This document shows, one piece after another, positions 1 through 37,931 of a stretch of 37,931 nt of DNA. Both the position numbers and the translations under genes were made by a program. The notes below the pieces were generated by a model. That model had not been told where the DNA came from. It did no database searches and saw nothing but the letters and a program-made list of their open reading frames with translations. Source of the stretch: a virus; IMG/VR virus record IMGVR_UViG_3300043598_000038, positions 1 to 37,931 of that record. One strand, written 5' to 3'. The first letter of the stretch is position 1; each line of letters begins with the position of its first letter.

Positions 1-789
1 TCATCGATTCAGTCTGACAATCGAAGGTGATAACCAAAGAGCTTCCGTCCGGACGCCGCCGCCGTTGACGTTGGCCTCTTTGTCGATCCGTTTCCAGCCC
101 CGCGCCTCAAAAAGTTCCGTATAGATGTCGTTAGGATATCCACTGAGAATTGTGAGCCCTTCCAGGTCATTCAGCATTTCCAACTGGCGGTGCTGTTCGT
201 CGGTGAGTTCGACCGCGTAGATGTTTTTTGCCGTGCGCGTCGAGCCCACGTAAGGCGGATCTATGTAGAAAAGGGTGTCCGGAGAATCCATCTCCCCGAT
301 TAGCGTAAAGGCGTCCCGCTTTTCGATCAGGACGTTTCTAAAGCGGCGCGAGGCGGTATAAATGTTCTCGGGGTGGATGTCCTTCAGCATCGAACGACCG
401 CTCTTGTTGTGGCGTCGGAAATTGCCTTTAACCATCCCTCCCTGAATACTCATCCAAAGCCGGAAATATAATCGCCTGGCGCTTTCGAGCGGGTCCTCGT
501 TTTCGACCGTGGCGATGCAGCGCATGAACTCGGTTCGGGACCAGGGCGTGAGTTTTATTAGCCGGGCCAATTCCTCCGGCCGGTCGCGCAGGATTTGAAA
601 GAAATTTACTATATCGTCTGAGAGATCATTGTAGGTTTCGAGCTTTGAAGGCTCTTTAACGAGCAGCACATTTGCAGCGCCGCCGAAGGGTTCGACGTAA
701 TGCCGGTGTTTGGGAAAATATTGGATAATCCATTTAGCCAAGCGAAATTTAGACCCGTAATACTTCAGCACGGGGTGCGGAACATTCAT
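1..789 (-). CDS. Dam-like DNA adenine-N6 methyltransferase (D12 class)
   Basis: A 262-aa enzyme that should transfer methyl from S-adenosylmethionine to adenine N6 in DNA. Seen: a YYGSK start (residues 10-14), the SAM-binding motif EPFGGAAN (33-40), LSDDIVNFFQ (56-65) and the catalytic DPPY motif (177-180), all in the order expected of the D12/Dam class and at normal length. It starts at ATG 789 behind an AAGAGG ribosome-binding site and ends on a TGA at the window edge, so it is complete. It is leftward and separated from the early operon by a plus-strand regulator, so it is probably its own transcription unit. The likely role is self-methylation against host restriction or regulation of GATC sites; GATC specificity is inferred from the class and not shown. 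Confidence 0.93.
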   Translation of the reverse strand: MNVPHPVLKYYGSKFRLAKWIIQYFPKHRHYVEPFGGAANVLLVKEPSKLETYNDLSDDIVNFFQILRDRPEELARLIKLTPWSRTEFMRCIATVENEDPLESARRLYFRLWMSIQGGMVKGNFRRHNKSGRSMLKDIHPENIYTASRRFRNVLIEKRDAFTLIGEMDSPDTLFYIDPPYVGSTRTAKNIYAVELTDEQHRQLEMLNDLEGLTILSGYPNDIYTELFEARGWKRIDKEANVNGGGVRTEALWLSPSIVRLNR

Positions 790-835
790 TTGAATTTTTA
801 CCTCTTATTTTTATTTCGGCTGGCTGCTGGCGAGG

Positions 836-848
836 GTCCTTAAAGGAC
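836..848. promoter_or_regulatory. 13-bp perfect palindrome in the dam/HTH divergent intergenic region
   Basis: GTCCTT-A-AAGGAC is a perfect inverted repeat with one central base. It sits in the 176-bp gap (790-965) between the leftward methylase and the rightward HTH gene. Position and symmetry suit an operator for the adjacent HTH protein. A TATTAT at 940-945 could be a -10 box for the HTH gene, but I see no matching -35. The rest of the gap shows nothing clear. Confidence 0.35.
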
Positions 849-965
849 AGGCCAATTTAACAAGCTGAAGAGGCAAAAACAATCGGTAGCTCCGAACTGC
901 GAAGGAGCGAGTTTTCAGGTGCAATGGTGCGGACGTGCGTATTATTCTGAGGAAACCAAATCGCT

Positions 966-1196
966 ATGATTTGGGGAATGATTCAGACTCGACTTCACGA
1001 AATAGCCGCCAAATTTGATATAAAAAACGCTTACCAATTTCAGAAATTTACAGGCGTGGCCCAAGCTACGGCGTACGGGCTCTGGAAAAAAGACTGGACT
1101 TTTGTAAACCTTAAAACCCTTAATACTCTGTGCAATTTGTTCAGCTGCACCCCGAGTGATCTATTGGACTTCACGCCTGATCCGGAAGAGGGTTAG
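966..1196 (+). CDS. small XRE/Cro-type helix-turn-helix regulator
   Basis: A 76-aa protein that is almost entirely one HTH domain of the short Cro/CI type: a helix at RLHEIAAKF, the turn and recognition helix around GVAQATAYGLWK, then LKTLNTLCNLFSCTPSDLLDF, the usual ending of this family. It should bind DNA as a dimer. The start could be ATG 966 or ATG 978; 966 has an AGGA about 12 bases upstream. It is the only plus-strand gene in the left arm and its end overlaps the convergent 94-aa gene by 26 bp. It may control the neighbouring methylase or act as a local antisense brake on the end of the early operon (inference). Confidence 0.72.
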   Translation: MIWGMIQTRLHEIAAKFDIKNAYQFQKFTGVAQATAYGLWKKDWTFVNLKTLNTLCNLFSCTPSDLLDFTPDPEEG

Positions 1197-1455
1197 AGCG
1201 ATCGTAATACACTTTAGCGGCGTAAAGCATTTCCTTCCATGTCTTGAAGTCGGAGCGCTCCCTGACGTACTTATTGATCTCCGCAAAAGTGCAATCCTCG
1301 GGAGCGAAAGGATGAACGAAAAAATCCTGAACCGTTCCGAACTCGGTGTGTGCAGCTATGAAATCATCCGTTAGAAGCTCCGCATGCTGAAAGGTCTCGG
1401 AACAGGTGAGATCCTTGAGCATTTTCATAAAATCTTCTCGGCTTTGGACTGGCAT
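1171..1455 (-). CDS. hypothetical protein, 94 aa
   Basis: I do not recognise this gene. It encodes a small soluble acidic protein with no signal or membrane segment, rich in aromatic residues (FFVHPF, KTWKEMLYAAKVYYDR). It is the last gene of the leftward early operon, starting 10 bp after the preceding 213-aa gene, and its 3' end runs 26 bp into the convergent HTH gene. Operon position and direction support it as real. Confidence 0.6.
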   Translation of the reverse strand: MPVQSREDFMKMLKDLTCSETFQHAELLTDDFIAAHTEFGTVQDFFVHPFAPEDCTFAEINKYVRERSDFKTWKEMLYAAKVYYDRSNPLPDQA

Positions 1456-1465
1456 TTAATAACCC

Positions 1466-2107
1466 TCAATCAATAGGAATTTTCAATAATTCGCTTACAT
1501 TTCTTACGCTAAAAACAAAATGGTTGAAGGCGGCAAAGACGTGCCGAGGCAAGTTCGATTCGTGCCTTAACCAATGGTAGGCGATCATATCAGTTGTTTC
1601 ACCACCACTTTTTTGCAGATAGGTCACCGCCGCGGCCCGGAGCTGCTGGAGTTCGAATTTGGTGAGATACTTTAGCTTCCATGCATCCTTACATAATACC
1701 CTCCAGTCTTTAGGGGGGCGGTATATATTGAGGCCGCTTTTTGTGCGCGGATCGCCTACCAGGTCAACGAACCGGCCGTTAGTAAAAAGGAAGCGAAATC
1801 GCCGGTTGAACAGGCCGAGGTCGTGAATCGTAAGCAAGCGCAAATCAGAGGCGAGAATGATCCGTTTCGTTTCCGGTATCCATTTATTTACTTTCGGCAG
1901 ATCCGGCATAAAGTGAGATAACTCGATCCGACCGGTTCGACAGTTAACTATCATTTTTCCGGAACAACAGAACCCGCCTCCTTGGCCGGATCGGATGAGT
2001 AGGATACCTTTTAAAAATAGTCTGTTGCAAGCGTGAAACAACGTGCGAGACACCGGCTCAGCGCTCCCATCTTCGGAAGCGCTGGAATAGCAATATTTAG
2101 TTGTCAA
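1466..2107 (-). CDS. hypothetical protein, 213 aa
   Basis: Not recognised. It is a basic protein with scattered Cys (KYC, HAC, FCC, NC near the N-terminus) and a C-terminal half rich in Leu, Arg and aromatic residues, with no membrane segment. The longest reading starts at TTG 2107, 13 bp after the previous gene's stop, with only a weak ribosome-binding site. An internal ATG at residue 51 is possible but would leave an unusually long gap. It belongs to the accessory tail of the early operon. Confidence 0.55.
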   Translation of the reverse strand: MTTKYCYSSASEDGSAEPVSRTLFHACNRLFLKGILLIRSGQGGGFCCSGKMIVNCRTGRIELSHFMPDLPKVNKWIPETKRIILASDLRLLTIHDLGLFNRRFRFLFTNGRFVDLVGDPRTKSGLNIYRPPKDWRVLCKDAWKLKYLTKFELQQLRAAAVTYLQKSGGETTDMIAYHWLRHESNLPRHVFAAFNHFVFSVRNVSELLKIPID

Positions 2108-2120
2108 AGATCCGTAAGAC

Positions 2121-2516
2121 TTAGAACTGCATCCGGGCCCGTATTTTCTCTTTCCCTAACTGTTGCTTCAAACGGCAGGGTAGGCATCTCGCCCACTTTC
2201 CCGACGCTCGCGCGCAGTCCATGCATCTCTGCGAAGATTTCAATTTTTGACGCCGGCGCGATGCTCTCTCTCGACCGAGGGCCGCGCAGGGTTCGCATAA
2301 TGCGCGAGTTCCTTTTTCCCCTCGTGGTTTGAAACAATGAGCGCAATTCCCGAGGGCGATACGCCGATGCTGGCGGTTTCTCCTGTCGGCGTTGCGCCGG
2401 TCGGTACATGGTCGACAATACTGCTTGCCCACGATATCGCCTTCACAATTAGCGGTGAGACACAATCCCGTTTTCCGGCGAGCAACTTGGCGACGATGGC
2501 GATGGGTCTTTTTCAT
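2121..2516 (-). CDS. Cys-rich, Arg-rich putative zinc-binding protein
   Basis: A 131-aa protein with repeated paired Cys: CLTANC, CRPC, CAHC, CEPC, CMDC and CLPC. These resemble three or more successive zinc knuckles or ribbons set in an Arg/Lys-rich background, so it probably binds nucleic acid. I chose ATG 2516 (GGGATAGG upstream, 4 bp after the previous stop) rather than the ATG 45 bp further up, which would overlap the previous gene. Function is unknown. It lies downstream of another zinc-ribbon protein, the AlkB fusion. Confidence 0.65.
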   Translation of the reverse strand: MKKTHRHRRQVARRKTGLCLTANCEGDIVGKQYCRPCTDRRNADRRNRQHRRIALGNCAHCFKPRGEKGTRALCEPCAALGRERASRRRQKLKSSQRCMDCARASGKWARCLPCRLKQQLGKEKIRARMQF

Positions 2517-2520
2517 ATAC

Positions 2521-2772
2521 CTATCCCTGATACGGCCGGCCGAGGTAAAGGACATCAGCACCGCCCTCTTTAAGGACCGTGATCATGTCCGTAAAATAAA
2601 CATAAGCTTCGACCGACCTTTCAAACGATTTGAGCCTTGGGGCTGTTTGGTGCCCGCTTGAAACGTGGGTGCCTACGGCGTTATGAGAGTCGTCAACCGT
2701 GAGGGAGACAGTGCCGAAGTTAGCCCCGAACTGTGTTATAGCTACAAGGCGATCGCAAAAAGCTTTAGGCAT
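2521..2772 (-). CDS. hypothetical protein, 83 aa
   Basis: Not recognised. A soluble 83-aa protein starting MPKAFCDRL, with several short hydrophobic strands (LVAITQF, VSLTVDD, VEAYVYFTDM, VLYLGRPYQG) that suggest a small alpha/beta fold. The start at ATG 2772 is preferred over an upstream TTG because GGAGG lies in the end of the preceding 57-aa gene, which it overlaps by 8 bp. That overlap suggests translational coupling. Confidence 0.6.
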   Translation of the reverse strand: MPKAFCDRLVAITQFGANFGTVSLTVDDSHNAVGTHVSSGHQTAPRLKSFERSVEAYVYFTDMITVLKEGGADVLYLGRPYQG

Positions 2773-2938
2773 TTTTCGCCCCCTCCCTTTCCTCTTTTTC
2801 CCGGTCCAATGATTTGATAAGTTCATCAATTCTCCTGGAGGTCTCCTCGCCCTGCAGTTGAAGCTTGAACATCTTCAATGCGTGATCGATTTCCTCCCGG
2901 ACAATCAATCGAATATCCGCTTTAGTTATTTGCTCCAT
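2765..2938 (-). CDS. small coiled-coil protein, 57 aa
   Basis: A short ORF that fills the gap after the AlkB gene. It starts at ATG 2938 inside the last 17 bp of AlkB and ends at TAA 2765, overlapping the next start by 8 bp. The product is almost wholly charged and helical (IRLIVREEID, SRRIDELIKSLDREKEEREG), so it is probably a coiled coil. Overlap at both ends is the pattern of genuine coupled phage genes. Function unknown. Confidence 0.6.
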   Translation of the reverse strand: MEQITKADIRLIVREEIDHALKMFKLQLQGEETSRRIDELIKSLDREKEEREGAKNA

Positions 2939-4226
2939 TTGTACGCTCCGATTTGAAAACTCTGCGGCCCGTTAGACTGATCCGGCCACCACATTTAAGC
3001 AGCGTCGACGTTTCAGGAATGAGGCGCTTGACCTCGTGGAAAGCGAGGCGTGAAGGGCCGCCCATTACAACCACGTCGCCGCTCTGCAGCTCGATATCGA
3101 CACCTTTAGATTTCCGGTTTTCATCGCCGATATTGAAGATGCAGCTATCGCCCAGGCTGACCGTTACGATCGGCGATTCGCGCTCATCCTCTGTAACGTC
3201 CTGGTGTCGGCCGAGCTTCCCCACGCGAGGCGGATAGAAGTTGAGGAGGACGGTGTCCAGCTTCAAGGTTCCGAAGCCGGCCGCGCTGACCGCCCGTTGC
3301 ATTAGGAGCTGCAGATCGAGAGGGATCATTGGAAAAAGCTTTCCATTGGCGTGGCGTTTCATGTAGTAGTACCGCCCGAGATCTCCGAACCAACCTACTT
3401 GCCCCCAGCTGGTGACTCGAAGGCTCAAGTCATAGCCCGTCTTTGTTCTCGGCTGCATCAGCGGGTGTGAATTGACGAGCTGCCGGCACAGGTCGACCAG
3501 GCGCAGCTGGAGCTCCTCGTTAGCGAAGTTTTTGAGGTGAAATGTGCCTGCAGGTAAATTATTGAAGATCGCTGGTGAAACCAGCAGCTCAGAACCGATC
3601 GAACGCTGATAATTGCGCATGTTCCTCGCGGCTTTTTGGTATGGCTCGATCTGCTTTGCAGGGGGAATTAGAAAGACTGGATTTTCGTCGCTATCCTCAT
3701 ACACCATCAGGCGGATGTCGAAGGAGCTGAGCCGGCGATGGCGATTATCGAAGCCCCGCTGTCTCGATCGGATGCGTTCGCACTCCCTCCGGCCCTGGGT
3801 GGTTAGACCGTATCGCGTGGGATAGCAGCGGCCATATTTCGCCAAAAGTTCGCGGGCTTCCTCAAGGGTTACCTGATGGCCTCGCTTGCGCATCCGTCTC
3901 TGAATTGCCACGGCGTCCTTGTTGTCTGGATTGCTTCGGAAAACCGCCGCTGTGATTCGCGCTTTCTCGCGAACCACCGGGTTATCTTTCCAGTATGCTG
4001 TATTTACATCAGCATTATTCTTTCGCCATTTTTGGAGGTACAGCCGCTTATAATCGCGCCGATAACCGCGCTCATGGGCGTTATGGCACTCTTTACACTT
4101 GGGGCGCATGTAATAGACCTTTTCAGCTCGGAGGCGCGTTACTATCATCTCTGCGCGCGGTTTTGTCTTGTCGCAATGATTGCAATGGCCTTCAACGGGT
4201 AGATCTTCAAGTTTGGCTGCTTTCAT
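2922..4226 (-). CDS. AlkB-family 2-oxoglutarate/Fe(II) dioxygenase fused to an N-terminal zinc ribbon
   Basis: 434 aa. Residues about 215-425 match AlkB closely: LNFYPPRVGKLGRHQD with the iron-binding HxD (H341, D343), SPIVTVSLGDSCIFNIG, the GDVVVMGGPSRLAFH block with the distal His (H397), and two Arg six residues apart (R415, R421) like the 2-oxoglutarate Arg pair of E. coli AlkB. The family repairs 1-methyladenine and 3-methylcytosine by oxidative demethylation. Residues 15-48 form a four-Cys zinc ribbon (C15, C18, C44, C47) of the kind found at the start of HNH-like phage proteins, followed by a basic helical linker to about 210. E. coli AlkB is about 216 aa, so half of this protein is additional. 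It probably protects or repairs phage DNA. Confidence 0.9.
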   Translation of the reverse strand: MKAAKLEDLPVEGHCNHCDKTKPRAEMIVTRLRAEKVYYMRPKCKECHNAHERGYRRDYKRLYLQKWRKNNADVNTAYWKDNPVVREKARITAAVFRSNPDNKDAVAIQRRMRKRGHQVTLEEARELLAKYGRCYPTRYGLTTQGRRECERIRSRQRGFDNRHRRLSSFDIRLMVYEDSDENPVFLIPPAKQIEPYQKAARNMRNYQRSIGSELLVSPAIFNNLPAGTFHLKNFANEELQLRLVDLCRQLVNSHPLMQPRTKTGYDLSLRVTSWGQVGWFGDLGRYYYMKRHANGKLFPMIPLDLQLLMQRAVSAAGFGTLKLDTVLLNFYPPRVGKLGRHQDVTEDERESPIVTVSLGDSCIFNIGDENRKSKGVDIELQSGDVVVMGGPSRLAFHEVKRLIPETSTLLKCGGRISLTGRRVFKSERTNGANN

Positions 4227-4230
4227 TTTT

Positions 4231-4605
4231 TTACCAGAGATCCTCCGTATATCTGAACCCTTGAAATCCGCGCATCTTGATATATCGCTGGGGCGGTCGG
4301 CTTACCGGTCCGGAGCATTCTACCCACCACTTCGGCTGCCGAAATTCATCGTCCCAACACTGAACCGGGGCTTCGTCGCCGCCGGGAATAAAGCCGGAAA
4401 TGTTCAATCGAACGCGAATCCGGCCTTCGATCAGCAGATAGATATGCAGGACTTCGATCGTCGGCTTTTGCGCCAGGGCGATATAAAAAGGTACGTCGTT
4501 ACGCTGGAGGTCATGCAGCGAGGCAATGTACCGGCGAAACCCAACATTTTTGTTATCCGCGTAGAGTGAAGGCAGCGTGCGAATTATTCCAGTGGGTCGG
4601 TCCAT
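4231..4605 (-). CDS. hypothetical phage protein, 124 aa
   Basis: Not recognised. A compact protein with a beta-rich core (TIEVLHIYLLIEG, RIRVRLNISGFIPGG) and a conspicuous aromatic C-terminus (PKWWVECSGP, RGFQGFRYTEDLW). It starts 5 bp after the preceding 90-aa gene ends, with AAAGGA in that gene's end, and stops 4 bp before AlkB, so all three are probably cotranslated. Confidence 0.6.
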   Translation of the reverse strand: MDRPTGIIRTLPSLYADNKNVGFRRYIASLHDLQRNDVPFYIALAQKPTIEVLHIYLLIEGRIRVRLNISGFIPGGDEAPVQCWDDEFRQPKWWVECSGPVSRPPQRYIKMRGFQGFRYTEDLW

Positions 4606-4610
4606 GTCGA

Positions 4611-4883
4611 TTAGTCCTTTAGAGATTCAGGGGCGGGTTCGCTTGAGCCTGACGGCGGGGGAAGTTTGTTGACAGCGCCCACGAGGCCCATTCCGAGACT
4701 CAGAGCGTTCTCGCGGCTCATGGTGGCATTGAGAAGATCCTCGCCACCGGCTACGGGCCGAGCCTGGATGCTGATCCGCTGCCCTGTCTTGTCCAAGCGA
4801 ATAAAGACTTCGACGAGGACCTCCGGTTCTTTTGAAGTATCGGTTACGTTGATAATTAGACCGTCCATGTTGATATCGCTCAT
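4611..4883 (-). CDS. hypothetical protein, 90 aa
   Basis: Not recognised. A small protein with a two-stranded motif (EVLVEVFIRLD, QRISIQARPV) followed by a helix (RENALSLGMGLVGAVNKL) and a Pro/Ser-rich acidic tail. AGGAGA lies about 10 bases upstream of ATG 4883. It is part of the accessory early operon upstream of AlkB. Confidence 0.6.
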   Translation of the reverse strand: MSDINMDGLIINVTDTSKEPEVLVEVFIRLDKTGQRISIQARPVAGGEDLLNATMSRENALSLGMGLVGAVNKLPPPSGSSEPAPESLKD

Positions 4884-4952
4884 TTTGTGCTATTTCTCCT
4901 GTTTGTATTTTTGACCCGTCTTGTAAAACGGGGGTTGTTGGTACCGCCTATC

Positions 4953-5093
4953 TCACTGAGCATCAGAAAGACAAACTCTTGCCCGCCCGTCGCCCTCCTC
5001 CGGGTCGTTTTTGATGAGGTTAAAGCCAAACGGCCTGCTCATCTGGTTGGCATCCCGGTTCCACGCTCGAAATTTAAATTCTTTGCTTTTCAT
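4953..5093 (-). CDS. YopX-like N-terminal fragment, 46 aa
   Basis: A short gene with a perfect AGGAGG about 6 bases before ATG 5093. It opens KEFKFRAWNRDANQM, the hallmark start of phage YopX proteins (KFRAWD...KM), but stops after 46 codons, whereas that family is normally well over 100 aa. It is either truncated or a short relative. The +1 frame stays open from the end of this gene through to the next start. A loss-of-length frameshift is therefore possible, but no clear YopX sequence appears in that frame. Confidence 0.55.
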   Translation of the reverse strand: MKSKEFKFRAWNRDANQMSRPFGFNLIKNDPEEGDGRARVCLSDAQ

Positions 5094-5109
5094 AAAGGCC
5101 TCCTATTTG

Positions 5110-5349
5110 CTAACCGTCCAATGACTTGACCCACTCTAAAAACGACTTTTCGATTACAAGCCATCCCAAACTGGGGTGCGGAGCGCCGCCGGCGGTCTCG
5201 AAGGTGCCGTCTTGACACATATTGACCAAGGTGGAACGGCAGAGCGGCGGGGTAAGAATGTGGTGCTTCCTAACCAATCGCTCGATCTCAGAAAGCCGGA
5301 TCTTCGGGCGGATCTTCATTTCACGCAGTTGCTGGTCGAGTCTGGACAT
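5110..5349 (-). CDS. small HTH / excisionase-like DNA-binding protein
   Basis: 79 aa. The pattern IRLSEIERLV ... CRSTLVNMCQDGTFE ... GWLVIEKSFLEWVKSL follows the MerR/excisionase-type HTH_17 layout: recognition helix, wing with a short beta strand, then a final helix ending in a Trp-containing segment. AGGAG precedes ATG 5349. It sits 8 bp downstream of the transposition ATPase gene, so it could modulate transposition or regulate the operon. The 78-aa gene at 14614-14850 has a similar layout. Confidence 0.6.
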   Translation of the reverse strand: MSRLDQQLREMKIRPKIRLSEIERLVRKHHILTPPLCRSTLVNMCQDGTFETAGGAPHPSLGWLVIEKSFLEWVKSLDG

Positions 5350-5357
5350 ATTTGCTC

Positions 5358-6497
5358 CTATTTAACCCGGCTTAATTTCTGCGTTTTCGGCTCGTTGTCG
5401 AGGCCCAGGTGCCGGACGGTCACTTTATGGTCGCCTTTCTTATAAGCGGCGCTGAGGCCGCCGTTTGCCAGGTTACCGATCGCGAGCGGTGTCTTGCCGC
5501 GGGAAGCTATCAGCTCGATCGAAGCCGGCTCGAACAGGTCTGCCGCCCTGCGATCGCTGACGAGCTGCAGGCGGTGATCGATATACTGGCTAACCGTGTC
5601 ATTCATCGAGGGCATTTCTAAAATGACGAGCCGCTCGGCGATCTCCCGGAAAGGTGCCAGGTTGAGCTTTGCGTAAAACGACGGCTGGCCGTACAGGACG
5701 ACACTGAGGAATCGCTGAAACCCGCCGGTTCCCATCTCGAGAAAGTTCTTGAGGGCTGAGAGGGTTGTATTATTCAGGCGGTGGGCTTCGTCAAAGACAA
5801 TAGCGATCCGTTGACGATTTTCTACCAGTCCCTGGAGGTGCCTTTCCAATTTCCGCTGGGAAACCATATTTCGCCGCTTTTCCTTGAGATCGAAGTGATC
5901 AAGGATATAGCTCACAATGCCGGCCGCATCGACCCGGCCCATTTCGGCAAATTTGGGGTGAATAAAATGCACCTTTGAATTGCCCTGCCTGAGCTGGACG
6001 TTTATGTACTGTTTGAGCGACGATTTGCCGGCGCCTACAGGGCCGAGGATCGCGATAAACTCCTGGTAGTTAATAGCACTCGTAACCCGCTCAACGATCC
6101 GCTGGAGCGGCTCGGAAATGAATACCTCGCCGGCTTCACGCGGATCCGAGCCGATCGCGAAGGGATCGCGGCGCAGTTTAAAGTAATCCTGCTCGGCGTC
6201 GGTAAGGCTTTTACGGTCCGTCGCCGCGGGTTGATATTGTTGTTCGAAAATAGATGTCATAGTGTTTTCAATCTCCTCGTAGGGTGTACCCCTCTCCTCC
6301 ATAAGGCGCCGGCAGGCATCCATGATCGCCGGCAGAATCTTTTGTTTCTCGGCTTCGCTGACCGTTTCTGTCTTCGTCGGTTTCCGCAAGCGCTGCACCG
6401 TCGATTTACTGATAAAGACGAAGCCGCTATAGTCGGCGAACGCCCGGACGCCGATCTTGTAATCCAATAAAAATTTGGCGAATGCTGCGTGATTCAT
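5358..6497 (-). CDS. MuB/TnsC/ExeA-type AAA+ ATPase, transposition target activator
   Basis: 379 aa. The N-terminal 45 residues form a small HTH-like domain (AFADYSGFVFISKSTVQRL). The ATPase core has Walker A GPVGAGKS (152-159), Walker B IAIVFDEAH (231-239), a sensor-1-like VVLYGQPSFYAKL (267-279) and an arginine-rich region REIAERL. MuB and its relatives coat target DNA as ATP filaments, deliver the target to the transposase and confer immunity. The gene starts 8 bp after the transposase stop, in the A-B order of Mu. No clear ribosome-binding site is seen, so it may depend on coupling to the transposase. It is longer than MuB (about 312 aa) because of its N-terminal region. Confidence 0.9.
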   Translation of the reverse strand: MNHAAFAKFLLDYKIGVRAFADYSGFVFISKSTVQRLRKPTKTETVSEAEKQKILPAIMDACRRLMEERGTPYEEIENTMTSIFEQQYQPAATDRKSLTDAEQDYFKLRRDPFAIGSDPREAGEVFISEPLQRIVERVTSAINYQEFIAILGPVGAGKSSLKQYINVQLRQGNSKVHFIHPKFAEMGRVDAAGIVSYILDHFDLKEKRRNMVSQRKLERHLQGLVENRQRIAIVFDEAHRLNNTTLSALKNFLEMGTGGFQRFLSVVLYGQPSFYAKLNLAPFREIAERLVILEMPSMNDTVSQYIDHRLQLVSDRRAADLFEPASIELIASRGKTPLAIGNLANGGLSAAYKKGDHKVTVRHLGLDNEPKTQKLSRVK

Positions 6498-6504
6498 AAT
6501 CGTT

Positions 6505-8250
6505 TTATTTAACTGCCGCGAGCTTCACCGGTGGTGCTGTCATGCGGCTCTCAAATGCGTCCATCAATTCGCGCTCGGGTAAAAACTCCGAGCCGTTGAA
6601 AAACTGTCTCAACCAGCTCTTGATATCCATTAACTCCTGGCACGGTTCCAGCGGCGCCTTTCCGTGGCGCTGCAGCATATCTAAGGCATCGAATGAATCC
6701 AGCTGGTGGCCGGCAAAGGGATCGGGATTAGCGACGTGGTGAGTTGCGTCGTGGATCGCCTGGACGTCGCCGGTTTCGATCCGCTGCGGAAAGTCCGCAA
6801 TGTTAGCGGCCCGTTCGGGAATATCGGTATCAAACCCAGGGATAATAATTCCGGGTTCCTCGACCGTGGCAGTTGCCTTAATAGCTTTGGCCCGTTCCTT
6901 TTGCGATCTCTCAAGAGTCTTTCGGTTTTTCTGGCTTCGTGTTTCAGGCATAGCCTTATACTCAAAGGCACTGTCGGCCTTGGCTAAAACTTTCTGGCAA
7001 ATATACTCCTCGCCGTCCGGCGTAACACATGCAAAGAAATCTTCATCGTCCAGCCAAAAAACATCTAAACGCTGGCGGCCCATCTCAGCCAGCAGGTTAA
7101 AAGGATCAGAGGCCTTGCGTGAGAGCTGGTACGAGATGTTATCTACCTCGATCGTTACGTCCGGTTGAACCAAACAGCTGAGGTCCCTAGCCTTAAAAGC
7201 CGCATCGAGCAGCTCCGGGGCAACGATTCGCTTTGTAAAGTTCTTATCGCGAAAAGCAATATCCGGGGCCATGCCGGTGGCCCGGCAAGGGGTCTGGTTA
7301 TACCTGTCACACATGAAGGCAAGATATCGGTTTAGATCGTCAACGTTAGGAACTCGGCCGTAGGCGGTATAAACACCGATCGCGCGCTCGTATTCCTCAA
7401 TGATCCGGTGAGTGCGCTCGACCTTACCCGTCGCTTGGGGATTGCCGGGCATGTGGTGAAAGAGATCGAAGCCCCCGGAATCTTTGAAGGCTTCATCTAA
7501 AATTTTCGCGCCCCGCCTCATGCGTTTGTTATGAATTACGGAGTCTTTATCGGTGTATAGAAAAATCGGCAGGCCCATCTCGGCAAACGCCTCTTTAAGA
7601 AAGTTGACCACATGGACCGTATTGGGTTTTTGGCAGGCAATGAACCGCACAAATTTTTTCCGGCTCTTATCATCGACCAAGGCAAACTTCCAAAGGGGAA
7701 CGCGGTCCTTTCGCCGGTTGGGGTGATTCTTAGAGACTTCCAGAAGATCCACCTTAAGGATGGCGCGGGTTTTGGTGTCGACCCATCTTTCTTTAACGCC
7801 CGACATATCGAGCTGAAAAATTTGTCCCGCAAAATCGGCCTCGAAGCGCCGGTAAGGCTTCCGATTCTTACTCGCCTGGGTACGGCTGATTCCTTCCTCT
7901 CGAAGGTATCTTTGAAATGTGCCCAAAGAGATCTTTATTTCCCCAAACTTGTCATTCTGGGCACTCATAATGAAATAGGCGAGATTCGCAGAAAGCTTCT
8001 GGTTTACGACCATCTCAGCGCCTATTTTCAGAATCTCGTCGGTTAGAAGCTGCTGCTTGCGTTTACCGAGATCGGAGCGGCGCTTTCGGTCGGGCCGCTC
8101 CTTTCTGGAAACGGTATAAATGCGTGAGATATCCACGCCGTAGAAAGATGCCAGTTGTTCAGCCTCGGCAGCGCAGGCCGGGCCGGAGAGACCCCGCATA
8201 GCGTTGCAAATATCTTGCCTATCGGATGGTGATAACGTAGTATTTGGCAT
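6505..8250 (-). CDS. Mu-type DDE transposase (integrase-core)
   Basis: 581 aa. The RNase H-fold core carries IFQLDMSG (D148), FLYTDKDSV (D234) and NPQATGKVERTHR (E278), consistent with the catalytic DDE triad of the rve/Mu family. An HTH-like segment (KISLGTFQRYLREEG, about 106-120) precedes it. Residues about 357-420 form the beta-barrel typical of the Mu transposase C-terminal domain, followed by a Lys/Arg-rich linker and a helical tail (about 535-575) in the position where MuA contacts MuB. It should cut and join the phage ends for integration and replicative transposition. It starts at ATG 8250 with no obvious ribosome-binding site, just downstream of a strong inverted repeat. Confidence 0.93.
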   Translation of the reverse strand: MPNTTLSPSDRQDICNAMRGLSGPACAAEAEQLASFYGVDISRIYTVSRKERPDRKRRSDLGKRKQQLLTDEILKIGAEMVVNQKLSANLAYFIMSAQNDKFGEIKISLGTFQRYLREEGISRTQASKNRKPYRRFEADFAGQIFQLDMSGVKERWVDTKTRAILKVDLLEVSKNHPNRRKDRVPLWKFALVDDKSRKKFVRFIACQKPNTVHVVNFLKEAFAEMGLPIFLYTDKDSVIHNKRMRRGAKILDEAFKDSGGFDLFHHMPGNPQATGKVERTHRIIEEYERAIGVYTAYGRVPNVDDLNRYLAFMCDRYNQTPCRATGMAPDIAFRDKNFTKRIVAPELLDAAFKARDLSCLVQPDVTIEVDNISYQLSRKASDPFNLLAEMGRQRLDVFWLDDEDFFACVTPDGEEYICQKVLAKADSAFEYKAMPETRSQKNRKTLERSQKERAKAIKATATVEEPGIIIPGFDTDIPERAANIADFPQRIETGDVQAIHDATHHVANPDPFAGHQLDSFDALDMLQRHGKAPLEPCQELMDIKSWLRQFFNGSEFLPERELMDAFESRMTAPPVKLAAVK

Positions 8251-8280
8251 AGAAGTCAGTAGTTTATTGGCTTCGAGATG

Positions 8281-8320
8281 GAGCGGACCGTTTCCTCGTG
8301 GAAGATCGAACGGACCGCTC
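8281..8320. promoter_or_regulatory. inverted repeat upstream of the transposase gene
   Basis: GAGCGGACCGTT (8281-8292) and AACGGACCGCTC (8309-8320) are inverted copies matching at 11 of 12 positions, with a 16-bp spacer. Each arm contains CGGACCG, itself a palindrome around a central A, so the element also reads as two direct sites 27 bp apart. It lies in the 78-bp gap between the 222-aa gene and the transposase. It may be an operator or a transposase-binding site. On the plus strand the right arm is followed by TTTTGTATTT, so a weak terminator for antisense transcription is an alternative. Confidence 0.5.
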
Positions 8321-8328
8321 TTTTGTAT

Positions 8329-8997
8329 TTACGCCAGCGCTTTTGCTCCTGCTTTGTTAATCCGGTCTATTGCCCGAAGCAATACCAAAAACCTCTGGAG
8401 ATCTTCATCGTCCAGATCCTTGGCCGACGTCCGCCCGTCAAATGTTTCGGCTAGAAACGCCTTGTAGGCTTCCTTGTTACCGTTGGTGATCAGGCCGACG
8501 TTGCCGGCAATAACGTGGATCTCTTCATAGACCGGCTTGCGCGGATCGTGGCGGGTGTGCCCGAGGGCAACGCTTCCGGATTCGCGGTATTTCTTGTGAG
8601 CGTGCCAGAGGTTGATTCCAACCGATCGGATGCCGCGGCGGACTGCCCGGGCCTGGGCGACGTTATCAGCCATCCGAAGTGTGTCGATCGTTCCGCCGTC
8701 GCCAAAAGGCTCGTGCAAACGGGCCGAATCTTCACAGACGCGTGTACGACCGTCCGGCAGCCGGACGGTGCAACGGGCGGTCACAATTTCCGTCTGCGCG
8801 TTTCGGTCCATGATCTCGCATGTGAGGTCCTGGATATCGGTCAACTTGAGAGATAGGAGAGAGACGGCCTCGAAGTCGAAGATCGGCGTCGGGTCCTCGC
8901 CCTCGAAGCTGATCTGTGAAGGATCGAGGCCGTGCATCTCGGTGATCTCCTTCACCGTTTCGTGCTGGTCATGGGTTAAAGTTCGTTGTTGGTTCAT
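8329..8997 (-). CDS. conserved-looking phage protein, 222 aa, possibly a recombination/annealing factor
   Basis: Not firmly recognised. The N-terminal half is beta-rich (FDFEAVSLLSLKL, TEIVTARCTVRLPDGR). The middle has MADNVAQARAVRRGIRSVGINL, which resembles the A-x-TRA-x-x-RALR helix common in Rad52/Erf-like annealing proteins and other phage DNA-metabolism proteins. The C-terminus is helical and Arg-rich. ATG 8997 overlaps the previous stop (ATGA), so translation is coupled. The annealing idea rests on one motif and on its place beside the transposition genes. Confidence 0.6.
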   Translation of the reverse strand: MNQQRTLTHDQHETVKEITEMHGLDPSQISFEGEDPTPIFDFEAVSLLSLKLTDIQDLTCEIMDRNAQTEIVTARCTVRLPDGRTRVCEDSARLHEPFGDGGTIDTLRMADNVAQARAVRRGIRSVGINLWHAHKKYRESGSVALGHTRHDPRKPVYEEIHVIAGNVGLITNGNKEAYKAFLAETFDGRTSAKDLDDEDLQRFLVLLRAIDRINKAGAKALA

Positions 8998-9311
8998 ATT
9001 TCTCCTTTTTCGATTTCATTGACCGTACTGATTAGAGATTCGGCGAGGTCCCGGGCCTGGAAGAGGTTCAGTCCAATCCATGTGATTGGTTGTTGCCCAA
9101 AATTAATAACAACCTTACGGGTGACGACGTCGACACCGATCCTGATCTCACCTTTGTCTGATTCGTTCAATTTTCCCTCCGGAAACTTTCCGGTAGCGCC
9201 CGGTTCTTTCGACCGCGCTGCGCTCGCTAATTTATCACTCCCCGGACGGGGTTCTTTTTTCGGGATATAATCCGGATTCGTATTTGGTATTTGGTCTCTT
9301 CCGTGATGCAT
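8994..9311 (-). CDS. hypothetical protein, 105 aa
   Basis: Not recognised. The longest reading begins at 9371, but ATG 9311 has AAAGGAG 5 bases upstream and is the better start. The first half is polar and probably disordered (PNTNPDYIPKKEPRPGSDK). The second half is a compact alpha/beta segment (EIRIGVDVVTRKVVINFG, then FQARDLAESLISTVNEIE). It ends in an ATGA overlap with the 222-aa gene. The 77-bp gap upstream (9312-9388) shows no convincing promoter. Confidence 0.6.
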   Translation of the reverse strand: MHHGRDQIPNTNPDYIPKKEPRPGSDKLASAARSKEPGATGKFPEGKLNESDKGEIRIGVDVVTRKVVINFGQQPITWIGLNLFQARDLAESLISTVNEIEKGEI

Positions 9312-9388
9312 AAAACTCCTTTCTTTGTGTTTATCAATCGCACGAGTCAACCCCTCGCGTTGGGCACGCAAATTGGTCGCTATAAAAA

Positions 9389-10180
9389 TCAGTCGTCTAA
9401 AAGGGCGGCGGCGCGATCTAAACCGTCACCGCCAAAATCGGCCATGCTCCCTACCTCTACTAATTCAAGCTTTTCGCAGATCAGCTCGTTGAGCTCCCGG
9501 ACCTGCAGGCCTAAAAGGGTAAAGCTGGTTTCCGCGTATTGCTGGACGTCCCCGAGCGGCGCTTTTTTAAGAGCGGTGATAAGCGCGGAAAGGCCACCGA
9601 GGGTCATGGTTTGCTGCTTGTCGATCTCGGCCGTCTGTTTATTATTGGCGATACCGATGCCGTCCTGGAGATCGTAGACCCGCTTTTGAAGGGCATCGTA
9701 GTCCGTCTGGCCATGCTTGAGCTTCTCTGCCTTTTCAGCGTTGGCGTCGGCAAGAGATTTGAGGGTCTCCAGAATTAGTGACCGATCCCGCAACGGGATC
9801 ACTTTTTCATCCTCGCCCTCCTTCAGAACAATATTTTCCCCTTCGATCGACACAACACCGGTGCCTAAGAGCTTGCGGTGACGGAACGAAAGGCCGACAT
9901 CATTCAGCAGGTCATAGAGCTGCTCGCCCTCCTTTTCGAAACGCGTCCGTCTCCGGTCGAACTCCGCGCGGGTCATGGGCGCAAACGGTGACTTGTCGAG
10001 AAAATCCGCGAATCGGGGAAAGCCGAAGTGCTCGTGCATCTTGTTGTCCTTGAAAAGAATGGTCGACCGCATAACCTCGCTACTTAGGACTTGCGAAACC
10101 CGATCCGTGGCGCGAATGCCGCCGAGTAGCATCAGAGCTTCATTTTGTGAGGGATCGTTTTGTGAAATAGTTTCATTCAT
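9389..10180 (-). CDS. hypothetical protein, 263 aa
   Basis: Not recognised. A soluble, largely helical, acidic protein. Residues about 40-110 contain HFGFPRFADFLDKSP and RAEFDRRRTRFEKEGEQLYDLLNDVG. A central coiled coil (KSLADANAEKAEKLKHG ... LQKRVYDLQDGIG) precedes a helical C-terminus. It starts right after the twin palindromes at 10200-10293, which suggests a separately regulated block from here through the transposase. Confidence 0.65.
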   Translation of the reverse strand: MNETISQNDPSQNEALMLLGGIRATDRVSQVLSSEVMRSTILFKDNKMHEHFGFPRFADFLDKSPFAPMTRAEFDRRRTRFEKEGEQLYDLLNDVGLSFRHRKLLGTGVVSIEGENIVLKEGEDEKVIPLRDRSLILETLKSLADANAEKAEKLKHGQTDYDALQKRVYDLQDGIGIANNKQTAEIDKQQTMTLGGLSALITALKKAPLGDVQQYAETSFTLLGLQVRELNELICEKLELVEVGSMADFGGDGLDRAAALLDD

Positions 10181-10199
10181 AGTAATTCGTTAAACATGC

Positions 10200-10226
10200 T
10201 TTAAATTCATCCTGGATGAATTTAAA
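10200..10226. promoter_or_regulatory. 27-bp perfect palindrome (operator-like), copy 1
   Basis: TTTAAATTCATCC and GGATGAATTTAAA flank a single T, giving a perfect 13+1+13 palindrome. It lies 20 bp upstream of the 263-aa gene in its direction of transcription. A near-copy lies at 10266-10293. The long AT-rich symmetric arms suit a dimeric regulator binding site better than a terminator, since no T-run follows on either strand. Confidence 0.55.
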
Positions 10227-10265
10227 ATCGCCTGTTTTTCAATAAAAATGGGGGTTCAACCCTCG

Positions 10266-10293
10266 TTTAAAATCATCCAAAGATGAATTTAAA
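10266..10293. promoter_or_regulatory. 28-bp imperfect palindrome (operator-like), copy 2
   Basis: TTTAAAATCATC and GATGAATTTAAA flank CAAA; one arm position mismatches. The arms match copy 1 (10200-10226), and the two centres are about 66 bp apart. The site overlaps the stop codon of the 114-aa gene. A short GGGTT-C-AACCC symmetry lies between the two copies. Confidence 0.5.
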
Positions 10294-10633
10294 GTTCCTC
10301 CCACGCCCCGCTAGGGTAGCGGCGGCGCGGCATCGGACTTCCATCAAAGCAGTAGTAGTCCTGCATAAACTCGTCCAAAACCTTTTGAGAGATACTGTTC
10401 AGCTGTTCGAGCTTTTGCCCGATGGTCTGGAATCCCTTCTCCGTTTCACGGATCCAACCGTCGTATGCGAGATTGATGAGGATCACACTACAGTCGATCT
10501 CGGAAATGCCGGTGATCACTGAGATCTCGGCGGCATAGCAACAATCCGGCGCGGACGACGCGACGACAGAGAGGACGAAAACGGTGTTTCGCATACTGGC
10601 ATCAAGAAACATTTTGTTATCGCGATCATCCAT
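10289..10633 (-). CDS. hypothetical protein, 114 aa, HTH-like
   Basis: Not recognised. The start at ATG 10633 (MDDRDNKMF) is chosen over 10666 because it overlaps the upstream 32-aa gene by 8 bp, as its neighbours do. The middle resembles a winged-helix (AAEISVITGISEIDCSVILINLAYDGWI: helix, turn, recognition helix, wing), and a polar C-terminus ends in RRRYPSGAWEEL. A DNA-binding role is inferred from that layout only. Confidence 0.55.
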   Translation of the reverse strand: MDDRDNKMFLDASMRNTVFVLSVVASSAPDCCYAAEISVITGISEIDCSVILINLAYDGWIRETEKGFQTIGQKLEQLNSISQKVLDEFMQDYYCFDGSPMPRRRYPSGAWEEL

Positions 10634-10724
10634 TCGAGGGTTTCTCCCGGTGCAGCCATTCCGCAAAGCGTAGAAAAGGACCGCCGACTATAGCGAAAAT
10701 TGCGATTGATATGAGTATTTTCAT
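10626..10724 (-). CDS. tiny single-pass membrane protein, 32 aa
   Basis: ATG 10724 overlaps the preceding TGA (ATGA) and the TGA at 10626 overlaps the next gene by 8 bp, so it is coupled at both ends. The peptide is one hydrophobic segment (MKILISIAIFAIVGGPFLRF) followed by a short charged tail. Function unknown; tiny membrane peptides in early operons of Mu-like phages can affect host physiology (inference). Confidence 0.5.
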   Translation of the reverse strand: MKILISIAIFAIVGGPFLRFAEWLHREKPSNG

Positions 10725-11008
10725 AACCCCCCGTCTCCTCCAGTCAAAAGCCATCCGGCATTGTTCATCGAATCCCATGTGGCGAGAAGCTGCGGCTCGG
10801 TGAAATAGATCTCTATGCTGTCGACCCCCTCGGAGACGTCCAAAAACACTTCTTGAACTTCGAGGTAATCACCGCCAACATCGATTTTGAGCATAAGTCC
10901 CGCGAATGGGATAAAAGGGAGGTCTACAAACTTGTGAATATCTTCGACCTCATAGGGAGCATCTGTGGTTCGGGGCTCACAATAATAGTTCAACTTAGCC
11001 TTAATCAT
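10721..11008 (-). CDS. hypothetical acidic protein, 95 aa
   Basis: Not recognised. A beta-rich acidic small protein (GLMLKIDVGGDYLEVQEVFLD, DSIEIYFTEPQLLATW) ending in a Gly-rich tail. It starts inside the end of the 29-aa gene and ends in an ATGA overlap with the 32-aa gene. Codon-level packing with its neighbours supports it as real. Confidence 0.55.
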   Translation of the reverse strand: MIKAKLNYYCEPRTTDAPYEVEDIHKFVDLPFIPFAGLMLKIDVGGDYLEVQEVFLDVSEGVDSIEIYFTEPQLLATWDSMNNAGWLLTGGDGGL

Positions 11009-11094
11009 CGGGTGACCTCCTCGCGCATGTCGTCAGGATCGAAACGAAAGAGGATGTACCAAAGGGCAAAGAAGATATTGATGAGGTGGGTCAT
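11005..11094 (-). CDS. tiny hydrophobic peptide, 29 aa
   Basis: ATG 11094 overlaps the zinc-ribbon gene's TGA (ATGA), and its own TGA at 11005-11007 overlaps the next ATG, again as ATGA. The sequence begins MTHLINIFFALWYILFRF, a single short membrane segment, followed by an acidic tail. A GAGGAGGT in its last codons is the ribosome-binding site for the 95-aa gene. It may be a true peptide or only a translated link between genes. Confidence 0.42.
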   Translation of the reverse strand: MTHLINIFFALWYILFRFDPDDMREEVTR

Positions 11095-11324
11095 GCAGCC
11101 TCCTTCACGATAGCCTTCATTAGCTCGTGGCTGAGCCGGCGCATATTCCTGAAACAAACAGCGCACAGGCCCGGCTCATGAAAGCGGATCAGCGCGGGCA
11201 GACCCCGCCGAGCGCTGGACCCGCAGAACGTGCAAATCTCGCGCTTACAGCCGGGGCAGACACCATCCTCGACGATCCGGTGAGAGGCCTTACAGTTTTT
11301 ACAGAAAACGGTGACGTGATTCAT
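11091..11324 (-). CDS. zinc-ribbon protein, 77 aa
   Basis: Paired Cys motifs CKNC, CPGC, CTFC and CAVC lie along 77 residues and suggest one or two zinc ribbons; the C-terminus is an amphipathic helix (RRLSHELMKAIVKEA). It could bind nucleic acid or a protein such as RNA polymerase, but nothing identifies the partner. It starts in an ATGA overlap with the GemA-like gene and ends in another with the 29-aa gene. Confidence 0.65.
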   Translation of the reverse strand: MNHVTVFCKNCKASHRIVEDGVCPGCKREICTFCGSSARRGLPALIRFHEPGLCAVCFRNMRRLSHELMKAIVKEAA

Positions 11325-11788
11325 GCCGCGGCCCTCCCCTTTGCGCGAAGGTGCTTTTTGAGGGTTTCGACCACGCGGTTGCCCTGCTCGGTGGTGGTCG
11401 GTATCGCTCGTTTATTTGCCCGAAGGGAAATGCCTTCGACGTACTCCGTGGAATAGCCAAGCTTGACGCGGAGATCTTCGATTAGCGCAAGATGGCCCTG
11501 CGTCTCGATCTTCTTGACACCGGCTTTCTGACGACGCCATTGATCAGTGCGAAGAGGAGTCCGTTTGGGCCGGTTGGCTTCCCTGACGAGCTCGGCGATC
11601 ATCTGCGTGGCATCTTCGAAGTAAAGCTCGGAAAGGCGCAGCTTTCGATTTGTGACGCGCTCAGCGAGCTCCTCGAGATATTCCTTGGATGTCTGCCCGG
11701 TGAGTTCGGCCCTGGGCTTAGCAAGGCCGAATAAACGTCGCAACTGCCAAGGCTCTTTAAGTTTTTTCTTTAGATTGGGTCTAGACAT
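11321..11788 (-). CDS. GemA-like (Mu gp16 family) regulator
   Basis: 155 aa. Two tandem helical units of the GemA/gp16 type are visible. First, LRRLFGLAKPR ... LAERVTNRKLRLSELYFEDATQMIAELVRE. Second, THE unit beginning TQGHLALIEDLRVKLG and continuing through YVEGISLRANK to NRVVETLKKHLRAKG. In Mu, GemA modulates host gene expression and DNA topology. The start is ATG 11788 with a GGAGGG-like ribosome-binding site, and it overlaps the 99-aa gene by 8 bp. In Mu, gemA lies after A and B; here it is transcribed before them. Confidence 0.72.
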   Translation of the reverse strand: MSRPNLKKKLKEPWQLRRLFGLAKPRAELTGQTSKEYLEELAERVTNRKLRLSELYFEDATQMIAELVREANRPKRTPLRTDQWRRQKAGVKKIETQGHLALIEDLRVKLGYSTEYVEGISLRANKRAIPTTTEQGNRVVETLKKHLRAKGRAAA

Positions 11789-12080
11789 TCGTGCCCTCCT
11801 GACCCGAAAACCGAGGGCAAAAAATGTCAGGGATGGTGCCGTCACTACGGTTGATGTAGCGACGGATGCCGAAAACATCGTGACCGAAGTTTGCATCGTC
11901 GGCTTCGGCCAATTCTTTTAAGCGGAGAGGGCATCCGTTAAGGTGGGCGGCGGTGATATCCATTTCGGCATCCTGCAGGGGATAGTCCGGAATGGGAGAT
12001 GTTTTTGCCATAGCTACGGCTCGGCGAGCGATTCTGTGAATAAAACGAGCATCACGCTTATTAACGGCCCAGTTGATCAT
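11781..12080 (-). CDS. conserved-type small phage protein of unknown function, 99 aa
   Basis: The layout (INWAVNKRDARFIHRIARRA, AEMDITAAHLNGCPLRL, then NFGHDVFGIRRYINRSDG) resembles a small uncharacterised protein family that I associate with many tailed phages. I cannot assign a function. It starts in an ATGA overlap with the 121-aa gene and ends inside the GemA-like start. Confidence 0.68.
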   Translation of the reverse strand: MINWAVNKRDARFIHRIARRAVAMAKTSPIPDYPLQDAEMDITAAHLNGCPLRLKELAEADDANFGHDVFGIRRYINRSDGTIPDIFCPRFSGQEGTNV

Positions 12081-12442
12081 CTTCCACCTCCCATACCTGC
12101 GGTCATGGTCAAGGCCGCTCCGGCCTTTGCTGGGGGCAATAGATTATCGATGAACACGCTTCCGATCGGGAGCGCGCCGCCGAATCCTCCTCCGCCATTG
12201 CCGCCAAAGGGGGGCCGGGTGTAGCGCTTCAAAGCTTGCGGCCCCGCATTCGCGATATCATCAACCGCTCGTAATACTCCCGAGGCGATGCGGCGTAAGG
12301 CCGCGGCCGATGCTCCGCTGGGTTTGCCGATTTCACAGAGGCCGCCATGCATAACTATCATCATCGCAACAAGGGACTGCACGACTTCGGCATGCGTCAG
12401 ATCCGGTGTATAGGGGGGTTCACCCTTAAATGTGTTGTTCAT
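12077..12442 (-). CDS. hypothetical protein, 121 aa, Gly-rich C-terminus
   Basis: Not recognised. The N-terminal half is helical (LTHAEVVQSLVAMMIVMHGG, ALRRIASGVLRAVDDIANAG). The C-terminal half is Gly/Pro-rich with a hydrophobic stretch. Its ATG follows directly on the stop codon of the CII-like gene, and it ends in an ATGA overlap, so it is read from the same message. Confidence 0.6.
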   Translation of the reverse strand: MNNTFKGEPPYTPDLTHAEVVQSLVAMMIVMHGGLCEIGKPSGASAAALRRIASGVLRAVDDIANAGPQALKRYTRPPFGGNGGGGFGGALPIGSVFIDNLLPPAKAGAALTMTAGMGGGR

Positions 12443-12883
12443 TTACTTTTCCTCCATTTGTAAAATCATTTCGAGAGCGAGCTCGAGCTCGCGCTTTACA
12501 TCGGCTACTTCGACCTGGCACTCGCGGAGAGATTTGCCCGACGATAAGGTTGCGACCGCCTCACCAAATTCTTTCGAGGCTTTCCCGAGCTGCTCAAGCA
12601 GCGTTTTGACTGAAACCTCCATTTCCAACGGGGCCACATGGCGGCGGTGCATCTGCAGATAACGCTGGCCTAAAAGGCGGACCACGTCCGGGTTACGGTC
12701 CAGGTTCCATTCGCAGAAAAGGTCGAGGCGGTCAATCGTGTTGCGGGTTCCGGTAGCGGTTAGGTCCTTACCGGATTTACGCCGCTCCATGTAGAGAAGC
12801 GAGACATTAAGGCCGGAAAACTCGGCAATGTCCTTGACGTTTCCATCCGGTATAAGCAACTTCATCAAGTCGTGTGATTTCAT
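12443..12883 (-). CDS. CII-like phage regulatory protein
   Basis: 146 aa. The opening KSHDLMKLLIPDGNVKDIAEF, then a recognition-helix-like GLNVSLLYMERRK and NTIDRLDLFCEWN, resembles the short phage regulators that begin H-D-x-L-K-x-L-x-P and carry one HTH followed by a conserved N-x-x-D-R. The C-terminal half is a coiled coil (VEVADVKRELELALEMILQMEE). ATG 12883 is preferred over 12913, which falls in the terminator's T-run. It is the first gene after the two terminators, so its expression depends on read-through or an unseen promoter. Confidence 0.62.
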   Translation of the reverse strand: MKSHDLMKLLIPDGNVKDIAEFSGLNVSLLYMERRKSGKDLTATGTRNTIDRLDLFCEWNLDRNPDVVRLLGQRYLQMHRRHVAPLEMEVSVKTLLEQLGKASKEFGEAVATLSSGKSLRECQVEVADVKRELELALEMILQMEEK

Positions 12884-12898
12884 AAAAAAACCTGTTGT

Positions 12899-12933
12899 AA
12901 AAAAACACTGCAATTGCAGCGAAAGATTGCAGT
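12899..12933 (-). terminator. Rho-independent terminator 2 after the cro/ner-like gene
   Basis: On the minus strand ACTGCAAT and ATTGCAGT form a perfect 8-bp stem around an 11-base loop, followed by GTTTTTTT. The inner CTGCAATTGCAG is also a 12-bp palindrome, so the site could double as an operator. It is immediately upstream of the CII-like gene. Confidence 0.62.
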
Positions 12934-12946
12934 TCCCAAAAAAGAC

Positions 12947-12984
12947 AAAAAAATATAGGCTGATCTCTATGAAATCAAGCCTAT
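12947..12984 (-). terminator. Rho-independent terminator 1 after the cro/ner-like gene
   Basis: On the minus strand ATAGGC(T)TGAT pairs with ATCAGCCTAT (10 bp with one bulged T) around a 9-base loop, followed by ATTTTTTT. It starts 3 bp after the stop codon of the cro/ner-like gene. It is one of the clearest intrinsic terminators in the window. Confidence 0.75.
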
Positions 12985-12987
12985 CTC

Positions 12988-13230
12988 CTACGCGGCGTGC
13001 TTTAGACGGACCTTGGGCTCGAAAGCCTCGGGACGGACCAATCTGAGGCCGTATTCCCGATCAACCAATGCGGCCAGCGAGGGATACCAGCGGCGTTGGT
13101 AGAACATGTCGGTTAACATCTGGCGAATCGACGATTCCGACGCGGTCGTCTTCGAGGCCAATTGCCGAGCCATTCCGGTAATCGTTAAATCGTTGTCGAT
13201 CAGGTACTTCTTGATTTGTTTACGGTTCAT
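12988..13230 (-). CDS. Cro/Ner-like early regulator, 80 aa
   Basis: The first leftward gene of the switch, facing the CI-like repressor across 153 bp. I chose ATG 13230 (MNRKQIKKYL) because AAAGGAAG lies 8 bases upstream; the longer reading from 13314 has no such site. NRKQIKKYLIDNDLTITGMARQL followed by SESSIRQML reads as an HTH, with a basic C-terminus. Ner in Mu and Cro in lambda repress the repressor promoter and tune early transcription; the same role is inferred from position and size. Two intrinsic terminators follow it. Confidence 0.65.
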   Translation of the reverse strand: MNRKQIKKYLIDNDLTITGMARQLASKTTASESSIRQMLTDMFYQRRWYPSLAALVDREYGLRLVRPEAFEPKVRLKHAA

Positions 13231-13342
13231 TGCTATTCTTCCTTTATGCTTTAATGTGAAAGCTCCCATCGCCTTCGTCTCGGCGGCAACGCGCGTGTTC
13301 ATGAATGCTTTCATTTATAACTTTCTAACTAAATTAAGATAG

Positions 13343-13371
13343 AGAATAAAGTGATACTTAATTCCTGTCAA
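13343..13371 (-). promoter_or_regulatory. leftward early promoter, near-consensus sigma-70
   Basis: On the minus strand TTGACA (13371-13366), a 17-bp spacer and TATTCT (13348-13343) form a strong promoter directed at the cro/ner-like gene. AAGTGATACTT (13349-13359, AAGT-GAT-ACTT) sits inside the spacer, and a larger palindrome overlaps the -35 box, as expected of a repressor-controlled early promoter. Confidence 0.72.
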
Positions 13372-13394
13372 GCGTAAAGTTACGTGACACTTGA
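13368..13394. promoter_or_regulatory. operator-like imperfect palindrome at the CI/early-promoter junction
   Basis: A 27-bp symmetric element centred on T13381. Its arms begin TCAAGCGTAAAGT and end ACGTGACACTTGA, with about 10 of 13 positions matching. It overlaps the leftward -35 box and the GTG start codon of the repressor, so a bound dimer could shut off early transcription and also limit the repressor's own synthesis. Confidence 0.5.
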
Positions 13395-14088
13395 TACTGA
13401 ACATTTTTTTGATAGGGTTTGCGATGCGATGGGTCTGATCCGGCGCTATGGAATAAACGCGGAAATTGCTCGGAAACTAGATATTTCCAAGACGGCAGTC
13501 GGATATTGGGCTGAGGGAAAGGTTCCGGGGGCGGATGCCTTAAAGAACTTACTGAAGATTTCGGAATCAAGTGGCGCTTCACTACATTGGCTTTTGACTG
13601 GGGAGGGTCCAAAATTCGTGAATAAACCTATTAATGACGATAGTGAGAAAGATCCCGTCTTGGCGAAGATAGAGGATGCCTCGCTGGAAAAGCAGATTGA
13701 GAACGCCACTTTGGAAAAGAAAATGGAAGAAATAGAGAGCCGTATAATTGATAGAATTGCTGGAGCAACTTTGGAGGCAAAAATCAATGAGGCGGTTACC
13801 CTTGCCCTAAAACACTATAATTCTTCGGAGCTAAACGAAAAAAAAAAGAACAGTCCACAAGATCTCGGCGACATTGATACCAACGCTTTCGATGTCGAAG
13901 GGGCTGTGAATGAATTAAACGATCCTCGTGAAATCATGAGAAAATGGTTTTCGTCCGAAGGCCGCGAATATCCGGAAGATTTCGGCGTCATATTCTTTCA
14001 AGGCTGGGCAGCCTACGCGCACGAGGAAAAAATCGATGCTGTGAGGGACGCTAAGAAAGTTTTGGACCGAACATTAAAGAAAAAATGA
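13384..14088 (+). CDS. CI-type phage repressor (HTH plus coiled coil, no LexA-like peptidase)
   Basis: 234 aa. Residues 5-75 match the phage CI HTH domain: HFFDRVCDAMGLIRRYG, EIARKLDISKTAVGYWAEGKVPGADALKNL and the closing SLHWLLTGEGP. A long charged coiled coil (about 85-160) follows, then a compact C-terminal helical region (MRKWFSSEG, FFQGWAAYAHEE). No S24 peptidase motif is seen, so induction by RecA-stimulated self-cleavage is unlikely. GTG 13384 keeps the complete HTH domain; ATG 13429 would remove its first helix. It should maintain lysogeny by blocking the leftward promoter. It is coupled by ATGA to the exported protein gene. Confidence 0.85.
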   Translation: MTLDTEHFFDRVCDAMGLIRRYGINAEIARKLDISKTAVGYWAEGKVPGADALKNLLKISESSGASLHWLLTGEGPKFVNKPINDDSEKDPVLAKIEDASLEKQIENATLEKKMEEIESRIIDRIAGATLEAKINEAVTLALKHYNSSELNEKKKNSPQDLGDIDTNAFDVEGAVNELNDPREIMRKWFSSEGREYPEDFGVIFFQGWAAYAHEEKIDAVRDAKKVLDRTLKKK

Positions 14089-14564
14089 GAAGAATCACTT
14101 TAATAATATGCTTTCTAATTCTGTCGTGCTCATTGATTTTCGCGCAGGCGAAACCAGCGCCAAAGGCACCACCACCCGCGCCGCCCCCTGCGCCCACTCC
14201 AGCGATTGCCGAAGATCCGCTTGCAGATAAAGGCAGTCAAGCAATGTTCTTTATTACGCTTTTAGAGGTAGAAATGGCAGCTAAGCTTTGCGCCATGAGT
14301 CCCGATCACGAGACGTGTAAAGGACGAAACCCTTCAGCCGAGCTTGTCGATCTATATGGGAAGGGAATGAAAAGCCCTGAGGTGAGTCGAGCGCTCATAG
14401 CAAAAACCGTTCGATCTTATGCAGAAATGCGGGAGGGCGCCAGAAGCGCGCCGCAGGTTTCGCAGGCGGTAGATGAAGCTTCGATTAAGATGCAGATGAT
14501 CGTTATCGCGCAGAATCAGCGGATCATCGAGCTTTTGGAGCAACTCGTGAGGAAAAAACCGTGA
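14085..14564 (+). CDS. exported protein cotranscribed with the repressor (lysogenic-conversion candidate)
   Basis: 159 aa. The N-terminus RRITLIICFLILSCSLIFAQA is a secretion signal. LILSC could serve as a lipobox, while AQA fits a type-I cleavage site. A Pro/Ala-rich linker (about 23-42) follows, then a helical domain with a Cys pair (C69, C78) and a C-terminal helix rich in Gln and Ile. It overlaps the repressor stop codon (ATGA) and is followed by an intrinsic terminator, so both genes should be expressed together in a lysogen. No family recognised. Confidence 0.68.
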   Translation: MRRITLIICFLILSCSLIFAQAKPAPKAPPPAPPPAPTPAIAEDPLADKGSQAMFFITLLEVEMAAKLCAMSPDHETCKGRNPSAELVDLYGKGMKSPEVSRALIAKTVRSYAEMREGARSAPQVSQAVDEASIKMQMIVIAQNQRIIELLEQLVRKKP

Positions 14565-14592
14565 AGTGTAAAATCTAGAACTTTTAAAATGA

Positions 14593-14616
14593 GACGGCGC
14601 AGACCGTCCTTTTTTA
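14593..14616 (+). terminator. Rho-independent terminator of the repressor operon
   Basis: GACGG and CCGTC form a 5-bp GC-rich stem around CGCAGA, followed by CTTTTTT. It ends the repressor/exported-protein operon 28 bp after its stop. It abuts the stop codon of the convergent HTH gene and, with the AAAAGTTTTA-like flank, may also weakly stop minus-strand transcripts. Confidence 0.7.
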
Positions 14617-14850
14617 TGCGGCAAGGACTTCCTGATCAGCGAGGATTTGTAGAAAACTGTTTAAGCTCGATCGGTGGACGTAATAAACCCCTCCAATCTG
14701 TTTCCCTTTTAATTTCCCTTCGTCAATCCATCCAGTGATCATGCGCCGGCCCGGGCGGGAGTCCGGATCGAAATGCGCCGCGATCTCGCGCTCAACATCG
14801 CCGATCTTTATTAGTGGATCAAGGACTATGGGAGTCGGTGTATTGCTCAT
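14614..14850 (-). CDS. excisionase/AlpA-like small DNA-binding protein
   Basis: 78 aa, minus strand, convergent with the repressor operon. PLIKIGDVEREIAAHFD, then RRMITGWIDEGKLKGKQIGG and a beta strand VYYVHRSSLNSFLQ, follows the HTH_17/excisionase layout: recognition helix, basic wing, short strand, final helix. It is alone in its direction. It could regulate the late promoter region to its right (inference). Its fold is like that of the 79-aa gene at 5110-5349. Confidence 0.62.
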   Translation of the reverse strand: MSNTPTPIVLDPLIKIGDVEREIAAHFDPDSRPGRRMITGWIDEGKLKGKQIGGVYYVHRSSLNSFLQILADQEVLAA

Positions 14851-15184
14851 ATTATTATCGTTTTGGTTAGCTGGACGGGCCGAAGGTGAAAACTCGCCTT
14901 TCTCGCCTTTCTAGCTTTTCTCGCCTTTCTAGCTTTTCTAGCATTTCTGGCTTTTCTCGCTTTTCTGGCATTTCTCGTCCGCCATTCGGCTAAACGTCTG
15001 TAATCTCCAAACAGCATTAGAAGATGCTGTATTGGCTGGCTGCTGACTCAGGTTTTCTATGCACTTTCAGGGCGACAGGCGAAACTTAGAAGCAATAAGC
15101 AATAAATAGGGTTGCTCAAAGTTCCCAGCCCTGAATTTACAAAAATTCACCCGCTAAGTCAATGAAAACGGAGAATTGAGACGC
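14851..15184. other. 334-bp intergenic region between divergent HTH and gam genes
   Basis: It holds the 9-bp repeat array (14893-14973) and about 200 bp of unassigned DNA before gam. No ORF with a credible start is seen. Promoters for the leftward HTH gene and for the rightward late operon are expected here, but I find no clear -35/-10 pair. Confidence 0.5.
14893..14982. repeat. 9-bp tandem repeat array, copy 1
   Basis: Nine perfect-length 9-bp units in a row (14893-14973) plus a degenerate tenth. The consensus is CT-N-GC-N-TTT, for example CTCGCCTTT, CTAGCTTTT, CTAGCATTT, CTGGCATTT. Almost all variation is at unit positions 3 and 6. The array is preceded by AAAACTCGCC and ends CTCGTCCG; both flanks recur in copy 2 at 22544. 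It is noncoding by position: no start codon is present, and a TGA lies just upstream in the only long open frame. It has no spacers, so it is not a CRISPR array. Confidence 0.88.
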
Positions 15185-15661
15185 ATGCCGGAAATCAAGA
15201 CGCAGAAAGCAATCAGGGAATATTCGGACAAATGGGCACGGCTGCAGGGCGATATCGCCAAGGCACAGGCGGCCCGGGATAAGGACCTTGCTCCCCACGT
15301 GGCCGCTTATGACAAGGCTGCAGCGCCCATCCTCGAAAAGCATAATCCCAAGATCGAGAAGCTTACTGCCGAGGCCGCGGCGATACAAACCGACGTTTTT
15401 AACTGGCTCACAAGGCATGACAAGGCGATCGTGCTGACCGGCGAGCTCGCGACGGCCACGAATACATCTAAGCCCGGCGATCGCGTGATCGATCCGCAAA
15501 AGTTCTTTGCCTTTGTGAAGGAGCAAAACGCGGCTTTCTGGGACTGCCTCTCCGTGGGTGTAGCAAAGGCCAAGAAGTTGATCGGCGAGAAGGCAGTTGA
15601 CGGAATGGCGGTAAAGACGCCGAAGCTGGTCCAGTCGCTAACTCTCAACCAAAAGAAATAG
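15185..15661 (+). CDS. Mu Gam-like host-nuclease inhibitor / DNA-end-binding protein
   Basis: 158 aa. The long N-terminal coiled-coil pair (KWARLQGDIAKAQAARDK ... APILEKHNPKIEKLTAEAAAI), the turn QTDVFNWLTRHDKAIVLTG, then a short strand region and the helix DPQKFFAFVKEQNA follow the Mu Gam layout. Gam binds linear DNA ends as a dimer, related to Ku, and blocks exonucleases. ATG 15185 is chosen over an upstream TTG. It is the first gene of the late rightward operon, although Mu carries gam in the early operon. Confidence 0.72.
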   Translation: MPEIKTQKAIREYSDKWARLQGDIAKAQAARDKDLAPHVAAYDKAAAPILEKHNPKIEKLTAEAAAIQTDVFNWLTRHDKAIVLTGELATATNTSKPGDRVIDPQKFFAFVKEQNAAFWDCLSVGVAKAKKLIGEKAVDGMAVKTPKLVQSLTLNQKK

Positions 15662-15687
15662 CCGTCAAAAGGCTATCAAAAAGAATT

Positions 15688-16845
15688 ATGGGATTTACAG
15701 ACAGAGCAAAAATCATCGCGCTCGCGATCGTTCACATATTCGAGACCTCCAAGGCGTTCGGCGATTACGCCGCCTGTGTGGTTTTGAGGGACGGCGCGGG
15801 TGTCTCCTACGGTATCAACCAGTTTACCCACAGATCCGGATCGCTCCTGGCGGTCGTAATGCGATACCTGCAGAAACGCGGGACGATCGGCCGGGCGCCG
15901 CTCGAGGAAGCATTGCCGACGCTGAAACTGAAGACGACCGCCGCCATACTGGACCTCTCGGGCGATGCTCGATTTAAGAAAGCTTTGAAGGCCGCCGCGG
16001 CAACCCGCGAAATGCGCGAGGCCCAGCACGAAATTTCAGAAGAGAAATACCTGCGGCCGGCATTGGATGCAGCGGAGGGATCGGGCTTCGTTTTGCCGCT
16101 CTCGTTAGCGGTGATCTTCGACTCGATCAATCACGGCTCTTTCGCCCGAATCAGGGACCGCGTGAAGATCTCGAGAAAAAGTTACAGCTCGGATATCGAG
16201 TTTGAAAAGGCGTGGATCTACTCGTATGTAAAGAACCGCGATGCCTGGCTTGAGGGTCACTCAAACCCGCTACTCCGCACAACGGATTACCGGACAGATT
16301 TCTTTCTCGCGCAGATCGCGCGGGGTAATTGGACGCTGGAGCTGCCGATGAACGTTCACGGATTTAAGCTCAGCGCAGATATTTTCAAAGATTCGACGGT
16401 TGAGCACGACGAACAGCCTACAGTTGTTCCCGACTATCGTGAAACCCCTGAAACCCCGCCTGAACCCCCTGAAGAACCCGCAGTCGAAGCTCAACCGTCG
16501 AATACTGCGGACCAGGCGGCCGGGGAAGAGGGCGTTCTCGATAAGGCCGGGGAAATGTACGGCGCTGCGTCGGAGAAATTTGACAAGGTTAGTGATGTGG
16601 TTTCGGGGATCGGCCAGAGAAAGGATGCCGCGAAGTCTATGTGGACCACGATCGGAGGTACGATCTGGCAGTCGGTCTGGGCGGTGATCGCGTTTTTTAT
16701 CGGTCTGCCGCGTGAGATTTGGATCGCCGTCGCAGTCTTTGCCGGCCTGCTAATGGTCGTCTATCTCTACCGCCAGAACAAGCTCGGCATTATACGTGAG
16801 AGGGCCCACTGGGCCATGCAGGGCGTGGCCGATCGCCTCAAATAA
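15688..16845 (+). CDS. GH46 chitosanase-like endolysin with C-terminal membrane segments
   Basis: 385 aa. The N-terminal region (1-230) starts IVHIFETSKAFGDYAA and continues LRDGAGVSYGINQFTHRSGSL. E19 and D35 in these contexts match the catalytic pair of the GH46/lysozyme-superfamily chitosanase fold (E-T/S, then DGxGxSxG). The likely substrate in a phage is peptidoglycan. A Pro/Glu-rich linker (about 245-270) leads to a helical stretch and one or two membrane segments (WAVIAFFIGLP, IWIAVAVFAGLLMVVYLY, about 330-365). It opens the lysis module and is followed 16 bp later by another membrane protein. Confidence 0.75.
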   Translation: MGFTDRAKIIALAIVHIFETSKAFGDYAACVVLRDGAGVSYGINQFTHRSGSLLAVVMRYLQKRGTIGRAPLEEALPTLKLKTTAAILDLSGDARFKKALKAAAATREMREAQHEISEEKYLRPALDAAEGSGFVLPLSLAVIFDSINHGSFARIRDRVKISRKSYSSDIEFEKAWIYSYVKNRDAWLEGHSNPLLRTTDYRTDFFLAQIARGNWTLELPMNVHGFKLSADIFKDSTVEHDEQPTVVPDYRETPETPPEPPEEPAVEAQPSNTADQAAGEEGVLDKAGEMYGAASEKFDKVSDVVSGIGQRKDAAKSMWTTIGGTIWQSVWAVIAFFIGLPREIWIAVAVFAGLLMVVYLYRQNKLGIIRERAHWAMQGVADRLK

Positions 16846-16861
16846 GATTCCAATAGTTTTT

Positions 16862-17170
16862 ATGGACTGGTCCCAAGTTTTGAATCCGTCACTGTTGATG
16901 ACTGTCTTCGTGGCGATCGTGGGTTTTGTCGTTTGGCTGGTACGTCTGGAAGGAAAGGTCTCGAATGCAACCAATACAAACGAGCAACAGCAGAAAACGA
17001 TCGACAAGCTGGCCGGCGAGCTGGAGCATCACCGGTTTAACGATGAAGTGCATTTTAACCGTCGGATCACCCAGGAAGTAGAAAAGAGCTACGACCGGAG
17101 GTTTGGGGCGATAGAAAAACAACTCGGCGAGATCAGCACTAAGCTCGATAAGATCGCCCAGAAGCAATAA
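16862..17170 (+). CDS. membrane-anchored coiled-coil protein, 102 aa (lysis module)
   Basis: ATG 16862 begins a protein with one N-terminal membrane segment (LLMTVFVAIVGFVVWLVRLEG) and a long cytoplasmic or periplasmic coiled coil (NTNEQQQKTIDKLAGELE ... IEKQLGEISTKLDKIAQKQ). This resembles the small TM-plus-coiled-coil proteins near the lysis genes of Mu-like phages. A holin or holin-regulator role is possible but not shown. Confidence 0.65.
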   Translation: MDWSQVLNPSLLMTVFVAIVGFVVWLVRLEGKVSNATNTNEQQQKTIDKLAGELEHHRFNDEVHFNRRITQEVEKSYDRRFGAIEKQLGEISTKLDKIAQKQ

Positions 17171-17180
17171 AGAGAGCCTT

Positions 17181-17615
17181 ATGACGATTAGAGAAATACT
17201 AGCCATGGGAGCTGCGGAACTTTCCCCTAAAACCAAGATTTTTATCGTACTCGGGATCGCCGCCGTCGTGCTGTTAGCAGTTTTCGGCGGGGCCGGCGCC
17301 TCCTGGTTGCGCGTACGCGGACTCGAACACGATGTCCGCATGGCAAAAGAGCAGGCCGACAATAAGGAAGCATTTGCGGCCGCGAAAGAAACAGAATCGG
17401 AGGAATACCGGTTAAAGGCCGAGAAGCTGGAAGGCAGCCTGGTCGAAATTCAACAGTTAGCAAAGAAACAGGATGAAACTATTGAACAATTTGAAAAGAA
17501 TGTGGTTACCGGTGCTCGCCGTGATTCTGCTAATGCTCGGAGCGTTCGTGCCCTTGAAAGCACAGGCGATGAGCTCTGTAGAAAGCTCGAAGAGCTCGGA
17601 CACGGCTGCAACTGA
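17181..17615 (+). CDS. Rz-like inner-membrane spanin candidate
   Basis: 144 aa with one N-terminal membrane helix (KIFIVLGIAAVVLLAVFGG, about 19-37) and a long coiled coil (about 48-110: EHDVRMAKEQADNK ... EGSLVEIQQLAKKQ), with the C-terminus ending in CRKLEELGHGC. Length, topology and position after the endolysin are those of Rz. A second gene begins out of frame inside its 3' half (17473), the same nesting that links Rz and Rz1 genes. The identification is by architecture only. Confidence 0.65.
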   Translation: MTIREILAMGAAELSPKTKIFIVLGIAAVVLLAVFGGAGASWLRVRGLEHDVRMAKEQADNKEAFAAAKETESEEYRLKAEKLEGSLVEIQQLAKKQDETIEQFEKNVVTGARRDSANARSVRALESTGDELCRKLEELGHGCN

Positions 17616-18006
17616 CCCTGTTCCGATTCCGACGCCCACGCCAACGGCAAGGGCCCCGGATGACGTTCAGAAAATTATTAACTCGTGCGCGGCCGCCGCG
17701 GTCGACCTTGAAAAGACAAGGGGCCTGGTAACTGCGCTCGAGACGGAAAACGGTCTGCTGAAAACGAGGCTCGATACCGAGAAGCGAACATCGGCAGTAC
17801 TCCTGGAGCTCAACGAAACCCGAAAACTCGAAACGGCCAGCCTGCGTGAAACGATCGCCGCGAAAAATGAGACGATCGTCGCCAAGGGCTCCGTAATCGA
17901 AAGCCAGGATACATTGATAGCGGCGCTGAAGAAAAAGAAGAGCTCGCCGTTAAAACGCATAACTGATGTCCTGATCGGCGTGGGGCTTTTAGCGTTATTC
18001 CGCTAG
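17473..18006 (+). CDS. exported coiled-coil protein overlapping the Rz-like gene
   Basis: 177 aa in a different frame; the first 143 bp overlap the Rz-like gene. The N-terminus has a signal sequence or anchor (MWLPVLAVILLMLGAFVPL, cleavage plausible after KAQA). A Pro/Thr linker (about 48-60) follows, then a coiled coil (about 75-150), a KKKK patch and a C-terminal hydrophobic end (VLIGVGLLALFR). No Cys lies at the signal cleavage point, so it lacks the lipobox of a normal o-spanin. It may be a variant spanin partner or another lysis-module membrane protein. Confidence 0.62.
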   Translation: MKLLNNLKRMWLPVLAVILLMLGAFVPLKAQAMSSVESSKSSDTAATDPVPIPTPTPTARAPDDVQKIINSCAAAAVDLEKTRGLVTALETENGLLKTRLDTEKRTSAVLLELNETRKLETASLRETIAAKNETIVAKGSVIESQDTLIAALKKKKSSPLKRITDVLIGVGLLALFR

Positions 18007-18048
18007 GCATCCAGTAAGCCCGATATGACAAATGTTCCATCAGAAGTT

Positions 18049-18099
18049 AAGGCCAGAGCGTCGGGCCGGGTAAACCGGTCGATCGTCTTTGGCCTTTTT
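18049..18099 (+). terminator. candidate Rho-independent terminator between lysis and packaging genes
   Basis: AAGGCCA (18049-18055) pairs with TGGCCTT (18090-18096), followed by TTT to make five T in total. An inner CCGG-GTAAA-CCGG hairpin lies in the loop. It is 40 bp after the lysis module and 11 bp before the terminase small subunit. The large loop makes it weaker than the terminators at 12947 and 14593. Confidence 0.45.
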
Positions 18100-18110
18100 C
18101 GATTATTTCT

Positions 18111-18644
18111 ATGCCTCCGAAAGTACCACAAGAGCAGATCGACGCAGCGTTAGATCTCTACCTGAAATACAACGGCGGCAATTTGGCGGCGATCGAGCGC
18201 GAAATGCGAGTGCTCGGTTATTCCAATTTTAGCAAGCAGCGGATCAGGAAATCAGACGGTAAAGGCGGTTACACCGGGTGGGAGATCGAATATAACTGGC
18301 CCCGACTACTGAAACTCAAGGAGGAGCGAACCGTCGAGGCGCTTGAAAAGTTTGATGACGAAAAGCTGCTTAGTCTCTCCCTCTCGATCCTGCAGGGCCT
18401 ACAGGAGAAGATCCACACGGATAGCGCGGCGGGGTACCAGGTCAATCTGATTCTGGAGCGCATTAACGAGATCCGCGCGCGCCGGCCGGCCGAGGTCGAC
18501 CGATACGGCAACTTTTTAATCTTCCTCGAGGACCTGCTTAAGGCAGCCAACCAGATCGCCCCGGATCTTACCAAGGCGATCCACGCGGCAAAGGACCCGC
18601 TGCTCGATTGGGCAGAGAAAAAATACGGAAATAATGACGGATAA
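18111..18644 (+). CDS. putative terminase small subunit
   Basis: 177 aa. The N-terminus (PQEQIDAALDLYLKYNGGNLAAIEREMR, then SNFSKQRIRKS) looks like a DNA-binding HTH. A helical region (EALEKFDDEKLLSLSLSILQGL ... VNLILERINEIRARRP) follows that could oligomerise. It overlaps the large-subunit gene by 11 bp. Small subunits choose the packaging site and present DNA to the large subunit. The call rests mainly on position and size. Confidence 0.65.
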   Translation: MPPKVPQEQIDAALDLYLKYNGGNLAAIEREMRVLGYSNFSKQRIRKSDGKGGYTGWEIEYNWPRLLKLKEERTVEALEKFDDEKLLSLSLSILQGLQEKIHTDSAAGYQVNLILERINEIRARRPAEVDRYGNFLIFLEDLLKAANQIAPDLTKAIHAAKDPLLDWAEKKYGNNDG

Positions 18645-20034
18645 GACGGACAACAGAAGGGACCAGGCGAGGCAAATGATCGAGGAGGCCAAAGAGAGCG
18701 CCGATCAGACCCCCGTCGATTTCCAAGGGTACCTTGAAGAAACCACACCTCAATGGACGTGGGATTGGAGACACCAGCTTTATCTATACGAAGCCCTCAA
18801 AAAGGTGACGGACGGGACGTGCAAACGGCTGATGATCTTCATGCCGCCCCGGCACTCGAAATCCGAAACCGTTACGGTCCGCTATTCCTCATACCGGCTT
18901 AAATGCGATCCGAAGCTCAACATAATCCTCGGGGCATATAACCAGAAGCTTGCCAACCGATTCTCACGAAAGATCAAGAGGATCTCGGAAACACAGGTCA
19001 TGCTCGCCGAAGACAGAAAGGCGGCTGAAGAATGGGAGACGATCGCGGGGGGCGGCGTCCGGGCGGTGGGCGTGGGCGGCGGCGTCACGGGTTTTGGCGC
19101 GGACCTGATCATGATAGACGACCCGGTAAAAAACCGGGCGCAGGCTGAATCGGAAACTTATAGGGATAACGTCTGGGATTGGTTTAACGATGATATCCAC
19201 ACCCGGCTCGAGCCCGGAGGAGCGATCATCCTGACCATGACCCGCTGGCATGAGGACGATCTCGCCGGCCGGCTGCTTAAGGAGATGTCCGAGGAGGGCG
19301 GCGAACAGTGGGAGATCGTCAAGCTGCCGGCGCTCGCTGAAGAGAATGATCCGCTCGGCCGTGAGCCCGGAGAAGCGCTTTGCCCGGAGCGATATGACGA
19401 AGATGCCCTGGCCGCGAAAAAGAGGAAGCTCGGGACCTATTCTTTCTCCGCTCTTTATCAGCAAGATCCGCTGCCGGCTGGAGGCGGGCTCTTCAAACGG
19501 GATTGGTTCAAGAAGCGGGTCAAGGTCGCTCCGGACGGCCTACGCTGGTGCCGAGGCTACGACCTCGCGGTTTCCACGAAGACCAGCGCGGATTATACGG
19601 CCTCATTCCGCTGCGCTTTTGACACGTTCGGCAATCTGTATATCGGCGGGGGATTCCGGAAGCGGATCGAATACCCTGAGCAGAAAAAATATGTTATCGC
19701 CCGGATGAAGGAGGAGGGTCAAACCGAACATGGTATTGAAAAAGCCCTCCATGGCCAAGCCCTTGTGCAGGATCTCCGGCGCGAGAAGTCGATCCGGGAA
19801 AAAGCCTTTCGAGCCGTGCCCGTCGACGCCGACAAATTCACCCGCGCCCTCGGATGGGCCAACCTGGCCGAGGAGGGGAAAATTTACCTCATTATCGGCC
19901 CGTGGATCGAGGAGTTCTTGAATGAAGTTTGCAAGTTCACCGGCAAAGGGGATTCGCACGATGACCAGGTCGACGCGGTGAGTATCGCGGTGGCCATGCT
20001 CGGGAAACGCCGCGGAAGGCTCTTCACCTGGTGA
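18634..20034 (+). CDS. terminase large subunit (packaging ATPase-nuclease)
   Basis: 466 aa. The ATPase domain has a Walker A variant MPPRHSKSE (70-78), Walker B LIMIDDP (158-164), and a coupling motif region IILTMTRWHEDDLAG (198-212). The nuclease domain shows RGYDLAVSTKTSADYT near residue 310 and DSHDDQVDAVSIA (440-452), giving the acidic metal-binding residues of the RNase H-like fold. It pumps DNA into the prohead and cuts it. It is normal length for TerL, begins inside the small-subunit gene, and is followed by 110 bp with no gene before the portal. Confidence 0.95.
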   Translation: MTDKTDNRRDQARQMIEEAKESADQTPVDFQGYLEETTPQWTWDWRHQLYLYEALKKVTDGTCKRLMIFMPPRHSKSETVTVRYSSYRLKCDPKLNIILGAYNQKLANRFSRKIKRISETQVMLAEDRKAAEEWETIAGGGVRAVGVGGGVTGFGADLIMIDDPVKNRAQAESETYRDNVWDWFNDDIHTRLEPGGAIILTMTRWHEDDLAGRLLKEMSEEGGEQWEIVKLPALAEENDPLGREPGEALCPERYDEDALAAKKRKLGTYSFSALYQQDPLPAGGGLFKRDWFKKRVKVAPDGLRWCRGYDLAVSTKTSADYTASFRCAFDTFGNLYIGGGFRKRIEYPEQKKYVIARMKEEGQTEHGIEKALHGQALVQDLRREKSIREKAFRAVPVDADKFTRALGWANLAEEGKIYLIIGPWIEEFLNEVCKFTGKGDSHDDQVDAVSIAVAMLGKRRGRLFTW

Positions 20035-20144
20035 AATCGCGCGTGTTGAGTGAAAAAGCGGGTAATGCCCAATGATGCCCGAGATCAATTAAAACGGCAC
20101 AAAAAGGCGCAGGGGACGCGGAGGGACGCTATTTAGGTTACATC

Positions 20145-21515
20145 ATGGACAAAACAATAAACCCGGATATAGAAGCGGCGGTGAATAAATTAAAGATTCA
20201 GGCTACCGCCTACGATAAAGCTTCGAATTATTACGACGGCACGCACGAGCTGCGCTTTGCCAGCGAGAAGTTCAAAAACACATTCGGCAGCCTTTTCAAG
20301 GAGTTCGCGCTTAACCTTTGCCCGGCCGTGGTCGACGCGGTCAAAGACAAGCTGGTGATCAACGGTTTCCGGGTGGAAGAGGGTAGCCCCACAGCCCCGG
20401 TCGACGCCTGGAAGATTTGGCAGGACAACAGTATGACGAACCGCGCCGGTGAGGTCCATACAGAGGCGGTAAAGAACGGCGACGCCTATGTGATCGTCTG
20501 GCCGAATAAAGAGGGCGAGGTAACGATCTATCCCAACGAAGCGAGGAGCTGCGCTGTATTTTATGACGAGGAGACGCCGGGCAAGATCATGTGGGCGGCG
20601 AAGTACTGGACAACCAAAGAGAAACTCATAAGGCTCAACCTCTATTATCCGGATCGAACTGAAAAATATATTTCCGGTAAGAAGAGTGAGAACGGTAGTT
20701 TACCCGAAGCCAAAGATTTTCAGCAGTTCAGCACTGACGGTAATTTTAATGTGCCGAATCCTTACGGCATCGTACCCGTCTTTCATTTTGCCAACAACGG
20801 CCGTCTCGGGAGCTACGGGCAATCGGAGCTAAAATCTGCAATTCCCGTCCAGGACGCGCTTAACAAATCCGTGCTGGACATGCTGGTAGCTATGGAATTT
20901 CAAAGCTACCGACAGCGGTGGGCAACGGGGATCGAGGTTGAATACGGTGAAGACGGGCAGCCCATTCCTCCCTTCAAGGCCGGCGTCGACCATCTTTGGC
21001 TTACGGAAAGCGACACCGCCAAATTCGGGGATTTCGAGTCAGCCGGTCTCGAGCCCTTCCTAAAGGTAAAGGACTCGTTCCGGATCGATCTGGCGTGCGT
21101 GACCGGAACGCCTATTTATTACTTCATACAGACGGAGGGCGATTTCCCATCAGGAGAGGCCCTTAAAAAAGCCGAAACCCGATTCGTTAAGAAAGTGGGC
21201 AACCGCCAAGGCATGTTCGGTGAGGTGTGGGAGAAAGTGATCGCCTTTGCCTTGAAGATCGAAAAGCGGGGTGAAGACGTGCGTCTCTTCGTAGATTGGG
21301 AAGATCCTTCGCCGATATCGGAAAAAGAGAAGCTCGAAAATATAGTAATCAAAAAAGAGCTCGGGCTCGATGACTACCAGGCCCTGATCGAAGCCGGCTA
21401 CGGTGAAGCGGATATAAAGAAAATCCTCGATAGGAAAGCCGCCGATCGGGAACGGTTGATCAAGGGCTTTAATGCCGGCGAAGTTGATCCTGCCAATAGC
21501 CCAGGAGATGAATAA
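20145..21515 (+). CDS. portal protein, SPP1 gp6-like
   Basis: 456 aa. The order YDKASNYYDGTHELRFA near the N-terminus, GDAYVIVWPNKEGEVTIYPNEARSC, NPYGIVPVFHFANN, KSAIPVQDALNKSVLDMLVAMEF and the C-terminal SGEALKKAETRFVKKV match phage portals of the SPP1 gp6 type. Twelve copies form the channel at one head vertex, bind terminase and later the neck. The minor head gene starts directly after its stop codon (TAA ATG). This family is not Mu's own portal type. Confidence 0.92.
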   Translation: MDKTINPDIEAAVNKLKIQATAYDKASNYYDGTHELRFASEKFKNTFGSLFKEFALNLCPAVVDAVKDKLVINGFRVEEGSPTAPVDAWKIWQDNSMTNRAGEVHTEAVKNGDAYVIVWPNKEGEVTIYPNEARSCAVFYDEETPGKIMWAAKYWTTKEKLIRLNLYYPDRTEKYISGKKSENGSLPEAKDFQQFSTDGNFNVPNPYGIVPVFHFANNGRLGSYGQSELKSAIPVQDALNKSVLDMLVAMEFQSYRQRWATGIEVEYGEDGQPIPPFKAGVDHLWLTESDTAKFGDFESAGLEPFLKVKDSFRIDLACVTGTPIYYFIQTEGDFPSGEALKKAETRFVKKVGNRQGMFGEVWEKVIAFALKIEKRGEDVRLFVDWEDPSPISEKEKLENIVIKKELGLDDYQALIEAGYGEADIKKILDRKAADRERLIKGFNAGEVDPANSPGDE

Positions 21516-22532
21516 ATGTCCACCCTTGATGATATCCTGCAGGAACAGCGAGCGGGGATCATCGCCCGAGAAGAGGCGACGTTCCGCAAGATGCTCGCGG
21601 CTTACGATGATATCCAGCGAGAGATAAAAAAATCCATCAGGGAGCTGCGGGACAAAATGACCGCGGCTAAAATGACCGGCGAGGAGATCTCGCTTGGATG
21701 GTTTAAGAAAGAGCGCCGGTTGGAGATCTTTCTTTCCCAAGTCCAGGAGCAGGTCGTAAGATATGGCGGGAAGGCAAAGCAATTGATCGAACGCGAGCAG
21801 GAGGCCGCAATCCGAATAGCGGTCGACCATGCGGGAGATTCTTTGAAACTAACCGCCAGTCTTACCGGCCCCGAGGCCACCGCGCGTGTGATCGGCGCTC
21901 AGCTCAATACGAAGGCGATCGAGAACGCCGTGGGCCTGATGGGTGACGGCTCGCCCCTAAGAGCATACTTTAAGGAAAGTCTGCCGGCAGCGGTTTCCGC
22001 GGCAATCAATCGAGAGATCGTAAAGGCCGTCGCTCTCGGCACGGATTTTAATACTGTGGCCCGTAGGCTGGAGACGGCCGGCGACATTTCACGGTGGAGG
22101 GCGTTGACAACCGCTAGAACGGAAGTAAACCGCGTGAGGCGGGAAACCACGCGGCAGATCTATACCGAAAATAAGGATATCGTTTCCGGCTGGGAGTGGT
22201 GTTGCTCCAAATCGACGCGGACCTGTGTAGTGTGTCTGAGCCTTGATGGAAAAGTCTTCAAGCTCGAGGACCCTTTTCCTCATCACCCGCAATGCCGATG
22301 TACCATGCTGCCTGTTATCGATGGCGTACAACGCCGGCCGCGTGTGATCGGGACTGACTGGTTCGACCGGCAGCCTGATCACGTCAAGGAAGAAATGCTG
22401 GGAGATGCCGAATTCGACGCCTACCAAAACGGCAAGGTCGATCTGAAAGATTTCGTCGGTTGGAAGACTGACCTCGGTTTTGGAAAATCCGTATATCACA
22501 AAAAGCTCCCGGATATTCTCAAGGAAAAGTAG
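21516..22532 (+). CDS. minor head protein, Mu F / SPP1 gp7-like
   Basis: 338 aa. A long helical N-terminal half (IIAREEATFRKMLAAYDDI, ERRLEIFLSQVQEQVV) leads to the Mu-F-like C-terminal region: TTARTEVNRVRRE, then CSKSTRTCVVCLSLDGKVF and HHPQCRCTMLPVI. The latter has the conserved C-x-x-C and H-P-x-C-R-C pattern, which probably binds zinc. These proteins join the portal and are packaged with the head. The start ATG is adjacent to the portal stop. Confidence 0.88.
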   Translation: MSTLDDILQEQRAGIIAREEATFRKMLAAYDDIQREIKKSIRELRDKMTAAKMTGEEISLGWFKKERRLEIFLSQVQEQVVRYGGKAKQLIEREQEAAIRIAVDHAGDSLKLTASLTGPEATARVIGAQLNTKAIENAVGLMGDGSPLRAYFKESLPAAVSAAINREIVKAVALGTDFNTVARRLETAGDISRWRALTTARTEVNRVRRETTRQIYTENKDIVSGWEWCCSKSTRTCVVCLSLDGKVFKLEDPFPHHPQCRCTMLPVIDGVQRRPRVIGTDWFDRQPDHVKEEMLGDAEFDAYQNGKVDLKDFVGWKTDLGFGKSVYHKKLPDILKEK

Positions 22533-22543
22533 GTCCTCAAAAA

Positions 22544-22633
22544 CTCGCCTTTCTAGCATTTCTCGCCTTTCTCGCCTTTCTCGCCTTTCTAGCATTTCTG
22601 GTATTTCTCGCTTTTCTAGCAAATCTAGTCCGT
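22544..22633. repeat. 9-bp tandem repeat array, copy 2
   Basis: Eight clean 9-bp units of CT-N-G[C/T]-N-TTT (22544-22615), then two degenerate ones (CTAGCAAAT, CTAGTCCGT), between the minor head and scaffold genes. The lead-in AAAACTCGCC and the end CTNGTCCG are shared with copy 1 at 14893. Unit order differs between copies, so the arrays have diverged in content but not in boundaries. Confidence 0.88.
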
Positions 22634-22667
22634 AAATCTAGGGTTTTTCAGTAATCTCGCACACGGT

Positions 22668-23273
22668 ATGAGCAAAAAGCCCGATAACACAACTCCACCC
22701 GCGACGCCGCCGGCCGATACAACACCCCCCGCGACGCCGCCAGCCGATACAACTCCCCCCGCGACGCCGCCAGCCGATATAACTCCCCCTGCGACGCCGC
22801 CAGCTGGTAAAACCTACACCGACGCAGATCTGAAGGCGATGGTCGATGACATGCTCGCGACCGAGCGGAAAAAGCTCGAGGACGAAAAAGACCTAACCGA
22901 CAAGGAGAAAGCGGAAAAGCGGGCCGAAACGGCCGAAGCTCAACTGCGGCTTGTTAAGGCAAAAGACGAAGTTACAACCGCGCTCAAAGCTGCAGGCGCA
23001 AAATCCCCGGATCTCCTCTTTGCGGCCAGCCAGGACAAACTGCAGTTTGACGACAACGGGAAGCTGAAAAATCTTACCGCTTTAGTGGAAGCCCTCAAGA
23101 CATCCTATGCGGACCAATTTGGGGTGGATAAACCGGACGACTCGATCGATGGCGGGGCCGGCACGAGCGGCGGCGACGCGAAGATCACAAAAGAAAGCCT
23201 CTCGCGAATGTCGCCGGCCGAAATCAACGCGCTCGATTGGGAAGTAGTTAAGAAGGTAATGTCCGGGGCCTAA
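22668..23273 (+). CDS. scaffolding protein with Pro/Thr decapeptide repeats
   Basis: 201 aa. Residues 8-47 are four copies of a decapeptide of the form TTPPATPPAD, encoded by four near-identical 30-bp DNA units (22689-22808). A highly charged coiled coil follows (about 65-115, KAMVDDMLATERKKLEDEK), then a flexible acidic Gly-rich C-terminus ending in a helix (RMSPAEINALDWEVVKKVM). Charge, coiled coil and position directly before the coat gene are typical of internal scaffolds of the gp20 type. Confidence 0.78.
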   Translation: MSKKPDNTTPPATPPADTTPPATPPADTTPPATPPADITPPATPPAGKTYTDADLKAMVDDMLATERKKLEDEKDLTDKEKAEKRAETAEAQLRLVKAKDEVTTALKAAGAKSPDLLFAASQDKLQFDDNGKLKNLTALVEALKTSYADQFGVDKPDDSIDGGAGTSGGDAKITKESLSRMSPAEINALDWEVVKKVMSGA

Positions 23274-23319
23274 TGCCTCGGCAATTTTCTGTTTACAAGA
23301 CAAAATTTCAGCTGGCCTA

Positions 23320-23333
23320 AGAAGCCGGCTTCT
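23320..23333. promoter_or_regulatory. 14-bp perfect palindrome upstream of the coat gene
   Basis: AGAAGCC-GGCTTCT lies 15 bp before the coat gene start. With no loop it is more likely a protein site or mRNA hairpin than a terminator. It may help to set the high expression of the coat gene (inference). Confidence 0.3.
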
Positions 23334-23348
23334 GACACTTAAAAAAAT

Positions 23349-24200
23349 ATGGCACTGAATTTTATTCCAACAGTTTGGGCGGCGCGGCTGCTCCTCGCAC
23401 TTGAGAAGGCCCTCGTTTACGCCCAGCCGGGCATCGTTAACCGCGACTATGAAGGCGAGATCAAAGCATCAGGTAATACGGTGAAGATCGGATCGATCGG
23501 CGATGTCACCGTGGGCGACTACGTGAAAAACACGGACATTGCCAATCCCGAGCTTCTCCAGGACGGGGAGATGTCGCTGCTGATCGACAATTCTAAATAT
23601 TTCAATTTCTACGTGGACAGCATCGACCGGGCCCAGCAAAACGTCAATGTGATGGATACAGCTATGACCCGGGCGGCATGGTCTCTTAGAGAGAAAGCCG
23701 ATGAGGTTGTAGCGGCGGTAATGGCGCTCTCGGTCCTTGCCGGCAACAAGATCGGCACGAACGCCTCTCCTATCGTTCCCACAAAGGACACCGCGTATGA
23801 ATACCTGGTCGACCTGGGCGTAAAGCTCGATGAGTCGGACACGCCGTCGAACGAGCGCTTCGTGGTTGTGCCATCGTGGTTTCACGGCCTGCTCCTGAAG
23901 GATGAACGCTTCGTTAAATCGGGCACCCCGACCGGCGATGCAGTTTTGAGGAACGGCGAAGTAGGCGAGGCGGCAGGCTTCAAGATACTGAAATCAAATA
24001 ACGTACCGAACACGACGGGCACCAAGTACAACATCATCGGCGGCACCGCAATGTCGACCACCTACGCGGAGCAGATATTAGATCTGCAGAGCTACAAACC
24101 GGAAAAGCGCTTTGGCGATGCGGTCAAGGGACTGCACGTCTACGGCGCAAAAGTCACCCGGGCCAAGAACCTGGCGATGCTTATCGCGAACAAATCCTAG
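23349..24200 (+). CDS. major capsid (coat) protein
   Basis: 283 aa. It begins MALNFIPTVWAARLLLALEKALVYAQ, then GNTVKIGSIGDVTVGDY and DSIDRAQQNVNVMDTAMTRAAWSLREKADEVV, the N-arm, E-loop-like and spine-helix order of HK97-fold coats of the P22-gp5-like type. The C-terminal part has AGFKILKSNNVPNT and KGLHVYGAKVTRA, common in that group. It follows the scaffold and is flanked by a palindrome (23320) and a hairpin (24208). Confidence 0.9.
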   Translation: MALNFIPTVWAARLLLALEKALVYAQPGIVNRDYEGEIKASGNTVKIGSIGDVTVGDYVKNTDIANPELLQDGEMSLLIDNSKYFNFYVDSIDRAQQNVNVMDTAMTRAAWSLREKADEVVAAVMALSVLAGNKIGTNASPIVPTKDTAYEYLVDLGVKLDESDTPSNERFVVVPSWFHGLLLKDERFVKSGTPTGDAVLRNGEVGEAAGFKILKSNNVPNTTGTKYNIIGGTAMSTTYAEQILDLQSYKPEKRFGDAVKGLHVYGAKVTRAKNLAMLIANKS

Positions 24201-24207
24201 AATTTCC

Positions 24208-24226
24208 CCCGGCGATACATGCCGGG
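24208..24226 (+). terminator. GC-rich hairpin after the coat gene
   Basis: CCCGGC and GCCGGG form a 6-bp stem around GATACAT, 7 bp after the coat stop. No T-run follows directly, so it is more likely a transcript-stabilising hairpin or partial terminator that lowers expression of the following genes than a full stop. Confidence 0.4.
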
Positions 24227-24291
24227 TAATACGGTAGGGGCCGGGCGGCTGGTCCTATTTTTTAAGCCTAAAAAGGCACTCGATTTTTTAT

Positions 24292-24672
24292 ATGTCAAAT
24301 TCAACACCGATCATAGTTGCGGAACGGACCATTAATACCGGCGCGACAAAGGCCGCGTATCAGGTCCAGGACACTAACGGAACGATCAACGTCACCGCGA
24401 ACGGCAGCACCGATCGTTTAATACTCGATGTCGAGAACGCGGACGATGCCGCGGTCACCCTTACGATCCAAGCGCCGTCATGCGTCCAGTCGAATATTCC
24501 GGAGGAGCTCGCCTTGACGCTGGCCGCAACGGGCACGGCAACAGACAAGCGCTTCTGGGGACCGTTCGAATCGCAGAAGATCTGCAAAGCGGATGGGTCA
24601 TTCGATATCCTGATCGCCGGCGGGGCAAGCCCGATCGTTAACATCAGGGCGATTCGTCTACCGAAAATGTAA
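24292..24672 (+). CDS. small beta-rich virion protein (decoration-like)
   Basis: 126 aa, almost wholly beta strands (TINVTANGSTDRLILDVEN, AVTLTIQAPSC, FDILIAGGASPIVNIRAIRL). Small beta proteins placed directly after the coat gene are often head decoration proteins; that is an inference from position and fold pattern. Not recognised as a named family. Confidence 0.65.
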   Translation: MSNSTPIIVAERTINTGATKAAYQVQDTNGTINVTANGSTDRLILDVENADDAAVTLTIQAPSCVQSNIPEELALTLAATGTATDKRFWGPFESQKICKADGSFDILIAGGASPIVNIRAIRLPKM

Positions 24673-24713
24673 ATCCCCCACGGGAATAATCCTCAAAAGA
24701 AAAAACAGGTCTT

Positions 24714-25079
24714 ATGAAAGCTTTTTTTATTAACCAGGGCGAGCAGCTCGAGGTGGAAGACACCAGCGAGATGTTCAAGATCCTGAATCGCAGCGGAAAT
24801 CGCAGGGTCAACGAAGACGGCTCGGAGTATATTGAGCCGACCGAAGAGACCAGCGAAGTCGAGCCGGCCGAAGTGATCACTGCGCCGGAGGCCGGCGCAC
24901 AAACGAAGAAACAGGACTCGAAGGGTTCTAAATCGAAGGCAAAAGCCCCTGCGCCCAAAAAGGCGGCTTCGAAACCGACCTCTGAAAAAGAAGCGCCGGA
25001 GGTGATCACGTCCGTAACTGCCGCGAAAGGCAAGGACGGCGAGATCAAAACCCCGGCCGAGGAGACGCCCGCTAAATAA
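24714..25079 (+). CDS. hypothetical virion protein with charged disordered tail
   Basis: 121 aa. A short folded-looking N-terminus (KAFFINQGEQLEVEDTSEMFKILNRSGNRRV) precedes a long Lys/Glu/Ala/Pro-rich region (about 50-121) of low complexity. Its TAA overlaps the next ATG by one base (TAATG), so translation is coupled to the neck gene. The function may be a head or neck accessory. Confidence 0.6.
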   Translation: MKAFFINQGEQLEVEDTSEMFKILNRSGNRRVNEDGSEYIEPTEETSEVEPAEVITAPEAGAQTKKQDSKGSKSKAKAPAPKKAASKPTSEKEAPEVITSVTAAKGKDGEIKTPAEETPAK

Positions 25080-25417
25080 TGCCTGAAAGCGCTTTGGATC
25101 GTCTGAAACGACTGACGGCGTGGGATAAAGACCCCGCGCTGTCAATCGACGATTTAAACGCCATCCTCGAGGCTTACCAGGTGCCCGACGCGAACGGCGT
25201 CGCTCCGGGTGAAGATGGCTGGGTGCCGACCTACCGAATGAACGCGGCGATCGCGGAGGCGTGGGAGACAAAGGCCGGCCGCGCCGCTGAATATGTTTCG
25301 ACCGACATGAATGACGATCGTCTTTCGAGCAATCAGATCTTCGATCACTGCGAAAAGATGGCCTTGAAGTATCGGCGGAAAGGAAACACGAGCGTTAGTA
25401 CCGCGACAGGAGGTTAG
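25079..25417 (+). CDS. head-tail connector (neck adaptor) candidate
   Basis: 112 aa, helical. It begins LDRLKRLTAWDKDPALSIDDLNAILEAYQ, then AAIAEAWETKAGRAAEYVS and NQIFDHCEKMALKYRRK, and ends in a Ser/Thr/Gly tail. The layout of short helices ending in a basic segment, plus its place after the coat genes, matches adaptor proteins that bind under the portal. Its last codons contain the AGGAGG for the next gene. Confidence 0.7.
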   Translation: MPESALDRLKRLTAWDKDPALSIDDLNAILEAYQVPDANGVAPGEDGWVPTYRMNAAIAEAWETKAGRAAEYVSTDMNDDRLSSNQIFDHCEKMALKYRRKGNTSVSTATGG

Positions 25418-25419
25418 AG

Positions 25420-25779
25420 ATGTCATACCTACAAACCGTTAAGCGAGAGGCGATCCAACGGCATCGCCGAGCAGCATTCGGGGAACTTTCCCTCAAGCTC
25501 TTTGAAACCACCCCGGAAACGGGAGAAACCGAAGTCGCCGAGCTCACTGTTGACTGGTGCGGATCGCGGACACAGTCCACAACGGACGGGGCCAATCAGG
25601 TCGACGCCGGCACGTGGGAATTCGAGATCTGGGCCACTGACGACTGGCAGACCAGCCAGGCGTTTATGCAAAGGATCGTAGCCTTGAAAATTGGTGATCG
25701 ACGGTGGAAGGTCAAAAAGGTCGAGAAGCCGATCGGCGAAACAAAATATTGGCGCGTGATGGCCACCATTCAAAGTTAA
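25420..25779 (+). CDS. head-tail stopper candidate
   Basis: 119 aa, mostly beta strands (AELTVDWCGSR, GTWEFEIWATDDW, VALKIGDRRWKVKKVEKP, YWRVMATIQS). It starts 2 bp after the adaptor gene behind a perfect AGGAGG. In siphophages the second small gene after the coat is usually the beta-barrel stopper that closes the portal channel; the assignment is by order and fold pattern. Confidence 0.65.
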   Translation: MSYLQTVKREAIQRHRRAAFGELSLKLFETTPETGETEVAELTVDWCGSRTQSTTDGANQVDAGTWEFEIWATDDWQTSQAFMQRIVALKIGDRRWKVKKVEKPIGETKYWRVMATIQS

Positions 25780-25783
25780 TTGG

Positions 25784-26227
25784 ATGATCGAGATCTCAGT
25801 CCAGGATAAAACCCCCGAACTTATGCAGAAGCTCCAAAAGGCTGCAGGTAGGTTTGTCCGCAAAGGCGCTCTCCACATTGAGGCGAGCATGAAGATCTCG
25901 ATGGCCGATCAGAAAACGGGTAACTCGTATAAGCGCGGGGCAAAAGCAATCCACGTCGCATCGGCCCCCGGCGAATCGCCCGCCGACGATTCGAGCAATT
26001 ACATAAACTCGATCACGATCTCGCCCGAGGCGGCAATCATAGAAAGGACGCTCGAGGCGAGGATCGGTACCGTGGTGGGTTATGCCGCGGTCCTCGAGGA
26101 AGGAACAACGATCGCCGGCCGGGCGAGAAATACCACTATCGAGCCGCGGCCAATGTGGGAAAAGATACCGCTCGAGGAGATGCCCACGCTCGAGGCGCTG
26201 TTAGAAGCGGAAATAAGGGCAGTGTGA
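25784..26227 (+). CDS. tail completion / HK97 gp10-like protein
   Basis: 147 aa. MIEISVQDKTPELMQKLQKAAGRFVRKGALHIEASMK, then GNSYKRGAKAIHVASAPGESPADD and a C-terminal GYAAVLEEGTTIAGR ... EPRPMW match the gp10-like layout (helix, GxxYxR...S..GE.P, Y...LE.GT...A.RP). These proteins sit at the head-tail interface. The next gene begins inside its stop codon. Confidence 0.78.
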   Translation: MIEISVQDKTPELMQKLQKAAGRFVRKGALHIEASMKISMADQKTGNSYKRGAKAIHVASAPGESPADDSSNYINSITISPEAAIIERTLEARIGTVVGYAAVLEEGTTIAGRARNTTIEPRPMWEKIPLEEMPTLEALLEAEIRAV

Positions 26228-26400
26228 AAAAAAAGGATTTTCAGCGCATGAGGCGCTGCAGCAGAAAGAGGGCTTTTGCCACGCGGCAATATGCCGAAAA
26301 CTTTCTTGAAAATGTTTTGAAACGGTCCGGAGAAATGGAAGTTTACGAGTGCAGTTTTTGCTCAGAGTTCCATCTCGGACACGCGAAAAATGGCAGGTAA
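26224..26400 (+). CDS. small zinc-finger-like phage protein, 58 aa
   Basis: GTG 26224 overlaps the previous stop codon (GTGA). The protein is basic and ends VYECSFCSEFHLGH, a C-x-x-C ... H-x-x-H pattern seen in many short phage proteins with a Cys pair followed by W/F-H-L. It overlaps the tail terminator gene by 11 bp. It is unusual in that it is inserted within the neck gene block. Function unknown. Confidence 0.6.
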   Translation: MKKKDFQRMRRCSRKRAFATRQYAENFLENVLKRSGEMEVYECSFCSEFHLGHAKNGR

Positions 26401-26851
26401 CATAGACACCCAAATTAGACTCGCGCTCAAGCAGCTCATCAAGGGGCTTTATCCGGACGCCCCGGTGTTTGCCTGGAATGCTCTTTCTCACGATCTCGGC
26501 GAATGGCCGGGGATGTTCAGGACCTCATCCGGAGGCACCCACGGGTGGATCATAAAACGCGCGGCCGGCCGGGCGGCCTGGAAAAACGGCCGGCGCGATC
26601 GAAAAGAGGCCATTTATGACGTCTGGGGATTTTACGCCTTTAACTCGGGAAACGAGAACGACAACTCCGACAATGAATTGTCGGAGATCGTTGATGCGAT
26701 CTACGAGGCAATAAAGGCAGTTCCGACACTCGAAGTCGGGGAAGTGGAAGGTCACGATCTTCTCCAGCTGGAAAAGAACACGACCATTGAAACGGGGGAA
26801 GAAACCCTACATTTTGCGCAGTGTCGCTTATGCGTTCACTTGTGCTGTTAA
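26390..26851 (+). CDS. tail terminator candidate
   Basis: 153 aa. The helical start IDTQIRLALKQLIKGLYPDAPVFAW, the beta centre KEAIYDVWGFYAFN and the helix NELSEIVDAIYEAIKAVPTLE fit the alpha/beta layout of tail terminator proteins (gpU type). It lies between the gp10-like gene and the tail tube gene, the normal place for a terminator. It ends in a Cys-rich tail (CRLCVHLCC). Confidence 0.68.
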   Translation: MAGNIDTQIRLALKQLIKGLYPDAPVFAWNALSHDLGEWPGMFRTSSGGTHGWIIKRAAGRAAWKNGRRDRKEAIYDVWGFYAFNSGNENDNSDNELSEIVDAIYEAIKAVPTLEVGEVEGHDLLQLEKNTTIETGEETLHFAQCRLCVHLCC

Positions 26852-26869
26852 TTTGAAGAAAACAAACTT

Positions 26870-27907
26870 ATGAGACGTGATAGCGCACAAATTTGGATCG
26901 GAAAGGTCCTCGAGACGACTTTTAACACGCCGAATATAACCGGTGCGACCTCTGAAATGATCCCGACGCAGGACCCGATCTTTCTGCTGCCCAAGGTGGA
27001 AAAAGTGAATGACGGCGGCCGGATCGGAAAGAACGCTCCGACCCATCTTTGCAATACTTACTGGTCCCACATGGAAGCATCGATCAAAGACGATGTCGAT
27101 ACGACGGTGCCGGCGCGTCTTTTAGCGAGGGCGTTAGGGGGTACCGTCACAAATACGCTCGTGGAAACGGGCGTTTACGATCACGAGGTTCCTATCCTTC
27201 TGCCCCAGGTGGGAGACGTGCTGCCTTCTTTCAACATTGCCTCGCTGCTTGGCGCCGCCAGTTTCCTTTTCGCCGGCGTAATGGTCGACGGGATTAAGTT
27301 CAGCCAAAAGAACGCGGAGCGGGTCCAATACGAAGCGTCGCTTGTAGGAAGCGGCAAATTCACCAAGCCGCACGGCCTGACATCTCTCCCCGAACTCGCG
27401 GCGACGCCCTGCATGGACGGCCATAAGGTCGAGGTGAAATACACCGATTCGGACGGGACCACGGTAATCAATCTCTCCACCCTGGGCAAAATCAGCGAGT
27501 GGATGATAGAGCATAAGAACAATATTCGCCGGAATAAGCGCCGGAGCGGTGACCCGATCCAAACCGAAAGTACCGGCTCGGCAGCCCATACGCGCAAGCA
27601 GCCCCGAGGGAAATATGAAACGACCGCACAGATCGTGGTTGATTTCGAGGACCTCGCGGATTGGACGAAATCCGTGGTAAACGCGCAGTTAACAAATCTC
27701 AAGTTCCTGATCCCCGGCCCGGCGATCGGGGCCACGAGCCGTCACGAATTCGAGCTGATCATTCCGTTGTTCAGTTTTGACTCGCCGGACACCGGTGACG
27801 ATGACGGAGATGCTACCACGCCGATCAATATCATCTGTTTGGAAGATCCTGTCACCAAAGGCACCATGAAGGCCCGGATCAGGAATACGGCGGCGACGCT
27901 CGTTTAA
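26870..27907 (+). CDS. major tail (tube) protein
   Basis: 345 aa, beta-rich. It starts RDSAQIWIGKVLETTFNTPN, and has ARLLARALGGTVT, the central VMVDGIKFSQKNAERVQYEASLVGSGKF, and a C-terminal region HEFELIIPLFSF. The pattern of a substrate-tube protein with a long loop and paired sheets, plus its position before the chaperones and tape measure, supports the call. Hexamer rings stack to make the tail tube. Confidence 0.8.
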   Translation: MRRDSAQIWIGKVLETTFNTPNITGATSEMIPTQDPIFLLPKVEKVNDGGRIGKNAPTHLCNTYWSHMEASIKDDVDTTVPARLLARALGGTVTNTLVETGVYDHEVPILLPQVGDVLPSFNIASLLGAASFLFAGVMVDGIKFSQKNAERVQYEASLVGSGKFTKPHGLTSLPELAATPCMDGHKVEVKYTDSDGTTVINLSTLGKISEWMIEHKNNIRRNKRRSGDPIQTESTGSAAHTRKQPRGKYETTAQIVVDFEDLADWTKSVVNAQLTNLKFLIPGPAIGATSRHEFELIIPLFSFDSPDTGDDDGDATTPINIICLEDPVTKGTMKARIRNTAATLV

Positions 27908-27927
27908 GCAAAAGGAGGCGGCGTAGA

Positions 27928-28080
27928 ATGACGACTCTCTTTTTAATGCTGATGCTTGGAATCGCGGGTCATTTCCGCCCGGCGATGGACCAAACATTAG
28001 CAACTCGCATGGCGGCCGCGCCGCCGCCGCCATCGAGGCGCAAAAAGTCGCGTTGGAGGAAAATCCCATACACGACCTGA
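27928..28080 (+). CDS. small basic protein with hydrophobic N-terminus, 50 aa
   Basis: A short gene in the gap after the tail tube. AAAGGAGG lies about 9 bases before ATG 27928. The product starts with a hydrophobic stretch (TTLFLMLMLGIAG), then a short polar part, PPPP and an Arg/Lys-rich tail (SRRKKSRWRK). No family recognised. The strong ribosome-binding site is the main support. Confidence 0.5.
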   Translation: MTTLFLMLMLGIAGHFRPAMDQTLATRMAAAPPPPSRRKKSRWRKIPYTT

Positions 28081-28090
28081 AATAAAAGTT

Positions 28091-28315
28091 ATGGCTAAAA
28101 AAACACAAAAACCAATTTCGAAGATGACCGCCGAAGAGTTCTTTGCACACCAGAAGGCGGGCTATGAAAAAAGGGTGCCGGGCGCAAAGGTTCTTTATGT
28201 TCCGGGCATCTCTGTAGTCGAGGAAGCCGAGCCGGCCGTACCGGCAGAAGATGCGACGCCCGACGTGGACGCCGCGGAGACTGAAGATCAAACCGAAAAG
28301 GAAGGAGAAAACTAA
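28091..28315 (+). CDS. small acidic tail-module protein, 74 aa
   Basis: 74 aa with a short helical N-terminus (MTAEEFFAHQKAGYEKR) and an acidic Pro/Ala/Glu-rich tail. It ends one base before the TTG of the next gene, and its last codons supply that gene's AAGGAG. It could be a short partner of the tail assembly chaperone. Confidence 0.58.
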   Translation: MAKKTQKPISKMTAEEFFAHQKAGYEKRVPGAKVLYVPGISVVEEAEPAVPAEDATPDVDAAETEDQTEKEGEN

Positions 28316-28316
28316 A

Positions 28317-29057
28317 TTGAACGAAGAAGTATTGGAAATCGAAGAAACGCCCGTGGCGAAACCCGCGTCGGGCGGCACGTTGTTGAGCTTTAAGCTCGAC
28401 TGGCAGGACTCGGAGATCAGGCTTGCAAAGGGCCGCTTTACGCACATGCTTTCGAGGCCTACGCCTGAAATGATGATCGCGCGTGAGGATGAGCTGCAGC
28501 CCGAGATCCCGATCGCCAAGGACGGCAGCTTTGCGCTTCCGGATGCAACCGCCCAGGAAGAGACCGACGCCCAGTATTACGATCGGATCGTGATAAAGAC
28601 CGATGGCTACCAGGGCGCCGTTCCGGTCCCGCACAAAGCCGCTGCATTTCAGGGCCTTTTCCGGCGCGAGATCTATCTCGATCCGGAGTGCGATATCTTC
28701 GGGGATGAAATCACGATCCTCGAGGAGATCGGCGCCGGCGACGAACCGGATTTCATTATCCGACATACGCTCCGGCAACCTACCGAGGCCGAGCTGAAGA
28801 AATGCCGTCAATCGTCGTCCGGTGGACGTCTGCTGCCCGATAAGCGCGGCCGTCAGAAACTGGTTACGTCTTCGAATCTGCGATCGTCAATGCGCTTTTA
28901 CAACTCGTGGCTCGTGCGGATCGAGGGCGCGACGGCAGGTGGTGCCGTTTATTCTCCCGAGAAGCGCGAGGAGTTTATTGCGCAGGTCGATCCGCTAATC
29001 CAGCGTAAGGTGGTCAGTACGCTCGTGGATGAGCTCACGGGCGGCCTACTGGACTAA
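28317..29057 (+). CDS. tail assembly chaperone candidate (first of pair)
   Basis: 246 aa from TTG 28317, which has AAGGAGA about 8 bases upstream. The N-terminal half is beta-rich (GTLLSFKLDWQDSEIRLAKG, PVPHKAAAFQGLFRREI). The C-terminal half is helical (LRSSMRFYNSWLVRIEG, REEFIAQVDPLIQRKVVSTLVDEL). Two chaperone genes normally precede the tape measure and are often linked by a frameshift. The -1 frame is open from 29033 past this gene's stop into the next gene. Confidence 0.6.
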   Translation: MNEEVLEIEETPVAKPASGGTLLSFKLDWQDSEIRLAKGRFTHMLSRPTPEMMIAREDELQPEIPIAKDGSFALPDATAQEETDAQYYDRIVIKTDGYQGAVPVPHKAAAFQGLFRREIYLDPECDIFGDEITILEEIGAGDEPDFIIRHTLRQPTEAELKKCRQSSSGGRLLPDKRGRQKLVTSSNLRSSMRFYNSWLVRIEGATAGGAVYSPEKREEFIAQVDPLIQRKVVSTLVDELTGGLLD

Positions 29058-29158
29058 CGGAAGCTCTCGCCGATCATTTCTGCAGTCATATTAATTGCAC
29101 AAACGAAAACGACGGCGAGAGCTGCCCCGGCTCTTTGGAATGCAGCACGACAAGGGGA

Positions 29159-29467
29159 ATGCCCCTAGAAAAATACCGCGAAAACCCCGAGGAAGAGACT
29201 TGCGCCGGCTGCAAGCTTTTTCCTACGAAGCCGGGCAACATCCCGGACGAAATAGCGGGTCCGACGTATCTCGCGCTGCAACTGTCGGAAATCGAGCGCA
29301 GCGGGGGGAAGTTTAATTACCCGGATGCACTCTCTCCCTTCGAATGGTCGGCGATTGCCGGCCTTACTCGAGGGCGCGAAAGGGCTGAAAATCTCCGGCA
29401 AGATCGTGAGCGCACAGATCGCCGGCGTGAAGAGCGCAAAAAGAAACTCCAAGGCCAAAATGCCTGA
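29159..29467 (+). CDS. second tail assembly chaperone candidate
   Basis: 102 aa from ATG 29159; TTG 29135 is an alternative. The product has LEKYRENPEEETCAGCKLFP with a CxxC, and LSPFEWSAIAGLTRGRERAENL, then a charged tail. The phrase L-x-P-F-E-W-x-A-I-x-G-L is typical of the T-type chaperone that loads the tape measure. Neither start has a good ribosome-binding site, and the frame is open upstream to 29033, so it may be made as an extension of the previous protein. It overlaps the tape measure start by 8 bp. Confidence 0.6.
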   Translation: MPLEKYRENPEEETCAGCKLFPTKPGNIPDEIAGPTYLALQLSEIERSGGKFNYPDALSPFEWSAIAGLTRGRERAENLRQDRERTDRRREERKKKLQGQNA

Positions 29468-32400
29468 TTTCGTAATTTCAACATCGATCGACGCTAGTGG
29501 CGTACGGAAAGGCGCGGATGAAACAAGACGCGCCTTTTCGTCGCTTGCGTCCGATAGCCGCCGTCAGGTGGAACAGCTGCAGCGCTCGATGAAAGGCCTG
29601 GATGACGGCAGCATCCAGAAGTTCGCCCGGAACATTCAGAAATCGATGGCCGAGGCCGGACGATCGGGCACGGATTACATGAATATCCTGCGACGCTTTC
29701 GTCCGGAGCTGGACGCGCTCGCAGATAATCTCAAGAAAGGATCTCTTTCGCAGGAAGATTATAACCGCCGGTTAAAGGCATTGCCGCCGATCATGCAGAC
29801 GGCGATCGCCGAATCCCGCAAGCTCGGCCGCGAGATCCATGGGATCGGCGAGGAAACGAACAAGGCCAGCCAGCAGTTTGAAAAGCTCAAGAATGCCGGC
29901 ACGTCGATACAGAATTTCGGCAGCCAGGTTTCAGGCGTGGGCCGGCAGCTCACTATTGGCCTAACGGCCCCGATCGTCGGCATTGGTGTAGCCGCGATTA
30001 AAAGCTTTTCGGATGTAGAGTCGGCTGTCGCAGAGATCTCCACGATCAAGCCGACAATAAATAGCTCCGAGGTTTTTACCGCGCTGAACGAAATGTCTAC
30101 CCGTGTACCTAAACTTGCGGGTGAGTTGGGCGGCGGTCTCTATAATATTTTCTCTTCAATAAACGTTAATCAGGCTGAGGGACTTAGACTCCTAGAGATA
30201 TTCGGCAAGGGTGCTACAGCCGCCAAAACCGAAACAGAAGCATTCGGTACTGCTGTCCTGGGCGTTCTGAATGCCTATAAATTAGGGGTCGATCAGGCCG
30301 AACATGTCTCGGACGTTTTCTTTAATACCGTAAATCTGGGTGTGGTCAACGGCCGTGAGCTTTCGAACGAACTCGGCCTTGTGACGCAGGCCGCGAAAAA
30401 TGCGGGTGTTTCCTTTGACGAGCTGGGCGCTTTGATCGTGGGAGTTACCAAGGAAGGCGGCACGGCAAGCCAGAATATAAACAACCTCTATAACCTTCTG
30501 AGTAAGATAACCACGAAGGAATCGATGGACGCGCTCAAAGACGGGCTCAATATCGATGTACAAATAGGGGGGAAATTCAGGCCGATACTGGACGTGCTGG
30601 GGGACCTAAAAGTAAAGCTCGATGCCCTTCCCCCCGCAGCGCGCGCCCTCCAGCTTCAAAAGATATTCCCTGACGGGCAAGCCAGGACCGGCGCTCAAAC
30701 GCTGCTCTCACAGCTCGACGCGGTAAAGGAAGCGCTGGAAGTAAATAAAACGACGGCCGGCGCGGCAGAGGCAGCTTATCAAAAGATCGCCGCCACGACA
30801 GCCGTTCAATTCAGCCTGCTCAAAAACAGCGCAATCGCGATCATGGCCGAACTCGGGAGCGCAATCCTTCCCATCCTCCAGCCGGTGATCATGTGGATCG
30901 CGAAAACGCTGGTGCCGGCCGTGCGCTCGGCGGTCGAATCCTTTAAGACCTGGTCCCCGACAATGAAAACCGTCGCCGTCGCCGTAGCGGGGATTCTGGC
31001 CGCCATCGGCCCGTTCCTGATCGCGCTCGGCGCGGTGATCAGCTTCGTAGGGGCGACGGTCGCCGGCATTATGTCGTTCGTAAGCGGCTGGGCGGCACTG
31101 ACCGCCGCGGCAGCGGCGGCGGGCGGGGTGCTCGCACTCGTGGGCGGTTTTATTACCGTTACCCTGATCCCGGCGCTAAAGATCATTATCCCGGTATTTC
31201 TCGCGATCGCGGCCGTGATGGCCGTGGTAATCGCGGCCGGGGCGGCGCTATATGCCGCATGGCGCATTAACTTCGGGGGGATCAGGGACTATACCATGGC
31301 CGCCTATAACGCCATCAAGAGCATTGTGATCACGGTGATGAACACCGTGTTGAGCGTTGTGCGGTCGGCGGGCGGCGCGATGGTTGCCTGGTGGAAGGAA
31401 AACTACCCGGCGATCCGCCAGGTGGTGGAAACCGTTTCGATCGCAATTAAGACGACGATCGGGAATTTCCTGAAGGCGGTGGAGCAATTCTGGAATGCAC
31501 ACGGCAGCCGAATAATGGCCTATGTGACCACGTATTTGGGTTACGTCAAATCGATATTCACGCAGGTGGTAAACCAACTCGGGACGGTGCTGCGGTTCGG
31601 GCTGCAGATAATGACCGGGAATTGGGAGGGGGCATGGCAAAGCTTCCTGAAAATCCTCCAGAACGGCTCGAGGCTGGCGGCTACGGCACTGCGGGCGGGC
31701 ATGGACCTGATCATAAGGATCATCGCCGCGCTGGTGCCGATAATGACCCAATACGGAAGGCAATTTACCGAAACGTTATTGCTCTGGATAGGCAAAGCGA
31801 TGGTCGGCGCTGCCTACATAATTGCCACGCTGCCGGTGCAGCTCGCGCGGCTGGTGCCGAAATTCATTCTCGCCGGCAGATCGATCGCCTCGGCCATCTG
31901 GCAGGGGATAAAAGAAGGGCTGGCCGGCGTCGATAAAATGCCGTCGATCCTCGGCGGCCTGGCGGGCTCTAAAAACCTTACGCAGCCGAGCGCAGCGCTG
32001 GGAGCTGTAGGCGGCGGGCCCGCGATCGATACGGCATCACTCGCAGGGGCGAAGATGCCTAGTCTCTCGGGCGGGTCCGGGGGTAAGTCGGCCGCAGCGA
32101 AAAAGCCTTTTGAACTCGGCGCACGCGCGAAGGCCATTATGGAAATGGCTGACAGGCTCGGAGTCAGCGCGCTCGATCTCGCCACGATCATTTCGTATGA
32201 AACCGGTGGCACATTCTCGACCAGTAAATGGGGCGGCAAGGGTGGCGATTATCTCGGGTTGTTCCAATTCGGTGCCGAGGAGCGGAAAAAATATGGTGTT
32301 AAAGCCGGGCAGCCTTTCGATGACCAACTGCGGGCCGGTGAGCGCTTTCTCCTAGACCGTTTTGCGGGCGTCGGACGCTCGACCCAGGGGGCGACAATAC

Positions 32401-35129
32401 TCGACCTTTACAAGACGTTCAACGGCGGTAACCCCGGTAAGTCTGGTAATGCTTCAGACGGCAATGGAACGATAAACGAGCATGTAGCTAAAATGATTCG
32501 CGACAATCGACCGCAGGCGCTGAAGACCTTATGGGGAGGGGAAAAATCGAATCTTACGAGCAATGAGGTTGAACTGCCTAAGACCTTCGAGCAACTGGCG
32601 GATGAGAACCTTTATAACGCCGCGAAGCAAAGGGTCCAGGACCTGATCACGCTCTCGCGAGAGCTCGGCATCGCGCTAACCGTGCCGGCCGAGGTGACGA
32701 CCAGCAATCAGGACCTGATCTTAAAACAACGGATCGAGTTTAAAAATCTGACGGATCTTCGAGATGCTCGCGAAAAGGTAACGGACCAATATATAAAGCT
32801 CAAGCCGATACTCAACCAGCTCGGGAAATCGGAGGGCGATTATTCCACGAAAACGTTGGCAGATGCAGACAGATCGCTAAAGCAACTGGCCTCAATGGAG
32901 GACCTGAAACTATTTGCCGATTCGGAACTGGACCGGACGACAAAGGAGCTGCGAGAGCTAAAAGCGGGACTCGGCGAAACGCTGACCCCGCTGCAAACAT
33001 TCGACCGGACGCTGGAAATGCTGGCGCAGGCGGCGGGCGTCTCGGTGGAGGCGATCAAACAGGCGATACCGAAGTTTGCGGAGATCCGCAAGAACATCGA
33101 GGAGACGGGCAAACTGAACTTTGCGGAGACGATTAAGAAGCAGGCGAAGGAAGCGAGCGCGGCGATCGGCGAGCTCGCCCGAAATTACGAGCGAGAACTG
33201 GCAGGGATGAAGGACAAGACGCCGGGGATAACGGAGTTTTTCAAATCTCTCGAAGGTATGGAAGGGTTGAAACTCAGCTCCCTAAAAGAGATGAATCAAT
33301 TCGTTACGTCGACAAACGAAATCGATGTGGCAAAGCTCACCACGTTCGTGCGCGGGTGGCTTACGATACTCGCCGGCTTCGGTCAGTTCGACGCGTCGCA
33401 GATCGATGTCGTAATTGAAAAAATCACGGCGGCCGCTAATGGTTTAAACCAGCTTAAAGGTGCGAATCTGGCCAAAGCGGCCGGCGAATACCGGGGCGGC
33501 CTGGCGGAGGAACTTGCCGCGCTGCAGCGGGCCGGGCAGGAACTGACCAGGTACGAGCTGGCCCAACGGGAGATCCTGAAAAACTATAAAGATCTCTCAT
33601 CCGCGGAAAAAGAGCAGATACTCAACCTGGCGGCGCAGGTCGACGCGCAGGCCGAATTGAACGAATCCTACAACAGATTTTACGGATTTGTGAGCGACAG
33701 CCTGCACACGCTGGCCGATGAAGGTTTCGGCGGTTTGTTCAAATCGATAGCGCGAAAGTTCAAGGACATGTTGATCGATATGGCCGCGCAATGGATCACG
33801 TCCAAGATCTTCGGCCTGCTTAACGGGGGTACCGGCCAGAGCGGGGGCACGGGCGGCGGGTTTGGCGGAATTCTGAGCGCGATAGGAGGGTTATTCGGTA
33901 TCGGGGGCAACCGCTCATCAGGCGGCACTGCGTCGAGCGGGGGAAGAGGCAACATGACTACCCCGAGCTTTAACCCGAACGCCTACGCCGGGGGATCTAT
34001 CGGCACAGGAGCTAACGATCCGTTTAGCGCAGTATTCAACGGGGCGTTTGATAATAACGCCTGGGCAAACGGGCAGGCGATCGGCACCTCGAGCTCCGCG
34101 GCGACAGGCGGCTTCCTTGCCTCGCTCAAAGGCCTGTTTTCCCCGGTCAAGAATGTGCTGAACGGCGGAAAGCCGAGCGCCATGGCGGGAACGCTTTCGG
34201 GCATAGGCATGCTCGCGAGCCTGGCGGGGAGCCTGATCGGCGGAAAGGTCGGGGGGGTTCTTTCGATGGCCGGCACCGGCATGGGGATCGGGGCAATGTT
34301 CGGCCCCTGGGGCGCGGTGGCGGGAGCGGCGATCGGGGCGATCGTCGGCCTGTTTCAGGGAGATCCGAAAAAGAAGATCGACAAGAAAGAAAACCTGCCG
34401 AAACTGCAGCAGGGTTTCACGGACGCGCTCGGCCAGCTACGCTCGCTGCTTAGCGACCGAAACGCTCTTTCGAACGATCCGGACGGCGCGCTGCAAAAAG
34501 CCCAAGAGTTAAGGATGCAGATCGCCTCAGGCTTCGGCATCCAGTTTCAATCGAAAAAATACAAGGCCGTGGCCCAGACGCAGATAACCGCGAAACTGGC
34601 AGAGGCAGACCAGATAATCAAACAACTAAAAGAGCTAGCCAGCGGATATGGTTTTGCGAAAACTATTGACGACCGGCTGCAGACCTCGTTCGCTTCGGGT
34701 GTGTCTATTAGCCCCGACTTCATGAAGCAATATTCACGTTTCAAACGCCGAAACGGGATGCTCGCCGGCGCGTGGAACGGCCGCGATACGCTGCCCTCGA
34801 TGCTTGCTCCGGGGGAGATGGTATTGAACCCGATGCAGATCGGGAGAGTGAGGGCAAACGCGGGGTTCGATGCCTTCAAACACGCGGGAATTCCGCATTA
34901 TGCGGCAGGGGTTTCTCTGGCGCCGCCGCCGGGCGCGCCGATGCGAAACGACGGCGCGCCGGCAAACCGGCAAACCGGCCCGATCAGCGTGCAAATCGTT
35001 CTGAACAATTCCGGGATGGTGGAATCGGACATTCAAAGCATTTTGGTCGACGGGATCAAGCAGCCGGAGGTTCAGGTAGAGATCGTCAAGGCCTATAACA
35101 AGGGCAAAGCGAGGACACGAGGTAAATAG
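29460..35129 (+). CDS. tape measure protein with internal lysozyme-like domain
   Basis: 1889 aa from ATG 29460. The N-terminal region contains coiled coil (VEQLQRSMKGLDDG). Residues about 180-350 match the TP901-type tape measure core (FSDVESAVAEISTI, ALNEMSTRVPKL, GVSFDELGALIVGVTKEGG). Hydrophobic segments lie at about 490-610. Residues about 885-965 form a lysozyme/transglycosylase-like domain: ALDLATIISYETGG with E914, then YLGLFQFG. Long helices, a Gly/Ser-rich stretch (about 1460-1540) and a hydrophobic Gly-rich segment follow. It fixes tail length; at about 1.5 Angstrom per residue the tail would be at most near 280 nm. The lysozyme part should help DNA cross the cell wall. Confidence 0.93.
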   Translation: MPDFVISTSIDASGVRKGADETRRAFSSLASDSRRQVEQLQRSMKGLDDGSIQKFARNIQKSMAEAGRSGTDYMNILRRFRPELDALADNLKKGSLSQEDYNRRLKALPPIMQTAIAESRKLGREIHGIGEETNKASQQFEKLKNAGTSIQNFGSQVSGVGRQLTIGLTAPIVGIGVAAIKSFSDVESAVAEISTIKPTINSSEVFTALNEMSTRVPKLAGELGGGLYNIFSSINVNQAEGLRLLEIFGKGATAAKTETEAFGTAVLGVLNAYKLGVDQAEHVSDVFFNTVNLGVVNGRELSNELGLVTQAAKNAGVSFDELGALIVGVTKEGGTASQNINNLYNLLSKITTKESMDALKDGLNIDVQIGGKFRPILDVLGDLKVKLDALPPAARALQLQKIFPDGQARTGAQTLLSQLDAVKEALEVNKTTAGAAEAAYQKIAATTAVQFSLLKNSAIAIMAELGSAILPILQPVIMWIAKTLVPAVRSAVESFKTWSPTMKTVAVAVAGILAAIGPFLIALGAVISFVGATVAGIMSFVSGWAALTAAAAAAGGVLALVGGFITVTLIPALKIIIPVFLAIAAVMAVVIAAGAALYAAWRINFGGIRDYTMAAYNAIKSIVITVMNTVLSVVRSAGGAMVAWWKENYPAIRQVVETVSIAIKTTIGNFLKAVEQFWNAHGSRIMAYVTTYLGYVKSIFTQVVNQLGTVLRFGLQIMTGNWEGAWQSFLKILQNGSRLAATALRAGMDLIIRIIAALVPIMTQYGRQFTETLLLWIGKAMVGAAYIIATLPVQLARLVPKFILAGRSIASAIWQGIKEGLAGVDKMPSILGGLAGSKNLTQPSAALGAVGGGPAIDTASLAGAKMPSLSGGSGGKSAAAKKPFELGARAKAIMEMADRLGVSALDLATIISYETGGTFSTSKWGGKGGDYLGLFQFGAEERKKYGVKAGQPFDDQLRAGERFLLDRFAGVGRSTQGATILDLYKTFNGGNPGKSGNASDGNGTINEHVAKMIRDNRPQALKTLWGGEKSNLTSNEVELPKTFEQLADENLYNAAKQRVQDLITLSRELGIALTVPAEVTTSNQDLILKQRIEFKNLTDLRDAREKVTDQYIKLKPILNQLGKSEGDYSTKTLADADRSLKQLASMEDLKLFADSELDRTTKELRELKAGLGETLTPLQTFDRTLEMLAQAAGVSVEAIKQAIPKFAEIRKNIEETGKLNFAETIKKQAKEASAAIGELARNYERELAGMKDKTPGITEFFKSLEGMEGLKLSSLKEMNQFVTSTNEIDVAKLTTFVRGWLTILAGFGQFDASQIDVVIEKITAAANGLNQLKGANLAKAAGEYRGGLAEELAALQRAGQELTRYELAQREILKNYKDLSSAEKEQILNLAAQVDAQAELNESYNRFYGFVSDSLHTLADEGFGGLFKSIARKFKDMLIDMAAQWITSKIFGLLNGGTGQSGGTGGGFGGILSAIGGLFGIGGNRSSGGTASSGGRGNMTTPSFNPNAYAGGSIGTGANDPFSAVFNGAFDNNAWANGQAIGTSSSAATGGFLASLKGLFSPVKNVLNGGKPSAMAGTLSGIGMLASLAGSLIGGKVGGVLSMAGTGMGIGAMFGPWGAVAGAAIGAIVGLFQGDPKKKIDKKENLPKLQQGFTDALGQLRSLLSDRNALSNDPDGALQKAQELRMQIASGFGIQFQSKKYKAVAQTQITAKLAEADQIIKQLKELASGYGFAKTIDDRLQTSFASGVSISPDFMKQYSRFKRRNGMLAGAWNGRDTLPSMLAPGEMVLNPMQIGRVRANAGFDAFKHAGIPHYAAGVSLAPPPGAPMRNDGAPANRQTGPISVQIVLNNSGMVESDIQSILVDGIKQPEVQVEIVKAYNKGKARTRGK

Positions 35130-35133
35130 ATTT

Positions 35134-36234
35134 ATGTCGAGAGAATGGAGCACTGACCTACAGACGATTCACGAGGCCTACAAGCGGCGCGATACGCTGG
35201 CCATCTACATGGCCAACGGCGACGAACTGCTACTTTCACGCGGCGCGGTGACGAGCGCAAAAGGCACTTATCTTAACTGGATCAGATCGGTGAGCGAAAT
35301 GCGCTCCTCGATAGATCAGGCGATCGACCGGGTAACGATCACCTGCCAGAATGTGACCTCCGATCTCGGGTTTAACCTGGCAAGCAGCTTGCGGCAGCTG
35401 GACTATGCAACGGCCGACTATGGAAAGCAATATCAATCGCTCCGGAATTTAGCGCTGGTCGAGGAGATCCCGAAGATGTTCAGGGGGGTTTTGGCCAACG
35501 GCGAGGCGGACGAAGAGAATATGATTTTCGAGCTGATCGTGGATTATGAATCCTTAGGCGCGATCATCGCCTCGAGAGGGCTGGGGCCGCTGTGCTCGTG
35601 GATCTATCAGAACGGCATAGAATGCACCTCGCCGAGCGGCGAGACGAGCTGCCCGAAAACGCGGGCCGGGTGCTTTAAGCGGGAGGTTGAACACGAGCAC
35701 GGCGGCTTTCCGGACTGCGAGCAGCCGGTAACGACACCGCCCGGAGGAGGAGGCGACGACGGCGGCGGGATCGGCAACGGCACTTGCTTCACGCTCGATA
35801 CGCCGATCTGGACGCCGGGCGGCGAGATCCCCATCGGAGAGCTGCGAGCAGGAGAGCGGGTCGTTTCGTTTCACGAGAAGAGCGGCGATATCGATTACAA
35901 AGATGAGATCGTGGAGGTACACGAGCACGAAGCCACGGGGTACTACACCCTGGAATTCGATCACGGGATAGTGAATGTTACTCCGGAGCATCCTTTTATG
36001 GTGGAGTTCGGCAAATTTACGACGGCCGATTGGCTGAGGCTTGGCGATACCGTCAAATCGCATACGCATCGGTGGCATGATTCGACGCTTCGAAAAATAA
36101 GGTGGAATTCCGACCGAAAAATAAAGGTCAGGAACCTCCACGTAAAACTAAATCACACGTATTTTGCCAACCGGTGCGCGGTGCATAATCTAAAGCCGCT
36201 TGGCGGCGGCGATATCCCACAAAATTACCCGTAA
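35134..36234 (+). CDS. gpL-like tail-tip protein with C-terminal intein-like Hint domain
   Basis: 366 aa. Residues 1-200 resemble the baseplate/tail-tip proteins related to lambda gpL: beta-rich, then a cysteine cluster C154, C164, C173 (CPKT), C180 and the motif GGFP (190-193), probably a metal or Fe-S site. After a Gly-rich linker, residues 218-352 are a Hint module: CFTLDTPIWTPGG (block A, C218), VTPEHPF with T283 and H286 (block B), VRNLHVKLNHTYFANRCAVHN (blocks F and G, split here as VRNLHVKL and NHTYFA) ending in H351-N352. The next residue is Leu, not Cys/Ser/Thr, and only 14 residues follow. No homing endonuclease is present. This matches bacterial intein-like (BIL) domains, which self-cleave and do not depend on standard splicing. 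Confidence 0.85.
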   Translation: MSREWSTDLQTIHEAYKRRDTLAIYMANGDELLLSRGAVTSAKGTYLNWIRSVSEMRSSIDQAIDRVTITCQNVTSDLGFNLASSLRQLDYATADYGKQYQSLRNLALVEEIPKMFRGVLANGEADEENMIFELIVDYESLGAIIASRGLGPLCSWIYQNGIECTSPSGETSCPKTRAGCFKREVEHEHGGFPDCEQPVTTPPGGGGDDGGGIGNGTCFTLDTPIWTPGGEIPIGELRAGERVVSFHEKSGDIDYKDEIVEVHEHEATGYYTLEFDHGIVNVTPEHPFMVEFGKFTTADWLRLGDTVKSHTHRWHDSTLRKIRWNSDRKIKVRNLHVKLNHTYFANRCAVHNLKPLGGGDIPQNYP

Positions 36235-36248
36235 AGGAGTAGAGTAAA

Positions 36249-37931
36249 ATGACAAGTGTAAATCACCTCAAAAATCAATCAGCCCAGCAGAAATATTTAA
36301 CCGTCGCCTTCGGGCTGCAGGCGGTAGTAGGGCACCTCTTGCGCTCGAAGGCGACGGGCGGCGATCCGTTTCAGATGATCGCCCTGAACGCGCTCGGTGA
36401 GGGTGAATGGGATGGCTGCCTGGGTGCCTACTATCGAGGGATCGAGATCCCGGCCGCCGATTACAATTTTCACCCCGGAGCGCTGGCCACGGCGATGGAA
36501 ACCGGCACTCAGATCGTAGATTCGTTTTTCGATCTGGACCTGCCTCATAGCAGGACGGCGATGATTGGCTATAAATGCCCCGCGGGCATCGGTTCGACGG
36601 ACACGAGAGAGAATCCACCGCTCGATTTCAAGGGAATCTTTCGAACTAAAAAATGCCTCGATTTTGACGACGCCGGCGAGGCGACCGGGTTTAGTTATTC
36701 GCCAAACCCAGCGCGCGTTCTGGTGCAGACGCTGCTGCAATACGGCCGGCTGCCAAACCTGCCGGCAGCTTACGACTCGCACGTCGACTACTGGCTGGAC
36801 CGGATCGACTGGCCGGTATGGGATGCCTGGAGAAATTATCTCGAGGGAGCGGAGGAAGTCGACTATAGGACGTGGGAGGGCCTGGACGGTTTCGGGCTAA
36901 CGGCACAATATTATAACGGCACCAGTTTTGACACCTTCGTAGCGAAATTCGTTCTGCCGGTGATCAACATTCAATCTGCCAGCGCCCCGCCCGCGGGGGG
37001 CGTTACGCCCAGCAGCTTCAGCGCGATATTCGAAGGCTTTGTGAAGACCACCGGAGCGGGAGAGTACACGTTTACCTGCGTACATACCGAGGGCGTCAGA
37101 GTCACCCTCAACGGCTCGCTGAGAATAGATGAGTGGAGCTCGACGGGCACGCATTCATCGAGCGCAATCGAACTGGATGGCGATACGTTTTATCCCTTAA
37201 AGGTCGAGTGGAAAAACACTACCACTACGGCGTCTTTAAGCCTCTCATGGAGCGGCGGAGGGAACCCCGCGGAACTGATCCCGACAAAGAATCTATACCC
37301 GAAGGTAGAAGACCGGCCGCGCTACGAAGCACACGTCTATTTTGATACGCCGACGAACTATGCCGATGCGATGCGGCAGGTGCTGCTGGTCTCGAATTCG
37401 ATAATGCAGGACGTGGACGGGAAGCTCCGGTTTTACTGTCTCGAGCAACTTGAATCGACCTTTGAACTGGACGATTCGAACATCGACAAATTCAAATTCA
37501 GACGGCGCGATATCCTGATCGCCGATCCAATTACGGCTTATGAATCGAGCTGCCGGGATCTCGACTCTCAATTTCTCGAGGAGATGGAAACGCCGGTTAG
37601 GGTGGAGCTAACGAACCTGAGCCGAAAGAACGCCGAGAACATAAAAACGGTAACCCTTTATAACATGACCAGGTGGCAGGCGCGAAAGGTTCTGCAGATG
37701 CGGGCGAAGCTTGAAGTCGAGTATGACCTCGTCCTGGAGATCGAGGGGAAAACGGCGAAAACGTACCCGGTAGTTGCCGGCGACGTGATCACTGTATCGC
37801 ACAGAAAGATCAACGGCGACCCGGCCGATTATTTGGTAAGAGAAGTGACGGAATCGGGGGTAAGCGAGGCGACGGGAGAGCAAGGAAAGGACCCGGAAAG
37901 CAGGACCTTCGTTTTGCAGAATTGGAACTAG
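36249..37931 (+). CDS. tail hub/tip protein with inserted PA14 domain
   Basis: 560 aa, complete to its TAG at the window end. Residues 1-210 and 351-560 look like the two parts of a siphophage tail hub (NALGEGEWDGCLGAYYRG, NPARVLVQTLLQYGRLP; later QVLLVSNSIMQDVDGKLRF and KVLQMRAKLEVEYDL). Residues about 213-350 are an inserted PA14 domain: GLTAQYYNGTSFDTFV, FSAIFEGFVKTTGAGEYTF, EGVRVTLNGSLRIDEW and YPLKVEWKN. PA14 domains bind sugars, so this may be a receptor- or surface-binding module. AAAGGAG lies about 9 bases before ATG 36249. More tail genes probably lie beyond the window. Confidence 0.85.
   Translation: MTSVNHLKNQSAQQKYLTVAFGLQAVVGHLLRSKATGGDPFQMIALNALGEGEWDGCLGAYYRGIEIPAADYNFHPGALATAMETGTQIVDSFFDLDLPHSRTAMIGYKCPAGIGSTDTRENPPLDFKGIFRTKKCLDFDDAGEATGFSYSPNPARVLVQTLLQYGRLPNLPAAYDSHVDYWLDRIDWPVWDAWRNYLEGAEEVDYRTWEGLDGFGLTAQYYNGTSFDTFVAKFVLPVINIQSASAPPAGGVTPSSFSAIFEGFVKTTGAGEYTFTCVHTEGVRVTLNGSLRIDEWSSTGTHSSSAIELDGDTFYPLKVEWKNTTTTASLSLSWSGGGNPAELIPTKNLYPKVEDRPRYEAHVYFDTPTNYADAMRQVLLVSNSIMQDVDGKLRFYCLEQLESTFELDDSNIDKFKFRRRDILIADPITAYESSCRDLDSQFLEEMETPVRVELTNLSRKNAENIKTVTLYNMTRWQARKVLQMRAKLEVEYDLVLEIEGKTAKTYPVVAGDVITVSHRKINGDPADYLVREVTESGVSEATGEQGKDPESRTFVLQNWN

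What the first reader, a model, noticed from the sequence alone, without database searches (positions are those of the whole stretch)
35782..36234. Intein-like (BIL-type) Hint domain at the end of a phage tail-tip protein
Residues 218-352 carry all core Hint blocks (C218, T283-x-x-H286, H351-N352) but have Leu after the terminal Asn and no endonuclease. It follows a Gly-rich linker after a gpL-like cysteine cluster. This suggests the tail-tip protein is cut during or after assembly, releasing the Hint part or a 14-residue tail, or activating the Cys for ligation to another virion protein. A self-processing step in tail-tip maturation would be unusual. The domain itself is seen; the processing is inferred.
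Basis: partly seen in the sequence, partly recalled or inferred. Interest (0 to 1): 0.78.

Follow-up and report, generated by a model that had tools for sequence, protein, structure and literature searches.

The report
Self-cutting-type domain capping phage tail-tips
A phage protein at the very tip of the tail ends in a domain of the family that lets proteins cut themselves, and the same end-cap turns up on several unrelated tail-tip and tail-fibre proteins of phages of soil bacteria (Acidobacteriota), which suggests an undescribed self-processing step in the part of the phage that touches its host.

Summary
The 366-aa protein at 35134-36234 is a lambda gpL-type tail-tip protein (residues 1-~197, invariant four-cysteine cluster), then a glycine-rich linker, a complete Hint domain (C218 to H351-N352) and a 14-aa tail. 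Pfam, NCBIfam, PDB sequence search and an AlphaFold model (best match: bacterial intein-like domain 2lwy, TM 0.88) agree. It is not a one-off. Thirteen phages/prophages carry gpL+Hint, hosts Acidobacteriota where known; across ten of them the Hint residues that never vary are C1, block-B His, the final His-Asn, one Val, one Tyr, and a Lys two residues after the Asn. The same C-terminal module (Gly linker, Hint, 4-14 aa tail) also ends unrelated tail fibres and J-like tail proteins in Acidobacteriota prophages, one Gemmatimonadota prophage and two virus contigs. Hint-less relatives simply stop where the linker begins. Best reading: a C-terminal autoprocessing cap that is cut off, exposing a Gly-rich mature end on the outer face of the distal tail. 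Cleavage itself is inferred, not shown. Covalent joining of the tail protein to an amine (own tail, partner or host) is a rival. I found no description of such tail proteins; the kind (Hint/BIL) is known, its use here is new.

The parts
29325..35129 (+). tail tape-measure protein, 1934 aa, directly upstream
   Evidence: PHROG tape-measure families E=3.1e-56; PhageMin_Tail E=1e-23
35134..36234 (+). gpL-type tail-tip protein with C-terminal Hint domain, 366 aa
35134..35724 (+). residues 1-197: gpL-like core, about the length of a whole Hint-less gpL
   Evidence: weak profile match to lambda gpL 8iyk_L over the iron-sulfur domain, E=0.57; tblastn to 'tail tip assembly protein L', E=0.03; relative L151 matches Phage_tail_L PF05100, E=3.5e-4, below cut-off
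35593..35673 (+). residues 154-180: four-cysteine cluster (C154, C164, C173, C180), the [4Fe-4S]-ligand pattern of gpL
   Evidence: invariant in 10 homologues; Hint-less gpL proteins also keep a Cys-rich end
35725..35784 (+). residues 198-217: glycine-rich linker
   Evidence: sequence; Gly enrichment before C1 in the tail-protein Hints
35785..36189 (+). residues 218-352: Hint (bacterial intein-like) domain
35785..35787 (+). C218, first Hint residue (nucleophile for the N-S acyl shift)
   Evidence: invariant in 10 gpL homologues and in 15 modules
35980..35991 (+). T283-P-E-H286, block B TxxH
   Evidence: H286 invariant in 10 gpL homologues, 14 of 15 modules
36184..36189 (+). H351-N352, C-terminal block (Asn cyclisation)
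   Evidence: N in 15 of 15, H in 13 of 15 modules
36190..36231 (+). residues 353-366: short C-terminal tail, Lys354 at +2
   Evidence: Lys at +2 in all 10 gpL homologues of A3; 17 of 22 short-tail Hints against 0 of 24 others
36249..37931 (+). next gene, 560 aa: J-like hub protein with a PA14 domain (residues 216-345)
   Evidence: PA14 E=4e-17; same gene order in relatives

Best explanation
The Hint domain is a self-processing C-terminal cap on the tail-tip protein. Shown by sequence: a complete gpL-type protein (about 197 aa), a flexible Gly-rich linker, a catalytically intact Hint domain, and 14 more residues. Inferred: after or during folding and assembly, the peptide bond before C218 is turned into a thioester by the Hint domain and broken by water or another nucleophile, and Asn352 cyclises and cuts on the C side, so that the mature tail-tip protein ends in the Gly-rich linker at about residue 217 and the Hint part leaves. 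As the gpL C-terminal domain lies on the outer surface of the lambda tail tip, the cap would sit outside, on the adhesion device. The same cap was recruited by several unrelated distal-tail proteins, so its role (aiding assembly, keeping the adhesion device inactive until maturation, or producing a defined C-terminus) probably concerns the distal tail as such rather than gpL alone. Which of these roles it has is a guess.
For: Hint identity and fold. Across 10 gpL+Hint proteins as little as 22% identical to the window's, the only invariant Hint residues are C218, H286, V332, Y343, H351, N352, K354. Hint part under purifying selection, dN/dS 0.13-0.21 between the closest relatives, like the gpL part, 0.16. 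gpL relatives without Hint end after the cysteine cluster: L081-L089, L156/L157, L252 216 aa, so the Hint is an appendix. The same module ends unrelated tail fibres and J-like proteins. J-like proteins of one related group exist with (L082, L084) and without Hint (L081, L083, L085, L086, L089). BIL domains lacking a +1 nucleophile mainly give cleaved products (PMC7664689). [quoted passage not shown]
Against: No cleavage has been observed. The conserved Lys at +2 and the kept short tail are not explained by simple removal. Some members have lost single catalytic residues: penultimate His to Ser in L185 and L155, block-B His in L193, block B apparently degenerate in L082/L084. No virion of these phages has been studied.
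Confidence: 0.5

Rival explanations
1. Splicing-type processing: Asn352 cleavage frees the short tail, whose alpha-amine (or the side chain of +1 Ser/Thr, or Lys354) attacks the C218 thioester, so the Hint is excised and the tail peptide is joined to the gpL linker. The Hint would then be a removable insert and the tail a functional end.
For: The tail is conserved in kind (HNxK, then 2-12 residues) across unrelated proteins. Some relatives have Ser or Thr at +1. A BIL domain has been reported to ligate without nucleophilic side chains (Aranko 2013, seen by title in the reference list).
Against: The +1 residue varies freely (L, V, S, T, A, R, M). The tails have little in common beyond the Lys. 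Hint-less gpL proteins have no such tail.
Confidence: 0.17
2. Ligation: the C218 thioester is handed to an amine or other nucleophile on a neighbouring virion protein or on the host surface, so the tail protein becomes covalently attached, as the Hedgehog Hint attaches its partner to cholesterol.
For: The N-terminal nucleophile machinery is invariant. The module sits on distal-tail, host-facing proteins only in the phages found. In lambda, gpL C-terminus plus gpJ N-terminus correspond to one continuous domain in T5 pb3 (PMC10721106), and gpL and the J-like gene are adjacent here.
Against: No substrate-recognition domain after the Hint. The C-terminal Asn is invariant although pure N-side transfer does not need it. 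The module also ends J-like and fibre proteins, so joining gpL to J cannot be the general purpose.
Confidence: 0.13
3. Retained structural or adhesive domain without processing: the Hint fold is used as a display domain on the tail tip.
For: AlphaFold shows an ordinary folded domain on a flexible linker. A few members have lost single catalytic residues.
Against: The residues that stay invariant are the catalytic ones, while the surface changes freely.
Confidence: 0.12
4. Degenerate former intein stranded near the end of gpL.
For: Hint sequence blocks and size of a mini-intein; Ser/Thr at +1 in some relatives.
Against: Always at the C-terminus, behind a Gly-rich linker, on several unrelated proteins; no C-extein counterpart in Hint-less gpL; purifying selection; no endonuclease.
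Confidence: 0.05
5. Pretoxin (PT-HINT) arrangement releasing a toxin from a carrier.
For: The best Pfam family is PT-HINT.
Against: Only 14 residues follow the Hint, 4-14 in relatives; the toxin-type Hints found are followed by 70-500 residues.
Confidence: 0.02

Closest known systems
[quoted passage not shown] C. thermocellum BIL, PDB 2lwy
   Same: Fold (TM 0.88), size, Cys1, TxxH, C-terminal His-Asn, no endonuclease, no +1 nucleophile in the window protein
   Different: Known A-type BILs are described in variable bacterial proteins (PMC7765530); here it is a C-terminal cap on phage distal-tail proteins, and +1 Ser/Thr occurs in relatives
Lambda gpL (tail tip protein L, Phage_tail_L, 8iyk_L)
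   Same: Four-Cys iron-sulfur-type cluster, size of the core, gene order tape measure - L - hub
   Different: Lambda gpL ends after the iron-binding domain; no linker, Hint or tail. The window shows no gpM or gpK between tape measure and gpL
PT-HINT of polymorphic and MafB-type toxins
   Same: Hint sequence family; BIL placed between an N-terminal part and what follows (PMC4287609)
   Different: No toxin domain downstream
Inteins of phage terminases and helicases
   Same: Hint chemistry blocks
   Different: Those interrupt conserved enzymes and are spliced out; here the domain is terminal
C-terminal autoproteolytic chaperone domains of phage tail spikes (Peptidase_S74 type), from general knowledge
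   Same: In principle: a C-terminal domain of a tail protein that cuts itself off
   Different: Unrelated fold and chemistry; a functional analogy only, not tested

Membership tests
Hint superfamily | Hint horseshoe fold | tested here: met
   AlphaFold model, Foldseek to 2lwy E=1.7e-9, TM 0.88; 62 PDB hits at E<=0.001, those listed all BIL or intein
Hint superfamily | Cys/Ser at position 1, block B His, family sequence profile | tested here: met
   PF07591 above cut-off, TIGR01445 above cut-off, C218 and H286 invariant
A-type BIL | C-terminal His-Asn without a nucleophile at +1 | tested here: met
   H351-N352-L353 in the window protein. In relatives +1 may be Ser or Thr, so it holds for this protein, not for the whole family
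A-type BIL | autocatalytic cleavage | not testable with these tools
   needs protein
A-type BIL | no homing endonuclease | tested here: met
   135 aa from C1 to Asn
Intein | nucleophile (Cys/Ser/Thr) at +1 | tested here: not met
   Leu353
Intein | inserted inside a conserved host protein with an extein on both sides | tested here: not met
   Hint-less gpL relatives end where the linker starts
PT-HINT pretoxin | toxin domain after the Hint | tested here: not met
   14 aa only
gpL tail-tip protein | four conserved Cys in the C-terminal domain | tested here: met
   invariant C154, C164, C173, C180; pattern as in PMC10721106
gpL tail-tip protein | place between tape measure and central hub gene | tested here: met
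gpL tail-tip protein | family sequence profile (PF05100) | tested here: inconclusive
   window protein: no PF05100 hit; relative L151: 20.4 bits against a cut-off of 25; 8iyk_L E=0.57
gpL tail-tip protein | bound iron-sulfur cluster | not testable with these tools
   needs protein

The most novel reading that the evidence does not exclude
Phages of Acidobacteriota and neighbours use a portable 'Gly linker - Hint - short tail with Lys at +2' cap on the proteins of their adhesion device, and its thioester chemistry makes a covalent bond: either to Lys354 and the tail (splicing through a lysine side chain), or to a virion or host-surface amine, which would make the tail tip a covalent adhesin.
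Probability: 0.12. Interest if true: 0.92.

Novelty: new variant of a known kind. Interest (0 to 1): 0.7.

Why it matters
Hint domains are known in inteins, Hedgehog proteins, BIL proteins and toxin precursors; in the 50,697 phage records every annotated Hint match that I saw was a terminase, helicase or similar enzyme, or a hypothetical. A recurrent Hint cap on tail tips, hubs and fibres points to an undescribed autoprocessing (or covalent coupling) step in the host-contact machinery of phages of a widespread, hardly cultivated soil phylum. It gives a directly testable question (is the tail protein cut at 217/218?), a candidate signature (HNxK plus stop), and possibly a new source of compact C-terminal self-cleaving domains.

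Tried and rejected
(1) Close relatives in virus contigs with the window protein alone: none; they were reached through the capsid protein. (2) Genome scan with the 5-row alignment: none; reached through capsid-bearing Acidobacteriota genomes. (3) Ruminococcus phage and human-gut phage hits (H1, H2): toxin/Rhs-type Hints, followed by further domains, rejected as relatives. (4) T4-like helicase and terminase hits: true inteins, a different use. (5) The tail genes of the Bacillota-type relatives with 55% capsid identity look unrelated to this module: not informative. (6) AlphaFold of the divergent homologue L099 failed (mean pLDDT 28): no evidence either way. (7) A single origin of the tail-protein Hints could neither be shown nor excluded (tree). 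(8) Defence-system reading: no PADLOC match. (9) Some guesses at contig numbers fetched wrong or no contigs; those loci (L170, L171, L173-L175) were not used, and L172 held no tail genes. (10) Pseudomonadota, 398 genomes: the 14 module-profile hits were toxin-type, enzyme inteins or small non-tail proteins.

Full report
What is there. The window is a 37,931-base virus record of a tailed phage: transposase-like and AAA genes on the left, terminase, portal, Mu-F-like and capsid genes, a 1934-aa tape-measure gene, the 366-aa protein in question, and a 560-aa hub-like protein with a PA14 domain. Its capsid protein is up to 72% identical to those of Acidobacteriota (Blastocatellia/Pyrinomonadaceae) genomes, so the host is probably of that group (inference).

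PT-HINT (5.6e-11) and intein_Nterm pass their curated cut-offs; the only significant PDB sequence match is the C. thermocellum bacterial intein-like domain over residues 218-352. The AlphaFold model (five sequences; mean pLDDT only 53, but mostly about 60-85 in the Hint) gives the same protein as best Foldseek match, TM 0.88.

The N-terminal part is a gpL-type tail-tip protein. The evidence is moderate but consistent: four invariant cysteines, position between tape measure and hub, a weak profile match to lambda gpL over the iron-sulfur domain (E=0.57), a tblastn match to 'tail tip assembly protein L' (E=0.03), and a sub-threshold Phage_tail_L match of relative L151. Typical Hint-less relatives are about 216-223 aa and stop after the cysteine cluster, about where the window's Hint begins (residue 218).

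Relatives. Four virus contigs whose capsid gene resembles the window's and which reach this gene all have Hint on gpL: three at 63-64% identity and one at 28%. In Acidobacteriota genomes eight more prophage proteins have the same architecture: G056, G069, G052, G425, G371, G505, G508, G506. Of 162 genomes of that class, eight carry it. In the ten-row alignment the invariant Hint positions are C218, H286, V332, Y343, H351, N352 and K354: the catalytic set plus a lysine at +2. Nei-Gojobori dN/dS of the Hint part is 0.13-0.21 between close relatives, like that of the gpL part; comparisons with the window itself are near saturation in dS and are not used.

The module is portable. Profile searches brought up the same C-terminal arrangement on other proteins: a tail-fibre protein (L152, PHROG tail fibre E=1.6e-11), a fibre-like protein in a locus with what I take to be a tail-sheath gene (L153/L177), a protein after the hub-like gene of another siphophage-type locus (L155/L178; PHROG tail fibre 1.6e-5), a virion-region protein in G505 (L193/L245), a 1510-aa fibre-like protein (L242), 1515- and 1395-aa J-like proteins directly downstream of tape-measure and small tail genes in Acidobacteriota G139 (L243) and Gemmatimonadota G987 (L244). 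In two virus contigs found through similarity to the window's own hub protein, gpL has no Hint but the long J-like protein next to it ends in 'Gly-rich - Hint-like - THN...' (L082, L084), while the J-like proteins of L081, L083, L085, L086 and L089 lack it. In L082/L084 the domain is degenerate at block B and scores weakly (E=0.009 and 6e-5). So the cap comes and goes at the ends of distal-tail proteins.

Features of the cap. In 15 modules C1 and the terminal Asn are invariant, block-B His 14 of 15, penultimate His 13 of 15. The tail after Asn is 4-14 residues; in the other Hints found (toxins, enzymes) it is mostly 70-500. Lys at +2 occurs in 17 of 22 short-tail Hints and 0 of 24 others (Fisher 1.5e-8). 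Mean Gly in the 20 residues before C1 is 0.38 against 0.13. Caveats: close relatives are counted separately, 15 of the modules built the profile, one gpL member (L186, +2 Ser) fell in the wrong bin, and two short-tail entries (L158 partial, L240) are doubtful; the p-values are therefore descriptive. Members that were not used to build the profile repeat the pattern (L210 HNAK, L219 HNLK) or show Lys at +3 (L082, L084) or +1 (L241).

How it probably works. Established chemistry of the family: Cys1 shifts the upstream peptide bond to a thioester, the terminal Asn cyclises and cuts downstream; domains without a +1 nucleophile mostly cleave (PMC7664689; PMC7765530). [quoted passage not shown] Most likely it is removed to give a mature, Gly-ended tail-tip protein. 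Splicing of the short tail onto gpL, or ligation to an amine, is compatible with the data and would explain the Lys better; a purely structural domain is disfavoured because it is the catalytic residues that stay constant.

Novelty. The Hint/BIL kind is known. I found no paper in the held library describing Hint domains on phage tail proteins; the library misses most subscription papers, including the original BIL papers. Public structure sets hold viral proteins labelled 'Hint', some with fibronectin-type annotation, and one 363-aa entry (A0A516L6G1) matching the window protein over essentially its whole length, so the architecture has been sequenced elsewhere without, as far as I could see, being discussed.

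Noticed in passing
window 36249-37931, and the hub-like genes of L093, L145, L146, L147, L150, L151, L185, L186: The J-like hub proteins next to gpL+Hint carry a PA14-like stretch (PF07691 tested in the window protein only; the others by visible sequence similarity); J-like proteins of the group with Hint-less gpL (L081-L089) do not obviously have it.
   Followed up: partly
window 15688-16845: Gene with a glycosyl hydrolase family 46 (chitosanase) domain, E=5e-18, plus a C-terminal hydrophobic stretch; possibly the lysis enzyme.
   Followed up: no
window 2922-4226 (-): 2OG-Fe(II) oxygenase (AlkB-like), E=7e-40, fused to an N-terminal Cys-rich part.
   Followed up: no
window 29325-35129: The tape-measure protein has an internal peptidase/lysozyme-like stretch around residues 935-1059 (phrog_21656).
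   Followed up: no
window 35129-35134: Only 4 bases between tape measure and gpL; no gpM, gpK or gpI counterpart is seen between tape measure, gpL and hub.
   Followed up: no
L188 1486-2133 (G504): A gpL N-domain relative that lacks both the cysteine cluster and the Hint and ends in a Gly/Pro-rich stretch.
   Followed up: no
L185 1495-2580 (-), L155 139-1965 (+): Module members with Ser-Asn in place of His-Asn at the C-terminal block.
   Followed up: partly
L227, L230, L206: Small Pseudomonadota/Acidobacteriota proteins with a Hint ending in 'AHS' (no Asn) after a Cys-rich N-terminus; a different type of Hint protein.
   Followed up: no
L094 7482-8780: Ruminococcus phage (Ca. Heliusvirales) protein with a pretoxin-type Hint.
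   Followed up: no
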